Source: Streptomyces durmitorensis (lineage in GTDB: Bacteria > Actinomycetota > Actinomycetes > Streptomycetales > Streptomycetaceae). Taken from it: a DNA stretch of 64,000 nt. The notes below the pieces were generated by a model. The model was not told the origin of the DNA. It worked only from the letters and a program-made list of their open reading frames with translations, and made no database searches. The translations under genes were made by a program, and so were the position numbers. Shown here piece after piece: positions 1 to 64,000 of the stretch. Position 1 is the first letter of the stretch. Every line of letters begins with the position of its first letter. Location of the stretch: NCBI RefSeq assembly GCF_023498005.1, contig NZ_CP097289.1:5270001-5334000 (forward strand), written 5' to 3'.

Positions 1-1
1 C

Positions 2-3000
2 GCCGAGGAGGACCTCGCCCTCGGCGGCTACCGGGACCGGCTGATCGTCGAGCTCGCCCAGAACGCCGCCGACGCCGCGGCCCGCGCCGGTGCCCCGGGA
101 CGCCTTGCCCTCACCCTCCGGGACGGAGTGCTCGCCGCCGCCAACAACGGCACCCCCCTCGACGCCACCGGCGTCGAGTCCCTCTCCACCCTGCGCGCCT
201 CCGCCAAGCGCGAGGAGCAGAACAACGGCGCCGTCGGGCGGTTCGGCGTCGGCTTCGCCGCCGTGCTCGCCGTCTCCGACGAGCCCGCCCTCGTCGGACG
301 TACCGGCGGCGTCCGCTGGTCCCTGAGCGAGGCCCGTGAACTCGCCGCCGACACGGCCCGGTTCAGCCCGGGGCTCGGGGACGAGGTCCGCAGGCGTGAC
401 GGGCACGTGCCGCTGCTGCGGCTGCCCTTCGCCGCCGAGGGGAGCGCCCCGGACGGGTACGACACCGTCGTCATCCTGCCCCTGCGCGACGCCGCTGCCG
501 AAGATCTCGTCGTGCGGCTGCTCGACGGCATCGATGACGCTCTCCTCCTTGCCCTTCCCGGGCTCGAAGAAGTCGTCGTCCAGGTCGGGGACCAGGCTCC
601 CCGCACCCTTCGCCGCACCGCCGAGCCCGGCTACGTGGACGTCTTCGACAGCCGTGACGATGTCGGTGATGGTGACGGTGGCACTCGCTGGCGCATCGTC
701 AGCAGGCAAGGCTCCCTGGAGCCGGACCTCCTCGCCGACCGGCCCGTCGAAGAGCGGCTGCGGCCCCACTGGTCCGTCACCTGGGCCGTGCCCACCGACC
801 GCGAAGGCGCCCCGAAGCCGCCCCGCAGCGCCCCCGTCCTGCACGCGCCGACCCCCAGCGACGAGCCGCTCGGGGTGCCCGCCCTGCTCATCGCCTCGTT
901 CCCGCTCGACACCACCCGGCGGCACGCGGCGCCCGGACCCCTCACCGACTTCCTCGTGCAGCGCGCCGCCGACGCGTACGCCGAACTCCTCGCCGACTGG
1001 CGGCCCGTCGGGGAAGGCATCATCAGCCTCGTCCCCGGCCCGCTCGGCAAGAGCGAGCTCGACGGCGCGCTGCGCCAGGCCATCCTGGACCGGCTGCCCC
1101 GCACGGCTTTCCTGCCTCCCGCGGTGGAGGCCGTCCCGCAACAGGACCCCGACGTACCCGAGTGGGAGGTCCCCGTCGCGCTGCGGCCGCGTGACGCGGA
1201 GGTCGTGGAGGGCGCGGGCGCCGACACCGTACGCGTGCTCGCCGATGTGCTGCCGAGCCTGCTCCCGGCGGGACTTGAGCGGCGGGCCGAGCTGCGCACC
1301 CTCGGTGTCGCCCGCGTCGCGCTGACCGAGGCGATCGACCGCCTCGCGGGTCTGGAGCGGGAGCCGGGCTGGTGGCGGCGGCTCTACGACACCCTCGCCG
1401 GCGTCGACCCCGACCGCCTGACCGGGCTTCCCGTCCCGCTCGCCGACGGGCGCACGACCATCGGGCCCCGCCAGGTCCTCCTGCCCGTCACCGGCGACGA
1501 CAGCGACCCCGCCGCCCTCGTCCGGCTCGGCCTGAAGGTCGCGCACCCCGACGCCGTGCATCCCCTCCTGGAGAAGCTCGGCGCCCTGCCCGCCACGCCC
1601 CGCGCCGTCCTGACGACTCCTCAGGTCCGCGCCGCCGTCGCCGCGTCACTCGACGACGACACGTGGGACGAGGACGCCGTGGACGCCGAGGAGCTGGCGG
1701 ACATCGTGCTCTCGCTCGTCCGCGACGCGAACCTCGCGCCCGGCGACGAGCCCTGGCTCGGCGCGCTCGCCCTCCCTGACGACGAGGACGGCGACCTCGC
1801 TCCCGCCGGGGAACTCGTCTTCCCCGGCAGCCCGTTCGCCCAGATCATGAGCGAGGACGAACTCGCCACGGTGGACGCCGATCTCGCCGAGCGCTGGGGC
1901 GAGCAGCCGCTGGCCGCGTGCGGTGTGCTCGCCACGTTCGCGCTGGTCCGCGCCACGGACATCGTGCTCGACCCGGACGAACTGGAGCCGCGCGACGGCG
2001 ACTTCGCCGAGCCCGACGACGCCGGTCTGCTCGACGCGGTCGACGTGTGGTGCGAGGACGTGCTCGACCGGCTTCCGGAGACGCCCGTGCCGCCGGTCGC
2101 GACCGAGATCATCGCCGTACGGGACCTGGATCTGGTCGACGAGGACTGCTGGCCGCAGGCCCTGGCGATGCTCTCGCGCCCGCCGCTGCGGGACGCGCTG
2201 ACGCAGCCGCTGCGGATCCTGCTGCCGGACGGCACGACGGAGACCGTCCGCTCGTACACGGCGTGGTGGCTGCGCGGCAATCCCGTCCTCGGCGGCCGGC
2301 GTCCCGCCGGTCTTCGGGCCTCGGGCAGTGACCCGCTGCTCGAAGGTCTCTACGACGCTGCCGACGCCTCCGGGTTCGACGACGAGCAGGTGCTGCGCGC
2401 ACTCGGTGTCCGCACGTCGGTCGCCGCCCTCCTGGAGGAGCCCGGCGGCGCCGCCGAACTGCTCGACCGGCTCGCGGACCCGGAGAGGACCGTTTCGGCG
2501 GCCCAACTGCACGCGCTGTACGGCGCCCTGGCCGATCTGGACCCGGAGCAGGTGACGCTGCCGGACGAGGTGCGGGCCGTCGTGGACGGCGAGGTCGTGG
2601 TCGTCGACGTGGCGGACGCGGTCGTCGCCGACGCCCCCGACCTGCTCCCGCTGACCGAGGGCGTGGCCCTGCTGCCCGTGGCGCCCCGCAAGGCGCGTGA
2701 CCTGGCCGAGCTGTTCCAGGTGCGCAGGCTGAGCGAGACGGCGGCCGTGGAGCCCGCGGGGGAGGGGGCCGAGCATCCGGTGCCGGACTCGGTGCGGATC
2801 CTGCTCGGGGCGGCCACCCCGGAGACGTACATCGAGCACGAGGAACTCATCGCGGGCGGCGTCGAGCTCGACTGGCGCCGGACGCCGGACGGCACGATTC
2901 ACGCCGCCACGCTGGAGGGTGTCGCCGCCGGGCTCGCCTGGGCTGCGGGCCAGTGGCCGCGCCGCTTCGAGGTCGCGGCGCTCCTGGAGGATCCCTCGCG

Positions 3001-3037
3001 TACGGACGAGCTGGAGCGGGACCGCTGGTTCGACTGA
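2..3037 (+). CDS. Sacsin N-terminal-like GHKL ATPase (5' truncated by window edge)
   Basis: The frame is open from base 2 with no start in view, so the true N-terminus lies upstream; 1,011 codons are visible. The first residues carry a GHKL (Hsp90/histidine kinase/MutL) ATP-binding signature: ELAQNAADAA matches the N-box with its Mg-coordinating Asn, and about 30 residues later AANNGTPLDATGVESL matches the G1 box in the sacsin/Hsp90 style, with Asn in place of the usual Asp. GRFGVGFAAVLAVSD then gives the glycine-rich lid. This order is typical of the actinobacterial sacsin-like family of about 1,000 residues. The remainder is acidic and Leu/Ala-rich without motifs I recognise. The cellular role is not known; a chaperone-like function is family inference only. 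It is probably monocistronic here, because the next gene lies 313 bases on. Confidence 0.8.
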   Translation, partial: AEEDLALGGYRDRLIVELAQNAADAAARAGAPGRLALTLRDGVLAAANNGTPLDATGVESLSTLRASAKREEQNNGAVGRFGVGFAAVLAVSDEPALVGRTGGVRWSLSEARELAADTARFSPGLGDEVRRRDGHVPLLRLPFAAEGSAPDGYDTVVILPLRDAAAEDLVVRLLDGIDDALLLALPGLEEVVVQVGDQAPRTLRRTAEPGYVDVFDSRDDVGDGDGGTRWRIVSRQGSLEPDLLADRPVEERLRPHWSVTWAVPTDREGAPKPPRSAPVLHAPTPSDEPLGVPALLIASFPLDTTRRHAAPGPLTDFLVQRAADAYAELLADWRPVGEGIISLVPGPLGKSELDGALRQAILDRLPRTAFLPPAVEAVPQQDPDVPEWEVPVALRPRDAEVVEGAGADTVRVLADVLPSLLPAGLERRAELRTLGVARVALTEAIDRLAGLEREPGWWRRLYDTLAGVDPDRLTGLPVPLADGRTTIGPRQVLLPVTGDDSDPAALVRLGLKVAHPDAVHPLLEKLGALPATPRAVLTTPQVRAAVAASLDDDTWDEDAVDAEELADIVLSLVRDANLAPGDEPWLGALALPDDEDGDLAPAGELVFPGSPFAQIMSEDELATVDADLAERWGEQPLAACGVLATFALVRATDIVLDPDELEPRDGDFAEPDDAGLLDAVDVWCEDVLDRLPETPVPPVATEIIAVRDLDLVDEDCWPQALAMLSRPPLRDALTQPLRILLPDGTTETVRSYTAWWLRGNPVLGGRRPAGLRASGSDPLLEGLYDAADASGFDDEQVLRALGVRTSVAALLEEPGGAAELLDRLADPERTVSAAQLHALYGALADLDPEQVTLPDEVRAVVDGEVVVVDVADAVVADAPDLLPLTEGVALLPVAPRKARDLAELFQVRRLSETAAVEPAGEGAEHPVPDSVRILLGAATPETYIEHEELIAGGVELDWRRTPDGTIHAATLEGVAAGLAWAAGQWPRRFEVAALLEDPSRTDELERDRWFD

Positions 3038-3041
3038 CCCG

Positions 3042-3093
3042 TCTGCGGGCTCGCGGGGGCTGACCGCGCAGTTCCCCGCGCCCCTTTCGGGGC
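3042..3093. repeat. Dispersed intergenic repeat, family 1, copy 1
   Basis: This copy contains GCGCAGTTCCCCGCGCCCCT followed by a short GGGGC hairpin arm. Near-identical sequence recurs at about 3136-3178, in reverse orientation at about 22184-22218, and at about 61405-61456. All copies sit between genes just after a stop codon, or just before a start codon in the last case. The CCCC-N-GGGG dyad could act as a weak terminator. Confidence 0.7.
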
Positions 3094-3135
3094 CCGGGCC
3101 TGCTGATTGGTTGGCTCCTGGGTGCGGCTGTGTCG

Positions 3136-3178
3136 TGGCTGGTTGCGCAGTTCCCCGCGCCTCCTTCGGGGTCCGGGC
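3136..3178. repeat. Dispersed intergenic repeat, family 1, copy 2
   Basis: This second copy sits 80 bases from copy 1 in the same orientation and carries the same GCGCAGTTCCCCGCGC core with a TCCTTCGGGG hairpin. It also shares GTCGTGGCTGGT with the inverted copy at 22184-22218. The rest of the 3038-3350 intergenic stretch holds an AT-richer part (3195-3300) that presumably contains the promoter of the downstream secreted-protein gene. I see no gene there. Confidence 0.65.
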
Positions 3179-3350
3179 CGTTGGGGTGGAATCCTGTCCT
3201 CCAGAACCCGGTCACACAATCTTCACTTCCCGTACAACCACAAGTCCCGTTCGCGGGTCTGATCTTCCGAGTCAACAGACTCCTAGATCACTGGGCTCCG
3301 CGTGACAACCCCCATACACCGCGGCGCCCCCTTCCCACCTGGGGAAACAC

Positions 3351-4184
3351 ATGCGCATCCGTGCCACCGTGGCCGCACTGACCGGCACCCTGGCTCTGTC
3401 CGCTCTCGTCGTCCCGGCCGCCCAGGCCGCCGACGAGCCGAACGTCCCGAAGTTCGCGCCCTTCGCCGCCAACGCGCCCGTCGACGAGGTCGTCGGCGAC
3501 ACGAAGATCACGAAGGTCGCCGTCAACGGTGGCAAGAACATCGTGGTCGGCACCACCGAGAAGAAGAAGTTCACCGTCGCCATCACGGCGACCGACCCCG
3601 AGGGCATCTACGACGCCGATGCCCTCCTGTGGCACGGCTCGGACATCGAGAGCGACATCGACGGCCTGCTCCTCTCCGATGAGGCCGGGGCCACCTGCAA
3701 GGTCGTCAACGCGACCACCTCCACCTGCACGGTCAACGTCACGGTCGACCCGAAGCTCGACCTCTACAGCAACATCCTGGCCGGCAAGTGGAAGGTGTCG
3801 GCGAACGCGATCGGCAACGACGGCGACTACGTCATCAAGGACACGGTCGGCTACGCCAGCATCCAGCGCAACGCCCGCCTCACCACCAACGCCTCCCCCG
3901 AGCCGGTGAAGAAGGGCAAGACCCTCACGGTCACCGGCGCCCTGACCCGCGCCAACTGGGAGACCTCGAAGTACGCGGGCTACACCAGCCAGTCCGTGAA
4001 GCTCCAGTACAAGAAGAAGGGCGCGACCTCCTACACCACCCTCAAGACGATCACGTCCGGCTCCAGCGGCGCGCTGAAGACGACCGTGACCGCCTCCGCG
4101 GACGGTTACTACCGCTACGTCTTCGCCGGTACGTCCACGACCCCGGCCGTCACGTCGACCGCCGACTTCGTGGACGTCAACTAG
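3351..4184 (+). CDS. Secreted protein of unknown function
   Basis: The 277-residue protein begins with a clear Sec signal peptide: MRIR, a hydrophobic stretch, then a VPAAQA-A cleavage site near residue 27. The mature part is rich in Thr, Val, Asp and Lys. It shows two beta-rich segments: an N-terminal region with a Cys pair (around the ATCKVV and STCTVNV segments) that could form a disulfide, and a C-terminal Ig-like repeat region (KKGKTLTVTGALTRANW, then SVKLQYKKKG and YYRYVFAGT). The C-terminal part resembles the beta-sandwich modules common in Streptomyces exoproteins. No catalytic motif is seen. A role at the cell surface or outside the cell is inferred from the signal peptide only. The start is the first ATG, after a GGGGAAAC purine tract. 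Confidence 0.8.
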   Translation: MRIRATVAALTGTLALSALVVPAAQAADEPNVPKFAPFAANAPVDEVVGDTKITKVAVNGGKNIVVGTTEKKKFTVAITATDPEGIYDADALLWHGSDIESDIDGLLLSDEAGATCKVVNATTSTCTVNVTVDPKLDLYSNILAGKWKVSANAIGNDGDYVIKDTVGYASIQRNARLTTNASPEPVKKGKTLTVTGALTRANWETSKYAGYTSQSVKLQYKKKGATSYTTLKTITSGSSGALKTTVTASADGYYRYVFAGTSTTPAVTSTADFVDVN

Positions 4185-4190
4185 TACCGG

Positions 4191-6593
4191 CTACGCCGGA
4201 AAGCGGCGGCCGACCCAGCGGAAGATGACCTCGATGACCAGTGAGGCCACCGCCGCGATCGCGACCGCCGCCCACGGCATCGTCGTGCCGACCAGCTTCA
4301 GCTGGAAGAAGTCCTGAAGCCACGGCACGGTGAGCACCAGCAGGAAGCCGAGACCCATCGTTCCGATCAGCCCGATCCGCCACCACGTGTAGGGGCGGGC
4401 GATGATCGCGAGCACCCACATGGCGATCAGAAACAGCGCAAGGGTGGCCGCGCTGGTCTCGGCTTCCCGTGCTCCCGCGCCCGCGTAGTGGTGGCGCGCC
4501 AGGAGGTACGTACAGAAGGTGGCGACGCCCGCGACGACACCGCCCGGGATCGCGTACCGCATGACCCTTCGTACGAAGTGGGGCTTGGCCCGCTCCTTGT
4601 TGGGCGCGAGGGCGAGGAAGAAGGCCGGGACGCCGATCGTCAGGGTCGACAGGAGCGTCAAGTGGCGCGGCAGGAACAGGTACTCCACCTGCGAGCAGAC
4701 CACGAGCAGTGCGATGACGACCGAGTAGACGGTCTTCACCAGGAACAGCGTCGCCACGCGCGTGATGTTGCCGATGACCCGGCGGCCCTCCGCGACCACC
4801 GAGGGCAGCGTCGCGAAGCTGTTGTTCAGGAGCACGATCTGGGCGACCGCCCGTGTCGCCTCCGAGCCCGAGCCCATCGAGACGCCGATGTCGGCGTCCT
4901 TCAGGGCGAGCACGTCGTTCACGCCGTCGCCCGTCATCGCGACCGTGTGGCCGCGTGACTGGAGGGCGCCCACCATGTCGCGCTTCTGCTGCGGGGTGAC
5001 GCGCCCGAAGACGGAGTTGGCGTCCAGGGCCTCGGCCATCTCGCCCTGTTCCGTGGGCAGTCTGCGGGCGTCCACGGTGTTCTGAGCGCCCGGCAGGCCC
5101 AGCTTCCCCGCGACCGCGCTCACCGAGACCGCGTTGTCGCCGGAGATGACCTTGGCGCTGACGTCCTGCTCCTCGAAGTACCGCAGGGTGTCCGCGGCGT
5201 CGGGGCGAAGCCGCTGCTCCAGGACGACCAGGGCGGTGGCGCGGGCTCCGGCGGCCACGTCCGGGTCGTCCAGTTCACCGGCGGCGCGGGCCAGGAGCAG
5301 CACGCGCAGGCCCTGCTGGTTGAGGTCCTCGATCTCGGCGAGGGACGGGTCGCCGTCGGGCAGCAGCACATCGGGGGCGCCGAGCAGCCACGTCGAGCTG
5401 TTGCCGTCGCCCTCGCTGAAGGAGGCGCCGCTGTACTTGCGGGCCGAGGAGAAGGGCAGCGACTCCGTGCAGCGCCACTCCTCGCTGTCGGGGTAGGCGT
5501 CGATGATCGCCTGGAGCGACGCGTTCGGCCGCGGGTCGGACTCGCCGAGGGCGCCGAGGACCCTGCGTACGTACGTCTCGTCCGTGCCGTTCAGCGGACG
5601 CAGCTCGGTGACGTCCATGCCGCCCTCGGTGAGGGTGCCGGTCTTGTCGAGGCAGACCGTGTCGACGCGGGCGAGGCCCTCGATCGCGGGGAGCTCCTGG
5701 ACCAGGCACTGCTGGCGGCCCAGACGGATCACGCCGATCGCGAAGGCGACCGAGGTGAGGAGCACGAGCCCCTCCGGGATCATGGGGACGATCCCGCCGA
5801 CGGTGTAGGCGATGGACTCCTTGAAGTTGTCGTCCTTGACGACGAGCTGGCTGATGATGAGGCCGATCGAGGTCGGGATCATCAGCCACGTCACGTACTT
5901 GAGGATCGTGGAGATGCCGCTGCGCAGCTCGGAGTGGACGAGCGTGAAGCGGCTCGCCTCCTCGGCGAGCTGCGCCGCGTACGCCTCGCGGCCGACCTTC
6001 GTGGCGGTGAAGGCGCCGCCGCCCGCGACCACGAACGAGCCCGACATCATCCTGTCGCCGGGCTTCTTGATGACGGGGTCGGCCTCACCGGTCAGGAGCG
6101 ACTCGTCGACCTCCAGGCTGTCGGTCTCGACCGCCTCGCCGTCGACGACGATCTTGTCGCCGGGCCCCAGCTCCACCAGGTCGCCGAGGACGATCTCGGA
6201 GGTGGAGATCTCCGCTGCCACTCCGTCGCGCCGCACGGTGGGCTTGGCCTCGCCGATGACCGCGAGTCCGTCCAGGGTCTTCTTGGCGCGCAGCTCCTGG
6301 ATGATGCCGATGCCCGTGTTGGCGATGATCACGAAGCCGAAGAGGCTGTCCTGGATCGGCGCGACGAAGAGCATGATCACCCAGAGCACGCCGATGATCG
6401 CGTTGAAACGGGTGAAGACGTTCGCCCGGACGATCTCGGTGGTGGACCGTGAACTGCGGATGGGTACGTCGTTGACCTCGCCGCGTGCGACCCGCTCGGC
6501 GACCTCGGCGGCACTCAGCCCCGTCGCGCGTCCGGTGGGTGGCGCCACCGGGTGGACCGGGTCGAGCTCGGCGCCCGCGTCGATATGCGTCAT
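4191..6593 (-). CDS. P-type cation-transporting ATPase, CtpE-like
   Basis: The 800-residue protein has the complete P-type ATPase set. The TGE actuator motif is at residues 168-170, a membrane PMIPEGL segment at 270-276, and the phosphorylated aspartate lies in DKTGTLTEGG at 316-325. A hinge TGDGVNDVLALKDADIG follows. About ten hydrophobic segments are present, two before the actuator domain and a C-terminal group. The PxIPEGL form of the ion-binding helix lacks the CPC of heavy-metal pumps. It fits the mycobacterial CtpE group, which is linked to calcium uptake and is about 800 residues long. Substrate assignment as Ca2+ is therefore inference. The gene ends 7 bases from the convergent secreted-protein gene and appears to be a single-gene unit. 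Confidence 0.88.
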   Translation of the reverse strand: MTHIDAGAELDPVHPVAPPTGRATGLSAAEVAERVARGEVNDVPIRSSRSTTEIVRANVFTRFNAIIGVLWVIMLFVAPIQDSLFGFVIIANTGIGIIQELRAKKTLDGLAVIGEAKPTVRRDGVAAEISTSEIVLGDLVELGPGDKIVVDGEAVETDSLEVDESLLTGEADPVIKKPGDRMMSGSFVVAGGGAFTATKVGREAYAAQLAEEASRFTLVHSELRSGISTILKYVTWLMIPTSIGLIISQLVVKDDNFKESIAYTVGGIVPMIPEGLVLLTSVAFAIGVIRLGRQQCLVQELPAIEGLARVDTVCLDKTGTLTEGGMDVTELRPLNGTDETYVRRVLGALGESDPRPNASLQAIIDAYPDSEEWRCTESLPFSSARKYSGASFSEGDGNSSTWLLGAPDVLLPDGDPSLAEIEDLNQQGLRVLLLARAAGELDDPDVAAGARATALVVLEQRLRPDAADTLRYFEEQDVSAKVISGDNAVSVSAVAGKLGLPGAQNTVDARRLPTEQGEMAEALDANSVFGRVTPQQKRDMVGALQSRGHTVAMTGDGVNDVLALKDADIGVSMGSGSEATRAVAQIVLLNNSFATLPSVVAEGRRVIGNITRVATLFLVKTVYSVVIALLVVCSQVEYLFLPRHLTLLSTLTIGVPAFFLALAPNKERAKPHFVRRVMRYAIPGGVVAGVATFCTYLLARHHYAGAGAREAETSAATLALFLIAMWVLAIIARPYTWWRIGLIGTMGLGFLLVLTVPWLQDFFQLKLVGTTMPWAAVAIAAVASLVIEVIFRWVGRRFPA

Positions 6594-6707
6594 GGCATCG
6601 ACGGTACGGGCGGGATGGGGGGTTCACCCCTTGAGTGGCCCAAAGATCCGACCACGGTAGGACACGGACCGTCCCGTGGTCGTACCGGAGGCTTACCGCG
6701 GCAGGTG

Positions 6708-6977
6708 CTACTCGGAGGCGGCCGCGGCCTTGCTCTGCGCGTCCCGCTTGATCGCGGCGTCGCGGCCCCGCACGTACCAGATGCCGATCAGGCCGAGGCC
6801 GGCTCCGGCGAGGCAGGTCCACACCCACCAGGTGGCGTCGCGGTCGTCGAACCAGCCGTAGAACGGCAGCTGCACCAGGAAGAGGACGAACCAGAGGATC
6901 GTGCCGCCCGTGATGGTGGCGACGACGGGGCCCTCCAGGGGCTCCGGCGCGTCGTGCTTTGGGGTCCACTTCTCCAT
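6708..6977 (-). CDS. DUF2530 small membrane protein
   Basis: The 89-residue protein has two transmembrane helices: TGGTILWFVLFLVQLPFY, and a second at WWVWTCLAGAGLGLIGIWYV. They are linked by the charged loop FDDRDAT, and the tail is basic (RGRDAAIKRDAQ). This matches the DUF2530 family of Actinobacteria, whose function is unknown. An in-frame GTG two codons upstream (6983) is an alternative start; neither has a good ribosome binding site. It is transcribed away from the adjacent NCS2 permease gene, a neighbour it often has in the genus as far as I remember. Confidence 0.78.
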   Translation of the reverse strand: MEKWTPKHDAPEPLEGPVVATITGGTILWFVLFLVQLPFYGWFDDRDATWWVWTCLAGAGLGLIGIWYVRGRDAAIKRDAQSKAAAASE

Positions 6978-7108
6978 GCGCACAGCTTACGAGTACGCGG
7001 GGCGGGGTCCCGCGGGGGCTTGTACGGCCAGGCGCCACAAGGGTCTACGCGCGGAGATAGCGAATTCCCTCTCATGTATTCATACTGAAACGGCTCGTTA
7101 ATGGCTGG

Positions 7109-7126
7109 TTGTTTTCGTAAGAACAA
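7109..7126. promoter_or_regulatory. AT-rich dyad upstream of the NCS2 permease
   Basis: The sequence TTGTTTTCGTAAGAACAA forms an imperfect inverted repeat in an unusually AT-rich 100-bp stretch (about 7040-7170) between the divergent DUF2530 and permease genes. It lies about 65 bases before the permease ATG. It is a candidate operator or part of the promoter. No purine-riboswitch signature was recognised. Confidence 0.35.
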
Positions 7127-7188
7127 ACAAATCGATCAACACTCGCCACTTAACGATCTTCCCCTTCTCTGAGTCCACGAGGTCCCGC

Positions 7189-8631
7189 ATGCCTTCCTCG
7201 GCCACAGCCCCGGTCGACGCCAAACCGCCGACGCCCCCGCAGGGCGGCATCGACGGTTTCTTCAAGATCACAGAGCGGGGTTCGACCCTCGTCCGAGAGG
7301 TCCGCGGCGGCTTCGCCACCTTCTTCGCGATGGCCTACATCATCGTGCTGAACCCGATCATCCTGGGCAGCGCGAAGGACATGTACGGGCACCAGCTCGA
7401 CAACGGCCAGCTGGTGACCGCGACCGCCCTGGTCGCCGCCTTCACCACGCTGCTCATGGGCGTCATCGGCAACGTCCCGATCGCCCTCGCCGCCGGTCTC
7501 GGCGTGAACACCGTGGTCGCCCTCCAGCTCGCGCCGCGCATGTCGTGGCCCGACGCGATGGGCATGGTCGTCCTCGCGGGCTTCGTCGTGATGCTGCTCG
7601 TGGCGACCGGCCTGCGGGAGCGCGTGATGAACGCCGTGCCGCTGAGCCTGCGCAAGGGCATCGCGATCGGCATCGGCCTCTTCATCATGCTGATCGGCCT
7701 CGTCGACTCCGGCTTCGTCTCGCGCATCCCGGACGCCGCGCACACCACGGTGCCGCTCCAGCTGGGCGGCGACGGACACCTCAACGGCTGGCCCGTCCTC
7801 GTCTTCGTCCTCGGTGCGCTGCTCACGCTCTGCCTGCTCGTGCGCAAGGTGCCCGGCGCGATCCTCATCAGCATCGTCGTCATGACGATCGTCGCGATGG
7901 TCATCAACGCGGTCGCGACGGTGCCCTCCTGGGGCCTGACGACGCCCGAGTGGCCCGGCAATCCGGTCGCGACACCGGACTTCGGCCTCGTCGGTCAGGT
8001 CAGCCTGTTCGGCGGCTTCGACAAGGTCGGCCTCCTCACCGGCATCCTCTTCGTCTTCACCGTGCTCCTGTCGTGCTTCTTCGACGCCATGGGCACGATC
8101 ATGGGCATCGGCGACGAGGCCAAGCTGACCGACGCGAGCGGCAACATGCCCGGCATGAACAAGGTCCTGTTCGTCGACGGCATCGCGGTCGCCGCCGGCG
8201 GCGCCTCGTCCTCGTCGGCCACCACCTGCTTCGTGGAGTCCACGGCGGGCGTCGGCGAAGGCGCCCGTACGGGCTTCGCCAACATCGTCACCGGCGGTCT
8301 CTTCGCCGTGGCGCTGTTCCTCACGCCCATCGCGACGATGGTCCCGTCCCAGGCGGCCACGCCCGCGCTGCTCGCGGTCGGCTTCCTGATCCTGTCCGGT
8401 TCGATCACCCAGATCGACTGGACCGACTTCACCGTCGCGATCCCGGCGTTCCTGACGATGCTGATGATGCCGTTCACGTACTCGATCACGAACGGCATCG
8501 GCATCGGCTTCATCAGCTTCACCGTGCTGCGCCTCGCCGCGGGCCGCGGCCGAGAGGTGCCGGCCGCGATGTACGTCGTGGCGGCCGTCTTCGGCTTCTA
8601 CTACCTGATGCCGGCGCTGGGTCTCACGTAA
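7189..8631 (+). CDS. NCS2-family purine permease (guanine/hypoxanthine type)
   Basis: The 480-residue inner-membrane protein has about twelve hydrophobic segments. Family landmarks are the N-terminal VRGGFATFFAMAYIIVLNP, GLGVNTVVAL, and the conserved acidic motif near FDAMGTIMGIGDEAKL, followed by GGASSSSATTCFVESTAGVGEGARTG split around SSS/TT. These match the AzgA/PbuG/GhxP branch of NCS2 (COG2252), which carries guanine, hypoxanthine or adenine with protons, rather than the UraA/UapA branch. The start ATG follows GAGG at a spacing of 7. The gene stands alone behind an AT-rich promoter region. Confidence 0.88.
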   Translation: MPSSATAPVDAKPPTPPQGGIDGFFKITERGSTLVREVRGGFATFFAMAYIIVLNPIILGSAKDMYGHQLDNGQLVTATALVAAFTTLLMGVIGNVPIALAAGLGVNTVVALQLAPRMSWPDAMGMVVLAGFVVMLLVATGLRERVMNAVPLSLRKGIAIGIGLFIMLIGLVDSGFVSRIPDAAHTTVPLQLGGDGHLNGWPVLVFVLGALLTLCLLVRKVPGAILISIVVMTIVAMVINAVATVPSWGLTTPEWPGNPVATPDFGLVGQVSLFGGFDKVGLLTGILFVFTVLLSCFFDAMGTIMGIGDEAKLTDASGNMPGMNKVLFVDGIAVAAGGASSSSATTCFVESTAGVGEGARTGFANIVTGGLFAVALFLTPIATMVPSQAATPALLAVGFLILSGSITQIDWTDFTVAIPAFLTMLMMPFTYSITNGIGIGFISFTVLRLAAGRGREVPAAMYVVAAVFGFYYLMPALGLT

Positions 8632-8667
8632 CCCTCCGGTCCTGCGTGCGTACATACGGGGCGGCCG

Positions 8668-8850
8668 TCAGGCCGCCCCGTAGAATTTTTCCGTCTCCTC
8701 GACGGCGCTCTGGAAGCGCTCGTCGAAGTCGTCCCTGATGAGCGTCCCGACCACGTAGTCCTGGACGCTCATTCCCCGTTTGGCGGCGTGCTGCCGGAGC
8801 CGGTCCAGGAGCTCCCCGTCTATTCGCAGGCTGAGCACTGTCGATCCCAT
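8668..8850 (-). CDS. Ribbon-helix-helix (CopG-like) small protein
   Basis: The 60-residue protein opens with a beta strand STVLSLRID, then GELLDRLRQHAAKRGMS and VQDYVVGTLIRDDF. This is the beta-helix-helix pattern of the MetJ/Arc/CopG fold, in which alternate residues of the strand read the DNA major groove. The C-terminal tail DERFQSAVEETEKFYGAA is short and acidic, as in many antitoxins. No toxin gene is adjacent: flanking genes are the NCS2 permease and the divergent MarR gene. It may be a solitary regulator or an orphan antitoxin. Confidence 0.72.
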   Translation of the reverse strand: MGSTVLSLRIDGELLDRLRQHAAKRGMSVQDYVVGTLIRDDFDERFQSAVEETEKFYGAA

Positions 8851-8965
8851 GCGTGCCAGGGTCCCTGCCGCTCGGCGGCCCGCGTCTCACTTTCCGAAGC
8901 CACCTCACTCATATGGGTGACGAAAGGGTTCTGTGGCGCGGGATGAGGGAATCGAGTGGTCTTTA

Positions 8966-8989
8966 GTTAGAGTAATGAGTTACTCTAAC
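8966..8989. promoter_or_regulatory. Perfect inverted repeat, predicted MarR operator
   Basis: GTTAGAGTAA and TTACTCTAAC are perfect 10-bp arms around TGAG. The repeat ends 4 bases before the ATG of the MarR gene, so a bound repressor would block transcription start or translation of marR and its MFS partner. This is the classic autoregulatory layout of MarR loci. Confidence 0.8.
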
Positions 8990-8993
8990 GAAC

Positions 8994-9431
8994 ATGCCGG
9001 ACCTCTCCCATGGTGACGACGCCGCCGCCGTGAACTCCCTGCGCTCCGCCGTGATGCGCCTGTCCCGTCGACTCAAGCACCAGCGGGTCGACGAATCGCT
9101 GAGCCCCACCGAAATGTCGGTGCTCGGCACCCTCGCCCGCTGCGGCCACGCCACCCCCGGTGAGCTGGCCCGCAAGGAACACGTGCAGCCGCCGTCGATG
9201 ACCCGCATCGTCGCGCTGCTCGAAGCCAAGGGTCTCGTCCGGCTAGAGCCGCACCCCGAGGACCGCCGCCAGAAGGTGGTGACCCAGACGGAGACGGCCG
9301 AGGCCATGCTCGAGGAGAGCCGCCGCAAGCGGAACGCCTGGCTGGCCGGCCTGGCCGAGCACCTCGACGAGGACGAGTGGGCGCGACTGCGCGCCGCCGC
9401 CCCCGTCCTGGAGAAGCTCGCCCATCTGTAG
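8994..9431 (+). CDS. MarR-family transcriptional regulator
   Basis: The 145-residue protein has the winged-helix core of MarR. Helices LSPTEMSVLGTLARCG and TPGELARKEHVQPPSMTRIVALLEAKGLV are followed by the wing LEPHPEDRRQKVVTQTE, which holds the typical DxR motif. N- and C-terminal helices form the dimer interface. It lies directly upstream of an MFS exporter, and a perfect palindrome overlaps its 5' edge. Control of that exporter in response to a small ligand, plus autoregulation, is the likely role. The ligand cannot be told from the sequence. Confidence 0.85.
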   Translation: MPDLSHGDDAAAVNSLRSAVMRLSRRLKHQRVDESLSPTEMSVLGTLARCGHATPGELARKEHVQPPSMTRIVALLEAKGLVRLEPHPEDRRQKVVTQTETAEAMLEESRRKRNAWLAGLAEHLDEDEWARLRAAAPVLEKLAHL

Positions 9432-9477
9432 ACAGTGCACGTCCATCTGTAGACAGCGCTCACCCATCTGTAGAGAG
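9422..9477 (+). repeat. Three 21-bp direct repeats duplicating the marR stop codon
   Basis: CCATCTGTAGACAG occurs at 9422 and 9443, and CCATCTGTAGAGAG at 9464, with an exact 21-bp (seven-codon) period. The first copy contains the TAG stop of the MarR gene. The other two place additional in-frame TAG codons downstream, so the unit looks like a slippage expansion of the 3' end of marR. Confidence 0.8.
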
Positions 9478-9536
9478 CGCACGAGGCAGGCCCCGGCCGC
9501 CGCCGTGCCACCCGACGCCAAGGAGGCGAACCCACT

Positions 9537-10877
9537 TTGAGTACGGGATCCGGAGCAGACTCCGCCCCCGCACCAACCGCCCTCGACAAGTCTCCCGCCG
9601 CCAAGTCGTCGATGTTCAGCTCGCTGAAGATCCGCAACTACCGGCTCTTCGCCTCCGGCGCCGTTGTCTCCAACACCGGCACATGGATGGCGCGCATCAC
9701 CCAGGACTGGCTGGTCCTGAGCCTCACGGGATCCTCGGCCGCGGTCGGCATCACCACCGCGATGCAGTTCCTGCCGATGCTCCTGTTCGGCCTGTACGGC
9801 GGCGTCATCGCCGACCGCTTCGCCAAGCGCAAGCTGCTCTTCTGCACCCAGGGCGCGATGAGCATCAGCGGCCTGTTCCTCGCCACGCTCACCCTGAGCG
9901 GCCACGTCCAGGTCTGGCACGTCTACCTCGCGGCCTTCTTCACGGGCCTCGTCACGGTCGTCGACAACCCGACCCGGCAGTCCTTCGTGTCCGAGATGGT
10001 GGGACCCGACCAGGTCCGCAACGCCGTCTCGCTGAACTCGGCGAACTTCCAGTCCGCGCGCCTCATCGGCCCCGCCGTGGCCAGTGGTCTCACCGCGGCC
10101 GTCGGCCCCGGCTGGGCGTTCCTCGCCAACGGCCTGTCCTTCCTCGCGCCGCTCACGGGCCTGATGCTGATGCGCACGAGCGAGCTGCACCACACCCCGC
10201 GCAAGCCGCGCGGCAAGGGGCAGCTGAGGGAAGGCCTGAACTACGTCTCCAAGCACCCCGAGCTGATCTGGCCGATCGTCCTCGTCGGCTTCATCGGCAC
10301 GTTCGGGTTCAACTTCCCGATCTGGCTGAGCGCCTTCGCGGACGACATCTTCCACGGCGGAGTGGGGATGTACGGGCTCTTCAACACCCTGATGGCGATC
10401 GGCTCCCTGGCCGGAGCGCTGCTCGCCGCGCGCCGCGGCACCTCGCGCCTGCGGCTGCTCGCCGCGGCCGCGATCGCCTTCGGCGTGCTGCAGATCGTGG
10501 CCGCGTTCGCACCCGACCTGTGGATGTTCGTCGCCCTGATCGTCCCGATGGGCATCCTGGGCCTGACGGTGAACGTCACCGCCAACTCCTCGGTCCAGAT
10601 GGCCACGGACCCGGAGATGCGCGGCCGCGTCATGTCCCTCTTCATGATGGTCTTCACCGGCGGTACGCCGCTTGGCGGACCGCTCTTCGGCTGGCTCGCC
10701 GACGCGTACGGAGTGCGCCTGAGCATGGCCGCCGGTGGCCTCATCTGCGCCGTGGCCGCGGTCGGCGTCGGCCTGATGCTGGCCCGCGCCGCGAACCTGC
10801 GGCTGAAGGTGGATCTGCGGCGCGGGCAGCAGCACGTGCAGTTCGTGCCGCGCGAGCAGCTGGCGACGGCGGCGTGA
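9537..10877 (+). CDS. MFS transporter, probable drug/metabolite exporter
   Basis: The 446-residue inner-membrane protein has about twelve transmembrane segments. It begins with the MFS_3/enterobactin-exporter-like motif KIRNYRLFASGAVVSNTGTW split by W-M-ARITQDW. Loop 2-3 carries the GVIADRFAKRKLL motif A, and PTRQSFVSEMVG lies in the central region. The start is TTG at 9537 preceded by AAGGAGG at a spacing of about 10, a good ribosome binding site. It lies 105 bases after the MarR gene and is probably co-transcribed with it, with the 21-bp repeats in between. The substrate is unknown. Confidence 0.87.
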   Translation: MSTGSGADSAPAPTALDKSPAAKSSMFSSLKIRNYRLFASGAVVSNTGTWMARITQDWLVLSLTGSSAAVGITTAMQFLPMLLFGLYGGVIADRFAKRKLLFCTQGAMSISGLFLATLTLSGHVQVWHVYLAAFFTGLVTVVDNPTRQSFVSEMVGPDQVRNAVSLNSANFQSARLIGPAVASGLTAAVGPGWAFLANGLSFLAPLTGLMLMRTSELHHTPRKPRGKGQLREGLNYVSKHPELIWPIVLVGFIGTFGFNFPIWLSAFADDIFHGGVGMYGLFNTLMAIGSLAGALLAARRGTSRLRLLAAAAIAFGVLQIVAAFAPDLWMFVALIVPMGILGLTVNVTANSSVQMATDPEMRGRVMSLFMMVFTGGTPLGGPLFGWLADAYGVRLSMAAGGLICAVAAVGVGLMLARAANLRLKVDLRRGQQHVQFVPREQLATAA

Positions 10878-10889
10878 GCCCCTGTTCGG

Positions 10890-11396
10890 CTACACCCGCC
10901 GGGCCAGGATCTGGCCCGGCCAGGTGCCGTCCTGCTCGACGAAGGCCTCGGTCCGCGTGAAGCCGTTGCGCTCGTAGTACGCGACGAGCTTGCCGTCACC
11001 GCCCGCGTAGCAGTCGACCCGGAGCAGGGAGATCCCCTGACTCCGGGTTTCCGCTGCCGCGTGCGCGAGCAGGGCGGAGCCCGCGCCGGAGCCGTGCTTG
11101 GCGGTCAGCAGATGGATGTACCGCTCGGGCTCGTCCACCGGCGCGATGTACGACCCCGGCCCGTCGGTCAGGGTGAGCGTGCCGACCGGCTCCCCGCCGG
11201 TCTCCGCGATCCAGGCGGAGCCCGTGGTCAGGTACTTCTCGACCAGGGCGATGGTCTTGGGGCGCGTCGACCAGGGCTGGTCGCCCCACTGCCCGGTGCG
11301 CCCCTGCGAGACGAGCCAGGCAACGGCGTCGTCGAAGAGGGCGAGGACGGTGGGGATGTCGTCGGGTCCTGCGGGGCGGATGGTTATGTGATCCAT
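10890..11396 (-). CDS. GNAT-family N-acetyltransferase
   Basis: The 168-residue protein has the GNAT fold. HLLTAKHGSGAGSALLAHA carries the acetyl-CoA pyrophosphate-binding R/Q-x-x-G-x-G/A loop. Strand beta-5 and the following helix read ISLLRVDCYAGGDGKLVAYYERNGF, the last part being the typical YERNGF. The N-terminal half contains WSTRPKTIALVEKYLTTG, which presumably shapes the acceptor site. The acceptor substrate is unknown. It is convergent with the MFS gene, 12 bases apart, so the two share a terminator region. Confidence 0.82.
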   Translation of the reverse strand: MDHITIRPAGPDDIPTVLALFDDAVAWLVSQGRTGQWGDQPWSTRPKTIALVEKYLTTGSAWIAETGGEPVGTLTLTDGPGSYIAPVDEPERYIHLLTAKHGSGAGSALLAHAAAETRSQGISLLRVDCYAGGDGKLVAYYERNGFTRTEAFVEQDGTWPGQILARRV

Positions 11397-11421
11397 GCGG
11401 CCATCCTCGCTCAGGGTCTTT

Positions 11422-11472
11422 CAGCCGGTCCGGCGTTTGAGGACGAACTCGGCGGAGCCGGTGACGACGGGT
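11422..11472. repeat. Dispersed intergenic repeat, family 2, copy A
   Basis: TCCGGCGTTTGAGGACGAAC followed by TCGGCGGAGCCGGTGACGA also occurs, inverted, at about 39470-39510, where it is joined to a terminator hairpin. A weaker partial copy lies at 23540-23572. Here it sits between the acetyltransferase start and the phosphodiesterase start. Confidence 0.65.
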
Positions 11473-11507
11473 TGGGGAAAACCCCCGCCGGAGGCGAGAC
11501 TCACCCC

Positions 11508-12077
11508 ATGAGACTCTTCGCGGCGGTGCTGCCGCCACCGGCGGCGGCGGACGAACTGGCCGAGGCGGCAGCCAAGTTGAAGCCCCTGCCGGGCACCGAA
11601 GACCTCCGCTGGACGCTCCGCGAGAGCTGGCACTTCACGCTCGCCTTCATGTCCGAGGTACCGGACGAGACGCTGCCGGAGCTCTCCACCCGCCTGGAGC
11701 GCGCCGCGCACCGCACAGCCCCCTTCCCCCTCTCCCTCCAGGGCTCGGGCCACTTCGGCGACCGAGCCCTGTGGGCCGGGGCGGCGGGCGACGTGGACAC
11801 CCTCCGCCTCCTCGCCCAGCGGGCGGACGCCGCGGCCCGCAAGTCCGGCATCACCATGGAGGAGCACCGCCACTACCGCCCGCACCTGACGCTGGCCCGC
11901 GGCCACGGCGAGCCGCCCCTGCGCCCGTACGTCGACGCCCTCGCGGACTTCGCGGGCGAGGAGTGGACCGTGGCCGAGCTGAGCCTCGTACGGAGCAATC
12001 TGCCCAGGAGCGGGGTGCCGGGGGAGCGGCCCCGCTATGAGGTGGTCGGTCGATGGCCACTGGGCGGAGCCGGTTAA
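11508..12077 (+). CDS. thpR: RNA 2',3'-cyclic phosphodiesterase (2H phosphoesterase, ThpR/LigT)
   Basis: The 189-residue protein carries the two HxTx motifs that define the 2H phosphoesterase fold: HFTLAF near residue 45 and HLTLAR near residue 127. In this family the paired histidines act as general acid and base to open 2',3'-cyclic phosphates. The N-terminus MRLFAAVLPP is typical of ThpR (formerly 2'-5' RNA ligase). The ATG at 11508 fits the family length; a longer upstream frame exists but lacks family similarity. The biological RNA substrate in bacteria is uncertain. Confidence 0.87.
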   Translation: MRLFAAVLPPPAAADELAEAAAKLKPLPGTEDLRWTLRESWHFTLAFMSEVPDETLPELSTRLERAAHRTAPFPLSLQGSGHFGDRALWAGAAGDVDTLRLLAQRADAAARKSGITMEEHRHYRPHLTLARGHGEPPLRPYVDALADFAGEEWTVAELSLVRSNLPRSGVPGERPRYEVVGRWPLGGAG

Positions 12078-12087
12078 CCTCGACTAC

Positions 12088-12177
12088 GTGGACCCGAAAA
12101 CCAGGAACCGGATCATGGCCGGTGTGCTCGTAGTGATGTTCGTCGTGGTGGCCGTGGCGGCCGCGGTCGGCCAGTGA
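12088..12177 (+). CDS. 29-residue single-helix membrane peptide
   Basis: A GTG at 12088, 10 bases after the phosphodiesterase stop, opens a 29-codon frame. Its product starts VDPKTRNRIMAG and continues as one hydrophobic helix (VLVVMFVVVAVAAAVG). The positive N-terminus and the helix length of about 17 residues fit a single-pass membrane peptide. No clear Shine-Dalgarno site is present. It may be translated by reinitiation after thpR. No function is known to me. Confidence 0.5.
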   Translation: MDPKTRNRIMAGVLVVMFVVVAVAAAVGQ

Positions 12178-12209
12178 GGTGAGGCGATGACCGCGGCCGC
12201 GTAGAGCTC

Positions 12210-13202
12210 CTACCAGGCGAAGGACTCCGGCGAAGGGCCCGGCCCCGGGAAGATCTCGTCCAGGGCGCCGAGCAGCTCGTCCGAGAGGTCGAGCTCGACC
12301 GCGCGCAGAGCGCTGGTGAGCTGCTCCGACGTGCGCGGACCGACGATCGGCCCGGTGATGCCGGGCCGGGTGAGCAGCCAGGCGAGCGCCACTTCGCCGG
12401 GCTCCAGGCCGTGCTTGTCGAGCAGGTCCTCGTACGCCTGGACCTGCGCGCGCACCTCGGGCTTGGCGAGCTCGGATGCGGCCCGGCCGCTGGTGCGCCG
12501 CGAGCCCTCGCCCTCCTTCTTGAGCACGCCGCCGAGCAGTCCGCTGTGCAGCGGCGACCACGGGATGACACCGAGGCCGTAGTCCTGGGCGGCCGGGATC
12601 ACCTCCATCTCGGCGCTGCGCTCGGCGAGGTTGTAGAGGCACTGCTCGCTGACGAGGCCGTAGCTGCCGCGGCGCTTGGCGATCTCGTTGGCCTGGGCGA
12701 TCTTGTATCCCGGGAAGTTTGATGAACCCGCGTAGAGGATTTTTCCCTGGCCGATGAGGACGTCGATCGCCTGCCAGATCTCCTCGAAGGGAGTGCGGCG
12801 GTCGATGTGGTGGAACTGGTAGATGTCGATGTAGTCGGTCTGCAGCCGCTTGAGCGAAGCCTCCACGGAGCGGCGGATGTTGACCGCCGAGAGCAGATCG
12901 TGGTTGGGCCAGGCCGGCTTCCCGTCGAGGGCCATGTTCCCGTACATCTTGGTGGCGAGCACGGTCTTGTCGCGCCGCTCGCCGCCCTGCGTGAACCAGG
13001 TGCCGATGATCTCTTCGGTGCGGCCCTTGTTCTCGTCCCACCCGTAGACATTGGCAGTGTCGAAGTAGTTGATGCCCGCGTCGAGTGCGGCGTCCATGAT
13101 CGTGTGGCTGTCAGGCTCGTTCGTCAGCGGCCCGAAGTTCATGGTCCCGAGCGCGAGTCGGCTGACCTTGAGTCCTGTGCGTCCCAGCTGCGTGTACTTC
13201 AT
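12210..13202 (-). CDS. Aldo/keto reductase
   Basis: The 330-residue protein has the AKR (beta/alpha)8 signature. It opens MKYTQLGRTGLKVSRLALGTMNFG. The catalytic Asp and Tyr are in NYFDTANVYG, the Lys in VLATKMYG, and the His in IYQFHHID, completing the tetrad. SSNFPGYKIAQA and the C-terminal IVGPRTSEQLTSAL match the NADPH phosphate-binding region. It is closest to the AKR11/YhdN-like group of potassium-channel-beta-like reductases. The substrate is not predictable. It is a monocistronic gene after a short gap from the Uma2 gene. Confidence 0.88.
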   Translation of the reverse strand: MKYTQLGRTGLKVSRLALGTMNFGPLTNEPDSHTIMDAALDAGINYFDTANVYGWDENKGRTEEIIGTWFTQGGERRDKTVLATKMYGNMALDGKPAWPNHDLLSAVNIRRSVEASLKRLQTDYIDIYQFHHIDRRTPFEEIWQAIDVLIGQGKILYAGSSNFPGYKIAQANEIAKRRGSYGLVSEQCLYNLAERSAEMEVIPAAQDYGLGVIPWSPLHSGLLGGVLKKEGEGSRRTSGRAASELAKPEVRAQVQAYEDLLDKHGLEPGEVALAWLLTRPGITGPIVGPRTSEQLTSALRAVELDLSDELLGALDEIFPGPGPSPESFAW

Positions 13203-13260
13203 GGGTACTCAGCCAACGGCTTGGAGTGGGCTCCAGGCAAGGGGGTCGGGGTGGCTTTGG

Positions 13261-13866
13261 TCAGTCGCGGGGAAAATCGTCGGTCTTGAGGATGAGGTCG
13301 GCCGGCGTGCAGGTCAGGTCGACTTCGTAGCCGAAGGAGAACGGGAGTTCGCTGGCGTAGTCGATGCCGTTGTCGCTCTCCTTGGGCTGGGTGTAGAGGT
13401 GGCACTGCCCTTCGTAAGGATCCACGATCAGATAGGCAGGGATTCCGGCTGCCGCGTATGCGTACTTCTTGGCGTAGTAGTCGTTCTCGGCAGTTCCCTT
13501 GGAGATGACCTCGGCGACAAATTCGACGTCCTCGTAGAGCCAACCGCGCTCATGGGACCAGTTTGCTTCGTCCCGCAGCTTCGCCACGTCCGGGCAGAAA
13601 CCGTTCTGGCCTCCGGGAAAATCGATGCGCACGTCGGAGAGCACCATCACTTCCATGCCGAATCTGTCCTCCAGGGCTCGGACGATTCGGCGAATAATCT
13701 GCCAGTGCGTGCTCCGTTGCGGCGTCATGAAGACGGCTCCCCCGACGATCTCGACTCGGTAGCCTTCGAGGAAGTGGTCTCGCCCGAGCGCCTTGAACAT
13801 CACGTCCAGGGCGTTCCTGTCGCCGTTCTCAGCCATCTCGATCCTGTCGGTGTCTACGACGGTCAT
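13261..13866 (-). CDS. Uma2-family (DUF820) restriction-endonuclease-fold protein
   Basis: The 201-residue protein follows the Uma2/DUF820 pattern. The N-terminal part reads LEGYRVEIVGGAVFMTP and then HWQIIRRIVRALED. The PD of the PD-(D/E)xK nuclease fold is in GFCPDVAKL, and the acidic strand is FVAEVISKGT. YYAKKYAYAAAGIPAYLIVDP is the family landmark that follows. Such proteins are abundant in Streptomyces and cyanobacteria as scattered single genes. Their substrate is unknown and no nuclease activity is established for this one. No other defence genes are adjacent. Confidence 0.82.
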   Translation of the reverse strand: MTVVDTDRIEMAENGDRNALDVMFKALGRDHFLEGYRVEIVGGAVFMTPQRSTHWQIIRRIVRALEDRFGMEVMVLSDVRIDFPGGQNGFCPDVAKLRDEANWSHERGWLYEDVEFVAEVISKGTAENDYYAKKYAYAAAGIPAYLIVDPYEGQCHLYTQPKESDNGIDYASELPFSFGYEVDLTCTPADLILKTDDFPRD

Positions 13867-13938
13867 CGTGGCGCTCCTCCCCGGCTGCCTCTCGGTCGAG
13901 TACAGCCGCGCAGTACAACGATACGCACGGAGGCAAGG

Positions 13939-14493
13939 TCACGACCCGCCCAGCCACCCCGCCGCGTCGAGGCGGAACGCGTCCGGCGGCACGACCGTGC
14001 GCAGGTCGGACTCCAGGGCTCGGAGGCGCCGCGCGCCCAGGGCGGAGGCCCACTCCGTCCGCAGCTCCTCGAAGATCGCCGCCGAGCGGCGCAGCATGTC
14101 GATGCCGTGCGGGGTGAGGCGGACCAGCTTGCGGCGGGCGTCGGCCGGGTCGTCGGTGCGTTCCGCGTAGCCGAGGGCGATGAGGCGGTCGATCGTCTTC
14201 CCCGCGGCCTGCTTGGAGACGCCGAGACGGCGGCCTACGTCGCTGGCGCTCGCGCCCCGTACGCCGATCGCCTGCATCGCGAAGCCGTGGGCCGGGCGTG
14301 CGTCGGGGTGGCCCTGGCGGGCCAGCTCGGCGTGCAGCCGGTCGATCAGCGTGCGGAACCCGGCGAAGAGGAGGAGCGGCAGCTCGTAGCCGCGCGCGTC
14401 GTCGCTCTCCGGCGGCGCACCCTTCTCCGGCGGCTCACCCTTGCGGGAATCGACAACCTGGTTTACCTTTTTTTCGTCAACCACGTTGTCCAT
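13939..14493 (-). CDS. MarR-family transcriptional regulator
   Basis: The 184-residue protein has a MarR winged helix. SASDVGRRLGVSKQAAGKTIDRLIALGYAERTDDPADARRKLVRLTPHG (given here in one family context) covers the recognition helix and the wing with the D-x-R motif. The QAAGKTIDRL recognition helix is of the type found in regulators of AhpD-like genes. The N-terminal 35 residues are polar and low in secondary structure. ATG at 14493 and GTG at 14484 are both possible starts. It is divergent from the AhpD-like gene with only 15 bases between start codons, so it probably controls that gene. Confidence 0.8.
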   Translation of the reverse strand: MDNVVDEKKVNQVVDSRKGEPPEKGAPPESDDARGYELPLLLFAGFRTLIDRLHAELARQGHPDARPAHGFAMQAIGVRGASASDVGRRLGVSKQAAGKTIDRLIALGYAERTDDPADARRKLVRLTPHGIDMLRRSAAIFEELRTEWASALGARRLRALESDLRTVVPPDAFRLDAAGWLGGS

Positions 14494-14508
14494 CGTAGGG
14501 GGTACGTC
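14460..14508. promoter_or_regulatory. Divergent control region with related half-sites
   Basis: The AT-rich segment GGTTTACCTTTTTTTCGTCA is flanked by the arms ACAACCTGGTTTACC and GTCAACCACGTTGTC, which form an imperfect inverted repeat spanning 14454-14492. This overlaps the first codons of the MarR gene and abuts the AhpD-like start. It is the likely MarR operator and promoter zone. Confidence 0.5.
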
Positions 14509-15015
14509 TTGTTCGCCGAGCACACCGTGGAAACCGCGCCCGCGGAGTCCCGCGCCGCGATGGAGCGCACGGCCGCCGCCTTCGGGAAGACGCCGAGTGC
14601 GGTGGCGCGGCTCGCGGAGTCGCCCGAACTGCTCAACGGCTTCCTGGAGTTGAGCGCGTCCTTCGAGCGGACGACGCTGGAGCCGGTGGCCCGCGAGGTC
14701 GTCATCATGACCGTGGCCGTACGCAACGACTGCCACATCTGCGTGACCATGCACACCGCCAAGCTGCGGAAGCTGGGTGCGGAGGCCGAGGTGATCACCG
14801 CGTTGCGTGAGGGGCGGGCGCTGGGCGATGAACGGCTGGAGGCGGTACGGCAGTTCACGCTGGAGGTGCTCGCGCGTGCGGGTGGCGTCGGTGACGAGGA
14901 GCTGAAGAGGTTCCTTGCGGCGGGTCACACGGAGCGCAATGCCCTGGAGGTCGTGATGGGCATCGGTACGTACACGATGTCGACGCTGGCGAACCGGCTG
15001 ACGCGCGCCACGTGA
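14509..15015 (+). CDS. AhpD/carboxymuconolactone decarboxylase-like protein
   Basis: The 168-residue protein carries the AhpD-type redox site NDCHICVTMHTAKLRKLG, that is CxxC followed four residues later by His. EPVAREVVIMTVAVRN, which holds the conserved Glu upstream, precedes it. Members of this fold are thiol-dependent peroxidases, or in other branches decarboxylases; the CxxC argues for redox activity. The best start is TTG at 14509, behind AGGGGG at a spacing of 7; upstream sequence belongs to other genes. It is divergent from a MarR regulator, so induction by an oxidant or electrophile is a reasonable inference. Confidence 0.8.
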   Translation: MFAEHTVETAPAESRAAMERTAAAFGKTPSAVARLAESPELLNGFLELSASFERTTLEPVAREVVIMTVAVRNDCHICVTMHTAKLRKLGAEAEVITALREGRALGDERLEAVRQFTLEVLARAGGVGDEELKRFLAAGHTERNALEVVMGIGTYTMSTLANRLTRAT

Positions 15016-15647
15016 GGTGCCCTGGGGGGGCGAGTGTGAGGCACAGGCGGATCACAGCGCGCCCCGAGGGAACGCACCGGAACCGGGCCTGGCGTCGCGG
15101 CCGTGTGGCCGCGACGGCGCTGCGGCAACCCGCGGCTCCCATAGGCGAGTTGACCGACACCGCCCAACGCCTTGCCACGCTTCGGGACCGCTCGGCGCCG
15201 CGCCTTCCCTCTCCCTGCTCGGCGGTCTCCGCGCGGTACGGGGCGCGGGGTGAGGCGCGGGCCGGATTCCCGCATGTGCGGCAGGCGTTGGCGGCTCTGC
15301 GCGGAGGGGCGGGCCGACCGGATGTCCTCGTCTCCCTCATGAGCACGCTTCAGGACACCGGGATCCTGTACGCGGCGGGACCGCACGGACTGCGCGCGGT
15401 CCAGGCCGGGGCGCGGGCGATCCTCGACGCGGGCGGCACGACGACCCCCGAAGGCGCCGCCGCCCTCACGTCACTCGACGCCGAACTTCACCGAGGGAAC
15501 CTCCGCCTGCGAGGCAGCGCCGCGCTGCTGGCGTGCGGCAGCTTCCTCGACGACGTGGCGTCGACGTGGCCTGCCAAAGAGCGGGCCACAATGGCGAGTT
15601 CGGGCTCGGGAGGGTCCGGCGGCCGGGCTCTCACCTCCGGTACATGA
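15012..15647 (+). pseudogene. Decayed CitG/MdcB-type triphosphoribosyl-dephospho-CoA synthase
   Basis: The frame starts with a GTG overlapping the previous stop and encodes 211 residues. From about residue 22 it aligns by eye with the C-terminal two thirds of the CitG/MdcB family. GTHRNRAW stands for the GVNTHKGAI motif, then RYGARGEARAGFPHVRQALA, LVSLMSTLQDTGILYA, and a tail LRLRGSAALLACGSFLDD for SPGGSADLLAATLFLD. The N-terminal hundred residues, including the PKPGLVDR substrate motif, are absent, and the GGSAD motif is altered. No mdc or cit carrier-protein genes are present. I therefore read it as a truncated remnant. Its far C-terminus overlaps the DUF418 gene 3' end by 17 bases. Confidence 0.6.
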
Positions 15648-16920
15648 CCCGCCGCAGCGCCACCTCCACAGGACCCCGCCGCCCCGCCCGCTCCATCGCG
15701 TACGCCCCGGCCACCGTCACCAGCCACACCCCCACCGCGAACAGCGCCATGGTCGCGCTCGTCAGATGGGCGCCGAGGCCGAGGCCCCAGGCGGCGAGGA
15801 TCGGGGCGAAGATCAGGGAGTGGGCGAGGTAGCAGGAGAGGGAGCGCTTGCCGACGGCGGAGATCGCCGTGACCGCTTTCGATCCCCTGCGGGACTCCCG
15901 CCGCGTCCACCAGTGGACGAACAACGCCACAGCCGCCACGTATCCGAGGCCCGCCGCGTTCCCCGTGACGTCCCGCAGCAGGGTCAGCACCCCGCCCTCG
16001 CTCTGCGCGTCGTCAGGGACGGTGATCGCCCCGACGTGGGCCAGCGCCGCGGGCAGCGCGCCCAGCCACCCCACCGTGATGCCGATCGCGGCGGTCCGAC
16101 GCAGCAGGGGCAGATGGCGCCCAGGCTCTTCCAGTACGCCCTTGCGCGCCGCCCAGAAGCCGAGCAGGAAGATCACGTACACGCCGCCCACCAGCGACAG
16201 CGGAGCCGCCGCGAAGGTGACGAACAGGCCGGTCGTGAAGCGGGTCCCCGCCGCCGTCAGCCAGTTCCCCTCGCCCGCCGCGAACGCGTCCGCCCCCGGC
16301 TCCGCGCCCGCATCGCCCATCGTGCCCAACTCGCCCGACAGCAGGGCGGACACGACGGGCTCGGCGGCGAGCAGCAGGAGCTGGGCGGTGGCGATCAGGA
16401 TCCACCACTTCAGCGCGCGGTCGCTGCGCCGCAGGAAGAGCCAGCCCAGGGCGAGGCTGATGATCCCGTAGAAGCCGACGATGTCCCCGGCCATCAGGAG
16501 TGTGGCGTGCAGAAGCCCGATGACGACCAGGCAGAGACTGCGCCGGCGCAGCAGCCGTACGGCTTCGCGTTCCGAGGTCCCGGCAGCCGTCTGCCGCAGG
16601 AAGAGCTGCATCATCCCGTACCCGAAGAGGAACGCGAAGAGCGGATAGATGCGCAGGTCAAGGACGGTGATCATGGTGAACTGCACGGCGTGATCGACCC
16701 ACCCGCCGTCCACCGGCTGCCACCCGGACGGTCCGTGCCGGGCCGCGCTCAGGTGGAACGCGGTGTTGGACAGGACGATGAACAGCAGCATGAGCCCACG
16801 CGCGAGATCGGGCGCGAGGGCCCGCTCGCCGGGAAGTACGCCTGCGCGCCGGGGCGCGGTCCGTACGGTCCGGGCCCGGGGTGTGGCCTCGTCCGCCTCT
16901 TCAGTGCTCTCGACCGTCAT
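15631..16920 (-). CDS. DUF418 membrane protein
   Basis: The 429-residue protein has about ten transmembrane segments. The start region ALAPDLARGLMLLFIVLSNT matches the N-terminal GFALLGILLVN-like signature of the family. The C-terminal DUF418 domain contains GKRSLSCYLAHSLIFAPILA and AVGVWLVTVAGAYAMERAGRRGPVEVALRRVMY; the latter is the usual GPxExLLR-like ending. These proteins resemble acyltransferase-3 membrane proteins in layout, but no substrate is known. The gene appears monocistronic. Confidence 0.85.
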   Translation of the reverse strand: MTVESTEEADEATPRARTVRTAPRRAGVLPGERALAPDLARGLMLLFIVLSNTAFHLSAARHGPSGWQPVDGGWVDHAVQFTMITVLDLRIYPLFAFLFGYGMMQLFLRQTAAGTSEREAVRLLRRRSLCLVVIGLLHATLLMAGDIVGFYGIISLALGWLFLRRSDRALKWWILIATAQLLLLAAEPVVSALLSGELGTMGDAGAEPGADAFAAGEGNWLTAAGTRFTTGLFVTFAAAPLSLVGGVYVIFLLGFWAARKGVLEEPGRHLPLLRRTAAIGITVGWLGALPAALAHVGAITVPDDAQSEGGVLTLLRDVTGNAAGLGYVAAVALFVHWWTRRESRRGSKAVTAISAVGKRSLSCYLAHSLIFAPILAAWGLGLGAHLTSATMALFAVGVWLVTVAGAYAMERAGRRGPVEVALRRVMYRR

Positions 16921-17009
16921 GCCTGAACGCTAGGAAGGCGACCACGCACGGGACATCAGTCTTCCGGCTAGCGGCGGCTGCCGAAGGGATAGGGGCCCTG
17001 AAGGTCGAC

Positions 17010-17753
17010 CTAGCCGGTAGTCGACAGCTCGTTCACGGGCACGGGCACGGGCACGGTCAGGGGCAGGGGCGTCGGCGCGTACGGCGCGCCGAGCCCCCAA
17101 GCCTGGTGCATCGCGTCCGCGAACGCCGCCGCCAGCTTGTGCTCGCCGCTCTCGCCCGGGTGCGTCCCGTCGTACGTGTCGACGTCGATGTCGTACGACG
17201 GCGGCGCCGACGCCAGGAGCAGCGGGGACGCGCCCGTGTCCAGGTCCGCCACCGCCTTGGCGAGAAGCACGTTGAAGCGCGCCACCTCCGCCGCGAACGG
17301 GGCGTCCGTCCGGGCCCGGATGTTCGGGATCACCGGGAGCAGGACAAGGCGGATGCGGGGGTTCGCCGAGCGGGCCTGAGTCACGAAGGCGCGCATGTTC
17401 TGCGCCGTCTGTTCCGCGTTCGTGTAGAAGCCGAGGTCGATCAGGCCGAGCGAGACCAGCAGGACGTCGGCGCCGTCCCGCCGCACCGCGTCCGCGATCT
17501 GCGGCGCCATGTGCAGCCAGCCCTCGCCCCAGCCCGCGAAGTGGTGGCGCGGGAAGGCCGGGTCCGTGCAGGCGTAGTCGTACGAGACCGGTTCGCCGGA
17601 GACCTTGTCGTGCAGCGCCCTGCGCGGGCCGACCACGGCGAAATCCGTGTCGCCGAGCGTGGCAAGCAAGTGCTGCCACATCCGGTGGCGCCAGGTGTGT
17701 TCCCCCGCGCTGCCGATCGTCATCGAGTCACCGACGAACATGAACCTGAGCAT
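17010..17753 (-). CDS. SGNH/GDSL hydrolase-like protein
   Basis: The 247-residue protein has block I FVGDSMTIGS with the nucleophile Ser near residue 8, and block V DGTHPGESGEHKLA with the catalytic Asp-x-x-His. Block III, usually GxND, reads GLIDLGF, so the oxyanion Asn is replaced by Ile. Block II may be around FAGWGEGW. No signal peptide precedes it, so it is probably cytoplasmic. A longer frame to 17804 exists, but the GDS motif normally sits at the very N-terminus, which favours ATG 17753. The natural ester substrate is unknown. Confidence 0.78.
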   Translation of the reverse strand: MLRFMFVGDSMTIGSAGEHTWRHRMWQHLLATLGDTDFAVVGPRRALHDKVSGEPVSYDYACTDPAFPRHHFAGWGEGWLHMAPQIADAVRRDGADVLLVSLGLIDLGFYTNAEQTAQNMRAFVTQARSANPRIRLVLLPVIPNIRARTDAPFAAEVARFNVLLAKAVADLDTGASPLLLASAPPSYDIDVDTYDGTHPGESGEHKLAAAFADAMHQAWGLGAPYAPTPLPLTVPVPVPVNELSTTG

Positions 17754-17849
17754 CCGCTCATCATCCAGGATCAAGGCCCCGGCCTGCGATGTGAGGCTGA
17801 CCACCCGCCGAACGTCCGCCCCTCGCCGCCGGGGTGGCAGGCTTGGCCC

Positions 17850-18863
17850 ATGCGTTCACTGCGTTCTTCGATGGGTGCCATGAGTGTCGTCGGTGCCGGA
17901 GCCCTGCTCGTCCTCGCCGGCGCCACCGGCCCTGCCGCCGCCGACGGCGACGACAGCCACGACGGGTTCGTCATCAAGGACCCCCGCATCATCGAGTCCA
18001 GCGGTCTGGCCGCGTCCCGCGCCCACCCGGGCGTCTACTGGACGCACAACGACCAGGACAAGAACGGTGCGCTGCTCTACGCGGTGGACGGCAAGACGGG
18101 CAAGACCGTCGCCACCGTCACCATGACCGGTGTCGGCACGCCCCGCGACGTGGAGGCCGTCTCGGTCGGCGGCGACGGCAACATCTACGTCGGCGACATC
18201 GGCGACAACCTCGGCGGCACCTGGTCCCACGTGTGGATCTACAAGCTGCCCGAGCCGAAGAAGCTGGGCGACCAGACCGTCCGCGCCACCCAGTACACGG
18301 TGAAGTACGAGGACGGGGCGCGCGACGCCGAGGCCCTGATGGTGCACCCCAAGACCGGGCGGATCTACATCGCCGACAAGAAGGAGGAGGGCGGCGGGCT
18401 CTACGAAGGGCCCGCGCAGATGTCCGCCTCCGGGGTGAACGTCTTCAAGCGTCTCGGCGACACCGGGCTCTGGACCACGGACGGCGCCTTCTCGCCCGAC
18501 GGCAAGCAGCTCGCACTGCGCGGCTACCTCGGCGGAGTCTCGTACACGTGGAAGGGCGAGGGGAAGAAGCCCGAGCGCGAGGGACGGCTGAGCGTTCCGC
18601 TCCAGCGGCAGGGCGAGTCCGTGACGTACACCCTGGACGGGACGACCCTCATGTACGGCACCGAGGGCGGGCAGAGCGACGTCGAGCCCGTCGAGGTGGA
18701 GGGAGCGGGCGGCGGCTCCGACTCGGGCTCAAGCGGCGGCAGTTCCGGTGAGGCGGGGGCCGGAGGGGACTCCGGGGTCGGCGGTGGCGTCAAGTTGGGC
18801 GCGGTCGCCCTTGCCGTGCTCGTCGGCTTCTTCGGGCTGAAGCGGATGTTCCGGCGGAAGTAG
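17850..18863 (+). CDS. Secreted, membrane-anchored propeller-like protein
   Basis: The 337-residue protein has an N-terminal signal peptide ending ATGPAAADGDD. Residues 40-280 contain repeating WTHNDQDKNG, GNIYVGDIGDN, GRIYIADKK and GAFSPDGKQLALRGY blades characteristic of beta-propellers of the TolB/phytase-like type. A Gly/Ser-rich linker (about residues 285-312) follows. The C-terminus is one hydrophobic helix VKLGAVALAVLVGFFGL with a KRMFRRK stop-transfer. So the domain sits outside the membrane, tethered at its C-terminus. No LPXTG is present. Enzymatic function is not assignable. Confidence 0.78.
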   Translation: MRSLRSSMGAMSVVGAGALLVLAGATGPAAADGDDSHDGFVIKDPRIIESSGLAASRAHPGVYWTHNDQDKNGALLYAVDGKTGKTVATVTMTGVGTPRDVEAVSVGGDGNIYVGDIGDNLGGTWSHVWIYKLPEPKKLGDQTVRATQYTVKYEDGARDAEALMVHPKTGRIYIADKKEEGGGLYEGPAQMSASGVNVFKRLGDTGLWTTDGAFSPDGKQLALRGYLGGVSYTWKGEGKKPEREGRLSVPLQRQGESVTYTLDGTTLMYGTEGGQSDVEPVEVEGAGGGSDSGSSGGSSGEAGAGGDSGVGGGVKLGAVALAVLVGFFGLKRMFRRK

Positions 18864-18893
18864 CGGAGGCAAGGGGGCCCGGGGCCGCCCGAG

Positions 18894-19328
18894 TTACTCG
18901 CCCAGCACCCGCACCTCGTAATGCAGCGTCTTGTCCCGCTTCACCTTGTGCGTGAGCGGTACGAAGACCCCGTGCAGCACCGGGTGCTTGCGCCGCATCA
19001 GCTTCGACGCGTGCTTGTTCTCCTCGCCGCCCTGGTCGAGGAGGCGCACCCGCGCCTTGATCTCGGGCCCGGTCGGCGCGCCGCGCACCGTCGACGGGGC
19101 GATCTCGATCTCGGGGTTGCGGCGCATGCGCTTGGCCTTCCAGGCCGTGGCGTACGTGCGGACGTACGCGTGGTCGCCCTCGACGACGATGTTGACGGGG
19201 GTGCCCACGCCCGTGCCGTCCTTCTTGTGGCTCGTGAGCAGGACGGTGTACTGCTTCACGAACGGGGCGAGCGCGGCGCTCGCTCCGGAGTTCGCGGGAT
19301 CCGCGGGGCTCGCAGGGTTCGGCGTCAT
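18894..19328 (-). CDS. PPOX-class F420-dependent oxidoreductase
   Basis: The 144-residue protein has the split-barrel flavin/F420-binding fold. YTVLLTSHKKDGTGVGTPVNI is the N-terminal strand pair, followed by AYVRTYATAWKAKRMRRNPEIEIAP and the loop RGAPTGPEIKARVRLL. This pattern is that of the PPOX-class F420 family typical of Actinobacteria (Rv2061-like). The protein presumably reduces an unsaturated small molecule using F420H2. The ATG at 19328 removes an upstream extension without family similarity. It lies 31 bases after the TetR gene on the same strand, so co-transcription is possible. Confidence 0.78.
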   Translation of the reverse strand: MTPNPASPADPANSGASAALAPFVKQYTVLLTSHKKDGTGVGTPVNIVVEGDHAYVRTYATAWKAKRMRRNPEIEIAPSTVRGAPTGPEIKARVRLLDQGGEENKHASKLMRRKHPVLHGVFVPLTHKVKRDKTLHYEVRVLGE

Positions 19329-19359
19329 CCCTCCATCAAGGCACTGATCGCCCGCTTTG

Positions 19360-20145
19360 TCATGCCTTCCGCGCGTCGGATCCCGCCGCCGCGCGCCCGG
19401 CCACGAAGACGTCCAGGCCGTCGAGCAGGCGCTGGAGCCCGAACTCGAAATGGTCGAACTGCGAGCCGAACGCGTCATCGGAGAGACCGGCGAGGTGGGG
19501 GTAGCTGCCGCTCCTCATGATCCGTTCGAGGGTCGGGTACTGCGCCTCCCAGAACGCCTCGTCCGTCAGGCCGCTCTTCTTCACCGCCTCCACCTCGTGC
19601 ACCTGGGTGCGGGCGACCCCGGTGACGTACCCCTCGACCATCACGATCACGCCGATCAGTTCGGGGTCGGTCAGGCCCATGGACTTGATCCCGGACAGGG
19701 TCCGCTCGAGGCCGCCGACCGAGCCGGGGCCGAGCACCGGGCGGGCCTGGTTGACCTGGAGCAGCCAGGGGTGGTCGCGGTAGAGGACGAGAGTCTCGCG
19801 GGCGTACGCCTCCACGGCCTCGCGCCAGCTGCCACTGGGGGGCTCGGCGTCGGCGGACGGGGCGTACACGCGGTCCAGCATCAGGTCGAGCAGCTCGCTC
19901 TTGCCGGGGACGTAGCGGTACAGGGACATCGTGCCGGTGCCGAGCTCCGTGGACAGGCGGCGCATCGAGACCGCCGTGAGCCCCTCGGCGTCAGCGAGGC
20001 GCACCCCCTCCGTGACGATCCGCTCCAGGGTGAGGCCGGGCTTGGGGCCCCGCGTGGGGCGTTCGCCCTCGCCCCAGAGCAGTTCCAGGCTGCGGGAGAT
20101 GTCGCTGCCGGTGCGCTGGGTGTCGCCGCCGTTCGTGCTCGTCAT
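19360..20145 (-). CDS. TetR-family regulator of the adjacent ABC exporter
   Basis: The 261-residue protein has an N-terminal TetR HTH. LTLERIVTEGVRLADAEGLTAVSMRRLSTEL leads into GTGTMSLYRYVPGKSELLDLML, with the YRYVPGKSEL recognition segment of the TetR_C_1 subgroup. The C-terminal domain is helical, for ligand binding and dimerisation. Its start is 114 bases from that of a divergent DrrA-like ATPase gene. The space holds three copies of a GTACNNNGTAC dyad. Repression of both genes, relieved by an exported compound, is the probable role. Confidence 0.87.
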   Translation of the reverse strand: MTSTNGGDTQRTGSDISRSLELLWGEGERPTRGPKPGLTLERIVTEGVRLADAEGLTAVSMRRLSTELGTGTMSLYRYVPGKSELLDLMLDRVYAPSADAEPPSGSWREAVEAYARETLVLYRDHPWLLQVNQARPVLGPGSVGGLERTLSGIKSMGLTDPELIGVIVMVEGYVTGVARTQVHEVEAVKKSGLTDEAFWEAQYPTLERIMRSGSYPHLAGLSDDAFGSQFDHFEFGLQRLLDGLDVFVAGRAAAGSDARKA

Positions 20146-20175
20146 GGCGCTCAGCCTAATCGCCGGATCATTAAT

Positions 20176-20236
20176 TGGGTACACCGTACCCAAGAAACTG
20201 AGTACGGTGTACTCTTCATTGGGTACGGTGTACCCA
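20176..20236. promoter_or_regulatory. Three TetR operator dyads
   Basis: TGGGTACACCGTACCCA (20176-20192), GAGTACGGTGTACTC (20200-20214) and TGGGTACGGTGTACCCA (20220-20236) are three 15-17 bp dyads with arms around a central ACC/GGT. The outer two are exact reverse complements of each other. Centres are 23 and 21 bases apart, about two helical turns, so bound dimers would lie on the same DNA face. They fill the promoter space between tetR and the ABC genes. Confidence 0.85.
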
Positions 20237-20258
20237 GAGGGTGAGATCTGGAGGGGCA

Positions 20259-21338
20259 GTGAGCGAGAACGCATACGCGGTGCGGGCCGAGGGGCTCGAC
20301 AAGCGCTACGGGGAGAAGCGGGCCCTGGACGCCTTCGATCTGCGCGTGGAGCGCGGCACGGTGCACGGACTGCTCGGCCCGAACGGCGCGGGCAAGACCA
20401 CCGCCGTCCGCATCCTGGCGACGCTGGTGCGCCTCGACGGCGGCCGGGCCGAGGTCGCGGGCGCGGACGTCGTGCGCAGCCCCGCCGTCGTGCGCAGCCG
20501 CATCGGCCTGACCGGCCAGTACGCGGCGGTCGACGAGGTCCTGACCGGACGGCAGAACCTGGAGATGTTCGGCCGCCTCTTCCACCTGGGCGGCAAGCGG
20601 GCCGCACTGCGCGCCCAGGAACTGCTCGAACAGTTCGACCTGGTGGACGCGGCAGGCAAGGGCGCGGGCCAGTACAGCGGCGGCATGCGGCGCAGGCTCG
20701 ACCTCGCAGCCTCGATGATCCTCGCGCCCGCCGTCCTCTTCCTGGATGAGCCGACCACCGGGCTCGACCCGAGGGGGCGCCTCGAAGTCTGGGAGACCGT
20801 AAGGAAGTTGGTCGCGGACGGCACGACCGTCCTGCTCACCACGCAGTATCTGGAGGAGGCCGACAAGCTGGCGTCCCGGATCACCGTCATCGACCGGGGC
20901 CGCGCCATCGCCGACGACACCCCGGACGGCCTGAAGAACACGGTGGGCGGCAGCTATCTGGAGGTCGTGGTGCGCGATGCCGCCGATCTGCCGGCGGCCA
21001 TGAAGGCCGTCGCCCGCGTCGCACAGGGCGTGCCCGAGGCCGTCGACCTGGAGCGGCGCGTCCAGGCCGCCGTGACCGACCGGGTCGGCGCCCTGACGGA
21101 CGTGGCGCGGACCTTGCAGGACCAGGGGATCGCGGTGGAGGACATCGGGCTTCGCAGGCCGAGCCTCGACGACGTGTTCCTGCGCCTCACGGGACACCGC
21201 ACGGAGGACGAGGAAGGCGCGACCGCTCCCGCGGAAGCCGCCGCCGGAATCGACGAGAAGACGGACGAGAAGACGGACAAGAAGACGGACAAGAAGACGG
21301 ACAAGAAGACGGACGAGAAGACGGGAGTCGCGGCATGA
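20259..21338 (+). CDS. ABC exporter ATPase, DrrA-like
   Basis: The 359-residue protein has Walker [10 protein letters not shown]-loop TGQYAAVDE, signature [13 protein letters not shown], Walker [13 protein letters not shown] and H-loop [11 protein letters not shown]. The C-terminal extension after residue 225 (GDRV-like accessory domain) and the signature place it in the daunorubicin-resistance DrrA group. GTG 20259 follows GAGGGG. The last 30 residues are a lysine/aspartate tandem repeat ([12 protein letters not shown] pattern) encoded by a 12-bp minisatellite. It is coupled to the permease by an ATGA overlap. The exported substrate is unknown. Confidence 0.88.
21253..21325 (+). repeat. 12-bp minisatellite in the DrrA-like C-terminus
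   Basis: The unit GACAAGAAGACG/GACGAGAAGACG repeats six times without interruption, encoding alternating DKKT and DEKT. The period is a multiple of three, so copy-number change keeps the frame. Confidence 0.85.
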
Positions 21339-22180
21339 GCGCCGTACTGACCGCGGACGCCACGGACACGCAGTCCGCCCACGGACGCCTCTACTGGGCG
21401 CTCTCCGACACCTGGAACGTCACCCGCCGCTACCTCACCCAGTTCCAGCGCCAGCCCGTCAACATCGCCTGGCAGCTGGGCTTCCCGATCATCTCCGTAC
21501 TTCTGTACGGGTTCGTCTTCGGCGAGGCGATGAAGGTGCCCGGTGGGGGCGACGACGGCGACTACAAGCAGTTCCTGATGCCCGGCATGTTCGTGATGAC
21601 CATGGCCTTCGGCTTCATGAACACCGCGATGGCGGTGGTCACGGACTCCACCAAGGGCGTCATCGACCGCTTCCGCTCGATGCCGATGGCCCCATCGGCG
21701 GTGGCGGCGGGGCGCGGACTCGCCGACCTGATCGTGGCCTGCGCCGAGCTGACGATCCTCGCGCTCACCGCGCTCGCGATCGGCTGGCGGTCGAGCGCGG
21801 GGCTGCCTGAGACCCTGGCCGCGTTCGGCCTGCTGCTGCTCCTGCGGTTCAGCCTGATCTGGGTGGGCGTGTTCCTGGGCCTGGTGGTGCCGACCCCGGA
21901 GGCGGCAGGTGGCCTCTACGCGGTCGCCTTCCCGCTCACCATGATCTCCAGCGTCTTCGTCGCGCCGTCCCTGATGCCGGACTGGCTGGCGCCGATCGCC
22001 GCGTGGAACCCGGTCTCTTCCACCGGCACCGCTGCCCGCGAGCTGTTCGGCAACCCCGGGGCGGGCGGGGCGAGCTGGGTCGAGCAGAACGCGGTGCTGA
22101 TGGCGGTGGTGTGGCCGGTGGCGATCTCACTGCTGTTCCTGCCACTGGCGGTACGGAAGTTCAAGCAGCTGAGCAGGTGA
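21335..22180 (+). CDS. ABC-2 exporter permease, DrrB-like
   Basis: The 281-residue membrane protein starts inside the ATPase stop (ATGA). It has an amphipathic N-terminus [20 protein letters not shown] and six transmembrane segments. The ABC-2 motif [21 protein letters not shown] lies in the loop after the second segment; the RFRSMP sequence is the family hallmark. Together with the preceding ATPase it forms a two-gene exporter controlled by the divergent TetR protein. Confidence 0.87.
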
Positions 22181-22183
22181 AGA

Positions 22184-22218
22184 GTTGGGGCGCGGGGAAC
22201 TGCGCGACCAGCCACGAC
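22184..22218. repeat. Dispersed intergenic repeat, family 1, inverted copy
   Basis: GGGGCGCGGGGAACTGCGCG followed by ACCAGCCACGAC is the reverse complement of the 3136-3178 copy. It lies 4 bases after the permease stop. Confidence 0.7.
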
Positions 22219-22247
22219 GCACCCGCAGGTGAAGTGCTAGCTCTGTC

Positions 22248-22299
22248 TACGTAGAGGGGGCGCCCGGCAGGTAATCCTGCCGGGCGCCCCCTCTACGTA
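22248..22299. terminator. Bidirectional terminator, 24-bp perfect stem
   Basis: The arms 22248-22271 and 22276-22299 are perfectly complementary over 24 bp, with a TAAT loop. The top of the stem is GGGGGCGCCCGGCAGG. It lies between the convergent ABC permease and serC genes and is the strongest hairpin in the window. No long T tract follows on either strand, as is usual for Streptomyces terminators. Confidence 0.85.
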
Positions 22300-22306
22300 A
22301 GAACCG

Positions 22307-23434
<1,128 letters not shown>

Positions 23435-23539
23435 CTAACGGCTCAGGGCGGGCGGTCATCCGGACGTCCGGCGGCTGAGATCGTGCCGCCCCCCAGGTGG
23501 ACGCCGCGGGGACCCGCCCCCGGACCCCGGTCATCGCGC

Positions 23540-23572
23540 TGCGCGCTCGTCCTCGAATGCAGGACGGGCTGT
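23540..23572. repeat. Partial dispersed repeat, family 2
   Basis: CGCTCGTCCTCGAATGCAGG followed by ACGGGCTG is a degraded relative of the 39470-39540 copy (GTTCGTCCTCAAACGCCGGACGGGCTG pattern). It lies in the divergent gap between serC and the FAD/Fe-S gene. Confidence 0.5.
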
Positions 23573-23615
23573 TGACCGCGGCTGATCGAACCCTTCGCGG
23601 AGGCATCCTGAGGGC

Positions 23616-26498
23616 ATGGATATGGGCATGAGTGATCTCGGAGGCGTGGAAGCGGAACTGCGGGCTGCTGTGCGGGGGGAGGTGGACTTCTCCGTCACCG
23701 CGCGGGCCCTGAACACCATGGACGCGTCCAACTACCGTCGCGTGCCGCTCGGTGTCCTCGCCCCGCGCGACGCGGACGACGTGGCGGCGGCGCTCGCCGT
23801 GTGCCGGGAGCGCGGGGTGCCCGTCGTGGCCCGCGGCGCCGGTACGTCCATCGCCGGGCAGGCGACCGGCACGGGGCTCGTCCTGGACTTCACCCGGCAC
23901 ATGAACCGGATCGTGTCCCTCGACGCGGAGTCGCGGACCGCGGTCGTACAGCCGGGCGTGATCTGCGACAGCCTGCGGGGCGCGGCGTCCGCGCACGGCC
24001 TGACCTTCGGCCCCGACCCCTCCACCCACAACCGCTGCACCCTGGGCGGAATGATCGGCAACAACTCCTGCGGATCGCACTCGGTCGCCTGGGGCACGAC
24101 CGCCGACAACGTCGCGTCGCTCTCGGTCGTGAGCGGCGCGGGCGCACGGCTCGCCCTGGGCCAGGGCTGGTCCGGGGCGCCGGAGGGCCTGCGCCCGCTG
24201 GTGGAGGGTGAGTTGGAGCTCCTGCGCACCGGCTTCCCGGAGCTCCCGCGCCGCATCTCCGGCTATGCGCTCGACGCCCTCCTTCCCGAGCGGGACGTGG
24301 ACCTGGCCCGCGCGTTCTGCGGGTCGGAGGGCACGCTGGGCGTGGTGACGGAGGCGGTCGTACGCCTTGTCGACGCGCCACGCGCGCGTGCGCTCGCGGT
24401 CCTCGGGTACGCCGACGAGAGCGCGGCGGCGGAGGCCGCGGCCGGACTGCTTCCGCACGGCCCGCTGACGGTGGAGGGGATGGCGGCCGACCTCGTACGG
24501 GGGACGAGCGGGCTGCCCAAGGGCGGCGCCTGGCTGTTCGTGGAGACGGGCGGCGCGAGCGAGGGCGAGGCACGCGCGCGTGCGGAGTCGATCGCGCGGG
24601 CGGCCTCCGGGGACACGGTGGACTCCGTGGTCGTGACCGACCCGGCGGGGCAGCGCGCCCTGTGGCGGGTCCGCGAGGACGCCAGCGGTACGGCGACGCG
24701 GATGCCGGACGGCAGCGAGGCGTGGCCGGGCTGGGAGGACTGCGCGGTGCCGCCGGCCCGTCTCGGCGCGTATCTGCGGGACTTCAGGGGTCTGCTGGCC
24801 GACCACGGCCTGCGCGGCACTCCGTACGGCCACTTCGGGGACGGCTGCATTCACGTACGCATCGACTTCGACCTGATGAGCGAGGTGGGAGTGCGGCGCT
24901 TCCGGCGCTTCTCGGAGGATCTGGCGGAGGTCGTGGTCGCGCACGGCGGTTCGCTGTCGGGCGAGCACGGGGACGGCCAGGCGCGGGCTGAGCTGCTGCC
25001 GAAGATGTACGGGGCGGAGCTCATCCGCCTCTTCGAGCGGGTGAAGGGGGTGTGGGACCCGGCGGACCTGCTGAATCCGGGGATGCTGGTGCGGCCCGCG
25101 CCGCTGGACGCGAACCTGCGGTTCGACCCGCTGCCGCGGAAGCCGGTGGACGTGGCCTTCGGCTACCCGCAGGACGGCGGGGACTTCTCGGCGGCGGTGC
25201 GGCGGTGTGTGGGGGTCGCCAAGTGCCGTACGACGTCGGCGGGTTCGGGCGGGGGTGTCATGTGTCCCTCCTTCCGGGCGACGGGCGAGGAGCAGCACTC
25301 CACGCGGGGCCGGGCCCGGCTCCTGCACGAGATGCTCGCGGGGGAGGTGGTGACGGACGGGTGGCGCTCGGAGGAGGTGCGGGACGCGCTCGACCTGTGC
25401 CTGTCCTGCAAGGGCTGCCGGTCGGACTGCCCGGTGGGCGTGGACATGGCCACGTACAAGGCGGAGTTCCTGCACCACCACTACGAGGGCCGCAGGCGCC
25501 CCGCGGCGCACTACGCGATGGGCTGGCTGCCGATGTGGCTGCGGCTCGCGTCGCGTACGCGGACGTCGGGCGTGGCCAATGCGCTCGCGCGGGTGGGGGT
25601 GTTGGCGTCGCTGGCGAAGCGGGTGGGTGGCATCGCGCCGGAGAGGGAGATTCCGCGGCTGGCGGGGGAGACGTTTCGGGGCTGGTTCAGGGGGAGGGCG
25701 GATTCTTCGGATTCGTCGGGGGCTTCGGGGGCTTCGGGTGGTCCGGCGGTGGTGTTGTGGCCGGACACGTTCACGGATTACCTGTCGCCGGGCGTGGGGC
25801 GGGCCGCGGTGCGGGTCTTGGAGGACGCGGGCCTGCGTCCCGTCGTACCGCCGGGGGATGTGTGCTGCGGGCTGACGTACGTGTCCACGGGGCAGCTCGA
25901 CCGAGCGCGCGCGGTGATGCGGCGCACGCTGGAGCGGATGGGGCCGCTGCTGGATTCGGGGGCGCTCCTCGTGGTCCTCGAACCGAGCTGTGCGGCGGCG
26001 CTGAAGACGGATCTGGTGGAGCTGGTCGGGGAGGGCGCGGACGGGGATGGGGATGGGGATGGGGACGCGAGGGCGGCTGAACTGGCGGGTCGCGTACGGA
26101 CGTTCGCGGAGGCGCTGGAGGAACTGGCCCCGGGGTGGTCGCCGCCGCGGATCGACCGGACGGTGGTCGGCCAGACCCACTGCCATCAACACGCGGTCCT
26201 GGGGGACGGGGCCGAGCGCCGACTGCGGGAGAAGGCGGGCCTGGAGGGCGAGTTGAGCGGGGGCTGCTGCGGTCTTGCGGGGAACTTCGGCTTCGAGGCG
26301 GGGCATTACGAGGTCTCGGTGGCGTGCGCGGAGGAGCAGTTGCTGCCGGCGGTACGGGGCTCCGTGCCGGAGGCGCAGGGCGGCCCGGTGGTCCTCGCGG
26401 ACGGCTTCTCCTGCCGGACGCAGCTGGAGCAGTTGGGGGAGGGGGTGCGGGGGAGGCATTTGGCGGAGGTTTTGGCTGAGGGGTTGGGGGAGCGGTGA
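23616..26498 (+). CDS. FAD and Fe-S oxidoreductase, D-2-hydroxyacid dehydrogenase type
   Basis: The 960-residue protein fuses two halves. Residues 1-500 form a PCMH/FAD-oxidase_C flavoprotein with VVARGAGTSIAGQATGTGLV and GGMIGNNSCGSHS, and end with SGEHGDGQARAELLPKMYG and DLLNPGMLV. Residues 525-960 form an Fe-S module. Its first cluster ligands are in CVGVAKCR and MCPSFRATGEEQHSTRGRAR, its second in CLSCKGCRSDCPVGVD. Two CCG cysteine motifs follow (VCCGLTY and GGCCGLAGNFGFE). This order is that of Dld/GlcD-GlcF fusions that oxidise D-lactate or a similar hydroxyacid and pass electrons to the respiratory chain. The precise substrate is unknown. A short acidic repeat DGDGDGDG lies near residue 810. 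Confidence 0.87.
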   Translation: MDMGMSDLGGVEAELRAAVRGEVDFSVTARALNTMDASNYRRVPLGVLAPRDADDVAAALAVCRERGVPVVARGAGTSIAGQATGTGLVLDFTRHMNRIVSLDAESRTAVVQPGVICDSLRGAASAHGLTFGPDPSTHNRCTLGGMIGNNSCGSHSVAWGTTADNVASLSVVSGAGARLALGQGWSGAPEGLRPLVEGELELLRTGFPELPRRISGYALDALLPERDVDLARAFCGSEGTLGVVTEAVVRLVDAPRARALAVLGYADESAAAEAAAGLLPHGPLTVEGMAADLVRGTSGLPKGGAWLFVETGGASEGEARARAESIARAASGDTVDSVVVTDPAGQRALWRVREDASGTATRMPDGSEAWPGWEDCAVPPARLGAYLRDFRGLLADHGLRGTPYGHFGDGCIHVRIDFDLMSEVGVRRFRRFSEDLAEVVVAHGGSLSGEHGDGQARAELLPKMYGAELIRLFERVKGVWDPADLLNPGMLVRPAPLDANLRFDPLPRKPVDVAFGYPQDGGDFSAAVRRCVGVAKCRTTSAGSGGGVMCPSFRATGEEQHSTRGRARLLHEMLAGEVVTDGWRSEEVRDALDLCLSCKGCRSDCPVGVDMATYKAEFLHHHYEGRRRPAAHYAMGWLPMWLRLASRTRTSGVANALARVGVLASLAKRVGGIAPEREIPRLAGETFRGWFRGRADSSDSSGASGASGGPAVVLWPDTFTDYLSPGVGRAAVRVLEDAGLRPVVPPGDVCCGLTYVSTGQLDRARAVMRRTLERMGPLLDSGALLVVLEPSCAAALKTDLVELVGEGADGDGDGDGDARAAELAGRVRTFAEALEELAPGWSPPRIDRTVVGQTHCHQHAVLGDGAERRLREKAGLEGELSGGCCGLAGNFGFEAGHYEVSVACAEEQLLPAVRGSVPEAQGGPVVLADGFSCRTQLEQLGEGVRGRHLAEVLAEGLGER

Positions 26499-26529
26499 GG
26501 GGCGCTGCGCGGGGCTTTGGGGGGATCGG

Positions 26530-26900
26530 TGTCCCGGCGCGGGTGCGGTGCCGCCTCTCCCCACCGCGTCGGTGCCCCCGGCGCGGGTGCGGTGCCGCCT
26601 CGTTCCCACCCACCTAGCTGGGTGTCCGGAGCCCCTGAGCCCCTGGCCTCCGGGCTACGGGCTACGGGCTCCTGCCCCCCCGGCGGGCTACAGGCTCCGG
26701 GTGCCGGCTGCGGCATCGGTGCCCCGGCACGGGTTCGATGCCGCCTCGTCCCCGCCCACCCGCCCCCACCTAGCTGGGTGTCCGGATCCCCCGAACCCCT
26801 GGCCCTCGGGCTACGGGCCCCGGGTGCTGGCTGCGGCATCGGTGCCCGGCGCGGGTGCGGTGCCGCCTCGTCCCCACCCACCCGCCCCCACCTAGTTGGG
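26530..26900. repeat. Four-copy GC-rich intergenic repeat array
   Basis: CCGGCGCGGGTGCGGTGCCG begins at 26534, 26578, 26724 (diverged) and 26846. Three copies of CCACCTAGCTGGGTGTCCGG or its variant follow copies 2, 3 and 4. Between them runs a degenerate CCCCTGGCC...CGGGCTACGGGC...GGCTGCGGCATCGGTGCC segment, giving a period of about 122-146 bp. The array lies downstream of the FAD/Fe-S gene. Reading frames through it are not gene-like. The 26499-27280 interval holds no gene I can support. Confidence 0.8.
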
Positions 26901-27053
26901 CAGCCCGCCCGGGCTGTGGCTCGGTGAACCGGGGCTCGGTAGCTGTGTGTTGGTGCCCCTGAGGGTGCCCGGTACCTCTGCTTCGGTGCACCTGCGGTGC
27001 AGTCGGTGCCGGGGCCGCCCGGCTGGTGCGAGGTTGGCGGTTCCGGGCCGGGA

Positions 27054-27112
27054 GTCAAGGGCGCTCCTGCGTCGCGTCGGCTTCGCCGATGGCCCTGCGG
27101 GCCACCCTTGAC
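27054..27112. repeat. Structured inverted-repeat element
   Basis: GTCAAGGG at 27054 pairs with CCCTTGAC at 27105-27112. Between them are two compact hairpins, TCGGC-TTC-GCCGA (27077-27089) and GGCCC-TGC-GGGCC (27091-27103). The whole could fold as a three-way structure. It lies between the repeat array and the HATPase gene and may be a mobile-type intergenic palindrome or a terminator. Confidence 0.55.
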
Positions 27113-27280
27113 ACCCGTCCCTCCACCGCACGTGGACGGCGACCGGGCGGCCCAGGGGTGAGGCTCTACGGACATCTCTGTTCGGGGCGTCCGGATTCGC
27201 TGCCGGGTGCCGACCGGGTCTTCCGGGGTGGCCGTCACGGGGTGGGGTGCGCGGACGCTCCCTGGTGGGTGCCGGTTTCG

Positions 27281-27751
27281 TCAAGCGGACGGTGACCGGT
27301 CCATCGGGCGTGGCCGGCAGGCGTGGTGGTCGAGGGGAGCGGATTGCAGGGCTTTGAAAGTGAGCCACACCGTCTTGCCCACGGAGTGTTCTGTCACCCC
27401 GAAGTCGTCGGCCAGTTCGCGGAGCAGGTACAGGCCCCGCCCGGTGCAGTCCTCGGTGGTGGGGGTCGATGCCACGGGACGGCCGTCGCCGCTGTCGCGG
27501 ACCGCGATACGGAGATCGGTGCCGTCGGTCGACAGGGTGAGCTCGAAGTCGCGGCCCTGGGGGACTCCGTGCAGCAGGGCATTCGTGGTGAGTTCGGAGA
27601 CGCAGAGCCGGATGTCGTCGAGTCGATCAACGATGCCCCAGGCAGTGAGGATGCCGAGGGCGAAGGTGCGGGCCGCACCGACAGATCTTGGGGACCGGGG
27701 GAATCGCCGCCGCTGTGACAGGTGCAGGTGCAGGTGCTGGTGCAGGTGCAC
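27281..27751 (-). CDS. HATPase_c_2 protein, RsbW/SpoIIAB-like
   Basis: The 156-residue protein (GTG start at 27751) has a GHKL ATPase fold. The N-box is CVSELTTNALLHG, G1 is VRDSGDG, and G2 is TGRGLYLLRELADDFG. This compact form is the Streptomyces RsbW-like family, in which the kinase domain usually acts as an anti-sigma factor or has unknown partners. An upstream ATG (27835) would add a Cys/Arg-rich stretch that crosses the 27802-27821 palindrome, so I prefer the internal GTG. It is divergent from the UTRA/GntR pair. No sigma factor or anti-anti-sigma gene is next to it. Confidence 0.82.
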   Translation of the reverse strand: MHLHQHLHLHLSQRRRFPRSPRSVGAARTFALGILTAWGIVDRLDDIRLCVSELTTNALLHGVPQGRDFELTLSTDGTDLRIAVRDSGDGRPVASTPTTEDCTGRGLYLLRELADDFGVTEHSVGKTVWLTFKALQSAPLDHHACRPRPMDRSPSA

Positions 27752-27801
27752 AGTGAACCACCGCCTTGTGCCGGGGGGTTGTACGATCGAGCAGGACCGT
27801 A

Positions 27802-27821
27802 CTGCTATTCGCGAATAGCAG
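27802..27821. promoter_or_regulatory. Perfect 20-bp palindrome, predicted GntR-type operator
   Basis: CTGCTATTCGCGAATAGCAG is fully self-complementary and lies in the gap between the HATPase gene and the UTRA-only gene, 95 bases before the ATG of the latter. TTGTAC at 27779 could be an associated -35 element for rightward transcription. The neighbouring GntR-UTRA protein is the natural candidate ligand. Confidence 0.8.
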
Positions 27822-27916
27822 CAAGGTCGGGCCAAGGCGCCAACTCAGGGTGAGTTGGCTACGGTACGAACGCGGTGCAGCGCAGCAAGAAGCCCTCCGG
27901 CGTACGGGAGTTCACG

Positions 27917-28462
27917 ATGAGCAGCAATGGCGACTGGGTCAGCACATCGATGCCGTATCTGACGCCACGGGACCGGGGGCGCCCAGACGCCTGGGGTGCT
28001 GAGGCAGCCGCGCGGGGGCGCAGGGGGACTCAGCGCATCGTCCAGGCCGGTGAGGTGCCGGCGCCCCGGGAGCTTGCCGACCTGCTCGGGGTGGCCGAAG
28101 GGGAGGTCGTGGTCGTGCGGCGGCGGGTCATTGAACTCGACGGTGCGGCGAGCGAGTTGACTGATACCTATTATCCCGTCGAGATCGCCCGAGGGACCCC
28201 GCTCGCCGGTACGGCCAAGATCCGCGGGGGTGCGGTGACGCTGCTCGCCGAACTCGGGCACGTCGGCGTCACCGTGCGCGAGGACGTCACCGCCCGGATG
28301 CCGAGCGAGGAGGAGCGGGCGGTTCTGCGCACCGGCGTGGACGAGCCCGTGCTGCGGCTGGCCCGGGTCACCCTGGACGGAGAGGGCCGACCCATCCAGG
28401 CCGACCTGATGACCATGCCCGCCGCCCGTCAGCGCCTGCACTACGAGATCAGGATCGGATGA
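27917..28462 (+). CDS. UTRA-domain protein lacking the GntR DNA-binding domain
   Basis: The 181-residue protein is built almost wholly of a UTRA effector domain. GEVVVVRRRVIELDG, ELTDTYYPVEIARGTPLAG, IRGGAVTLLAELGH and VREDVTARMPSEEE are the usual strands. LRLARVTLDGEGRPIQAD and LHYEIRIG close the fold. No winged helix precedes it; the N-terminal 45 residues (DWVSTSMPYLTPRDRGR) are not HTH-like. ATG 27917 has CGGGAG 7 bases upstream. Its stop overlaps the start of a full GntR-UTRA gene (ATGA). It may be a ligand-binding partner that forms heterodimers with that regulator. Confidence 0.75.
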   Translation: MSSNGDWVSTSMPYLTPRDRGRPDAWGAEAAARGRRGTQRIVQAGEVPAPRELADLLGVAEGEVVVVRRRVIELDGAASELTDTYYPVEIARGTPLAGTAKIRGGAVTLLAELGHVGVTVREDVTARMPSEEERAVLRTGVDEPVLRLARVTLDGEGRPIQADLMTMPAARQRLHYEIRIG

Positions 28463-29238
28463 CCGTGCCCCGTACCGACGCCACCGCATCCGACCGCCGG
28501 GCCCTGCACGAGCGCATCGCCGCCGATGTGCGGGACGAGATCATGAGCGGGGAACTGGCACCCGGCGCCAGGCTTCCCTCGACGGCTCAGCTCAAGTCCA
28601 GATTCGACGCATCGAGCGCCACCGTGCAGAAGGCGCTCCAGCTGCTCAAGGACGAGGGGCTGGCCGTGGGCCGCGCGGGCTCGGCGGTGACCGTCCGCGA
28701 GCACCGGCAGCGGACCTTGCGCCCCGCCGCGTACATGGCCCCCGCCGGAGGCGGTCGGCCCTACCGCTGGCTCACCGAAGTCGCAGAGGGCGGCACGAGC
28801 CCTCGCAGCACGCTGTTGGAGGTGGCGGAGGTGGTTCCGCCGGCGGATGTGTCGGCGGCGTTGGGTCTCGCCGACGGTGGTACCGCCGTCTTGCGTCGAC
28901 AGCTTCTCTCCATCGACGACGAGCCGGTGGAGCTGGTGGCCTCCTACTATCCGGTGGGTGTCGCGGAGGGCACCCCGATCACCGAGCGTCGCAGGATTCG
29001 TGGTGGCACCCCGGCGCTCTTGGCCGATCTCGGCTTCCCGCCTCGGGTCAGTGTCGACCGTGTCTCGGCGCGGGTGCCGACGCAGGAGCAGTACACGGCT
29101 CTCCTGCTCCCCGGCAGCCTTCCGGTGCTGCGCACCTTGCGTGTCGTCTACAGCGACGACGAGCTGCCCATCGAGGCGACGGTGATGGTCAAGTCCGGGC
29201 ACCTGTATGAGCTCCAGTACGAGTTCACGCCGATGTGA
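28459..29238 (+). CDS. GntR-family regulator with UTRA domain (HutC type)
   Basis: The 259-residue protein has an N-terminal winged helix: ALHERIAADVRDEIMSGELA, PGARLPSTAQLKSRFDASSA and TVQKALQLLKDEGLAVG. From about residue 110 a UTRA domain follows, with LRRQLLSIDDEPVELVASYY, GTPALLADLGF and PVLRTLRVVYSDDELPIEAT. That second half is similar along its length to the upstream UTRA-only protein (shared RIRGG-ALLA-LG pattern), suggesting paralogy. The two genes overlap by 4 bases and are surely co-translated. Likely target is the 20-bp palindrome upstream. The effector is unknown. Confidence 0.85.
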   Translation: MTVPRTDATASDRRALHERIAADVRDEIMSGELAPGARLPSTAQLKSRFDASSATVQKALQLLKDEGLAVGRAGSAVTVREHRQRTLRPAAYMAPAGGGRPYRWLTEVAEGGTSPRSTLLEVAEVVPPADVSAALGLADGGTAVLRRQLLSIDDEPVELVASYYPVGVAEGTPITERRRIRGGTPALLADLGFPPRVSVDRVSARVPTQEQYTALLLPGSLPVLRTLRVVYSDDELPIEATVMVKSGHLYELQYEFTPM

Positions 29239-29540
29239 CCGTCGATCGGCCGGGTCGGTATTCGGTGGTCGGTGGTCGGTGGGCGAGCGGGTGCGCGGGT
29301 GCTGGCCACCCATGCCCCCGTCGGCCCCGAGGTGACGCAGCCCTCCCGTCATGTCTGCAACGCATAACCAGCGCTCAATCGGCATTTCACGCGCCCCGCC
29401 CCGCCTCGTACCTTCGGAATGTGGACGCGGTTTGCGTACAGCAGTAAAAGGGCTCCACAATCCTGACGTGGTCTACTACCTTGGACGGAGTAGTTCAGGT
29501 AAGTGGACTGGCCGAGGCTGGAGAAGTGGAAGGGTTGGCT

Positions 29541-30566
29541 GTGGACGCGTCGAGGAGTGGGCAGGAGGCCGCACCCGGTGGGCGGTGGGGTGCCCTCGGG
29601 CCCGTCGGGCTTGTGCTCGCGGGCGGAATCTCCGTCCAGTTCGGCGGGGCCATCGCCGTGAGTGTGATGCCCAAGGCCGGGGCCCTCGGCATCGTGACCC
29701 TGCGGCTCGCCTTCGCCGCTCTGGTGCTGATGATCGTCTGCCGGCCCAGGGTCCGGGGGTACTCCCGGGCCGACTGGGGGACCGTTGTCGCTTTTGGTGT
29801 CGCCATGGCCGGAATGAACGGGCTCTTCTATCAGTCCGTTGCCCGCATTCCCATGGGGCCCGCCGTGACGCTGGAAGTGCTCGGGCCGCTCGCCCTGTCC
29901 GTCTTCGCCTCGCGCCGTGCCGTGAATCTCGTGTGGGCCGGGCTCGCCCTCTGCGGTGTCTTTCTGCTGGGGGGCGGCGGCGGGTTCAGCGGGCTCGATC
30001 CCGTCGGTGTCGCGTACGCCCTTGGCGCCGGTGTCATGTGGGCCACGTACATCCTCTTCAGCGCCCGTACGGGGCGTCGCTTCCCGCAGGCCGACGGGCT
30101 CGCCCTCGCGATGGTCGTCGCGGCCGTTCTCTTCCTGCCGCTCGGCCTCGTCGAGTCGGGGGACAAGCTCGTCCGGCCCGAGGTCCTCGCGCTCGGCGCG
30201 GCCGTCGCTGTGATGTCCTCCGTGCTGCCGTACACGCTTGAGCTTCTCGCCTTGCGCCGGCTTCCCGCCTCCACCTTCGCGATCATGATGAGTCTGGAAC
30301 CGGCCATCGCGGCCATCGCCGGATTCCTCGTCCTGAACCAGGCCCTTTCCGTGAACGAGGCCCTGGCGATCTCGCTCGTCATCGCCGCCAGCATGGGTGC
30401 CGTACGGACCCAGGTCGGGCGCGGGAAGGCCCGTAAGTCCGGGGATGTCGTCTCCGTCTCCGGGGCCACCCCGGATGCCGTGCTGCTCCCCACCGAGGGG
30501 GCCGCCGGGCACGCCGGGCACATCAAGGGCGCCGAGGAACCCGTTTCGGAGACGTCCGGAAAGTAA
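29541..30566 (+). CDS. EamA-family (DMT) transporter, RhtA-like
   Basis: The 341-residue protein has ten transmembrane segments in two EamA repeats. Landmarks include [40 protein letters not shown] and [20 protein letters not shown]. These match the RhtA/threonine-homoserine exporter branch. GTG 29541 is preceded by GAAGGG at a spacing of 6; a TTG at 29481 would add 20 residues but has no ribosome binding site. The 29239-29540 gap holds no gene; it contains an imperfect dyad CTACT-N10-AGTAG at about 29473-29492 that may be an operator. The exported amino acid is unknown. Confidence 0.83.
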
Positions 30567-30567
30567 T

Positions 30568-30581
30568 GCAAGCACGCTTGC
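30568..30581. promoter_or_regulatory. Palindrome GCAAGC-AC-GCTTGC before the acyl-CoA operon
   Basis: The 14-bp dyad starts right after the EamA stop codon and 62 bases before the first gene of the operon. The flanks extend it weakly (TGCAAGC...GCTTGCTTG). AGCA-type dyads of this kind are typical TetR-family operators in acyl-CoA catabolic loci. The last gene of the operon is a TetR regulator, so autoregulation is plausible. Confidence 0.65.
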
Positions 30582-30642
30582 TTGTTTCTCTGGACGCTGC
30601 CATGCTCCGGGGCACACCGCCGTGCCCCGAGGGGAGCGCTCC

Positions 30643-31443
30643 GTGTCCGAAGCTGTGCCCGTACTCGACGATCTGCGCCGTGAGAGTGAGGAACTCGACC
30701 AGCTGGTCGAGGGGTTGAGCGAGAAGCGCTGGGCGCTTCCCACCCCCGCCGACGGCTGGACCGTCGCCCATCAGATCGCCCATCTCGCCTGGACCGACCG
30801 GGCGGCGTTGACCGCCGTCACCGACGGCGACGCCTTCGGGCGGCTCGTCGAGGAGGCCCTCGCGGCTCCCGAGTCGTTCGTCGACGACGGGGCCGATGAG
30901 GGCGCCGCGCTGCCGCCCGGTGAGCTGCTCTCCCGGTGGCGTGCGGGGCGGGACGCGCTGCTGGAGGCTCTGAAGGGCGCCCCGCGCGGCACCCGGTTTC
31001 CCTGGTACGGGCCGCCCATGTCGGCCACCTCCATGGCGACCGCCCGGCTGATGGAGACATGGGCCCACGGCCAGGACGTCGCCGACGCGCTGGGTGTCGT
31101 GAGAGTGCCGACGGACCGGTTGCGGCACGTGGCCCACATCGGCGTCCGGGCCCGGGACTTCTCCTTCGGCGTACGAGAGCTGCCCGCGCCGGAAGCCGCG
31201 TTCCGTGTCGAACTCCGGCTTCCCGGTGGGGAGTTGTGGGTCAGTGGCCCCGAGGGTGCCGATCAGCGCGTGACCGGGCCCGCCCTCGACTTCTGTCTCC
31301 TCGTCACGCAGCGCGCGCACCGCGACGACCTCGCCGTGCGCGCGGAAGGTGCCGACGCCGAGCGGTGGCTCGGCATCGCGCAGGCCTTCGCGGGGCCCCC
31401 GGGTCCCGGACGACCCGCCAAGGAGAGCGGACAGCTGCCGTGA
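30643..31443 (+). CDS. TIGR03084-type metal-binding (MDMPI/DinB-like) protein
   Basis: The 266-residue protein (GTG start) has the MDMPI N-terminal four-helix bundle. [16 protein letters not shown] gives one metal-ligand His, and [16 protein letters not shown] gives a Glu/His pair, as in the DinB/YfiT metal site. The C-terminal half has [21 protein letters not shown], the SCP2-like mycothiol-enzyme C domain of this subfamily. Family members of this type occur in Actinobacteria beside acyl-CoA genes. A thiol-dependent role is likely but unproven. It is the first gene of the operon; its TGA overlaps a GTG of the following frame. Confidence 0.78.
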
Positions 31444-31598
31444 CCGGCCAGCGAGAGCCGGTGGCGACCGGCCAAGGGGAGCGGGCCGTGACCGGTCAAG
31501 GGGGACGGGCGGCGACCGGTCAAGGGGAGCGGGCGGCGGCCAGCCAAGTCGTGACCGGCCAAGGAGAGCGGACGGAGACCGGCCAAGGAGAGCGCGCA
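31421..31598 (+). repeat. Minisatellite with repeated Shine-Dalgarno-like units
   Basis: About seven imperfect copies of the 21-bp unit ACCGG(C/T)CAAGG(A/G)GAGCGG-GC run through the junction of the TIGR03084 and AtuA genes. Four copies carry GTG in the AtuA frame (31440, 31488, 31551, 31599) and most carry AAGGAG or AAGGGG. Translated, the unit reads TGQGERA. Confidence 0.82.
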
Positions 31599-33355
<1,757 letters not shown>

Positions 33356-33359
<4 letters not shown>

Positions 33360-34957
33360 CCGTCCTCGCGTCCGCGCTCGACCCCGCGAGCACCGAGTAC
33401 GCCGAGCACCGCGAGGCCATGCTCGCCAAGCTCACCGAGCTCGACGCCGAGCAGGCCAAGGCCCTTGAGGGCGGCGGCGAGAAGTACGTCGCCCGGCACC
33501 GGAAGCGCGGCAAGCTGCTCGCCCGGGAGCGGATCGAGCTGCTCCTCGACCCCGATACGCCGTTCCTGGAGCTGTCGCCGCTGGCCGCCTGGGGGAGCGA
33601 CTACCCCGTCGGCGCCTCGATGGTCACCGGCATCGGTGTCGTCGAAGGCGTGGAGTGTCTGATCACCGCCAACGACCCGACCGTGCGCGGCGGCGCCAGC
33701 AATCCGTGGACCCTGAAGAAGGCCTTCCGTGCGCACGAGATCGGGCACGCCAACCGGCTGCCGTCCATCCATCTCGTGGAGTCGGGGGGCGCTGACCTCC
33801 CGTCCCAGAAGGAGATCTTCATTCCGGGCGGTGCGCTCTTCAAGCACCTCACCCAGTCGTCGGCCGCCGGAATTCCCACGGTCGCCGTCGTCTTCGGCAA
33901 CTCCACGGCCGGAGGCGCCTACGTCCCCGGCATGAGCGACCACGTGATCATGGTCAAGGAGCGTGCCAAGGTCTTCCTCGGCGGGCCGCCGCTGGTGAAG
34001 ATGGCCACCGGCGAGGAGAGCGACGACGAGTCGCTCGGCGGCGCCGAGATGCACGCCCGCACCTCCGGCCTCGCGGACTATCTCGCCGAGGACGAGCGGG
34101 ACGCCCTCCGCCAGGCCCGGCGCGTCGTCAAGCGGCTCAACTGGCGCAAGGCGTACGCCGATCCGGCCGGAGTCGTCGAGCCGCCCAAGTACGACGAGGA
34201 CGAGCTGCTCGGCATCGTGCCAGGCGACCTCAAGGTGCCCTTCGACCCGCGCGAGGTCATCGCCCGCATCGTCGACGGCTCCGACTTCGACGAGTTCAAG
34301 CCGCTCTACGGGTCGAGCCTCACCACAGGGTGGGCCTCGCTGCACGGCTATCCCATCGGCATCCTGGCCAACGCGCAGGGCGTGCTCTTCAGCGAGGAGT
34401 CCCAGAAGGCAGCCCAGTTCATCCAGTTGGCCAACCAGCGGGACATTCCGCTGCTCTTCCTGCACAACACCACCGGCTACATGGTCGGCAAGGAGTACGA
34501 GCAGGGCGGCATCATCAAGCACGGCGCGATGATGATCAACGCCGTGTCGAACTCGCGCGTCCCGCATCTCAGCGTGCTGATGGGGGCCTCGTACGGAGCC
34601 GGGCACTACGGCATGTGCGGGCGCGCCTTCGACCCGCGCTTCCTCTTCGCCTGGCCGAGCTCCAAGTCCGCCGTCATGGGGCCGCAGCAGCTCGCGGGTG
34701 TCCTGTCGATCGTGGCGCGTGCCTCCGCCGCCGCCAAGGGGCAGCCCTACGACGACGAGGCGGACGCCGGGCTGCGCGCCATGGTGGAGCAGCAGATCGA
34801 GTCGGAGTCGCTGCCGATGTTCCTTTCGGGCCGCCTCTACGACGACGGGGTGATCGACCCCCGCGACACCCGCACGGTCCTCGGCCTGTGCCTGTCCGCG
34901 ATCCACACCGCCCCTTACGAGGGCGCGCGCGGTGGCTTCGGCGTCTTCCGGATGTGA
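33356..34957 (+). CDS. Acyl-CoA carboxylase beta subunit (methylcrotonyl-CoA type)
   Basis: The 533-residue carboxyltransferase starts at GTG 33356 overlapping the AtuA stop. RHRKRGKLLARERIELLLDP is the family start, SAAGIPTVAVVFGNSTAGGAYVPGMSD the N-domain acyl-CoA site, and LLFLHNTTGYMVGKEYEQGGIIKHGAMM and MGASYGAGHYGMCGRAF the C-domain biotin site. The GAGHYGMCGRAFDPRFLFAW form is characteristic of methylcrotonyl-CoA and geranyl-CoA carboxylases rather than propionyl-CoA carboxylase. With the alpha subunit it carboxylates 3-methylcrotonyl-CoA in leucine catabolism; geranyl-CoA is the alternative. Confidence 0.88.
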
Positions 34958-34967
34958 GGAACTCACC

Positions 34968-36893
34968 ATGATCAGCAGCATCCTTGTCGCCAACCGCGGC
35001 GAGATCGCCTGCCGCGTCTTCCGCACCTGCCGCGAGCTGGGCATCGCCACCGTGGCGGTGTACTCCGACGCCGACGCGGACGCCCTGCACGTCCGTGAGG
35101 CGGATTCGGCCGTACGCCTGCCTGGTGCGGCGCCCGCCGACACGTATCTGCGCGGCGACCTCGTCGTGAAGGCCGCGCAGGCGGCAGGCGCGGACGCCGT
35201 CCACCCCGGCTACGGCTTCCTCTCCGAGAACGCGGACTTCGCGCGCGCCGTCGTGGACGCCGGGCTCGCGTGGATCGGGCCGCCGCCCGAGGCGATCGAA
35301 TCCATGGCCTCCAAGACGCGCGCCAAGGAGCTCATGGGCATCGCGCCGATGGCCGTGGACGACGTCACCGCTGCCGATCTGCCGGTCCTGGTGAAGGCGG
35401 CGGCCGGCGGTGGCGGGCGCGGCATGCGGGTCGTACGGGAACTGGACGCCCTGAAGGGTGAGTTGGCCGCCGCGAGCGCGGAGGCGGCCAGTGCCTTCGG
35501 GGACGGCGAGGTCTTCGTCGAGCCCTATCTGGAGGGCGGCCGGCACGTCGAGGTGCAGATCATGGCCGACGCGTACGACACCGTCTGGGCGCTCGGCACG
35601 CGGGACTGCACGCTCCAGCGCAGGCACCAGAAGGTCATCGAGGAGTCCCCTGCGCCGGGCCTTGCCCCTGATCTGGTCGAGGAGCTGCACGCGCAGGCCG
35701 TGCGTGCGGCGCGCGTGACCGGGTATCGCGGTGCGGGCACGGTGGAGTTCCTGGTCGCGGGCGACCGGGTGCAGTTCCTGGAGATGAACACCCGCCTCCA
35801 GGTTGAACACCCGGTCACGGAAGCCGTGTTCGGCATCGATCTCGTCGCGCTGCAGATCCAGGTCGCGGAGGGCGCACGGCTCCCGGAAGAGCAGCCCACC
35901 GCGCGCGGGCACGCCGTCGAGGCCCGCCTCTACGCCGAGGACCCGGCGGCGCAGTGGGCCCCGCAGACCGGCACCCTGCACCGGCTCTTCGTGCCGGGGG
36001 TGCGGCTCGACACGGGGTACGCGGACGGCGACACGATCGGCGTGCACTACGACCCGATGCTGGCCAAGGCCATCGCGTACGCCCCCACGCGTGCGCAGGC
36101 CCTGCGTGGACTGGCGGGCGCGCTGGAGCGTGCGGTGGTCCACGGCCCTGTCACCAACAGGGAGTTGCTCGTACGGTCCCTGCGGCACCCGGAGTTCGTC
36201 GAGGCCCGCATGGACACGGGTTTCTACGACCGGTACGTCGCCGAACTCGCCGCCCCCGCCCCGGACCCGTATGCCCCGCTGGCCGCAGCGCTGGCCGACG
36301 CGCACGGGCGCTCGCGGTTCGGCGGCTGGCGCAATCTCGCGTCGCAGCCGCAGGTCAAGCTCTTCCGGAGCGAGCCGGACGGCGCCGAGCACGAGGTGCG
36401 CTACCGGCACGAGCGGGAGGGGCTGAGCGCGGAGGGTGTGCGGGTGCTCTCCGTGTCCGGTGAGGTCGTGGTGCTCGAAGTCGACGGCGTACGGCGGCAG
36501 TTCACTGTCAGCCGCTACGGCGGCGATCGCGTGTACGGCAGCTATCGCGTGTACGTCGGCAACACCGCCCTCACCCCGCTCCCGCTGCTCCCCGAACCCA
36601 CCACCCGGCAGGAGCCCGGCTCCCTGCTCGCCCCGATGCCCGGCACCGTCGTGCGCCTGGCCGACGGTCTCGCGGAGGGGGCGCGGGTCACCGCCGGGCA
36701 GCCTCTCGTCTGGCTGGAGGCGATGAAGATGGAGCACCGCATCTCCGCTCCCGCCTCCGGCACACTCACCGCCCTGCACGCAGCGCCCGGCCGCCAGGTC
36801 GAGGTCGGCGCACTGCTCGCGGTCGTAGATGTCGTGGATCCCGTAGGTCCCGTAGATGCCGCAGACGTCGTAGAAGCCCCTGAAGTCGCCTGA
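34968..36893 (+). CDS. Acyl-CoA carboxylase alpha subunit (biotin carboxylase-BCCP)
   Basis: The 641-residue protein begins ISSILVANRGEIACRVFRT and contains the ATP-grasp loop KAAAGGGGRGMRVVRELD. RDCTLQRRHQKVIEESPA and FLEMNTRLQVEHPVTE complete the biotin carboxylase domain. The BCCP domain is C-terminal, with the biotinylated Lys587 in LEAMKMEHRISAP. The tail after residue 610 is an unusual Val/Asp-rich run (VDVVDPVGPVDAADVVEAPE). It supplies carboxybiotin to the beta subunit encoded 10 bases upstream. Start ATG 34968 follows GAGGAAC. Confidence 0.9.
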   Translation: MISSILVANRGEIACRVFRTCRELGIATVAVYSDADADALHVREADSAVRLPGAAPADTYLRGDLVVKAAQAAGADAVHPGYGFLSENADFARAVVDAGLAWIGPPPEAIESMASKTRAKELMGIAPMAVDDVTAADLPVLVKAAAGGGGRGMRVVRELDALKGELAAASAEAASAFGDGEVFVEPYLEGGRHVEVQIMADAYDTVWALGTRDCTLQRRHQKVIEESPAPGLAPDLVEELHAQAVRAARVTGYRGAGTVEFLVAGDRVQFLEMNTRLQVEHPVTEAVFGIDLVALQIQVAEGARLPEEQPTARGHAVEARLYAEDPAAQWAPQTGTLHRLFVPGVRLDTGYADGDTIGVHYDPMLAKAIAYAPTRAQALRGLAGALERAVVHGPVTNRELLVRSLRHPEFVEARMDTGFYDRYVAELAAPAPDPYAPLAAALADAHGRSRFGGWRNLASQPQVKLFRSEPDGAEHEVRYRHEREGLSAEGVRVLSVSGEVVVLEVDGVRRQFTVSRYGGDRVYGSYRVYVGNTALTPLPLLPEPTTRQEPGSLLAPMPGTVVRLADGLAEGARVTAGQPLVWLEAMKMEHRISAPASGTLTALHAAPGRQVEVGALLAVVDVVDPVGPVDAADVVEAPEVA

Positions 36894-36929
36894 AGTCGCT
36901 TGAGCCGTCGTACAGGAGGAACAGTCCGT

Positions 36930-38096
36930 ATGAGCACCGTCCTCGAAACCGAAGAGCACCAGGCCCTGCGCGCAGCCGTCGCCGCACTCGGCAAGCGTTA
37001 CGGCCGTGACTACCTCACCCGCGTCGTCCGGGACGAGGGCCACCCCGACGAACTGTGGGCCGACGCCGCCAAGCTCGGCTATCTGGGCGTGAACCTGCCC
37101 GAGGAGTACGGCGGAGGAGGCGGCGGCATAGCCGAACTCTCCATAGTCCTTGAGGAGTTGGGGGCGGCAGGCTGCCCCTTGCTCATGATGGTCGTGTCAC
37201 CCGCGATCTGCGGGACCGTCATCGCCCGCTTCGGCACCGACGAGCAGAAGCAGGCCTGGCTGCCCGGTCTCGCCGACGGCACCCGGACCATGGCGTTCGG
37301 CATCACCGAGCCCGACGCGGGCTCCAACTCCCACCGGATCACGACGACCGCGCGCAAGGACGAGGCGAGCGGCGACTGGATCCTGACCGGCCGCAAGGTG
37401 TTCATCTCGGGCGTCGACATCGCCGACGCGACGCTGATCGTGGGCCGTACGGAGGATGCCCGCACCGGCAGCCTCAAGCCCTGCCTCTTCATCGTCCCGC
37501 GCGAGACGGAGGGCTTCCAGCGGCGCCAGATCGAGATGGAACTCCAGGCCCCGGAGAAGCAGTTCGAGCTGACCCTCGACGACGTACGGCTGCCCGCAGA
37601 CGCCCTGGTGGGTGACGAGGACGCCGGGCTGCTCCAGCTCTTCGCGGGCCTCAACCCCGAGCGGATCATGACGGCGGCGTTCTCGATCGGCATGGCGCGC
37701 TACGCGCTCTCGCGGGCGGTCGGGTACGCCAAGGAACGCAGCGTGTGGAAGAGCCCGATCGGCGCCCACCAGGCCATCGCGCACCCCCTCGCGCAGTCCC
37801 ACATCGACATCGAACTGGCCCGTCTGATGATGCAGAAGGCCGCCCGGCTCTACGACGACGGCGACGACATGGGCGCAGGCGAGGCCGCCAACATGGCCAA
37901 GCTCGCGGCGGCCGACGCGTGCGTGAAAACCGTCGACCAGTCGGTGCACACGCTGGGCGGCAACGGCCTGACGAAGGAGTTCGGTCTCGCCTCGCTGATC
38001 GTGGCGTCGCGGGTGGCGCGGATCGCCCCGGTGAGCCGGGAGATGATCCTCAACTACGTGTCGCATCAGACGCTGGGCCTGCCCAAGTCGTACTGA
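36930..38096 (+). CDS. Acyl-CoA dehydrogenase, isovaleryl-CoA type
   Basis: The 388-residue protein (ATG after AGGAGG) has the three acyl-CoA dehydrogenase domains: GYLGVNLPEEYGGGG, MAFGITEPDAGSNSHRITTT, and the C-terminal helical domain ending GGNGLTKEFGLASLI. The usual catalytic Glu near the C-terminus (YEGT) is absent: the site reads IAPVSRE. Instead Glu244 in GLNPERI aligns with the base position of isovaleryl-CoA dehydrogenase (GLDLERL). This supports oxidation of isovaleryl-CoA or another branched acyl-CoA, in line with the methylcrotonyl-type carboxylase beside it. Confidence 0.88.
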   Translation: MSTVLETEEHQALRAAVAALGKRYGRDYLTRVVRDEGHPDELWADAAKLGYLGVNLPEEYGGGGGGIAELSIVLEELGAAGCPLLMMVVSPAICGTVIARFGTDEQKQAWLPGLADGTRTMAFGITEPDAGSNSHRITTTARKDEASGDWILTGRKVFISGVDIADATLIVGRTEDARTGSLKPCLFIVPRETEGFQRRQIEMELQAPEKQFELTLDDVRLPADALVGDEDAGLLQLFAGLNPERIMTAAFSIGMARYALSRAVGYAKERSVWKSPIGAHQAIAHPLAQSHIDIELARLMMQKAARLYDDGDDMGAGEAANMAKLAAADACVKTVDQSVHTLGGNGLTKEFGLASLIVASRVARIAPVSREMILNYVSHQTLGLPKSY

Positions 38097-38129
38097 CCCC
38101 CTGCTCGGTCTTGAACTCCCGGAGGACTC

Positions 38130-38864
38130 ATGGGACTTGTGTACGCGCCCCCGGAGCGCGGCATCGTCACGCTCACCCTGGACACACCCGCCAACCGCAA
38201 CGCGCTCTCGGCGGGCCTCCTGCACGGGCTCGCGGAGGCGCTTGACGACTGCGGCAAGGACCCGGACGTCCGCGCGGTCGTCCTCACGCACACCGGCTCG
38301 ACGTTCTGCTCGGGCGCCGACCTGCGGGAGCCGCCGGACCCGGCCGTCTTCGTCGCGCTGCTCCGGCAGATCGTGGACCTTCCGAAGCCGGTGGTGGCGC
38401 GGGTGGACGGGCATGTGCGGGCGGGCGGGCTCGGCCTGCTCGGCGTGTGCGACATGGCGGTCGCGGGGCCGGGGGCTTCGTTCGCGCTGACGGAGGTACG
38501 GATCGGGGTGGCGCCCGCGGTGATCTCCATGCCGCTGCTCGCGCGGCTCGACCCGAGCGCGGCGTCCCGCTACTTCCTCACCGGGGAGCGGTTCGGCGGG
38601 GCGGAAGCGGCGCGGATCGGTCTGGTGACGGTGGCGGGGGAGGACGTGGACGCGGAGCTCCAGCCCCTCCTCGAAGGGGTGCGGAAGGGGGCGCCGGAGG
38701 CCCTGGCCGAGACGAAGAAGCTGCTCACGGCTAGGGTGCTCGACGCATTCGACCACCACACGGACTCCCTCATCGCCCTGTCCGCGCGGCTCTTCGCCTC
38801 GGCGGAGGCGCGGGATGGGATGGGGGCGTTCCTTGAACGACGGGAGTGCCCATGGGTGCTGTGA
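38130..38864 (+). CDS. Enoyl-CoA hydratase/isomerase family, probable methylglutaconyl-CoA hydratase
   Basis: The 244-residue crotonase-fold protein has oxyanion-hole segments STFCSGADLRE and DGHVRAGGLGLLGVCDMAVAG. The following ALTEVRIGVAPAVISMPLLARL is the region that holds the catalytic acid in the family. It lies directly after the carboxylase and dehydrogenase genes, so hydration of 3-methylglutaconyl-CoA to HMG-CoA is the expected step. HMG-CoA lyase is not encoded in this cluster. It overlaps the TetR gene by 13 bases. Confidence 0.83.
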   Translation: MGLVYAPPERGIVTLTLDTPANRNALSAGLLHGLAEALDDCGKDPDVRAVVLTHTGSTFCSGADLREPPDPAVFVALLRQIVDLPKPVVARVDGHVRAGGLGLLGVCDMAVAGPGASFALTEVRIGVAPAVISMPLLARLDPSAASRYFLTGERFGGAEAARIGLVTVAGEDVDAELQPLLEGVRKGAPEALAETKKLLTARVLDAFDHHTDSLIALSARLFASAEARDGMGAFLERRECPWVL

Positions 38865-39454
38865 CCGCGGCTGATCGTGCCGATCGCTCGCCCAAGCAGG
38901 ACCGCAGCCGCGTGACGCGGCAGCGGCTCCTGGAGGCGGCGGTGGCGTGCCTCGCCGAGAGCGGCTGGGCGGGGTCCACGGTGTCCGTGGTCGCCGAGCG
39001 GGCCGGTGTCTCGCGGGGTGCGGCCCAGCATCACTTCCCGACGCGGGAGGACCTCTTCACGGCGGCGGTGGAGTACGTGGCCGAGCAGCGGTCGACTGCG
39101 TTGCGGGAGCTTCCGGCGCAGGACCGGGCGTCGGTGGTGGCGGCTCTGGTGGACCTGTACACGGGCCCGCTCTTCCGGGCGGCGCTGCATCTGTGGGTGG
39201 CGGCGTCCAATGAGCCTCAGCTCGGGTCGCGGGTGACGGAGCTGGAGGCGCGGGTGGGGCGGGAGACGCACCGGATAGCGGTGCAGCTACTGGGGGCGGA
39301 CGAGTCCCGCCCCGGGGTCCGGGAGACCATCCAGGGCCTCCTGGACATGGCGCGAGGCCTCGGTCTGGCGAATCTCCTGACGGATGACGGGGTCCGGCGG
39401 GAGAGGGTGGTGGCGCAGTGGACCGTGCTGGTGGAGGGGGCGCTGGAGAACTGA
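38852..39454 (+). CDS. TetR-family regulator, last gene of the acyl-CoA operon
   Basis: The 200-residue protein has the TetR HTH. RVTRQRLLEAAVACLAESGWAG is helix 1, and VSVVAERAGVSRGAAQHHFPTREDLF is the HTH with the AAQHHFPTRE recognition part. The C-terminal domain (TGPLFRAALHLWVAASNEP) resembles regulators that sense acyl-CoA. ATG 38852 has CGGGAG 6 bases upstream; a GTG 6 bases earlier is possible. It probably represses the operon through the dyad at 30568-30581. Confidence 0.85.
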   Translation: MGAVTAADRADRSPKQDRSRVTRQRLLEAAVACLAESGWAGSTVSVVAERAGVSRGAAQHHFPTREDLFTAAVEYVAEQRSTALRELPAQDRASVVAALVDLYTGPLFRAALHLWVAASNEPQLGSRVTELEARVGRETHRIAVQLLGADESRPGVRETIQGLLDMARGLGLANLLTDDGVRRERVVAQWTVLVEGALEN

Positions 39455-39469
39455 TTCGGGGGCCTTGGC

Positions 39470-39538
39470 TGCCGTCATCACCGGCTTCGCCGAGTTCGTC
39501 CTCAAACGCCGGACGGGCTGGCTTCAGCCCGTCCGGCG
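39470..39538. terminator. Terminator joined to dispersed repeat family 2
   Basis: CGCCGGACGGGCTG (39507-39520) pairs perfectly with CAGCCCGTCCGGCG (39525-39538) around a GCTT loop, a 14-bp stem. The left flank (GTCATCACCGGCTTCGCCGA, then GTTCGTCCTCAAA) is the inverted copy of the 11422-11472 repeat. The element sits between the convergent TetR and citrate synthase genes and serves both. Confidence 0.85.
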
Positions 39539-39546
39539 AAGAATCC

Positions 39547-40647
39547 CTACCTCGCGATGTCCCCGTACCCCTCCACCGCACGAGGATCCCGCGTCCCCGG
39601 CCCCACATACCGGGCCGAAGGCCGGACCAAGCGCCCCGTCCGCTTCTGTTCAAGAATGTGCGCCGACCACCCGGCAGTCCTCGCGCACGTGAACATCGAC
39701 GTGAACATGTGCGCGGGCACCTCGGCGAAGTCGAGGACGATCGCGGCCCAGAACTCGACGTTCGTCGCCAGGACACGGTCCGGGCGCCGGGCGTGCAGCT
39801 CGTCGAGCGCCGCCTTCTCCAGCGCCTGGGCCACCTCGTAGCGCGGAGCGCCCAGCTCGCGCGCCGTACGGCGCAGGACTCGCGCACGCGGGTCCTCGGC
39901 CCGGTACACCCGGTGCCCGAAGCCCATCAGGCGCTCGCCCTTGTCAAGGGCCTGCTTCACGTACGCGACCGCGTCCCCCGTCCGCTCGATCTCCTCGATC
40001 ATGCCGAGGACGCGGGAGGGGGCGCCGCCGTGCAGCGGCCCGGACATCGCGCCCACGGCCCCGCTCAGCGCCGCCGCCACGTCCGCGCCCGTCGACGCGA
40101 TGACGCGGGCCGTGAACGTGGAGGCGTTCATGCCGTGCTCGGCGGCCGACGTCCAGTACGCGTCGACGGCCTGGACGTGCTTGGGGTCGGGCTCGCCGCG
40201 CCAGCGCTTCATGAAGCGCTCGACGACCGTGTCCGCCTTGTCGATCTCGCGCTGCGGCACCATCGGCAGGCCCTGGCCGCGGGCGGACTGGGCGACGTAC
40301 GAGAGGGCCATGACGGCGGCCCGTGCCAGGTCCTCGCGGGCTTCCTGCTCGCTGATGTCCAGGAGCGGCTTCAGGCCCCACACGGGGGCGAGCATCGCAA
40401 GGGCGGACTGGACGTCGACGCGGATGTCGCCGGAGTGCACCGGGATCGGGAACGGCTCGGCGGGCGGCAGGCCGGGGTTGAACGCGCCGTCGACCAGCAG
40501 GCCCCAGACGTTGCCGAAGGAGACGTGGCCGACCAGATCCTCGATGTCGACGCCGCGATAGCGAAGCGCGCCGCCTTCCTTATCCGGTTCGGCGATCTCC
40601 GTCTCGAACGCGATGACTCCCTCAAGTCCGGGTACGAAGTCGGACAT
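39547..40647 (-). CDS. Citrate synthase, second (CitA2-like) type
   Basis: The 366-residue protein starts MSDFVPGLEGVIAFETEIAEPD, with GAGGAG 8 bases upstream of the ATG. Catalytic residues are visible in AEHGMNASTFTARV, GPLHGGAPSRVLGM and MGFGHRVYRAEDPRARVL, which carry the two histidines and an Arg; the third acid, Asp, is expected near NVEFWAAIVLDF. The length and the YRGVDIEDL start are those of the citrate synthase 2/2-methylcitrate synthase group. It condenses acetyl-CoA (or propionyl-CoA) with oxaloacetate. The main citrate synthase gene is expected elsewhere in the genome. Confidence 0.88.
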   Translation of the reverse strand: MSDFVPGLEGVIAFETEIAEPDKEGGALRYRGVDIEDLVGHVSFGNVWGLLVDGAFNPGLPPAEPFPIPVHSGDIRVDVQSALAMLAPVWGLKPLLDISEQEAREDLARAAVMALSYVAQSARGQGLPMVPQREIDKADTVVERFMKRWRGEPDPKHVQAVDAYWTSAAEHGMNASTFTARVIASTGADVAAALSGAVGAMSGPLHGGAPSRVLGMIEEIERTGDAVAYVKQALDKGERLMGFGHRVYRAEDPRARVLRRTARELGAPRYEVAQALEKAALDELHARRPDRVLATNVEFWAAIVLDFAEVPAHMFTSMFTCARTAGWSAHILEQKRTGRLVRPSARYVGPGTRDPRAVEGYGDIAR

Positions 40648-40961
40648 CAGGCGGCTCCTCGTGATGTGTACGACAGATGGTGGTGACAGACAGCTCGTGA
40701 CCATGTGTCAGAAGTGGGCATTCGCGGTCCGGTTCCGCGGTCTGCCGGTACGTCGATGGCTTCCGGCTTTCGACTCGCGGTCCGGATCGGTCACCCCGGT
40801 GATGCCCCGCCCGGCTGGTGGTCACCCAACCGATTCGGCAGCGGAACGATATCCCTTGGTGCCACCCTTGGCGATGGCATACGGCACTCAGTGCCACACG
40901 TCACCTCCCCGTGGTGCACGACGGCCCCCGGCTGACTCTTCGTATACGGCAAGATGACCGC

Positions 40962-41681
40962 GTGACCGATCGAGCCGCCGCCTCCGCAGCAGACGCCGCA
41001 GGATCCTCGTCCGCTGCCTCCTCCGTGTCCGATCCCGCCGCCATACGGGCCCATTACGGCCTGGACGGACTCGTCGAGACGGAGCTGCCCGCCACGCCCG
41101 TCGAGCTCTTCGCCCTCTGGTTCACGCAGGCGCTCGCCGCGGCCGAAGCGGGCCTGCTCCACGAGCCGAACGCCATGGTCGTCTCGACGGTGGACACCGC
41201 AGGCCGCCCCAGCTCGCGCACGGTCCTGCTGAAGGGCTTCGACGAGCGCGGCTTCGTCTTCTTCACCAACTACGAGTCCCGCAAGGCCCGCGAACTGGCC
41301 GAGAATCCGAACATCGCGCTGCTCTTCCCCTGGCACCCGATGGCCCGCCAGGTCATCGTCACGGGCACGGCGCGGCGTGTCGCCCGCGAGGAGACGGTGG
41401 CGTACTTCCGCACCCGCCCGCACGGCTCGCAGCTAGGCGCCTGGGCCAGCGCCCAGTCCTCGGTCATCGCCACGCGCGATGAACTGGACCGCGGTTACGC
41501 CGACTTGGAGGCGCGCTACCCGGAGGGCGAGCAGGTGCCCGCGCCTCCGCACTGGGGCGGCTTCCGCGTGGAGCCGCAGAGCGTCGAGTTCTGGCAGGGC
41601 AGGGCGAACCGCCTGCACGACCGCCTGCGGTACGTACCCGCCGAGCGGGACGGCTGGACCGTGGAGCGCCTCAGTCCGTGA
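40962..41681 (+). CDS. pdxH: Pyridoxamine 5'-phosphate oxidase
   Basis: The 239-residue protein has an Ala/Ser-rich N-terminal tail, then the FMN-binding split barrel. The motifs are [47 protein letters not shown] (strands 1-4, FMN phosphate), the dimer segment [16 protein letters not shown] and the C-terminal PNPOx tail [17 protein letters not shown]. It oxidises pyridoxamine or pyridoxine 5'-phosphate to PLP. GTG 40962 is preferred over the 48-codon longer frame, because the upstream sequence is not family-like. It is divergent from the citrate synthase gene. Confidence 0.92.
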
Positions 41682-41724
41682 GCGTGGTTGCAGGGCTCTG
41701 CCCCGTGAGCGCGGCCGCGGGGTG

Positions 41725-42588
41725 CTACCCCGTCAGGACCCCGTCCAGGAACGGCTGGATCGCCTCGCGCCAGGCCTCCGGCTGGTCGTAGTGCACCAGG
41801 TGGCCCGCGTCGGCCACTTCCGCATAGGCCCCGCGGGGCAGCACGCGGACCATTTCCTGGGACTCGGCACGGCCCAGCTCGCCGTCCAGGCCGCGGACGA
41901 CCAGGGCGGGGCACCGGACCTGGGTCAGGTCCTCCCAGTGCGCGTCGTACACCCACGTCTCGCGGGACTTCAGCATCTGGTCGCGGTCGAAGACGGGGCG
42001 CCAGCCGTCCGGGCCCTCGGTCATCACCTCGGCGAAGAACTCGCCGCGCGATGGGTTGGGCCGCTCGACCCAGGGATCGTCCTCGCCGAACCACTTGCGT
42101 ACGTCGGCGAGCGTGGCGAAGGGCACGGGCCAGGCCCTGAACCAGTCCTCCCACTCGCGCTGCGACGCGGCACCGAGTGCGGAGGCCCGCATGTCGGTGA
42201 TGATCAGGGCGCGGACGAGATCGGGGCGCTTCGCGGCGAGCTGCCAGGCGGTGAGCGCGCCCATGGAGTGGCCGATGAGAACGGCGGGGGCGAGGCCGAG
42301 CTGGACGAGCGCGGCCTCGGCGTCGTCCACGTAGGCGTCGCGGGTGAAGGGGCCCTCGGGGGGCTTGTCGCTCTGCCCGTGCGCGCGCTGGTCGAGTGCG
42401 ACCGCGCGATGCCGCTCGGCGAGCCAGCGGGCGGTGCCCGCCCAGTGCGATGCACGGCCCATCAGGCCGTGCAGTAACAGGACGCCTCCGGGCGATCCGT
42501 CGGTCTCCCTGGACTTGGGAGGATCGGCGAACTCCCAGGCGGCAAGGCGTACGCCACCCGCGCCCGTCACGTCAATGCGCCGCACCAT
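41725..42588 (-). CDS. Alpha/beta hydrolase
   Basis: The 287-residue protein has the alpha/beta hydrolase layout. LLLHGLMGRASHW is the oxyanion HG motif, VLIGHSMGALTAWQLA the nucleophile elbow with Ser, and ADAGHLVHYDQPEAW the catalytic His. Between them RCPALVVRGLDGELG supplies the acid. ALDQRAHGQSDKP is typical of the epoxide hydrolase/esterase branch. ATG 42588 is used; longer forms to 42645 exist. The substrate is unknown. Confidence 0.85.
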   Translation of the reverse strand: MVRRIDVTGAGGVRLAAWEFADPPKSRETDGSPGGVLLLHGLMGRASHWAGTARWLAERHRAVALDQRAHGQSDKPPEGPFTRDAYVDDAEAALVQLGLAPAVLIGHSMGALTAWQLAAKRPDLVRALIITDMRASALGAASQREWEDWFRAWPVPFATLADVRKWFGEDDPWVERPNPSRGEFFAEVMTEGPDGWRPVFDRDQMLKSRETWVYDAHWEDLTQVRCPALVVRGLDGELGRAESQEMVRVLPRGAYAEVADAGHLVHYDQPEAWREAIQPFLDGVLTG

Positions 42589-42839
42589 GGTTCCTGGCAC
42601 CCCCCTTGAATCATCTCGGGCTGAACGCCTGGTTCTGTCACGCACCCCCGCACGCTATCGAACTCTTTTTCGAAAGCGGCCAGATCGCCGGCAACACCCC
42701 TCATTCGAGTGACCACGCTCAAGGATTGGCCGCCGCTGCCGAGGGGAGATCTTCATCGGGAGGCGGGCCGCTCGGGGAAAACGGTCCGAGGGGGATGACC
42801 CTGGGAGCTCGGGGCTCCGGGTCAGAACAGGGGAGGACA

Positions 42840-42867
42840 GGCCCCGGCGCTCAAGGGCGCCGGGGCC
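42840..42867. terminator. Perfect 11-bp hairpin in a gene-free interval
   Basis: GGCCCCGGCGC pairs with GCGCCGGGGCC around TCAAGG. It lies in the 42589-43203 interval, where I can support no protein gene. It could terminate an unseen small transcript on either strand. A weaker CTCCCG-GTAA-CGGGAG hairpin (43134-43149) probably terminates the DmdR-type gene. Confidence 0.55.
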
Positions 42868-43203
42868 CTCTGTACGCACAGGGCGTGCCGATGTGCACCG
42901 CTCGCCCACGACGCGCTCCCGCTCACCAGATGGGCACATCCTCCTGCCCCCTCCCACGGCCGTGGCAGCCAGACCCGGCGCCGACACGGTCAAGAGCCCT
43001 CAGGTCATATGCCTCTCGCGACAGCCTCGCACGCAAAACGTCCGGGCGCTGCGATTCCGCACACTGAATCTTGGACCCCATTCGATCCCGGAGTCTTCAC
43101 AACTGCCCAACAGTTACCGCTAGTTGACGCGAACTCCCGGTAACGGGAGCCGGATTCCGCCGTCGCCCGGGGTTGTGGACGTCATCGCCCGGTCCTGCGG
43201 ACC

Positions 43204-43896
43204 TCAGCGCTTGGCGACGAAGACGTGCGAAGCGACCTCCGCGTCCAGCTCCGCGGCCTCACCGCTGCTGCCCACGAGCACCCCGCCCGCGGACTCCGTC
43301 ACGCTCACCACGGAGCCGGGCTGCACGCCCGCGCGCCGCAGCGTGTACATCAGCTGCGCGTCCGTCTGGATCGGCTCGCCGATGCGGCGCACCACGACGG
43401 TCTTGCCCTCCGCGCCCGGGTCGAGGTCGACCAGGGAGACCATGCCCTCGTCCAGGAACGGATCGGCGCTGTCCTTCTCGCCCAGCTCCTCCAGGCCCGG
43501 GATCGGGTTGCCGTACGGAGACTCGGTGGGGTGGCGCAGGAGCTCAAGGACGCGGCGCTCCACGGCCTCGCTCATCACGTGTTCCCAGCGACACGCCTCC
43601 GCGTGGACCTGCTCCCACTCCAGGCCGATCACGTCGACGAGGAGGCACTCCGCCAGGCGGTGCTTGCGCATCACGCGGGTGGCGAGCCTGCGGCCCTCCT
43701 CGGTCAGCTCCAGGTGCCGGTCGCTGGCGACCGCCACCAGGCCGTCGCGCTCCATGCGCGCGACCGTCTGGCTCACCGTCGGCCCGCTCTGGTCGAGACG
43801 CTCGGCGATCCGGGCGCGCATGGGGACCACACCTTCCTCCTCCAGCTCGAGGATGGTGCGCAAATACATCTCAGTGGTGTCAATAAGCCCCGACAT
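43204..43896 (-). CDS. DtxR/IdeR-family iron-dependent regulator, DmdR1-like
   Basis: The 230-residue protein begins MSGLIDTTEMYLRTILELEE and has the DtxR winged helix (RIAERLDQSGPTVSQTVARMERDGLV). The dimer/metal domain includes HRLAECLLVDVIGLEWEQVHAEACRWEHVMS, which contains the metal ligands Cys, Glu and His of both sites. GMVSLVDLDPGAEGKTV begins the SH3-like third domain, which in this family feeds back on metal binding. Near-identical wording to DmdR1/IdeR of Streptomyces supports an iron (Fe2+) repressor. It is divergent from the SIS gene. Confidence 0.92.
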   Translation of the reverse strand: MSGLIDTTEMYLRTILELEEEGVVPMRARIAERLDQSGPTVSQTVARMERDGLVAVASDRHLELTEEGRRLATRVMRKHRLAECLLVDVIGLEWEQVHAEACRWEHVMSEAVERRVLELLRHPTESPYGNPIPGLEELGEKDSADPFLDEGMVSLVDLDPGAEGKTVVVRRIGEPIQTDAQLMYTLRRAGVQPGSVVSVTESAGGVLVGSSGEAAELDAEVASHVFVAKR

Positions 43897-44124
43897 GGGT
43901 GCCCCTCAGATTTCTCTCGTGCGGCCGGCCCTGCCCTCAATTCTGACGCATACCACTGACAACCGGATCGCGCCGGGGGAAAACCCGGTCCAGGCGGCCT
44001 TGACGGGGTGCTCGGGCCGTATTGACAGGGCACTGGTCCAGACCGCAACGTGATCCGCGGCACACGGGAAACACGTGCAGTAGATGCGTACAAGACATAC
44101 GTACCCGGAAAGGTTCCTCGGCGC

Positions 44125-44889
44125 ATGGGCTCGAAGAGCGAGAGCAAGCTGGCCGGTCAGTACATCGACGCCGCGATCGGCCTGCTCGGCCGTGTGCGCG
44201 ACGAGGAGGGCGGGAACGTAGAGGCGGCCGGCACGCTCCTCGCCGACGCGGTCGAGGCGGGCGGCAGGCTCTTCGCCTTCGGCGCCGGGCACTCCTCGCT
44301 GGCCGCGCAGGACGTCGTCTACCGCGCGGGCGGCCTCGCCCTGATGAACCTCCTGGCCGTCCCCGGGGTCGTCGGCATCGACGTCATGCCCGCCACGCTC
44401 GGCTCGGCCCTGGAGCGGGTGGACGGGCTCGCGGGCGCCGTCCTGGACTCCTCGCCGGCCCGCCCCGGCGACGCACTCGTGATCATCTCGCTCTCCGGGC
44501 GGAACTCGCTGCCCGTGGAGATGGCGATGAACGCCCGCGCGCTCGGCCTGAAGGTCATCGGCGTGACGTCGGTGGCGTACGCGACGGAGACGAAGTCGCG
44601 GCACGTGTCCGGTACCTTCCTGAAGGACCACTGCGACGTCGTGATCGACTCCAAGATCGCCCTCGGCGACGCGGAGCTCAGCCTCGACTCGGTCGGCGCG
44701 CCCTTCGGTCCCGCCTCCAGCGTGGTCGCGAACACGATCATGCAGGCGATGACGGCGACCGCCGTCGAGCTGCTGGCCGCGCGGGGCGTCGAGCCGCCGG
44801 TCCTGCGGTCCGGGAACGTGGACGGCGGGCATGACTGGAACGGCAAGGTCTTCGAGGAGTACGGAGACCGGATCTTCTACCGCCGCTGA
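44125..44889 (+). CDS. SIS-domain protein, UPF0309 type
   Basis: The 254-residue protein has a SIS (sugar isomerase) domain. RLFAFGAGHSSLAAQDVVYRAGG is the opening loop, and DALVIISLSGRNSLPVEMAMNARALGLKVIGVTS the phosphosugar-binding Ser-rich core. It ends with LRSGNVDGGHDWNGKVFEEYGDRIFYR. This fits UPF0309 (YgbS-like) proteins that bind phosphosugars such as GlcNAc-6-P. ATG 44125 is preferred; a frame to 44050 exists. Its 3' end overlaps the convergent histidine-kinase gene by 13 bases. Confidence 0.85.
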   Translation: MGSKSESKLAGQYIDAAIGLLGRVRDEEGGNVEAAGTLLADAVEAGGRLFAFGAGHSSLAAQDVVYRAGGLALMNLLAVPGVVGIDVMPATLGSALERVDGLAGAVLDSSPARPGDALVIISLSGRNSLPVEMAMNARALGLKVIGVTSVAYATETKSRHVSGTFLKDHCDVVIDSKIALGDAELSLDSVGAPFGPASSVVANTIMQAMTATAVELLAARGVEPPVLRSGNVDGGHDWNGKVFEEYGDRIFYRR

Positions 44890-46132
44890 GGCTCCTGCGA
44901 GCCCGTGGGAAAGCGCACCCGCACGGTGAGCCCCCCTCCCCGCGCGTTCGCCTCCGCGGTCGCCTGCGCCCCGTGCGCGCGGGCGATCGCCTCGACGATG
45001 GACAGGCCAAGGCCCGCACCCTCGCCCCTCGCATGCGTACGTTCCCGCAGGCGCCGGAAGGGCTCGAAGAGGTGCGGGACGGTGTCCGGCGGGACGGCGG
45101 GTCCGGTGTTGGTGACCTCGATGCCCTCGGGGCCCGTGCGCACCTCGACCCGGCCGCCCTTGACGTTGTAGTGCACGGCGTTCGCCACCAGGTTGTGCAC
45201 GAGGCGGTCCAGGAGCACCCCGTCGCCGTACACGGTCAGCGGCTCGGCGTGCAGGGAGAGCGTGACGTCCCGCTCGGCCGCCTGTCCCACGAGCCCCTCC
45301 GTCACCGCGTCGGCGATGACGTCGAGCGCGACGGTCTCCCTGCGCTCAAGCCCCCGCTCCGAGGTGGCAAGGAGCAGCAGCCCCTCGATCAGGTGCTCGC
45401 TGTCGTCGGCGACGGAGATGAGCTTCGTACGGATCCGGGCCACCTGACGCGCGTCGGGCTCACCCGCGAGACCGATCTCGGCGGCGGCCCGCTGCACGGC
45501 CAGCGGGGTGCGCAGCTCGTGCGCGGCATTGGCGGCGAACCGCTGCTGCGCGCTGACCAGTTGCTCTATCCGCCCGAGCATCTCGTCGAACGTGTCGGCC
45601 AGCTGCTTCAGCTCGCCGGGCGGGGCGTCGAGCGCGATCCGCTCGTGCAGGTTCTCGCCGGACAGCCGTCGCGCGGTGCCGGTGATCACGGCCACGGGGT
45701 GCAGGACGCGGCCCGCCATCCACCAGGCGAGCAGGATGGACAGCGCCGCGTACACGAACAGCACGATGACGGAGACGGTCAGGAGCCGGCTCAGGGCCGC
45801 CTGCTCGGCCACATCACTGATCTTCGTGACGGCGAGGCCCTGCGTGACGTCGTCGGCCGAGAAGTTCTCCAGAGGCGTCGCCCCGACCGGCGACGCGGAC
45901 GCGGCCGGGGTGGGCATCACCCAGGGCGGACTCAGCTTCCGGCCGGGGACGGCGGTGGTGACGGCGGTACTGATCGAGGAGTACAGACCCTGCCGTACGA
46001 GGAAGTAGACCAGGCCGGTGAGCAGCGCTCCCGCCAGGACGAGCATGCCGCCGTAGAGGGCGGTGAGACGGCCGCGTTCACTGCTGAGGCCACCGATGCG
46101 GAACCCGCGCCCGTTGCCCCGGCAAAAGCGCC

Positions 46133-46136
<4 letters not shown>
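44877..46136 (-). CDS. Two-component sensor histidine kinase
   Basis: The 419-residue kinase (GTG start) has transmembrane segments at about 27-48 and 117-141, flanking a 70-residue extracytoplasmic loop. HAMP follows (WMAGRVLHPVAVITGTARRL). The H-box is RFAANAAHELRTPLAVQ with His206, and the N-box LVHNLVANAVHYN. G1 reads VTNTGPAV and G2 GEGAGLGLSIVEAIARAHG. It is translated with the response regulator through a 4-base overlap. Divergence from the lipoprotein-MacAB-like operon suggests an envelope signal. Confidence 0.9.
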
Positions 46137-46801
<665 letters not shown>

Positions 46802-46809
46802 GCGGCCCT

Positions 46810-46828
46810 GTGTACCTGAAGTGCACCT
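46810..46828. promoter_or_regulatory. Tandem 8-bp repeats, predicted response-regulator site
   Basis: GTGTACCT and GTGCACCT are direct repeats 11 bases apart, the spacing usual for OmpR-family dimers. They lie 8 bases from the regulator start and 105 bases from the divergent lipoprotein start. Confidence 0.55.
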
Positions 46829-46933
46829 TTCGTCGGTGTAAGCGTCTCCGTTGAGAGAAACGAAACCTCCCCTGCCGTCAGCCTGTGCGCGTCGACGTGA
46901 CAACGCGACTACGCGACCAGTGAAGGGGACGTC

Positions 46934-47416
46934 ATGAGGACTCGTACGCGTTCAACGGCCATCGCATCGGGGTTCGCCGCACTCGCCCTGTTCGCCGGAG
47001 CCTGCTCGTCCGGCGGCGGCGACAGCAGCCAGGACAAGGCCGACGGCGGCAAGGGCAAGCAGGCCGACGCCGCCTTCAAGGAGCGCGAGTGCCTGCGCAA
47101 GCACGGCCTCAAGGTGCCCGAGCCCAAGGCCGGCGGGGACACCAACGGGGTCACCATCGGCGGCGACATGAGCAAGGAGAAGATGCAGGCCGCCCTGAAG
47201 GCCTGCACCAAGGGCGGCGGCGCGGGCGGCGGCAAGGTCTCGCAGGCCGACAAGGACAAGATGCTCAAGTACGCCCGGTGCATGCGCGAGAACGGCTTCA
47301 ACATGCCCGACCCGAAGTTCGACGGCGGCGCCATGGAAGCCCAGAAGATGCCCGAGGGCGCAGAGGCCAAGAAGATGGAGAAGGCCGCCAAGGCGTGCAA
47401 GGACATCGTCGCGTGA
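46934..47416 (+). CDS. Lipoprotein with a repeated Cys-containing motif
   Basis: The 160-residue protein has a lipobox LFAGAC with Cys24, and then a Gly/Ser-rich linker. The mature part contains two copies of the same motif: RECLRKHGLKVPEPKAGG and YARCMRENGFNMPDPKFDG. Each has one Cys, and each copy is followed by a KACT or KACK Cys about 30 residues later. This pattern is common in actinobacterial lipoproteins next to MacAB-like operons, of unknown function. GGGGAC lies ahead of ATG 46934. It is the first gene of a four-gene unit. Confidence 0.82.
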   Translation: MRTRTRSTAIASGFAALALFAGACSSGGGDSSQDKADGGKGKQADAAFKERECLRKHGLKVPEPKAGGDTNGVTIGGDMSKEKMQAALKACTKGGGAGGGKVSQADKDKMLKYARCMRENGFNMPDPKFDGGAMEAQKMPEGAEAKKMEKAAKACKDIVA

Positions 47417-48480
47417 GGCGCCGCACCGCCGTCGTCGCCACCGTCGTGGCCCTGCTCGCCATCACCGGCGGAGGCGTCGCCGTCACCGCGCTCGCCGACA
47501 ACGGCAAGAACACGTCCACCCAGCAGGACACCGGACTCCCGCCCGCCACCGCCGCCGTCGAGCGCGGCGACCTCAGCAGCGGCACCCAGAGCGACGGCAC
47601 CCTCGGCTACGCCAAGGAACGCAAGGTCAACGCGGGCACCACCGGCACCCTCACCTGGTCCACGGGCAACGGCTCGACGATCGAGCGCGACGGGCGCCTG
47701 TACGAGGTCAACGGCGTCCCGGTGCGCCTCATGTACGGCACCGAACCCATGTACCGCACGCTGAAGACCGGCGACGAGGGCAACGACGTACGGCAGCTGG
47801 AGGAGAACCTCCAGGCGCTCGGGTACGGCGCCGGGCTCGCCGTCGACGACGCGTACACGGCGGGTACGGCCGCCGCGGTCAAGCAGTGGCAGAAGGCGCA
47901 CGACCAGAAGCAGACCGGGCGCGTGGGCCCCGAGCAGATCGCCTTCTCGCCGGGCGGCGTCCGCGTGAAGTCCACCGAGTCGGCCGTCGGCGACCAGGTC
48001 GCCCCGGGCAAGCCGGTGCTCAGCACGACGGGCTCCGAGCGCGTCGTACGTTTCCAGCTCGACGTCGCCGAGGGGAAGCTCGCCAAGGTGGGCACCAAGG
48101 TCACCGTGGACCTGCCGGACGGCTCGACCGCCAAGGGCGAGGTCGCGTCCGTCGGCAAGACCGCCAAGCCGGGCGACGACCCGGCCGACAAGACCCCCAA
48201 GATCCCGGTGACGGTCTCCTTCGACGACCCCGGCAAGGTCGACGGCTTCGACCAGTCCCCGGTGACGGTCAACCTCACCGGAGAGACCCGCAAGGACGTC
48301 CTCTCCGTCCCCGTCAACGCCCTCCTCGCCCTGCCCGGCGGCGGCTACGGCGTCCAGGTCGTCGAGCACGGCCGCGCCCGCCAGGTGAAGGTCGAACTCG
48401 GCATGTTCGGACAGGGACGCGTCGAGGTGACGGGCGGCGGCCTGCGGGACGGAATGAAGGTCGGGGTGCCCAAGATATGA
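47413..48480 (+). CDS. MacA-like efflux adaptor with peptidoglycan-binding domain
   Basis: The 355-residue protein starts at GTG 47413, overlapping the lipoprotein stop. One N-terminal transmembrane helix ([19 protein letters not shown]) precedes the external part. Residues 118-175 are a PG_binding_1 domain ([39 protein letters not shown]). HlyD/RND-adaptor segments follow ([41 protein letters not shown] and [19 protein letters not shown]). It links the MacB-like transporter to the cell wall and is coupled to it by an ATGA overlap. Confidence 0.83.
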
Positions 48481-49178
48481 GCGCCGTCGTGGAGTTGGCC
48501 GGGGTCACCAAGGAGTACCCGGGCGGAGTCGCCGCCCTGCGCGGCGTGGACCTGAGGGTGGAGGAGGGCGAACTCCTCGCCATCGTCGGCCCCTCCGGGT
48601 CCGGCAAGTCGACGCTGCTGCACATCATCGGCACCCTGGACCGACCGTCGGAGGGCTCGGTGGCGATCGCCGGACACGACGTCGCGACGCTCGCCGACCG
48701 CAGCCTCTCCGCGCTGCGCGCACGGCACATCGGCTTCGTGTTCCAGGCGTTCCACCTGGTGCCGGGGATCAGCGCGCGCGACAACGTGGCGGAGGGGCTC
48801 CTGTACTCGGGCCTCTCGCGCGGGGAACGCCGGGCGCGGGCCGCCGACGCCCTCGACCGGGTCGGCCTCGCGGACCGCATGAGGCACCGCCCGCACGAAC
48901 TCTCCGGTGGCCAGAAGCAGCGCGTCGCCATCGCGCGCGCCGTGGTCGGGGCGCCGGACCTGCTCCTGGCCGACGAGCCGACCGGGGCGCTGGACTCGGC
49001 GTCCGGCGAGGCGGTGATGGAGCTGCTTCACGATCTCAACGCGGAGGGCGCGACCATCGCCGTCATCACGCACGACGTGGAGATCGCGGAGAGACTTCCG
49101 CGGCAGGTGCGGATCCGGGACGGGCAGGTGGTGGCGGATACCCGCGCCACTGTTGGCCAGGGGGTGCTCGCCGGATGA
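48477..49178 (+). CDS. MacB/LolD-type ABC ATPase
   Basis: The 233-residue ATPase has Walker [11 protein letters not shown]-loop [17 protein letters not shown], signature [20 protein letters not shown], Walker [13 protein letters not shown] and H-loop [12 protein letters not shown]. The QAFHL Q-loop and the 230-residue size place it in the MacB/LolCDE (type VII) group, which drives mechanotransmission rather than transport through the membrane. It overlaps both neighbours by 4 bases. Confidence 0.9.
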
Positions 49179-50392
49179 TCCGTACGAAGAAGGTCGGCAA
49201 CCCGCGCCTGAAGGCGGCGCGGCTCGGGCCGCGGGACGTCCTGCACGTCGGCTCGGCGGGCCTGCGCAGCCGCCCCGTGCGGGTCGTGCTGTCGGCACTC
49301 GGGATCGCCATCGGGATCGCCACGATGATCGCGGTGGTGGGCATCTCGTCGTCGAGCAAGGCCCAACTGATGCGTGAGTTGGACGACTTGGGCACGAACA
49401 TGCTGGTGGCCGCGCCGGGGGAGCCCCTGTTCTCCGGCGAGAAGGTGGTGCTCCCGCGTGACGCGGCAGGGCGGGTCTCCCGGGTGAAGGGCGTACGGGA
49501 CGTCGGCGCGACCGGCGACCTCGAACGCACCGTGCGGCGCAGCGAGAAGATCCCCGAGGACGAGACCGGCGGCATCGCCGTCAAGGCGGCGACCGAGGGC
49601 CTGCTGAAGGTGCTGCGCGGCGAGATGGGGCACGGCACGTGGTTCAACGCGGCCAACAGCCGCTACCCCTCGATCGTCCTCGGCCATGTCGCGGCCGACC
49701 GCCTCGGCATCACGGAGCCGGGCCAGCAGGTGTGGGTGGACGACCGTTACTTCACGGTCGTCGGCATCCTCGACCCGCTGCCGCTCTCGCCCGACGTGGA
49801 GCGCTCGGCCCTCGTGGGCTGGGAGGCGGCCAAGAGCGAGCTCGGCTTCGACGGGCGTCCCACGTCGGTGTACGAACGCTCCACCGACGCCTCGGTGCAC
49901 GAGGTCCGGAGCCTGCTCGCCGCCTCGATCGACCCGGAGAACCCGCGCAACGTCCAGGTGACGGACCCGTCGTCGGCGCTCAAGGCGAAGGCGGCGACGG
50001 AGGGAGCGTTCTCGACGCTGCTCCTTGGGCTGGGCGGAATCGCCCTGCTGGTGGGGGGCGTGGGGGTGGCCAACACCATGATCATCTCAGTCCTGGAGCG
50101 CCGGTACGAGATCGGCCTGCGCCGCTCGATGGGCGCGACGAAGGGGCAGATCCGGATCCAGTTCGTGACGGAGTCCCTGATGCTGTCCGGCCTCGGCGGC
50201 CTTGCGGGAATCGCCCTGGGCGCGGCGGCGACGGGCGCGTACGCGGTGTCGGGCGGGCTCCCCTGGGTGGTCCCCCTGTGGGCGGTGAGCGGGGGCTTCG
50301 GGGCGACGCTGGTGATCGGTACGGTGGCCGGCCTGTACCCGGCGGTCCGTGCGGCCCGCCTTTCGCCGACGCTGGCGTTGCACGCGGCCTAG
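49175..50392 (+). CDS. MacB/FtsX-type ABC permease
   Basis: The 405-residue protein has one N-terminal transmembrane helix (LSALGIAIGIATMIAVVGISSSS), a large extracytoplasmic MacB_PCD domain (residues 50-270), and three C-terminal helices in the FtsX domain (LLGLGGIALLVGGVGVANTMIISVLERRYEIGLRRSMGA). This is the type VII ABC topology. The lipoprotein, adaptor, ATPase and permease together probably export or extract an envelope-active compound, with the divergent two-component system as the regulator. Confidence 0.88.
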   Translation: MIRTKKVGNPRLKAARLGPRDVLHVGSAGLRSRPVRVVLSALGIAIGIATMIAVVGISSSSKAQLMRELDDLGTNMLVAAPGEPLFSGEKVVLPRDAAGRVSRVKGVRDVGATGDLERTVRRSEKIPEDETGGIAVKAATEGLLKVLRGEMGHGTWFNAANSRYPSIVLGHVAADRLGITEPGQQVWVDDRYFTVVGILDPLPLSPDVERSALVGWEAAKSELGFDGRPTSVYERSTDASVHEVRSLLAASIDPENPRNVQVTDPSSALKAKAATEGAFSTLLLGLGGIALLVGGVGVANTMIISVLERRYEIGLRRSMGATKGQIRIQFVTESLMLSGLGGLAGIALGAAATGAYAVSGGLPWVVPLWAVSGGFGATLVIGTVAGLYPAVRAARLSPTLALHAA

Positions 50393-50416
50393 CCGGCCGG
50401 GCGGGCGGGTCCTGGA

Positions 50417-50433
50417 CCGCCGCTTCGCGGCGG
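50417..50433. terminator. Short GC hairpin after the MacAB-like operon
   Basis: CCGCCGC pairs with GCGGCGG around TTC, 24 bases after the permease stop and before the convergent PAS gene. A terminator for both is likely. Confidence 0.55.
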
Positions 50434-50513
50434 ATATCCCCCGCCCACCCACCCGAGCACCCGGCGGTGGACGGCCGGCCTTGAACACCCGCCCGCCCCC
50501 CCGGCAGGGGAAC

Positions 50514-51887
50514 TCAGCCCGCGTCCAGCACCCCCGCCAGGTCAAGCGAGGCCGCAACCCTCGCCGAGACGCTCTCCGCGTACGTCGCGTCCGCCCGTTC
50601 GAACTGGGTGCGGCTCGCGCCCCGTAGGAACGTCACCACGCCCAGCGTCCGCCCCCGGCTGCGCAGCACCGTGCACAGGGCGTGGACGGAGTCCTCCGGC
50701 CACTGCCTGGCCGCCGCCCACTCCCGGGCCCGCTCGGGCGGCGCGGTGCCGGCGCTGGCCCGTACGGAACCCACCCGGTCCACGCACTGCGGGGCCGGGT
50801 GGCCCTCCAGATAGCGCACGGGAAGGCCCGCCTTGGCCACCGGCAGACACGGACCCGGAGCGCCCGCAGGCGTCGCGGCGACGCGCACGAGCCGCACCGG
50901 CTCCCCGTCACCCGCCACCAGGTCGATCAACGCGTGGTCGGCGAACCCGGCAAGCGCGAAGTCCAGCTGGACCGTCGCCGCCTCCGTAGGATCCTCGCAC
51001 TCGCCCGCGGCCCGCGCGGCCCGGTGCAACTGCTGCGAGCGGAAGCGCAGTTGCGCCGCGTCCTGCTCGGTCTGCTTGGCCTCCGTCACGTCCGTGAAGA
51101 GCCAGCCGACGCCCAGCGGCACCGGCTCCTCCGCGAGCGGCGACGCGAGCCGCAAGAAGCCGCTGCGCCAGCACCGCCGCTCCGGCTCACCGCTCTCCGT
51201 GGCCCGCACGGACACCCACATCTCGGCAGGCGCGGGCGGCGCCCCTTCGGCGAGCACATGGCTCAGCGCGCTCTCCAGCTCCTCCACACCCTGCCCGAGC
51301 AACTCCCCAAGGGGGCGCCCCAGCAAGGCCGTACGCCCCATCCCCAGGGCACGCGCCGCGTGTTCGTTCGCCACGGCGGGACGCAGATCGGCGTCGACGA
51401 GCACCACACCCCACGACGCGTTCTCGAACAGCGCCTCGCTCAGCGCGATGGACCGCTCCAGGTCGATCTGCGCATGGACCTCGCTGAACGCGCAGTACAC
51501 ACCGGCCGGCTTCCCGTCCCCCCCTCGCACGGCGGCGGACTGGGTCCGCACGAGCACCCGCCCGCCGTCCTTCGTCAGGAGCGCGAACTCGTGCACCTGA
51601 CGCCCGTGCGCCTCCATGGCCGACAGAAGCCGCGCCTCGACCTCCTCGGCGTCGGCGGTCCGCACCGCCCAGCCCGCGAACCCCTGCCGCCCGACGGCCT
51701 CGGCCGCCGACCACCCGAGAATCCGCTCGGCCTCACGATTCCAGTGCGTCACCACCCCGTCGGCGTCGAACGCGCACAGGGCGGCGTCCATCCCGTCCAG
51801 CAATGCCGCGAGCAATTCGGCGCCACCGGGCTCGGGTTCTTCAGGCCCCAGCTCGTCGGTGGTTCCGCTACGCCGGGAAGCACTCAC
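50514..51887 (-). CDS. PAS-PAS-GAF sensory protein without output domain
   Basis: The 457-residue protein has a first PAS domain (about 27-140: ALCAFDADGVVTHWNREAERILGW, then the PAC YCAFSEVHAQ) and a second PAS domain (about 148-270: LFENASWGVVLVDADLRPAVANEHAARALG). A GAF-like domain occupies 290-455 (ATVQLDFALAGFADHALIDLV, AAARQWPEDSVHALCTVLRSRGRTLGVVTFL). In Streptomyces this order usually leads into a SpoIIE phosphatase or a kinase, yet here the protein stops after GAF. No output domain gene follows immediately. It is probably a partner-dependent sensor or a truncated paralogue. Confidence 0.82.
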   Translation of the reverse strand: MSASRRSGTTDELGPEEPEPGGAELLAALLDGMDAALCAFDADGVVTHWNREAERILGWSAAEAVGRQGFAGWAVRTADAEEVEARLLSAMEAHGRQVHEFALLTKDGGRVLVRTQSAAVRGGDGKPAGVYCAFSEVHAQIDLERSIALSEALFENASWGVVLVDADLRPAVANEHAARALGMGRTALLGRPLGELLGQGVEELESALSHVLAEGAPPAPAEMWVSVRATESGEPERRCWRSGFLRLASPLAEEPVPLGVGWLFTDVTEAKQTEQDAAQLRFRSQQLHRAARAAGECEDPTEAATVQLDFALAGFADHALIDLVAGDGEPVRLVRVAATPAGAPGPCLPVAKAGLPVRYLEGHPAPQCVDRVGSVRASAGTAPPERAREWAAARQWPEDSVHALCTVLRSRGRTLGVVTFLRGASRTQFERADATYAESVSARVAASLDLAGVLDAG

Positions 51888-52066
51888 CTGGCACCCCCTG
51901 CAGGCCGTGTCCTCATGAGCTGCATGTTCTGCGAGTTCCGCATGTACCGCACGTCAGATCATTCAACTCGAACGTGACGCAGCCCACAGGCACTTCCCAG
52001 AAGTTCGACGAAATCGTTGCCCCCAAAGCCCCGAGAAGCCCTCGGGCAAAGCCCTCAGAAAATCGC

Positions 52067-52096
52067 TTGTGCGACGGACAGGGCCGTTCCTAGGGT
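52067..52096 (+). promoter_or_regulatory. SigHrdB-like promoter for a small transcript
   Basis: TTGTGC (52067-52072) and TAGGGT (52091-52096) are separated by 18 bases. TAGGGT fits the Streptomyces -10 consensus TAGRRT. Transcription would start near 52103 and run rightwards into the 12-codon ORF and structured region. Confidence 0.6.
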
Positions 52097-52102
52097 GGCA
52101 CG

Positions 52103-52330
52103 TACACACGAAGGGAGGTGGTTCGGCAGATGTATGGAAACCGGACGCGTGAGGTGACTGCGGGCTAGTGGCCCGTCGTCGCAACTCGATTTCGGCGCCG
52201 GACCAGCACGTGTGATGTGCGTGCAACCGGCCCAATCCCAAGCAGTCACCCGACCCGCGAGCCGCCGGTGAGTCCGGCCGGCTTCCCGCCGTCTCGTACG
52301 GCGGGAACCACGGCTCGCGGGTCGTCTGCG
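52103..52330 (+). ncRNA. Candidate small structured RNA
   Basis: Paired elements are: GGTGACTGC (52153-52161) with GCAGTCACC (52242-52250); CGGGC (52161-52165) with GCCCG (52171-52175); GCCGG (52197-52201) with CCGGC (52227-52231), enclosing GCAC/GTGC; a 14-bp perfect stem of CGACCCGCGAGCCG (52251-52264) with CGGCTCGCGGGTCG (52311-52324); and inside it TTCCCGCCGT (52283-52292) with ACGGCGGGAA (52298-52307). The last two form a terminator-like domain, which may also end the ABC-2 operon on the other strand. No gene follows on the plus strand, so a cis-riboswitch is unlikely. The rest of the 51888-52361 gap holds the PAS promoter region. Confidence 0.5.
52130..52168 (+). CDS. 12-codon small ORF with a strong Shine-Dalgarno
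   Basis: ATG 52130 opens MYGNRTREVTAG and ends at TAG 52166-52168. AAGGGAGGTG lies 9 bases upstream, closer to the anti-SD consensus than most gene starts in this window. The stop codon lies within the loop of a CGGGC/GCCCG hairpin (52161-52175). It may be a leader peptide or a real micro-protein. Confidence 0.45.
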   Translation: MYGNRTREVTAG

Positions 52331-52361
52331 TGCCAGGGGCGGCCCGCACGGTCAGTGGCTC

Positions 52362-53969
52362 TCAGCCCCTGCTGACCGCCGTCAGGATCTCCGGAAGCCG
52401 CCGCGCCACCCTCGGCGCCGCCAGCCGCAGACCGAAGTACGTGATCACCGCTCCGTAGGCACCGCCCAGCGGCAGCAGCACCCAGGACCAGTCGCTCGCG
52501 CCCGAGACGTGCAGCCAGATGGTGAAGGCGAGCACCGGGGCGCAGAGCAGGGCCGCCGCGACCATCCCGCCGAAGATCGAGATCCAGGCCAGGCCCGCCT
52601 GCCCGGGGGCCACGTTCTTGTAGCCCTCCTGCGGGATCGAGTAGGGGAAGCGGGCCGATGACCAGGCGCCCGTCGCCAGCATCGCGCCGAGCAGGGCGAA
52701 GGAGAGGCCGAGGCCCTCCGGCAGGCCCTTCCAGTCGCCGAGCACCGATGCCGTGATGACCGTCACCAGCGTCGCGTACGGGAGGGTGATGGCGAGGAGT
52801 GCCAGGGCGCGGGCGCGGAGTTCGATGTACGCGTCGTACGTCGACGAGATCGTCATCGCGACCATCCAGAACGCCGAGGTGTCCTGGCCGAACTGGTTGT
52901 ACATCAGGACGCCGAGCATCCCGGCCGCGAAGCACGCGAAGTAGATCGAGCCCGTGCCCTGGAGGGCGTTGAAGAGCGGCACGATCAGGCCGATGGCCAG
53001 GGACGTCACCCAGGCCGCCTTCGTCTTCGGGTCACGCCACACATAGCGCAGGCTGCGTTCCATGACCGTGCCCGTGCGTCCGCCGGGAAGGAGTTTGCCC
53101 AGGCCGCGCGCCGAGCGGGCCTTGGTGGGCTCCGCCGCCGCGAGCGTCGAGCCGTCGGGGGTCGTCATCAGGTGGGTGAGGCTGCGCTGCCAGAGGGCCA
53201 GGAGCGCGGCGAGGGCGGCTGCGCTCAGGGCGAGTTGGGCGACCCCGGTGGCGTACGCGCCCTCGCTGACCGAGTCGACGGCGCCGATGGCCGACGCGGG
53301 CGGGATCCAGCGGACGACCTCCGCCGCCGGGTCGAGCTGCGAGAGCCCCGACGAACCGAGCCGCTGCGCCCCGAAGTTGACGACCTGCGCGCCGACCGCG
53401 ATGACCAGGCCGCTCAGAACGGCCAGATCACGTCCCTTGCGGCTGGTCAGGAGGCGGATGTTGGCGGCGGCGACGGTCCGCGCGAGGGCCACGCAGACGA
53501 GCAGGGTCAGCGCGATGGCCAGGACCCCGGTGACGGCCGCCGCCGCACCGTGCGCGAGGGAGATCACGGCGCCGAGCGCGAGGCAGAGGGTGAAGAGCGG
53601 CCCGATGCCCACCAGGGACGCCACGAGGAGCGCGCGCACCAGTGGCCGGGGGCGCAGCGGCAGCATCACCAGGCGGGTGGGGTCGAGGGTCTCGTCGCCG
53701 CCGGCGAAGAACAGCGGCATCACTGCCCAGCCGAGCGCGAGCACGGCGGTGAGCAGGACGGAGACGGTGGCGGCGTGTTCGTTGCCGCGCAGGGCGATCA
53801 GGCCGAGGAGCTGGAGGGCGGCGACGAGGAGCGCGGCGGCGACGGAGGCGATGTAGGCGGCGCGGCGTCCGGTCGACTGGTGCAGGCCGTTGCGCAGGAG
53901 CGAGAGCTTCAGGCGTACGAAGACGGGGGTGATCGAGGGGGAAGGGGCCGGGGAAGGGGCCGTGGTCAT
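52362..53969 (-). CDS. ABC-2 type membrane permease
   Basis: The 535-residue protein has about twelve hydrophobic segments in two halves, separated by a basic cytoplasmic region (KARSARGLGKLLPGGRTGTVMERSLRYVWRDPKTK). PLFFAGGDETLDPTRLVMLPLRPRPLVRALL in the first half is the recurrent motif of this large exporter class. It is coupled by a 4-base overlap to the ATPase gene. A substrate cannot be named. Confidence 0.83.
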   Translation of the reverse strand: MTTAPSPAPSPSITPVFVRLKLSLLRNGLHQSTGRRAAYIASVAAALLVAALQLLGLIALRGNEHAATVSVLLTAVLALGWAVMPLFFAGGDETLDPTRLVMLPLRPRPLVRALLVASLVGIGPLFTLCLALGAVISLAHGAAAAVTGVLAIALTLLVCVALARTVAAANIRLLTSRKGRDLAVLSGLVIAVGAQVVNFGAQRLGSSGLSQLDPAAEVVRWIPPASAIGAVDSVSEGAYATGVAQLALSAAALAALLALWQRSLTHLMTTPDGSTLAAAEPTKARSARGLGKLLPGGRTGTVMERSLRYVWRDPKTKAAWVTSLAIGLIVPLFNALQGTGSIYFACFAAGMLGVLMYNQFGQDTSAFWMVAMTISSTYDAYIELRARALALLAITLPYATLVTVITASVLGDWKGLPEGLGLSFALLGAMLATGAWSSARFPYSIPQEGYKNVAPGQAGLAWISIFGGMVAAALLCAPVLAFTIWLHVSGASDWSWVLLPLGGAYGAVITYFGLRLAAPRVARRLPEILTAVSRG

Positions 53970-54760
53970 CGGGTGCCGCCGCCCAGCCAGTCGAGGTGCG
54001 AGCCGGTGTCCCGGCCGCCCGCGCCGACCAGTTCGAGGAAGGCCTGCTGGAGGGACGGGGCCGCGCCGCGCACTTCCGCGAGGGTGCCTTGCGCGCGGAT
54101 GCGTCCTGCCGCCATCACGGCGACCCAGTCGCAGAGCGATTCGACGAGTTCCATGACGTGCGACGAGAAGACGACCGTCGCCCCGGACGCGGTGTAGCGC
54201 TCAAGGACACCGCGGATGGTCTGGGCGGACACCGGGTCGACGCCCTCGAAGGGCTCGTCCAGGAAGAGGACTTCGGGGTTGTGGAGCAGGGCCGCGGCGA
54301 GCCCGATCTTCTTGCGCATGCCGGTCGAGTAGTCGACGACCAGTTTGTGCTGGGCGCCGGCGAGGTCGAGTACGTCCAGGAGCTGGGTCGCTCTCTTGTC
54401 GACCTCGTCGCCGGGCAGCCCGCGCAGACGTCCGGTGTACGCGAGGAGTTCGCGCCCCGAGAGGCGCTCGAAGAGGCGCAGGCCTTCGGGCAGGACACCG
54501 ATGCGGGCCTTGACCTGGACGGGGTCGGTCCATACGTCGTGGCCGACGACCTCGACGGTGCCCTGGTCGGGCCGGAGGAGGCCGGTCACCATGGACAGGG
54601 TGGTGGTCTTGCCCGCGCCGTTCGGGCCGACGAGGCCGATGAACTTGCCCGCGGGGAGGGTGAGATCGATCCCGGCGACGGCGATCTGCTGGCCGAAGGC
54701 CTTCCACAGCCCCTGCACCCGTACTGCGGCGGGTGCTTCCGCCGGTGCTGCCTCGGTCAC
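53966..54760 (-). CDS. ABC exporter ATPase
   Basis: The 264-residue ATPase has Walker [10 protein letters not shown], signature DYSTGMRKKIGLAAALLH, Walker B VLFLDEPFEGVD and an H-loop in VFSSHVMELVESL. It belongs to the CcmA/YbhF-like ABC-2 ATPases. GTG 54760 has AGAGG upstream; GTG 54790 would be an unsupported extension. Together with the permease it makes a two-gene exporter. Confidence 0.87.
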   Translation of the reverse strand: MTEAAPAEAPAAVRVQGLWKAFGQQIAVAGIDLTLPAGKFIGLVGPNGAGKTTTLSMVTGLLRPDQGTVEVVGHDVWTDPVQVKARIGVLPEGLRLFERLSGRELLAYTGRLRGLPGDEVDKRATQLLDVLDLAGAQHKLVVDYSTGMRKKIGLAAALLHNPEVLFLDEPFEGVDPVSAQTIRGVLERYTASGATVVFSSHVMELVESLCDWVAVMAAGRIRAQGTLAEVRGAAPSLQQAFLELVGAGGRDTGSHLDWLGGGTR

Positions 54761-54812
54761 GGTGCCCGCCTCTCGTCGCCGTTTCCGCACGATACGTCGG
54801 CGAGGGTGACAA

Positions 54813-54848
54813 AAGCCGGACGGGCTGGATTTCCAGCCCGTCCGGCTT
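54813..54848 (-). terminator. Rho-independent terminator of the PrimPol-like gene
   Basis: AAGCCGGACGGGCTGG (54813-54828) pairs perfectly over 16 bp with CCAGCCCGTCCGGCTT (54833-54848) around ATTT. On the minus strand the stem is followed by TTTTG, so it terminates the gene ending at 54866. The stem is almost identical to that at 39507-39538, a member of repeat family 2. Confidence 0.85.
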
Positions 54849-54865
54849 CTGCGCCCCCGTGATGG

Positions 54866-55513
54866 CTACCTGCGTGCCTCGCGCCCGCAGGCGTAGGCCA
54901 GCGGAGAGATGATCTCCTCGGCGTCGGGCAGCCAGCGGTTCGCAGCGGTGGGGCGGCACGCCCACTGCACGGCGCCCGACGCGCCGAAGCGGGTCGGGGG
55001 CGCGGCCACGTACGCCCCCTCGCCGAGCGCCACGAGGTCGATCGCGGCCGGCGGCCAGCCCAGCTTGCGTACCAGGTCGGGCACCTTCGCGGTGGCGCCG
55101 GGCAGGACGAAGAACTGCATCCGGCGGTCGGGCGTGCACGTCACGGGCCCGAGCGTCAGCTCCATCCGCTCCATGCGGGCAAGGGCGAGGAACCCGGCCG
55201 TCTCCGGCACGTCGATGGCGTCGAACGTACGGCCCGTCGGCAGCAGGATCGACGACTTCGGCTGCTTGGACCAGAGCCGCCTCGCGACGGTCGCGCTGCC
55301 CGTCGCCTGCGTGGCCCAGTCCTCGCGCGCCGGGTGCGAACCGGGTGTCGTGCACGCGGTGTCACCGCACGAGCAGATCTCGGCCCCCTCGACGGACTCG
55401 AGCCACGTCCCCGGGAACACGTCCCAGTGGCGCTCTTCCGCGTATCGCACGGCCGTGTCCAGCAAGGATTCTCCGCGCTGCTTCGGGATGTGCGCGGCTG
55501 ACGTGACTCCCAT
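54866..55513 (-). CDS. PrimPol N-terminal-like protein with altered active site
   Basis: The 215-residue protein (ATG after GGAAGAG) matches the bifunctional DNA primase/polymerase N-terminal domain family. LLDTAVRYAEERHWDVFPG is the start, CSCGDTACTTPGSHPARED the Cys/His cluster, and SSILLPTGRTFDAIDVPE the strand that carries the catalytic DxD in active members. Here that reads DVP, so the second acid is missing. The HxH-like segment reads MQFFVLPG. It is probably not a working primase. No helicase or phage genes are near. It is divergent from the XRE-TPR regulator. Confidence 0.78.
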   Translation of the reverse strand: MGVTSAAHIPKQRGESLLDTAVRYAEERHWDVFPGTWLESVEGAEICSCGDTACTTPGSHPAREDWATQATGSATVARRLWSKQPKSSILLPTGRTFDAIDVPETAGFLALARMERMELTLGPVTCTPDRRMQFFVLPGATAKVPDLVRKLGWPPAAIDLVALGEGAYVAAPPTRFGASGAVQWACRPTAANRWLPDAEEIISPLAYACGREARR

Positions 55514-55811
55514 GGTCTCTTCCACGGACTTCTCAACTCCGCCCGCCACCTACGGTTACGGCCCGCGCGTGCGCGGGGGCGGAGCATCGATCCTGCATGT
55601 GGGGCGCATGGGTGCACGGGCGGGGGCGCGCATGGGGAATGGGTTCCATGTGCGGGTAGCCAAGGCTGTGGCACTCCGAAGATGCCCAGTTGCCGACTTA
55701 TCGTCCGTTTGTGGTGCATCTTCCGTTTGTTCCAAGGGCATTGATCATCTGGGGTGGCTGATTCCGGCCCCTCCGACCAGATGAACCACGGTGCACATCA
55801 GGGGGTACGCC

Positions 55812-57200
55812 ATGGCCGCAAGGCCGCTCGTCGCGCGGCAGCCCAATGAAAGGCTGCAGGCACTCATTCAGGAAGCGGGCTGCTCGAACGCGGGCCTTGC
55901 CCGCCGGGTCAACATGTGCGGCGCGGAGCACGGTCTCGATCTGCGCTACGACAAGACGTCCGTCGCCCGGTGGCTGCGCGGTCAGCAGCCGCGCGGCAGG
56001 GCGCCCGGCATCATCGCGGAGGCACTCGGCCGCAAGCTGGGCCGGACGGTCACCATCGACGAGATCGGGATGGCGAACGGCAAGAACCTCGCCTCCGGCG
56101 TCGGTCTGCAGTTCTCGCCGACCGTGCTCGGCGCCATCGAGCAGGTCTGCGAGCTGTGGCGCAGCGACGTGGGGCGGCGGGACTTCCTGTCCGGTTCGTC
56201 CGTCGCCTCGTCCGCGCTCGTCGAGCCGAGCCGCGACTGGCTGATCTCGTCCCCGGACTCGCAGGTGGGCCGGATGGCCGGGCCGCGCGTCGGCCTCTGT
56301 GACGTGGCCGCGGTGCGGGCCATGACGGAGGCCCTTACGCAGCTGGACCACCAGTACGGCAGCGGGCATGTGCGGCCGGTGGTCGTGCACTACCTGAACA
56401 GCGTCGTCTCGGGGCTGCTCGCCGGTTCGTACCGCGAGGCGGTGGGGCGCGAACTGTTCGCCGCCGTCGCGCGGTTGACGGAGCTCGCCGGGTACATGGC
56501 GGTGGACACGGGCCAGCCGGGCCTTGCCCAGCGCTACTACATCCAGGCGCTGCGGCTCGCGCAGGCGGCCGGGGACCGTGGGTACGGCGGGTATGTGCTC
56601 GCCGCGTCCATGAGCCACCTCGCGGCCCAGCTCGGGAATCCGAGGGAGATCGCGCAGTTGGCGCGGGCGGCCCAGGAGGGGACGCGCGGGCGGGTCACCC
56701 CGCGCGCGGAGGCCATGTTCTACGCCGCCGAGGCCAGGGGGCACGCGCTGCTCGGGGACGGTCGCTCCACGCAGGTCGTGGCGGGCCGGGCGGTCGAGGC
56801 GATGGACCGTGCGGCCGGGGAGACGGATTCGGGCGACGACCCGGTGTGGATCCGGCACTTCGACCATGCGTATCTGGCCGATGAACTGGCGCATTGTCAC
56901 CGTGACTTGGGGCAGGCGGACGCGGCGGCGCGCAGCGCGGAGGAGTCCCTCGCGGGGCACCCCCAGACGCGGGCGCGGCGGCGGGCGATCGGCCTCGTCC
57001 TGCTCGCCACGGCGCAGGTACAGAGCCGGGACGTCGAGCAGGCGTGCCACACGGGCATGAAGGCGGTCGAGCTCCTCGGCACGCTGCGGTCGAACCGCGG
57101 CGCCGAGTACCTGGAGGACTTCCAGCAGCGGCTCCAGCCGTACCGCGAGGAGCCGGTGGTAAGGGAGTTCGGGGCGCGGATGGACGTCCAGGCGGCGTGA
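55812..57200 (+). CDS. XRE-type regulator with TPR repeats
   Basis: The 462-residue protein (ATG after AGGGGG) has a divergent N-terminal HTH: NERLQALIQEAGCSNAGLARRVN, then DLRYDKTSVARWLRGQQPRGRAPGIIAEALG. From about residue 200 the rest is helical with TPR-like repeats (AGYMAVDTGQPGLAQRYYIQALRLAQAAGD and ADELAHCHRDLGQADAAARSAEESL). This is the NsdA-like architecture of Streptomyces regulators affecting development and antibiotic production; NsdA itself is a different locus. Direct repeats TCCGTTTGT at 55704 and 55722, 18 bases apart, may be its operators. Confidence 0.82.
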   Translation: MAARPLVARQPNERLQALIQEAGCSNAGLARRVNMCGAEHGLDLRYDKTSVARWLRGQQPRGRAPGIIAEALGRKLGRTVTIDEIGMANGKNLASGVGLQFSPTVLGAIEQVCELWRSDVGRRDFLSGSSVASSALVEPSRDWLISSPDSQVGRMAGPRVGLCDVAAVRAMTEALTQLDHQYGSGHVRPVVVHYLNSVVSGLLAGSYREAVGRELFAAVARLTELAGYMAVDTGQPGLAQRYYIQALRLAQAAGDRGYGGYVLAASMSHLAAQLGNPREIAQLARAAQEGTRGRVTPRAEAMFYAAEARGHALLGDGRSTQVVAGRAVEAMDRAAGETDSGDDPVWIRHFDHAYLADELAHCHRDLGQADAAARSAEESLAGHPQTRARRRAIGLVLLATAQVQSRDVEQACHTGMKAVELLGTLRSNRGAEYLEDFQQRLQPYREEPVVREFGARMDVQAA

Positions 57201-57473
57201 AGGGGTGCGGGACCGGGTGCGGGTGCGTGAAGGGTTTGTGATGTGTGTCGCGCACCGGTGAACGTCGCCCGTCCCCGCCCTTTCCGTACCGTGAACAGCC
57301 AACTCCCGTACGCGATCGGTCCATGCCGGTGACGTAATCAGCGTTTCGCGGAGAGCTTTTGTTACTTCCGCGATTGAAGCGGCGACGGAGGTTTGAGCTG
57401 CGTGGCAGACGGCTGTGGCGACCCGGTAGCGTGAGCCGACGGTTCCGTAGGTCCCCCATTCGTAGGAGTCCCG

Positions 57474-59441
57474 GTGACGCAGCAGAGCGGGCAGGGCGCC
57501 GCTTCCTCCGATCCGCATCCCGCGGACCGGCACGCGCACGAAGGCATCGTGCTGCCTGCCGACGGAAGCGAGCCTTTGATGCCCGGCACCACCGGCGACC
57601 ACGTGGCCCCCGCGGGCGGCAGCCCCTGGGGCCAGCCGTGGGGCCCGGCTCCCGCGGACCCGCCGCCCGGCTCAGGCCAGGCGTGGGACTCCGCAGGCGG
57701 CCAGCAGCAGTCGTACGGCGCGGGCACCCCGCTGCCCGCCGAGGGCACGCAGCAGCAGGGCTATGGCTATCCGCAGGACGCTTCTTACGGGGGTCAGCCT
57801 TCGGGCGCCTCGTACGGAGGGCAGGCGGAGGCGTACGGGGCCTCGTACGGGACGCAGCAGGGCGCGGGCGACCCGTACGCGCAGCAGCAGCCCCAGGGCG
57901 GGCCGTACGCGGGTCAGCCCCAGGGCCAGCCGCAGGGCGGGCCGTACGCGGGCGGTCAGCACGCGGGCCACGCTCAGGGCGGTCAGCACGCGGGGCAGCC
58001 CGCCGCCGACGGGCCCTACGCGGGACCGGGCGCGGGTGGGGCCCACGCGGGGCAGCCCGCGGGTGGAGCGCACGCGAGACAGCAGGCGGGCGGAGCCCAC
58101 GCGGGGCAGCCCGCCGACGCCGCGTACCCCGGGCAGCAGGGGCAGCAGGGGCAGCAGGGGCAGCAGGTACAGCAGGGACACCCCGGACAGGCTGGGCAGC
58201 CGCTTCCGCAGGCCGGGCAGGCGGGGCAGGCGGGACAGCTTCCGCCCGCCGCGCAGGCAGGGCAGCTCCCTCCGGCCGCGCAGGCCGGTCAGCTTCCCCC
58301 CGGCGGCTCCGGCGGGGGCGCGCCGCTGCCGCCCGCCGCCCCGGGTGACGCGGACGCGACGCAGTACATACCCGCGATGCCCGGCGCAGGCGCGGGCGTC
58401 GACGAAGGCGCCACGCAGTACATACCTCCCGTGGCCCCCGGCGCCCTGCCGCCCGAGGCGCCCGCAGGGGATGCCACGCAGTTCCTGGGACGCTCGCCCA
58501 TGCCGGGCGCGCCCATGCCCCCGGCGGCCGGTTCCGACAACGAGCCCACGCAGTTCATCGCCCCCGTGCCCGCCGAGCCCGGCAAGGCACCCTTCGGGAT
58601 ACGGCCCGGCGCCCCGGGGGACCGGCAGCCGCCCGCCGAGTTCGACAGTCTCTTCCGTACCGAGCAGCCGGAGCCCGAAGGCCCCGCCTCGACCCAGCAG
58701 ATGCCCCGCTTCGAGCCGCCGCAGCCCGCCGCCCACGGCCACGGTGACGGTGACGGTGGGGGCAGGGCCGCGCGCCGTGCCGCTGCCGCCGCTCCCGCGC
58801 CGCGCGGCGGGGGACGCACCGGGTCGAAGGTGCCGATCTTCGTGGCGGCCGGTGTCGCCATCGCCGTGATCGGCGTCGGGGCCGGAGCCCTGCTCAGCGG
58901 CGGCGGCGGTGACGAGGACAAGGACAGTCCCCAGACCGTCTCCGAGTCGGCGCCCTCCGACGAGAAGCCCTCGCCCTCCGTCGACCCCGCCGAGGAGCAG
59001 GCCGTCGCCCTGGACAAGCTCCTCGCCGACAGCAACAACAGCCGTGACTCGGTGATCGGCGCCGTACGCAACGTCGGCAAGTGCGCCGACCTCAGCCAGT
59101 CGGCCACCGATCTGCGCAACGCGGCCAAGCAGCGCAACGGCCTGGTCACGCGCCTCTCGCAGCTCTCCGTGGACAAGCTGCCCGCCAACGCCCAGCTGAC
59201 CGCTTCCCTCACCAAGGCCTGGAAGGCGTCCGCCGCGGCCGACAACCACTACGCCGCGTGGGCGGGGCAGGTCGCGGGAAAGAAGGGCTGCAAGAAGGGC
59301 CACGCCCGCACGACACCGCAGGCGGTCGCCGCGAACAAGTCGAGCGGCGAGGCGACCACGGCCAAGCAGGAAGCGGCCGGGCTGTGGAACGCCATCGCCA
59401 AGCAGTACGGCCTCACCACGCGCGACAAGTCGCAGCTGTAG
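57474..59441 (+). CDS. Large Gln/Gly/Pro-rich membrane protein
   Basis: The 655-residue protein (GTG after TAGGAG) has an N-terminal 380-residue low-complexity cytoplasmic region rich in GQP, GGPYAG and AQAGQLPP units. Four DATQYIP-like motifs follow (DATQYIPAMPG, GATQYIPPV, DATQFLGRS and EPTQFIAPV) and EFDSLFRTE. One transmembrane helix (VPIFVAAGVAIAVIGVGAGALL, about 459-480) leads to an external C-terminal helical domain of about 150 residues with two Cys (GKCADL and KKGCKKG). The TQ(Y/F) motif set with DSLFR is common in Streptomyces membrane proteins, and might be a kinase or FHA target. Confidence 0.8.
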   Translation: MTQQSGQGAASSDPHPADRHAHEGIVLPADGSEPLMPGTTGDHVAPAGGSPWGQPWGPAPADPPPGSGQAWDSAGGQQQSYGAGTPLPAEGTQQQGYGYPQDASYGGQPSGASYGGQAEAYGASYGTQQGAGDPYAQQQPQGGPYAGQPQGQPQGGPYAGGQHAGHAQGGQHAGQPAADGPYAGPGAGGAHAGQPAGGAHARQQAGGAHAGQPADAAYPGQQGQQGQQGQQVQQGHPGQAGQPLPQAGQAGQAGQLPPAAQAGQLPPAAQAGQLPPGGSGGGAPLPPAAPGDADATQYIPAMPGAGAGVDEGATQYIPPVAPGALPPEAPAGDATQFLGRSPMPGAPMPPAAGSDNEPTQFIAPVPAEPGKAPFGIRPGAPGDRQPPAEFDSLFRTEQPEPEGPASTQQMPRFEPPQPAAHGHGDGDGGGRAARRAAAAAPAPRGGGRTGSKVPIFVAAGVAIAVIGVGAGALLSGGGGDEDKDSPQTVSESAPSDEKPSPSVDPAEEQAVALDKLLADSNNSRDSVIGAVRNVGKCADLSQSATDLRNAAKQRNGLVTRLSQLSVDKLPANAQLTASLTKAWKASAAADNHYAAWAGQVAGKKGCKKGHARTTPQAVAANKSSGEATTAKQEAAGLWNAIAKQYGLTTRDKSQL

Positions 59442-59477
59442 GGCGGGCGCGGGGGCCGCGCTGGGTCCGGGTGCGGG

Positions 59478-60758
59478 TTACCGCACCCGTTCCAGGGTCT
59501 TCGACACGTTCACGAACCCCTTGCGGGCCGGCACCAGGCGGCCGTCGCGCACCGTCTGGAACGTGACGTTCGCGTTGACCAGGCGCGGGAAGTCGCTCGC
59601 CGCGAGCATGTCCTTGAAGCGCCAGCTCAGGGTGGGAGTGAGTCCGCCGGTCTGGACCTTGAGCCCCTGGTCCAGTGCCCGTCGCAGCGTCCGCGCCGAG
59701 ACCTCGCCGCCGCCGAGCGACTCGACGGCCTGCTTCAGGACGGTGTAGGCGATCCACGTCGTCTGCACGCCCGCGTCCGTCGGGTCGATCCGGTTGTCGC
59801 CGAACGCCTGCTGCCGGATGGCCTCGCGCATCTCGTCCCAGCGGGCGTCGCTCGCCGCCGGATACCAGCCGGTGACGTAGGCGCCTTCGTACGGTCCGTT
59901 GCCGCCGCCCGTGCGGTCGATGAGGGACTGGTCGACGCTGCCGAGGACGGAGGAGATCTTCGCGGGCGGGTACGCGTCCTCGGTGCGCCGGTAGGAGTCG
60001 TAGAACGTGTCCGTGCGCTCGCCGAGCGCCGCGGTCACGCAGCCGCCGGTGCCCGCGCGCTCCAGTGCCTGCTCGGCCTGGGAGGTGAAGTCGGTGCCGT
60101 CCTCGGACGCCCGTATGTCGGAGGAGGGCTTGCGGTGGCCCTCGGCGAGGCCCGCGTCCAGGAGCTTGGGGAGATCGTCGCCTGCGATGGTGTCGGGGCG
60201 TACGAGGGAGACGCGCTCGCAGCGGGCGGCGAGCTGCCGGCCGTTGCCCGCCATGAGCGCGGGTTCGCCGCCGTTGACGGGGTACGACAGGGGGCTGCTG
60301 AACTCCTCGTCGGTGACGCCGTATCCGCCGATGTAGGGGATTCCGGCGACCTGGAGAGGCGAGAGGAAGGACTGGCCGTGCTGGCTGTAGGAGCCGACGA
60401 CGGCCGAGACCTCCAGGTCGACCGCCTTGCGGGCGCAGTCGGCGGCGCCCACCGGGTCGTTGTGGTCGTTGCAGGTGATGACCTTGAGCTTGTGGCCGTC
60501 GAGCCCGCCGTTCGCGTTGACCCAGCGCGCGTAGGCCTGCGCCATCGCGGGGATGCCGGGCTTGTTGGTCGCCTTGGTCTTCTCGGGTGCCCAGGTCATG
60601 ACGGTCACGGGGTCCTCCCTGGATCCCCCCGTGGATCCAGGGATGACCCCGCACGCGGTGGTCAAGGACGCACACGCCGCCACCAGGGCGATCGCGGTGA
60701 GGGATGCGGTCTTGGAGGGGCGGGGGAGCAAGGTGCGTCGCGAGACGGGCATGGTCAT
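59478..60758 (-). CDS. Amino-acid-type solute-binding lipoprotein
   Basis: The 426-residue protein has a lipoprotein signal with lipobox SLTTAC (Cys near residue 36). The mature part belongs to the LivJ/periplasmic-binding-protein type I fold: GIPAMAQAYARWVNANGGLDGHKLKVITCNDHNDP, then SAVVGSYSQHGQSFLSPLQVAGIPYIGGYG, with PTDAGVQTTWIAYTVLKQAVE later. No permease genes lie next to it, so it is an orphan receptor or works with a transporter elsewhere. ATG 60758 was chosen; ATG 60752 is equally likely. The ligand is unknown. Confidence 0.82.
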   Translation of the reverse strand: MTMPVSRRTLLPRPSKTASLTAIALVAACASLTTACGVIPGSTGGSREDPVTVMTWAPEKTKATNKPGIPAMAQAYARWVNANGGLDGHKLKVITCNDHNDPVGAADCARKAVDLEVSAVVGSYSQHGQSFLSPLQVAGIPYIGGYGVTDEEFSSPLSYPVNGGEPALMAGNGRQLAARCERVSLVRPDTIAGDDLPKLLDAGLAEGHRKPSSDIRASEDGTDFTSQAEQALERAGTGGCVTAALGERTDTFYDSYRRTEDAYPPAKISSVLGSVDQSLIDRTGGGNGPYEGAYVTGWYPAASDARWDEMREAIRQQAFGDNRIDPTDAGVQTTWIAYTVLKQAVESLGGGEVSARTLRRALDQGLKVQTGGLTPTLSWRFKDMLAASDFPRLVNANVTFQTVRDGRLVPARKGFVNVSKTLERVR

Positions 60759-60923
60759 GCACGATTCCGCCGCAGTGCCAACCATGGAGTGACGTGCTCT
60801 CAACGCATGGTGACAAGAAGGTGAATGGCAGGGGCCGATTCGGCTCCGCGGAGGGGGAACGTACGATCGATGACCGTGCAAGGTTCGGAGAACTCTTCCC
60901 GTCGTGGCCGTCGCTCAAGCACC

Positions 60924-61373
60924 ATGGGCGGCATGCCAACGAACGACATGCCATGGTGGCGCTGGCGCAGCAACGTGCGCTCGGCGCTGCACATGCTCTC
61001 CGACCCGGGGTTCCAGCGTGAGTGCTGGCTCGCCGGGCGCGACGAGTACGGGGACGTGACCGACGCCGTGTACCGCCTCGTCGAGGACACGTGGCTCGAC
61101 AACTGGTCCGCCGAGAAGTACGTGGGGACGATCTTCCGCGACGAGGAGGAGGCGGCCCTGGTCGACGCGGCGGTGCTGAGGGTCTTGCGGATCATGCATG
61201 AGGTCGGGCCGGACGCGTTGGTGTCCGCCTATCTGGACCACCCGGGGTGGCCGGAGGCGGTCAGGGCGGCGCGGGACGCGCATGTCCGCCTGGCGGCGAG
61301 CGACGGGGAGGAGCCTGACGTGCCGCCGCGGACGCTCGAGGTCCTTCGGATCATGACGCGGGCCGGGAGCTGA
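60924..61373 (+). CDS. Conserved Streptomyces protein, SCO4402-like
   Basis: The 149-residue protein starts MGGMPTNDMPWWRWRSNVRS and contains WLAGRDEYGDVTDAVYRLVEDTWLDNWSAEKYVG and ALVDAAVLRVLRIMHEVGPDA. It is probably all-helical and acidic. I recognise it as the SCO4402-type protein from memory; no function is known to me. An upstream ATG (60870) behind GGAGGGGG would add 18 residues with atypical codon use. It lies upstream of purU in the same direction. Confidence 0.72.
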   Translation: MGGMPTNDMPWWRWRSNVRSALHMLSDPGFQRECWLAGRDEYGDVTDAVYRLVEDTWLDNWSAEKYVGTIFRDEEEAALVDAAVLRVLRIMHEVGPDALVSAYLDHPGWPEAVRAARDAHVRLAASDGEEPDVPPRTLEVLRIMTRAGS

Positions 61374-61404
61374 GCGTCCCGCCGGAATCGCGGTGACGGA
61401 CCTG

Positions 61405-61456
61405 CGGGTCTGTGGGGGCTGATCGCGCAACTCCCCGCGCCCCTTACAGGGGCCGC
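61405..61456. repeat. Dispersed intergenic repeat, family 1, copy 4
   Basis: CTGCGGGTCTGTGGGGGCTG, then ATCGCGCAACTCCCCGCGCC and CCTTACAGGGG, matches copy 1 over about 50 bases. It lies 37 bases before purU, so it could affect purU expression as an attenuator. Confidence 0.65.
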
Positions 61457-61492
61457 TCCGCGGCGGGTGTCGGTTGTGGGAACCTTGGCTGC

Positions 61493-62377
61493 ATGAATGA
61501 GCCGTCCGTCGCCGCGTCCGCCGACCCCGCTGAGCAGTACGTCCTCACCCTCTCCTGCCCGGACAAGCAGGGCATCGTGCACGCCGTGTCGAGTTATCTC
61601 TTCATGACCGGGTGCAACATCGAGGACAGCCAGCAGTTCGGCGACCACGACACCGGGCTCTTCTTCATGCGGGTCCACTTCTCGGCGGAGCCGCCGGTGA
61701 CGCTGGAGAAGCTGCGGGCGAGCTTCGCGGCGATCGGCGACTCCTTCCACATGGACTGGCAGCTGAACCGCGCCGACGACAAGATGCGCGTCGTCCTGCT
61801 CGTGTCGAAGTTCGGGCACTGCCTGAACGACCTGCTGTTCCGCTCGCGGATCGGCGCGCTGCCGGTCGAGATCGCGGCGGTCGTCTCGAACCACACGGAC
61901 TTCGCCGAGCTGGTCGCCTCGTACGACATCCCCTTCCACCACATCCCGGTGACCAAGGACAACAAGGCGGATGCCGAGGCGCAGTTCCTTGAGCTCGTGC
62001 GCGCGGAGAACGTGGAGCTCGTCGTCCTCGCCCGCTACATGCAGGTGCTCTCGGACGACCTCTGCAAGCAGCTCAGCGGGCGGATCATCAACATCCACCA
62101 CTCCTTCCTGCCGAGCTTCAAGGGCGCGAAGCCGTACCACCAGGCGCACGCGCGCGGTGTGAAGCTGATCGGCGCTACCGCGCACTATGTGACGGCGGAT
62201 CTCGACGAGGGGCCGATCATCGAGCAGGAGGTCGAGCGGGTCGGCCACGACGTCACGCCGAACCAGCTGGTGGCGATCGGCCGTGACGTGGAGTGCCAGG
62301 CGCTTGCGCGGGCCGTCAAGTGGCATGCGGAGCGCAGGATTCTGCTCAACGGGCGGCGTACGGTCGTCTTCGCCTGA
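61493..62377 (+). CDS. purU: Formyltetrahydrofolate deformylase
   Basis: The 294-residue protein has an N-terminal ACT domain (YVLTLSCPDKQGIVHAVSSYLFMTGCNIED) and the C-terminal formyltransferase-like hydrolase domain (LARYMQVLSDDLCKQLSGRIINIHHSFLPSFKGAKPYHQAHARGVKLIGATAHYVTADLDEGPIIEQ). Catalytic Asn, His and Asp are in NIHHSFLP and the TADLDEGP loop. It hydrolyses 10-formyl-THF to THF and formate, balancing one-carbon pools. ATG at 61493 fits the family. Confidence 0.93.
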   Translation: MNEPSVAASADPAEQYVLTLSCPDKQGIVHAVSSYLFMTGCNIEDSQQFGDHDTGLFFMRVHFSAEPPVTLEKLRASFAAIGDSFHMDWQLNRADDKMRVVLLVSKFGHCLNDLLFRSRIGALPVEIAAVVSNHTDFAELVASYDIPFHHIPVTKDNKADAEAQFLELVRAENVELVVLARYMQVLSDDLCKQLSGRIINIHHSFLPSFKGAKPYHQAHARGVKLIGATAHYVTADLDEGPIIEQEVERVGHDVTPNQLVAIGRDVECQALARAVKWHAERRILLNGRRTVVFA

Positions 62378-62417
62378 CCTCGGGGTGCCCGGCCTCGGGG
62401 TGGGCCTTGAGCGAAGG

Positions 62418-63740
62418 TCACATCCTGCTCAGTGACGCCGCCGCGAACAGCACGTCCCTGATCGCCTCGCGGTCGCCGACCTGGCCCGCTGCCGCCTCCT
62501 CCGGCGACACGTGGCCCGCGGCCAGGCGGCAGAACTCGACGCCGTCCAGTGCGACATGGGCCACCTCACGGTCCGCCGACGCGCTCGCGCCGGGGGAGTC
62601 GAGCGGGATGAACCATTCGCCGCCGCCCATGCCCTCGACCTCAAGGCGCAGGCTCCGGCCAGGGGCGCCCGCCGCCACCAGGCCGCGCGACGGGGCGGCG
62701 CGCCCCGAGCGGCGGCGCTCGGCGAGCGTGCCGGGGAGCAGCCGGGCGGCGAGGTCGATCATGCGGTGCAGATGGCGCGGGGACGGCGGTTCATAGGGAT
62801 AGTCCACCGCCTCCGCGATGTCGCCCGCGTGGATCCAGCACTCGAAGGCGCGGTCCACCATCGAGTCCCGCAGCGGCAGCTCGACGCGGCGGCCCTGGTC
62901 GTCCGGGGCGCTGTACGGGACGGTGAGGCCGCCCGAGCCGGAGCCGTACGCACCACCCGCCGTGAAGGACACCGTGCGGATCAGCTCGTGGGTCTGCTCG
63001 CGCCAGGGGCCGCGCACCGCGCGGGTGGGCGGGAAGTACGAAGCGCGCCAGTACGCCTCGGTGCGCCGGCCCGGGTCGGACTGCGGCGGTGTCTCCCTGC
63101 CCAGCGGGTCGTCGAGACCGAGGGCAAGGGCGACCAGGCCGTCGACCGCGAGGAGATGGGCGATCACTCCGGCCACCGTCGTCTTGCGGCTGACGGGGTT
63201 GTCCTCGTCGAACCAGCGCAGGCGCACCGGGGCGTGCCACTCCGACTCGCCGATGTCCCGGAGCAGGGCGTCGAGCCGCGCGGTCTCCGCGTCGTACGGA
63301 ACGGCCCACTCGGGCACCGGGATGCGCGGCGGGCGGCGGCCGAGGCAGCTCTCGATGACGCGGCCCCGCAGGCCCGGGTCGAGGTCGAGGCTCTCCTCCT
63401 GATGCAGCAGGCCGACCGCGTCGCGCAGCCGCAGGGCCTCTTCCGCGCAGGGGCCGCAGTGGCCCAGGTGCTCCTCGACGGCGATGGCTTCGTCGACCGA
63501 GCAGGCGGCGAGCGCCCAGGCCCCGAGGAGGGACTTCAGGACGCGGTGGTCGAGCGCGAAGGGCAGATCCGGCAAGGGGTTGCCGGTGTCCTCTATGGAG
63601 GTGCGTGGCATCGGTATGCGGGGCGGCCGGCGGGAGTCCTTCTGCTCGCCCCGGTCCTGCGCACCGGCGCCGTCGCCGTCGCTCTCGCTCTCGGGGCGGT
63701 CCGGTTCCTCGAACGGTTCTTGCCGGTCGGGCCCCTTCAC
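62418..63740 (-). CDS. Zinc anti-sigma factor fused to an MDMPI_N domain
   Basis: The 440-residue protein (GTG start) has an acidic N-terminal 50 residues. A zf-HC2/ZAS domain follows at about 65-115: LGAWALAACSVDEAIAVEEHLGHCGPCAEEALRL, holding HxxxCxxC. From about 150 it has an MDMPI_N (DinB-like) metal domain with VSRKTTVAGVIAHLLAVDGLVA and FECWIHAGDIAEAV. The C-terminal part resembles SCP2-like MDMPI_C. Its start overlaps the stop of a sigma-factor gene by 4 bases, so it should be that factor's anti-sigma protein. The mycothiol-enzyme domain may report thiol status. Confidence 0.83.
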   Translation of the reverse strand: MKGPDRQEPFEEPDRPESESDGDGAGAQDRGEQKDSRRPPRIPMPRTSIEDTGNPLPDLPFALDHRVLKSLLGAWALAACSVDEAIAVEEHLGHCGPCAEEALRLRDAVGLLHQEESLDLDPGLRGRVIESCLGRRPPRIPVPEWAVPYDAETARLDALLRDIGESEWHAPVRLRWFDEDNPVSRKTTVAGVIAHLLAVDGLVALALGLDDPLGRETPPQSDPGRRTEAYWRASYFPPTRAVRGPWREQTHELIRTVSFTAGGAYGSGSGGLTVPYSAPDDQGRRVELPLRDSMVDRAFECWIHAGDIAEAVDYPYEPPSPRHLHRMIDLAARLLPGTLAERRRSGRAAPSRGLVAAGAPGRSLRLEVEGMGGGEWFIPLDSPGASASADREVAHVALDGVEFCRLAAGHVSPEEAAAGQVGDREAIRDVLFAAASLSRM

Positions 63741-64000
63741 AGCGCTCTCCCGTAACCGGGGTGCGGGCCCGGTGAGGGGTGCGGCTCCGCCGGTCCCGCC
63801 GCGTCGTTCGCCGTGGACAGCAGCTGGAGGCCCAGGCGCAGGCGGCGCCGCGCCTCGTCCTCCGTCACGCCGAGGTCGGCGGCCGTCTGGCGGTAGTCCC
63901 GGCGCTGGAAGTAGGCGAGCTCAAGGGCGGCGCGCAGCGGGGCGGGCATGGCCGTGACGATGTAGTCAGCGCGGGCGGCGGCGGAGGCGCGGCGCACCTT
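63737..64000 (-). CDS. Sigma-70 family factor, C-terminal part (5' end outside window)
   Basis: The gene runs off the right edge; 87 codons are visible. The visible part is region 4: MPAPLRAALELAYFQRRDYRQTAADLGVTEDEARRRLRLGLQLL, an HTH like that of ECF sigma factors. The preceding KVRRASAAARADYIVTA may be the 2-4 linker. The stop overlaps the start of the anti-sigma gene, so the pair is co-translated, as is usual for ECF sigma/anti-sigma units. Confidence 0.82.
   Translation of the reverse strand, partial: KVRRASAAARADYIVTAMPAPLRAALELAYFQRRDYRQTAADLGVTEDEARRRLRLGLQLLSTANDAAGPAEPHPSPGPHPGYGRAL

Follow-up and report, generated by a model that had tools for sequence, protein, structure and literature searches.

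The window, i.e. the whole 64-kb stretch of DNA analysed here, contains at 52104–52330 a known RNA that is catalogued as an sRNA in Rfam (RF02471, Ms_IGR-5). The RNA family is the known part; the new part, as far as its homologues can tell, would be a conserved 12-codon open reading frame (ORF) within the RNA and the use of the ORF codons as strands of the core helices. A translation-gated RNA switch is the best reading of this arrangement, and we consider it probable. The features concerned are listed in Table 1.

Table 1. Features of the RF02471 locus in the window
Feature	Position	Strand	Evidence
RNA, member of Rfam RF02471 (Ms_IGR-5)	52104..52330	+	cmscan, full model 1-184
Promoter: TTGTGC 52067-52072, 18-nt spacer, TAGGGT 52091-52096	52067..52096	+	sequence, homologues
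Extended Shine-Dalgarno (SD) sequence, pairs without a break with 15 nt of the 16S 3' tail, G-U included	52110..52124	+	sequence pairing
12-codon ORF, ATG to TAG (MYGNRTREVTAG)	52130..52168	+	stop kept in 153/154, canonical start in 139/154
P1, 5' strand, pairs with 52149-52151	52105..52107	+	strongest covarying pair, 52106-52150
P1, 3' strand, spanning codon 7 (two bases) and codon 8 (first base)	52149..52151	+	covariation
Pseudoknot, 5' strand GGAC (codons 5-6), pairs with 52272-52275	52143..52146	+	variant counts
Pseudoknot, 3' strand GUCC, apical loop of P4	52272..52275	+	columns 97-100% conserved
P2, 5' strand, codons 8-11	52153..52161	+	9 bp with 52242-52250
P2, 3' strand GCAGUCACC, directly 5' of the terminator-like stem	52242..52250	+	covariation
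Conserved unpaired AAUCCC stretch beside P2	52234..52239	+	loose motif RRWHCH in 130/150 rows
P3, 5' arm of the 14-bp terminator-like stem	52251..52264	+	pairs with 52311-52324
P3, 3' arm	52311..52324	+	pairs with 52251-52264
P4 hairpin, 52265-52268 with 52278-52281, loop makes the pseudoknot	52265..52281	+	covariation

Family membership, promoter and surroundings

A new small-RNA gene on the plus strand, possibly encoding a micro-protein, had been proposed for 52061–52330 in a sequence-only reading of this DNA, and the features described there are all to be found in the sequence. The match of 52104–52330 to RF02471 by cmscan scored 89.9 bits (gathering threshold, 45; E 1.2e-18), and this was the sole family at threshold within the 64-kb window in an Rfam scan. 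The candidate is therefore a known RNA: the gene was correctly placed on the plus strand, and its homologues are transcribed, but it is not novel. We infer that transcription starts at about 52104, and 52061–52103 is therefore probably promoter, not RNA, so that the proposed segment stands as RNA from 52104 onwards.

Among actinobacteria this sRNA is widespread, with matches in 54 of 61 relatives, 197 of 296 genomes of the class, and 56 of a phylum-wide sample of 296 (6 of 21 in a smaller draw); the 14 control genomes searched gave no match. Nearly all genomes carry one copy, and two matches were seen in G047 and G122. The founding paper of the family is said to be that of Li et al. in 2013. 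In published work, the Streptomyces lividans homologue SLIV_16488 is validated by RNA-seq ('yes' in Table 2; PMC8079986), the S. avermitilis homologue is recorded as an sRNA unit (PMC8780764), ncMSMEG15794c of Mycobacterium smegmatis overlaps IGR-5 (PMC10454040), and S. coelicolor scr4389 is among the sRNAs with confirmed expression (PMC8388888). The latter may be the same gene, judging by map position only. The available literature passages on the family give no function for the RNA, and the one paper found for the Rv0812–Rv0813c region concerns another ORF.

The promoter-like TTGTGC-N18-TAGGGT that had been pointed out upstream of the RNA recurs in its homologues. At a constant distance upstream of the RNA start, 114 of 154 loci carry TTG-N16–19-TAnnnT, compared with a mean of 0.32 of 154 in 100 rounds with shuffled upstream letters; a further 27 loci have the -10 hexamer alone and 13 have neither. 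Scans for a consensus promoter (TTGACA/TATAAT type) and for a terminator found nothing.

Downstream, the next gene (52362–53969) is on the minus strand and convergent with the RNA, in agreement with the earlier remark that no plus-strand gene follows. Plus-strand ORFs listed beyond it were taken as spurious, being opposite minus-strand ORFs. The gene itself, named an ABC-2 permease in the sequence-only reading, has no Pfam-A match at E 0.001. Among the homologous loci, the neighbours differ by lineage, i.e. PAS proteins, class IV aminotransferases, GCV_T-type folate-binding proteins, and Fur upstream, and heme-binding beta-barrels, pyridoxamine-phosphate oxidases, citrate synthase, and NlpC/P60 downstream (cluster names from one representative per cluster and one Pfam scan). 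With a crude gene caller, 68 of 119 loci have their nearest downstream gene on the opposite strand, 49 have it on the same strand, and 2 have none. The RNA looks like a gene of its own and not a leader.

The Shine-Dalgarno site and the twelve-codon frame

The SD had been ranked among the best in the window. Its duplex with the 16S tail has a predicted energy of -26.1 kcal/mol, and none of 1700 ATG/GTG sites sampled in the window matches it (best, -19.4 kcal/mol). The median over copies is -29.5 kcal/mol, compared with -6.6 to -15.0 kcal/mol for four short SD cores. With G-U pairs counted, 122 of 150 copies can pair with 16 consecutive nt of the tail; the paired stretch is 15 nt long in 23 copies, 14 in 1, and 12 in 4. 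The tail sequence used was found six times in the genome of the window, presumably in its rRNA operons, and was assumed to apply to the other genomes. Ordinary SD sites are much shorter. Five sites in this 9.86-Mb genome, that of the RNA included, pair with the tail over 15 nt, besides the six presumed rRNA copies; the other four sites of at least 15 pairs lie at G000:C1:104041-104055, 3275355-3275369, 3436895-3436909, and 3995683-3995697.

The 12-codon ORF, which the sequence-only reading had also identified, consists of ATG TAT GGA AAC CGG ACG CGT GAG GTG ACT GCG GGC TAG. It was compared over 154 loci, window copy included (119 gathered first and 35 later). The motif GAGGTG downstream of the SD served as the anchor and is present in all 154 loci; its invariance is therefore not counted as a result. 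For the first 119, orientation was set by a pattern of SD, GAGGTG, and a nearby stop triplet in any frame, which none of the 119 failed, whereas for the later 35 the stop condition was dropped and short hand-set anchors were used for L149, L150, and L151.

A stop lies five codons after GAG in 153 of the 154 loci (TAG in 129, TGA in 15, and TAA in 9), the exception being L150. An in-frame ATG, TTG, or GTG was identified in 140 loci, 139 of which are open to the conserved stop; this start lies seven codons before GAG in 125 loci, eight in 5, nine in 9, and six in L150, where an in-frame stop follows. Of the 14 copies lacking all three triplets, 13 have an in-frame CTG, ATT, or ATC (L004, L045, L134, L135, L139, L141, L142, L145, L147, L148, L151, L152, and L153) and L132 has none. 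Homologous ORFs comprise 10–15 codons, or 17 with a near-cognate start. It is as if weak initiation were tolerated or wanted in the near-cognate copies, and their presence in some lineages suggests that the initiation rate is tuned, not the product. The SD-to-start spacing varies from 5 to 9 nt in single-nucleotide steps, and over the 139 open loci the distance from start to GAG is 21, 24, or 27 nt; insertions within the frame are therefore whole codons. Between the SD and GAG+15, the 154 loci contain four in-frame stops (three 5' of the start and one in L150), compared with 141 and 229 in the other frames, some of which the conserved CGTGAGG imposes. On the RNA tree, from which L150 was left out as it was from the 153-row MAFFT alignment, a minimum of 14 changes of stop type and 27 of start type is required, with kinship only partly allowed for.

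The frame was also followed into more distant copies. A genome-contig scan with a pattern that specifies neither start nor stop found at least 120 stretches; among the matches listed, a canonical start and a stop occupy the expected place in 120 of 120, and the sources (80 names) include Streptomyces, Mycobacterium, Nocardia, Micromonospora, Cellulomonas, Nocardioides, and others. A DNA pattern that likewise left start and stop unspecified matched 75 of 296 phylum genomes. A deep set of 20 loci was composed of 15 pattern sites in genomes without a listed RF02471 match and 5 weak RF02471 matches. The 15 sites were picked by eye for likeness between SD and GAGGTG, with about 17 chance-like matches set aside; the start codon within that stretch may have coloured the choice, and the stop codon is outside it. 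The frame is kept in 18 of the 20 loci (14 canonical and 4 near-cognate starts). L275–L289 are the deep actinobacterial copies obtained with the DNA pattern, and the RF02471 scan of the same genomes used stricter filters. In L275, L276, and L150, the spacing to GAGGTG is shifted, and the SD, start, and stop are kept in another frame, giving ORFs of 10, 10, and 12 codons, respectively, of which that of L150 would start with ATT. That the ORF moved along with its start and stop is not accounted for by structure alone. Comparison across the phylum shows selection on the start, frame, and stop of this ORF and is strong comparative evidence for its putative translation. In PMC4974804, ribosome reads are reported over MS_IGR-5 in M. 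abscessus and M. smegmatis, with the authors' caution that such reads on sRNAs need not mean translation; the supplementary list of that paper holds 126 new ORFs, among which the RF02471 ORF might be. We found no report of the conserved ORF, or of its weaving into core helices, in the available main-text passages of open-licence papers.

The encoded peptide is a different matter. Among 108 distinct 12-codon ORFs, drawn from 126 loci with NTG at the start place, codons 2–4 are represented by 20, 25, and 26 different codons, respectively. In ORFs only one or two letters apart, codons 2–4 show 32 nonsynonymous and 6 synonymous changes, which fall on all three codon positions, and codons 5–12 show 18 and 7; no amino-acid constraint was found in codons 2–4 by this comparison. 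Codon 7 occurs as CGT, TGT, GAA, TAC, TCG, GGT, and more, encoding R, C, G, E, Y, S, L, or P, and the 5' end of the RNA covaries with it (CACG/CGUG, CUUC/GAAG, CGUA/UACG, CCGA/UCGG, and CCAG/CUGG). In the aligned copies, codon 7 follows base pairing with the RNA 5' end rather than amino-acid identity. Because codons 2–4 are without amino-acid constraint, translation seems to matter more than the peptide, which is probably not the point of the ORF; in this it resembles the regulatory ORFs of leaders. The earlier suggestion of a micro-protein-encoding RNA is supported as to a conserved frame and not supported as to a conserved peptide.

Helices formed by the frame

The folding energy of 52061–52330 is -147.3 kcal/mol, which none of 200 dinucleotide shuffles equalled (z -5.1); the minus strand also folds well (z -3.8). 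Both stems singled out in the sequence-only reading, the 9-bp long-range stem (P2) and the 14-bp stem (P3), were recovered, and the stems covary among homologues. In an alignment of 150 rows (L150, L033, L141, and L148 were left out, the last three as close relatives of retained rows), the whole comparative structure has 34 pairs and 4997 cells, 89.6% of which are paired, and 27 pairs have double-sided changes. Double-sided cells number 501, compared with 151.9 in shuffles, and 0 of 500 shuffles were as high, with kinship only partly allowed for. When the partners are slid by 1–3 columns, pairing falls to 36–39%. In P2, 93.6% of cells are paired and five of nine pairs have changed on both sides; in P4, the corresponding values are 85.0% and four of four, and for P3, 12 of 14 pairs were entered in the covariation count.

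P1 joins the 5' end of the RNA to codons 7–8 and closes a loop containing the SD and the start codon. Its pair 52106-52150 was at the top of an unbiased mutual-information scan of the 153-row alignment (paired in 153 of 153 rows, with five pair types, and in 150 of 150 in the 150-row alignment), and the ranks below it were taken up by P2, P3, P1, and pseudoknot pairs. The P1 of the window itself has 3 pairs only, 52108-52148 being A-C, and its fifth pseudoknot pair is G-A. The pseudoknot strands read GGAC/GUCC in 133 of 150 rows, GGAU/AUCC in 5, GGAU/GUCC in 2, and GGAC/GUUC, CGAC/GUCG, and CGAU/GUCG in 1 each; in 7 rows, all from one lineage, these columns are shifted by one base and were counted as unpaired. 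GGAU/AUCC, CGAC/GUCG, and CGAU/GUCG are compensatory, and GGAU/GUCC and GGAC/GUUC are kept by G-U. Counts of G-U versus A-C are 119/9 in P2, 132/88 in P3, 30/21 in P4, 17/15 in the pseudoknot, and 9/17 in P1. The excess in P2 speaks for the plus strand, and the stems therefore do not covary only as a minus-strand terminator; P1 and the pseudoknot are unclear in this respect.

The Rfam model, which lists the family as an sRNA gene, draws the SD paired with codons 10–11, and its consensus is without P1, P2, and the pseudoknot found here. That first helix (52117–52122/52157–52162), with 86.6% of its cells paired, had no double-sided changes in 150 sequences and so did no better than shuffles. This lack of covariation calls into question the Rfam drawing, not the membership, which is based on score, and the secondary structure of RF02471 probably needs redrawing. 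A start-codon hairpin, in which the SD flank pairs with GGAC, has 54 double-sided cells compared with 24.7 in shuffles, and its double-change pairs and pair types do not exceed those of shuffles (449 and 131 of 500 shuffles reached them, respectively). Since 116 of 150 sequences could form either this hairpin or the pseudoknot, it is a possible third state with modest support. The minimum-energy fold of the window RNA alone differs from the comparative structure (-119.2 versus -112.7 kcal/mol, pseudoknot not counted). For the AAUCC-like stretch beside P2, no pairing partner was found in the 150-row alignment; it could bind a protein, a ligand, or another RNA.

A ribosome-responsive RNA and its alternatives

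In the proposed switch, a free-standing RF02471 gene with its own promoter and terminator-like stem has an SD able to pair with nearly the whole 16S tail, leading into a 12-codon ORF whose codons, as comparison shows, supply the 5' strands of the pseudoknot (codons 5–6) and P2 (codons 8–11) and a strand of P1 (codons 7–8). The usual footprint of a ribosome at the ATG would reach to about codon 5–6, and at the stop it covers about codons 8–12. To judge from these footprints, a ribosome starting at the ATG would have to break the pseudoknot and one at the stop would have to break P2. Since the footprints overlap both elements, translation and the compact fold would exclude each other, and the RNA would therefore have two states, ribosome-occupied and folded. 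On loss of the pseudoknot, the start-codon hairpin would hide the SD, and the length class of the ORF would fit one ribosome. The ribosome reads over the mycobacterial homologues are in agreement, subject to their authors' caution given above. Once occupied, the RNA might release its 3' strand (GCCCAAUCCCAAGCAGUCACC) and its GUCC loop, which could then target a protein or other RNAs in trans. This is the least certain step; that the freed arm so acts is a guess, more apt to be wrong than right. In this way, the RNA would report ribosome activity without any gene downstream. Several points weigh against the switch: so strong an SD could slow initiation, 14 of 154 copies have none of the three canonical starts and L132 has no start-like codon, the minimum-energy fold is 6.5 kcal/mol more stable than the comparative one, the G-U excess is unclear in P1 and the pseudoknot, P1 of the window is short, and the transcript, footprints, and fold of this strain are predictions from comparison.

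Other explanations account for parts of the data. A purely non-coding sRNA, with the frame as an accident of conserved structure, would agree with the Rfam catalogue entry and with the constraint that pairing imposes on codons 5–11 anyway. However, the start lies outside the covarying helices and switches among ATG, TTG, and GTG; in 153 of 154 copies the stop alternates among the three stop codons and never becomes TGG; only whole codons are inserted within the frame, yet the SD-to-start spacing is not so restricted; and in L150, L275, and L276 the ORF has moved together with its start and stop. Comparison largely refutes this explanation, which appears very improbable. A dual-function RNA with a functional 12-residue peptide acting in trans would fit the phylum-wide conservation of the ORF and the few amino acids used at codons 5–6 and 10–12, but it is improbable in view of the freedom of codons 2–4 at the amino-acid level, the dictation of residue 7 by the 5' pairing partner, and an ORF length of 10–17 codons; codons 8–9 are invariant, but they are the anchor and lie within P2.

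A ribosome-binding decoy, whose main effect would be to retain or count 30S subunits by pairing along the full 16S 3' tail, with the short ORF for their release, draws on the SD data: 15 or 16 contiguous pairs in nearly all copies (tail checked in the genome of the window), a duplex far stronger than short SD cores, and only five such sites in the genome besides the presumed rRNA copies. Genomes usually carry a single copy, titration would require very high abundance, and a decoy leaves the ORF codons in the core helices unexplained; we consider it unlikely. The anatomy of SD, mini-ORF, alternative helices, and terminator-like stem is also that of an attenuator leader for a same-strand gene further downstream. 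Against this stand the convergent neighbour in the window, the mixed downstream strand (68 opposite and 49 same of 119 loci, none in 2, with the crude caller), and the widely differing downstream families, and no regulatory codon run was found in the mini-ORF, codons 2–4 of which are as varied in the 108 ORFs as described above, so that a leader is hardly plausible. Finally, a terminator of the convergent minus-strand gene would fit P3, a strong palindrome that could serve both strands, and the good folding of the minus strand; the G-U excess of P2 on the plus strand (119 versus 9 A-C) and the location of promoter, SD, and ORF on that strand make this barely credible.

If the ORF codons are the core helices, the question moves from mRNA targets to how the RNA reads the ribosome, and the corrected secondary structure would provide a base for target prediction or a family model. 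A bolder version, in which ribosome sensing is the sole job of a phylum-wide, single-copy RNA class that captures the 30S subunit via the entire 16S tail and exposes a trans-acting 3' arm upon translation of an amino-acid-indifferent mini-ORF, is tentative and in our view rather doubtful; such an RNA would be a leader-like sensor of translation that is tied to no gene.

Parts of this arrangement are found in known systems. In the S4 and S15 operon leaders of E. coli, the ribosome binds in competition with a pseudoknot at the initiation site, but these leaders regulate a downstream ribosomal-protein gene, whereas the RF02471 RNA has no such gene. Dual-function sRNAs, of which SgrS is one, make a small protein for its own sake, whereas the RF02471 peptide is partly unconserved and its ORF would form the structural core. 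VcdRP, described as a dual-function sRNA in PMC8672173, has an ORF, as here. In PMC7298713, rnTrpL of Sinorhizobium meliloti is described as an attenuator sRNA with a leader-peptide ORF. Like rnTrpL, the RF02471 RNA is short and has an SD, a mini-ORF, competing helices, and a terminator-like stem. In RNAs of the rnTrpL type, these elements, with a mini-ORF of about a dozen codons and a terminator, are combined in a short molecule that can act away from its operon. Unlike rnTrpL, the RF02471 RNA has no biosynthetic operon behind it and no regulatory codon run, and it has its own promoter and a pseudoknot between the ORF and the loop of the terminator hairpin.
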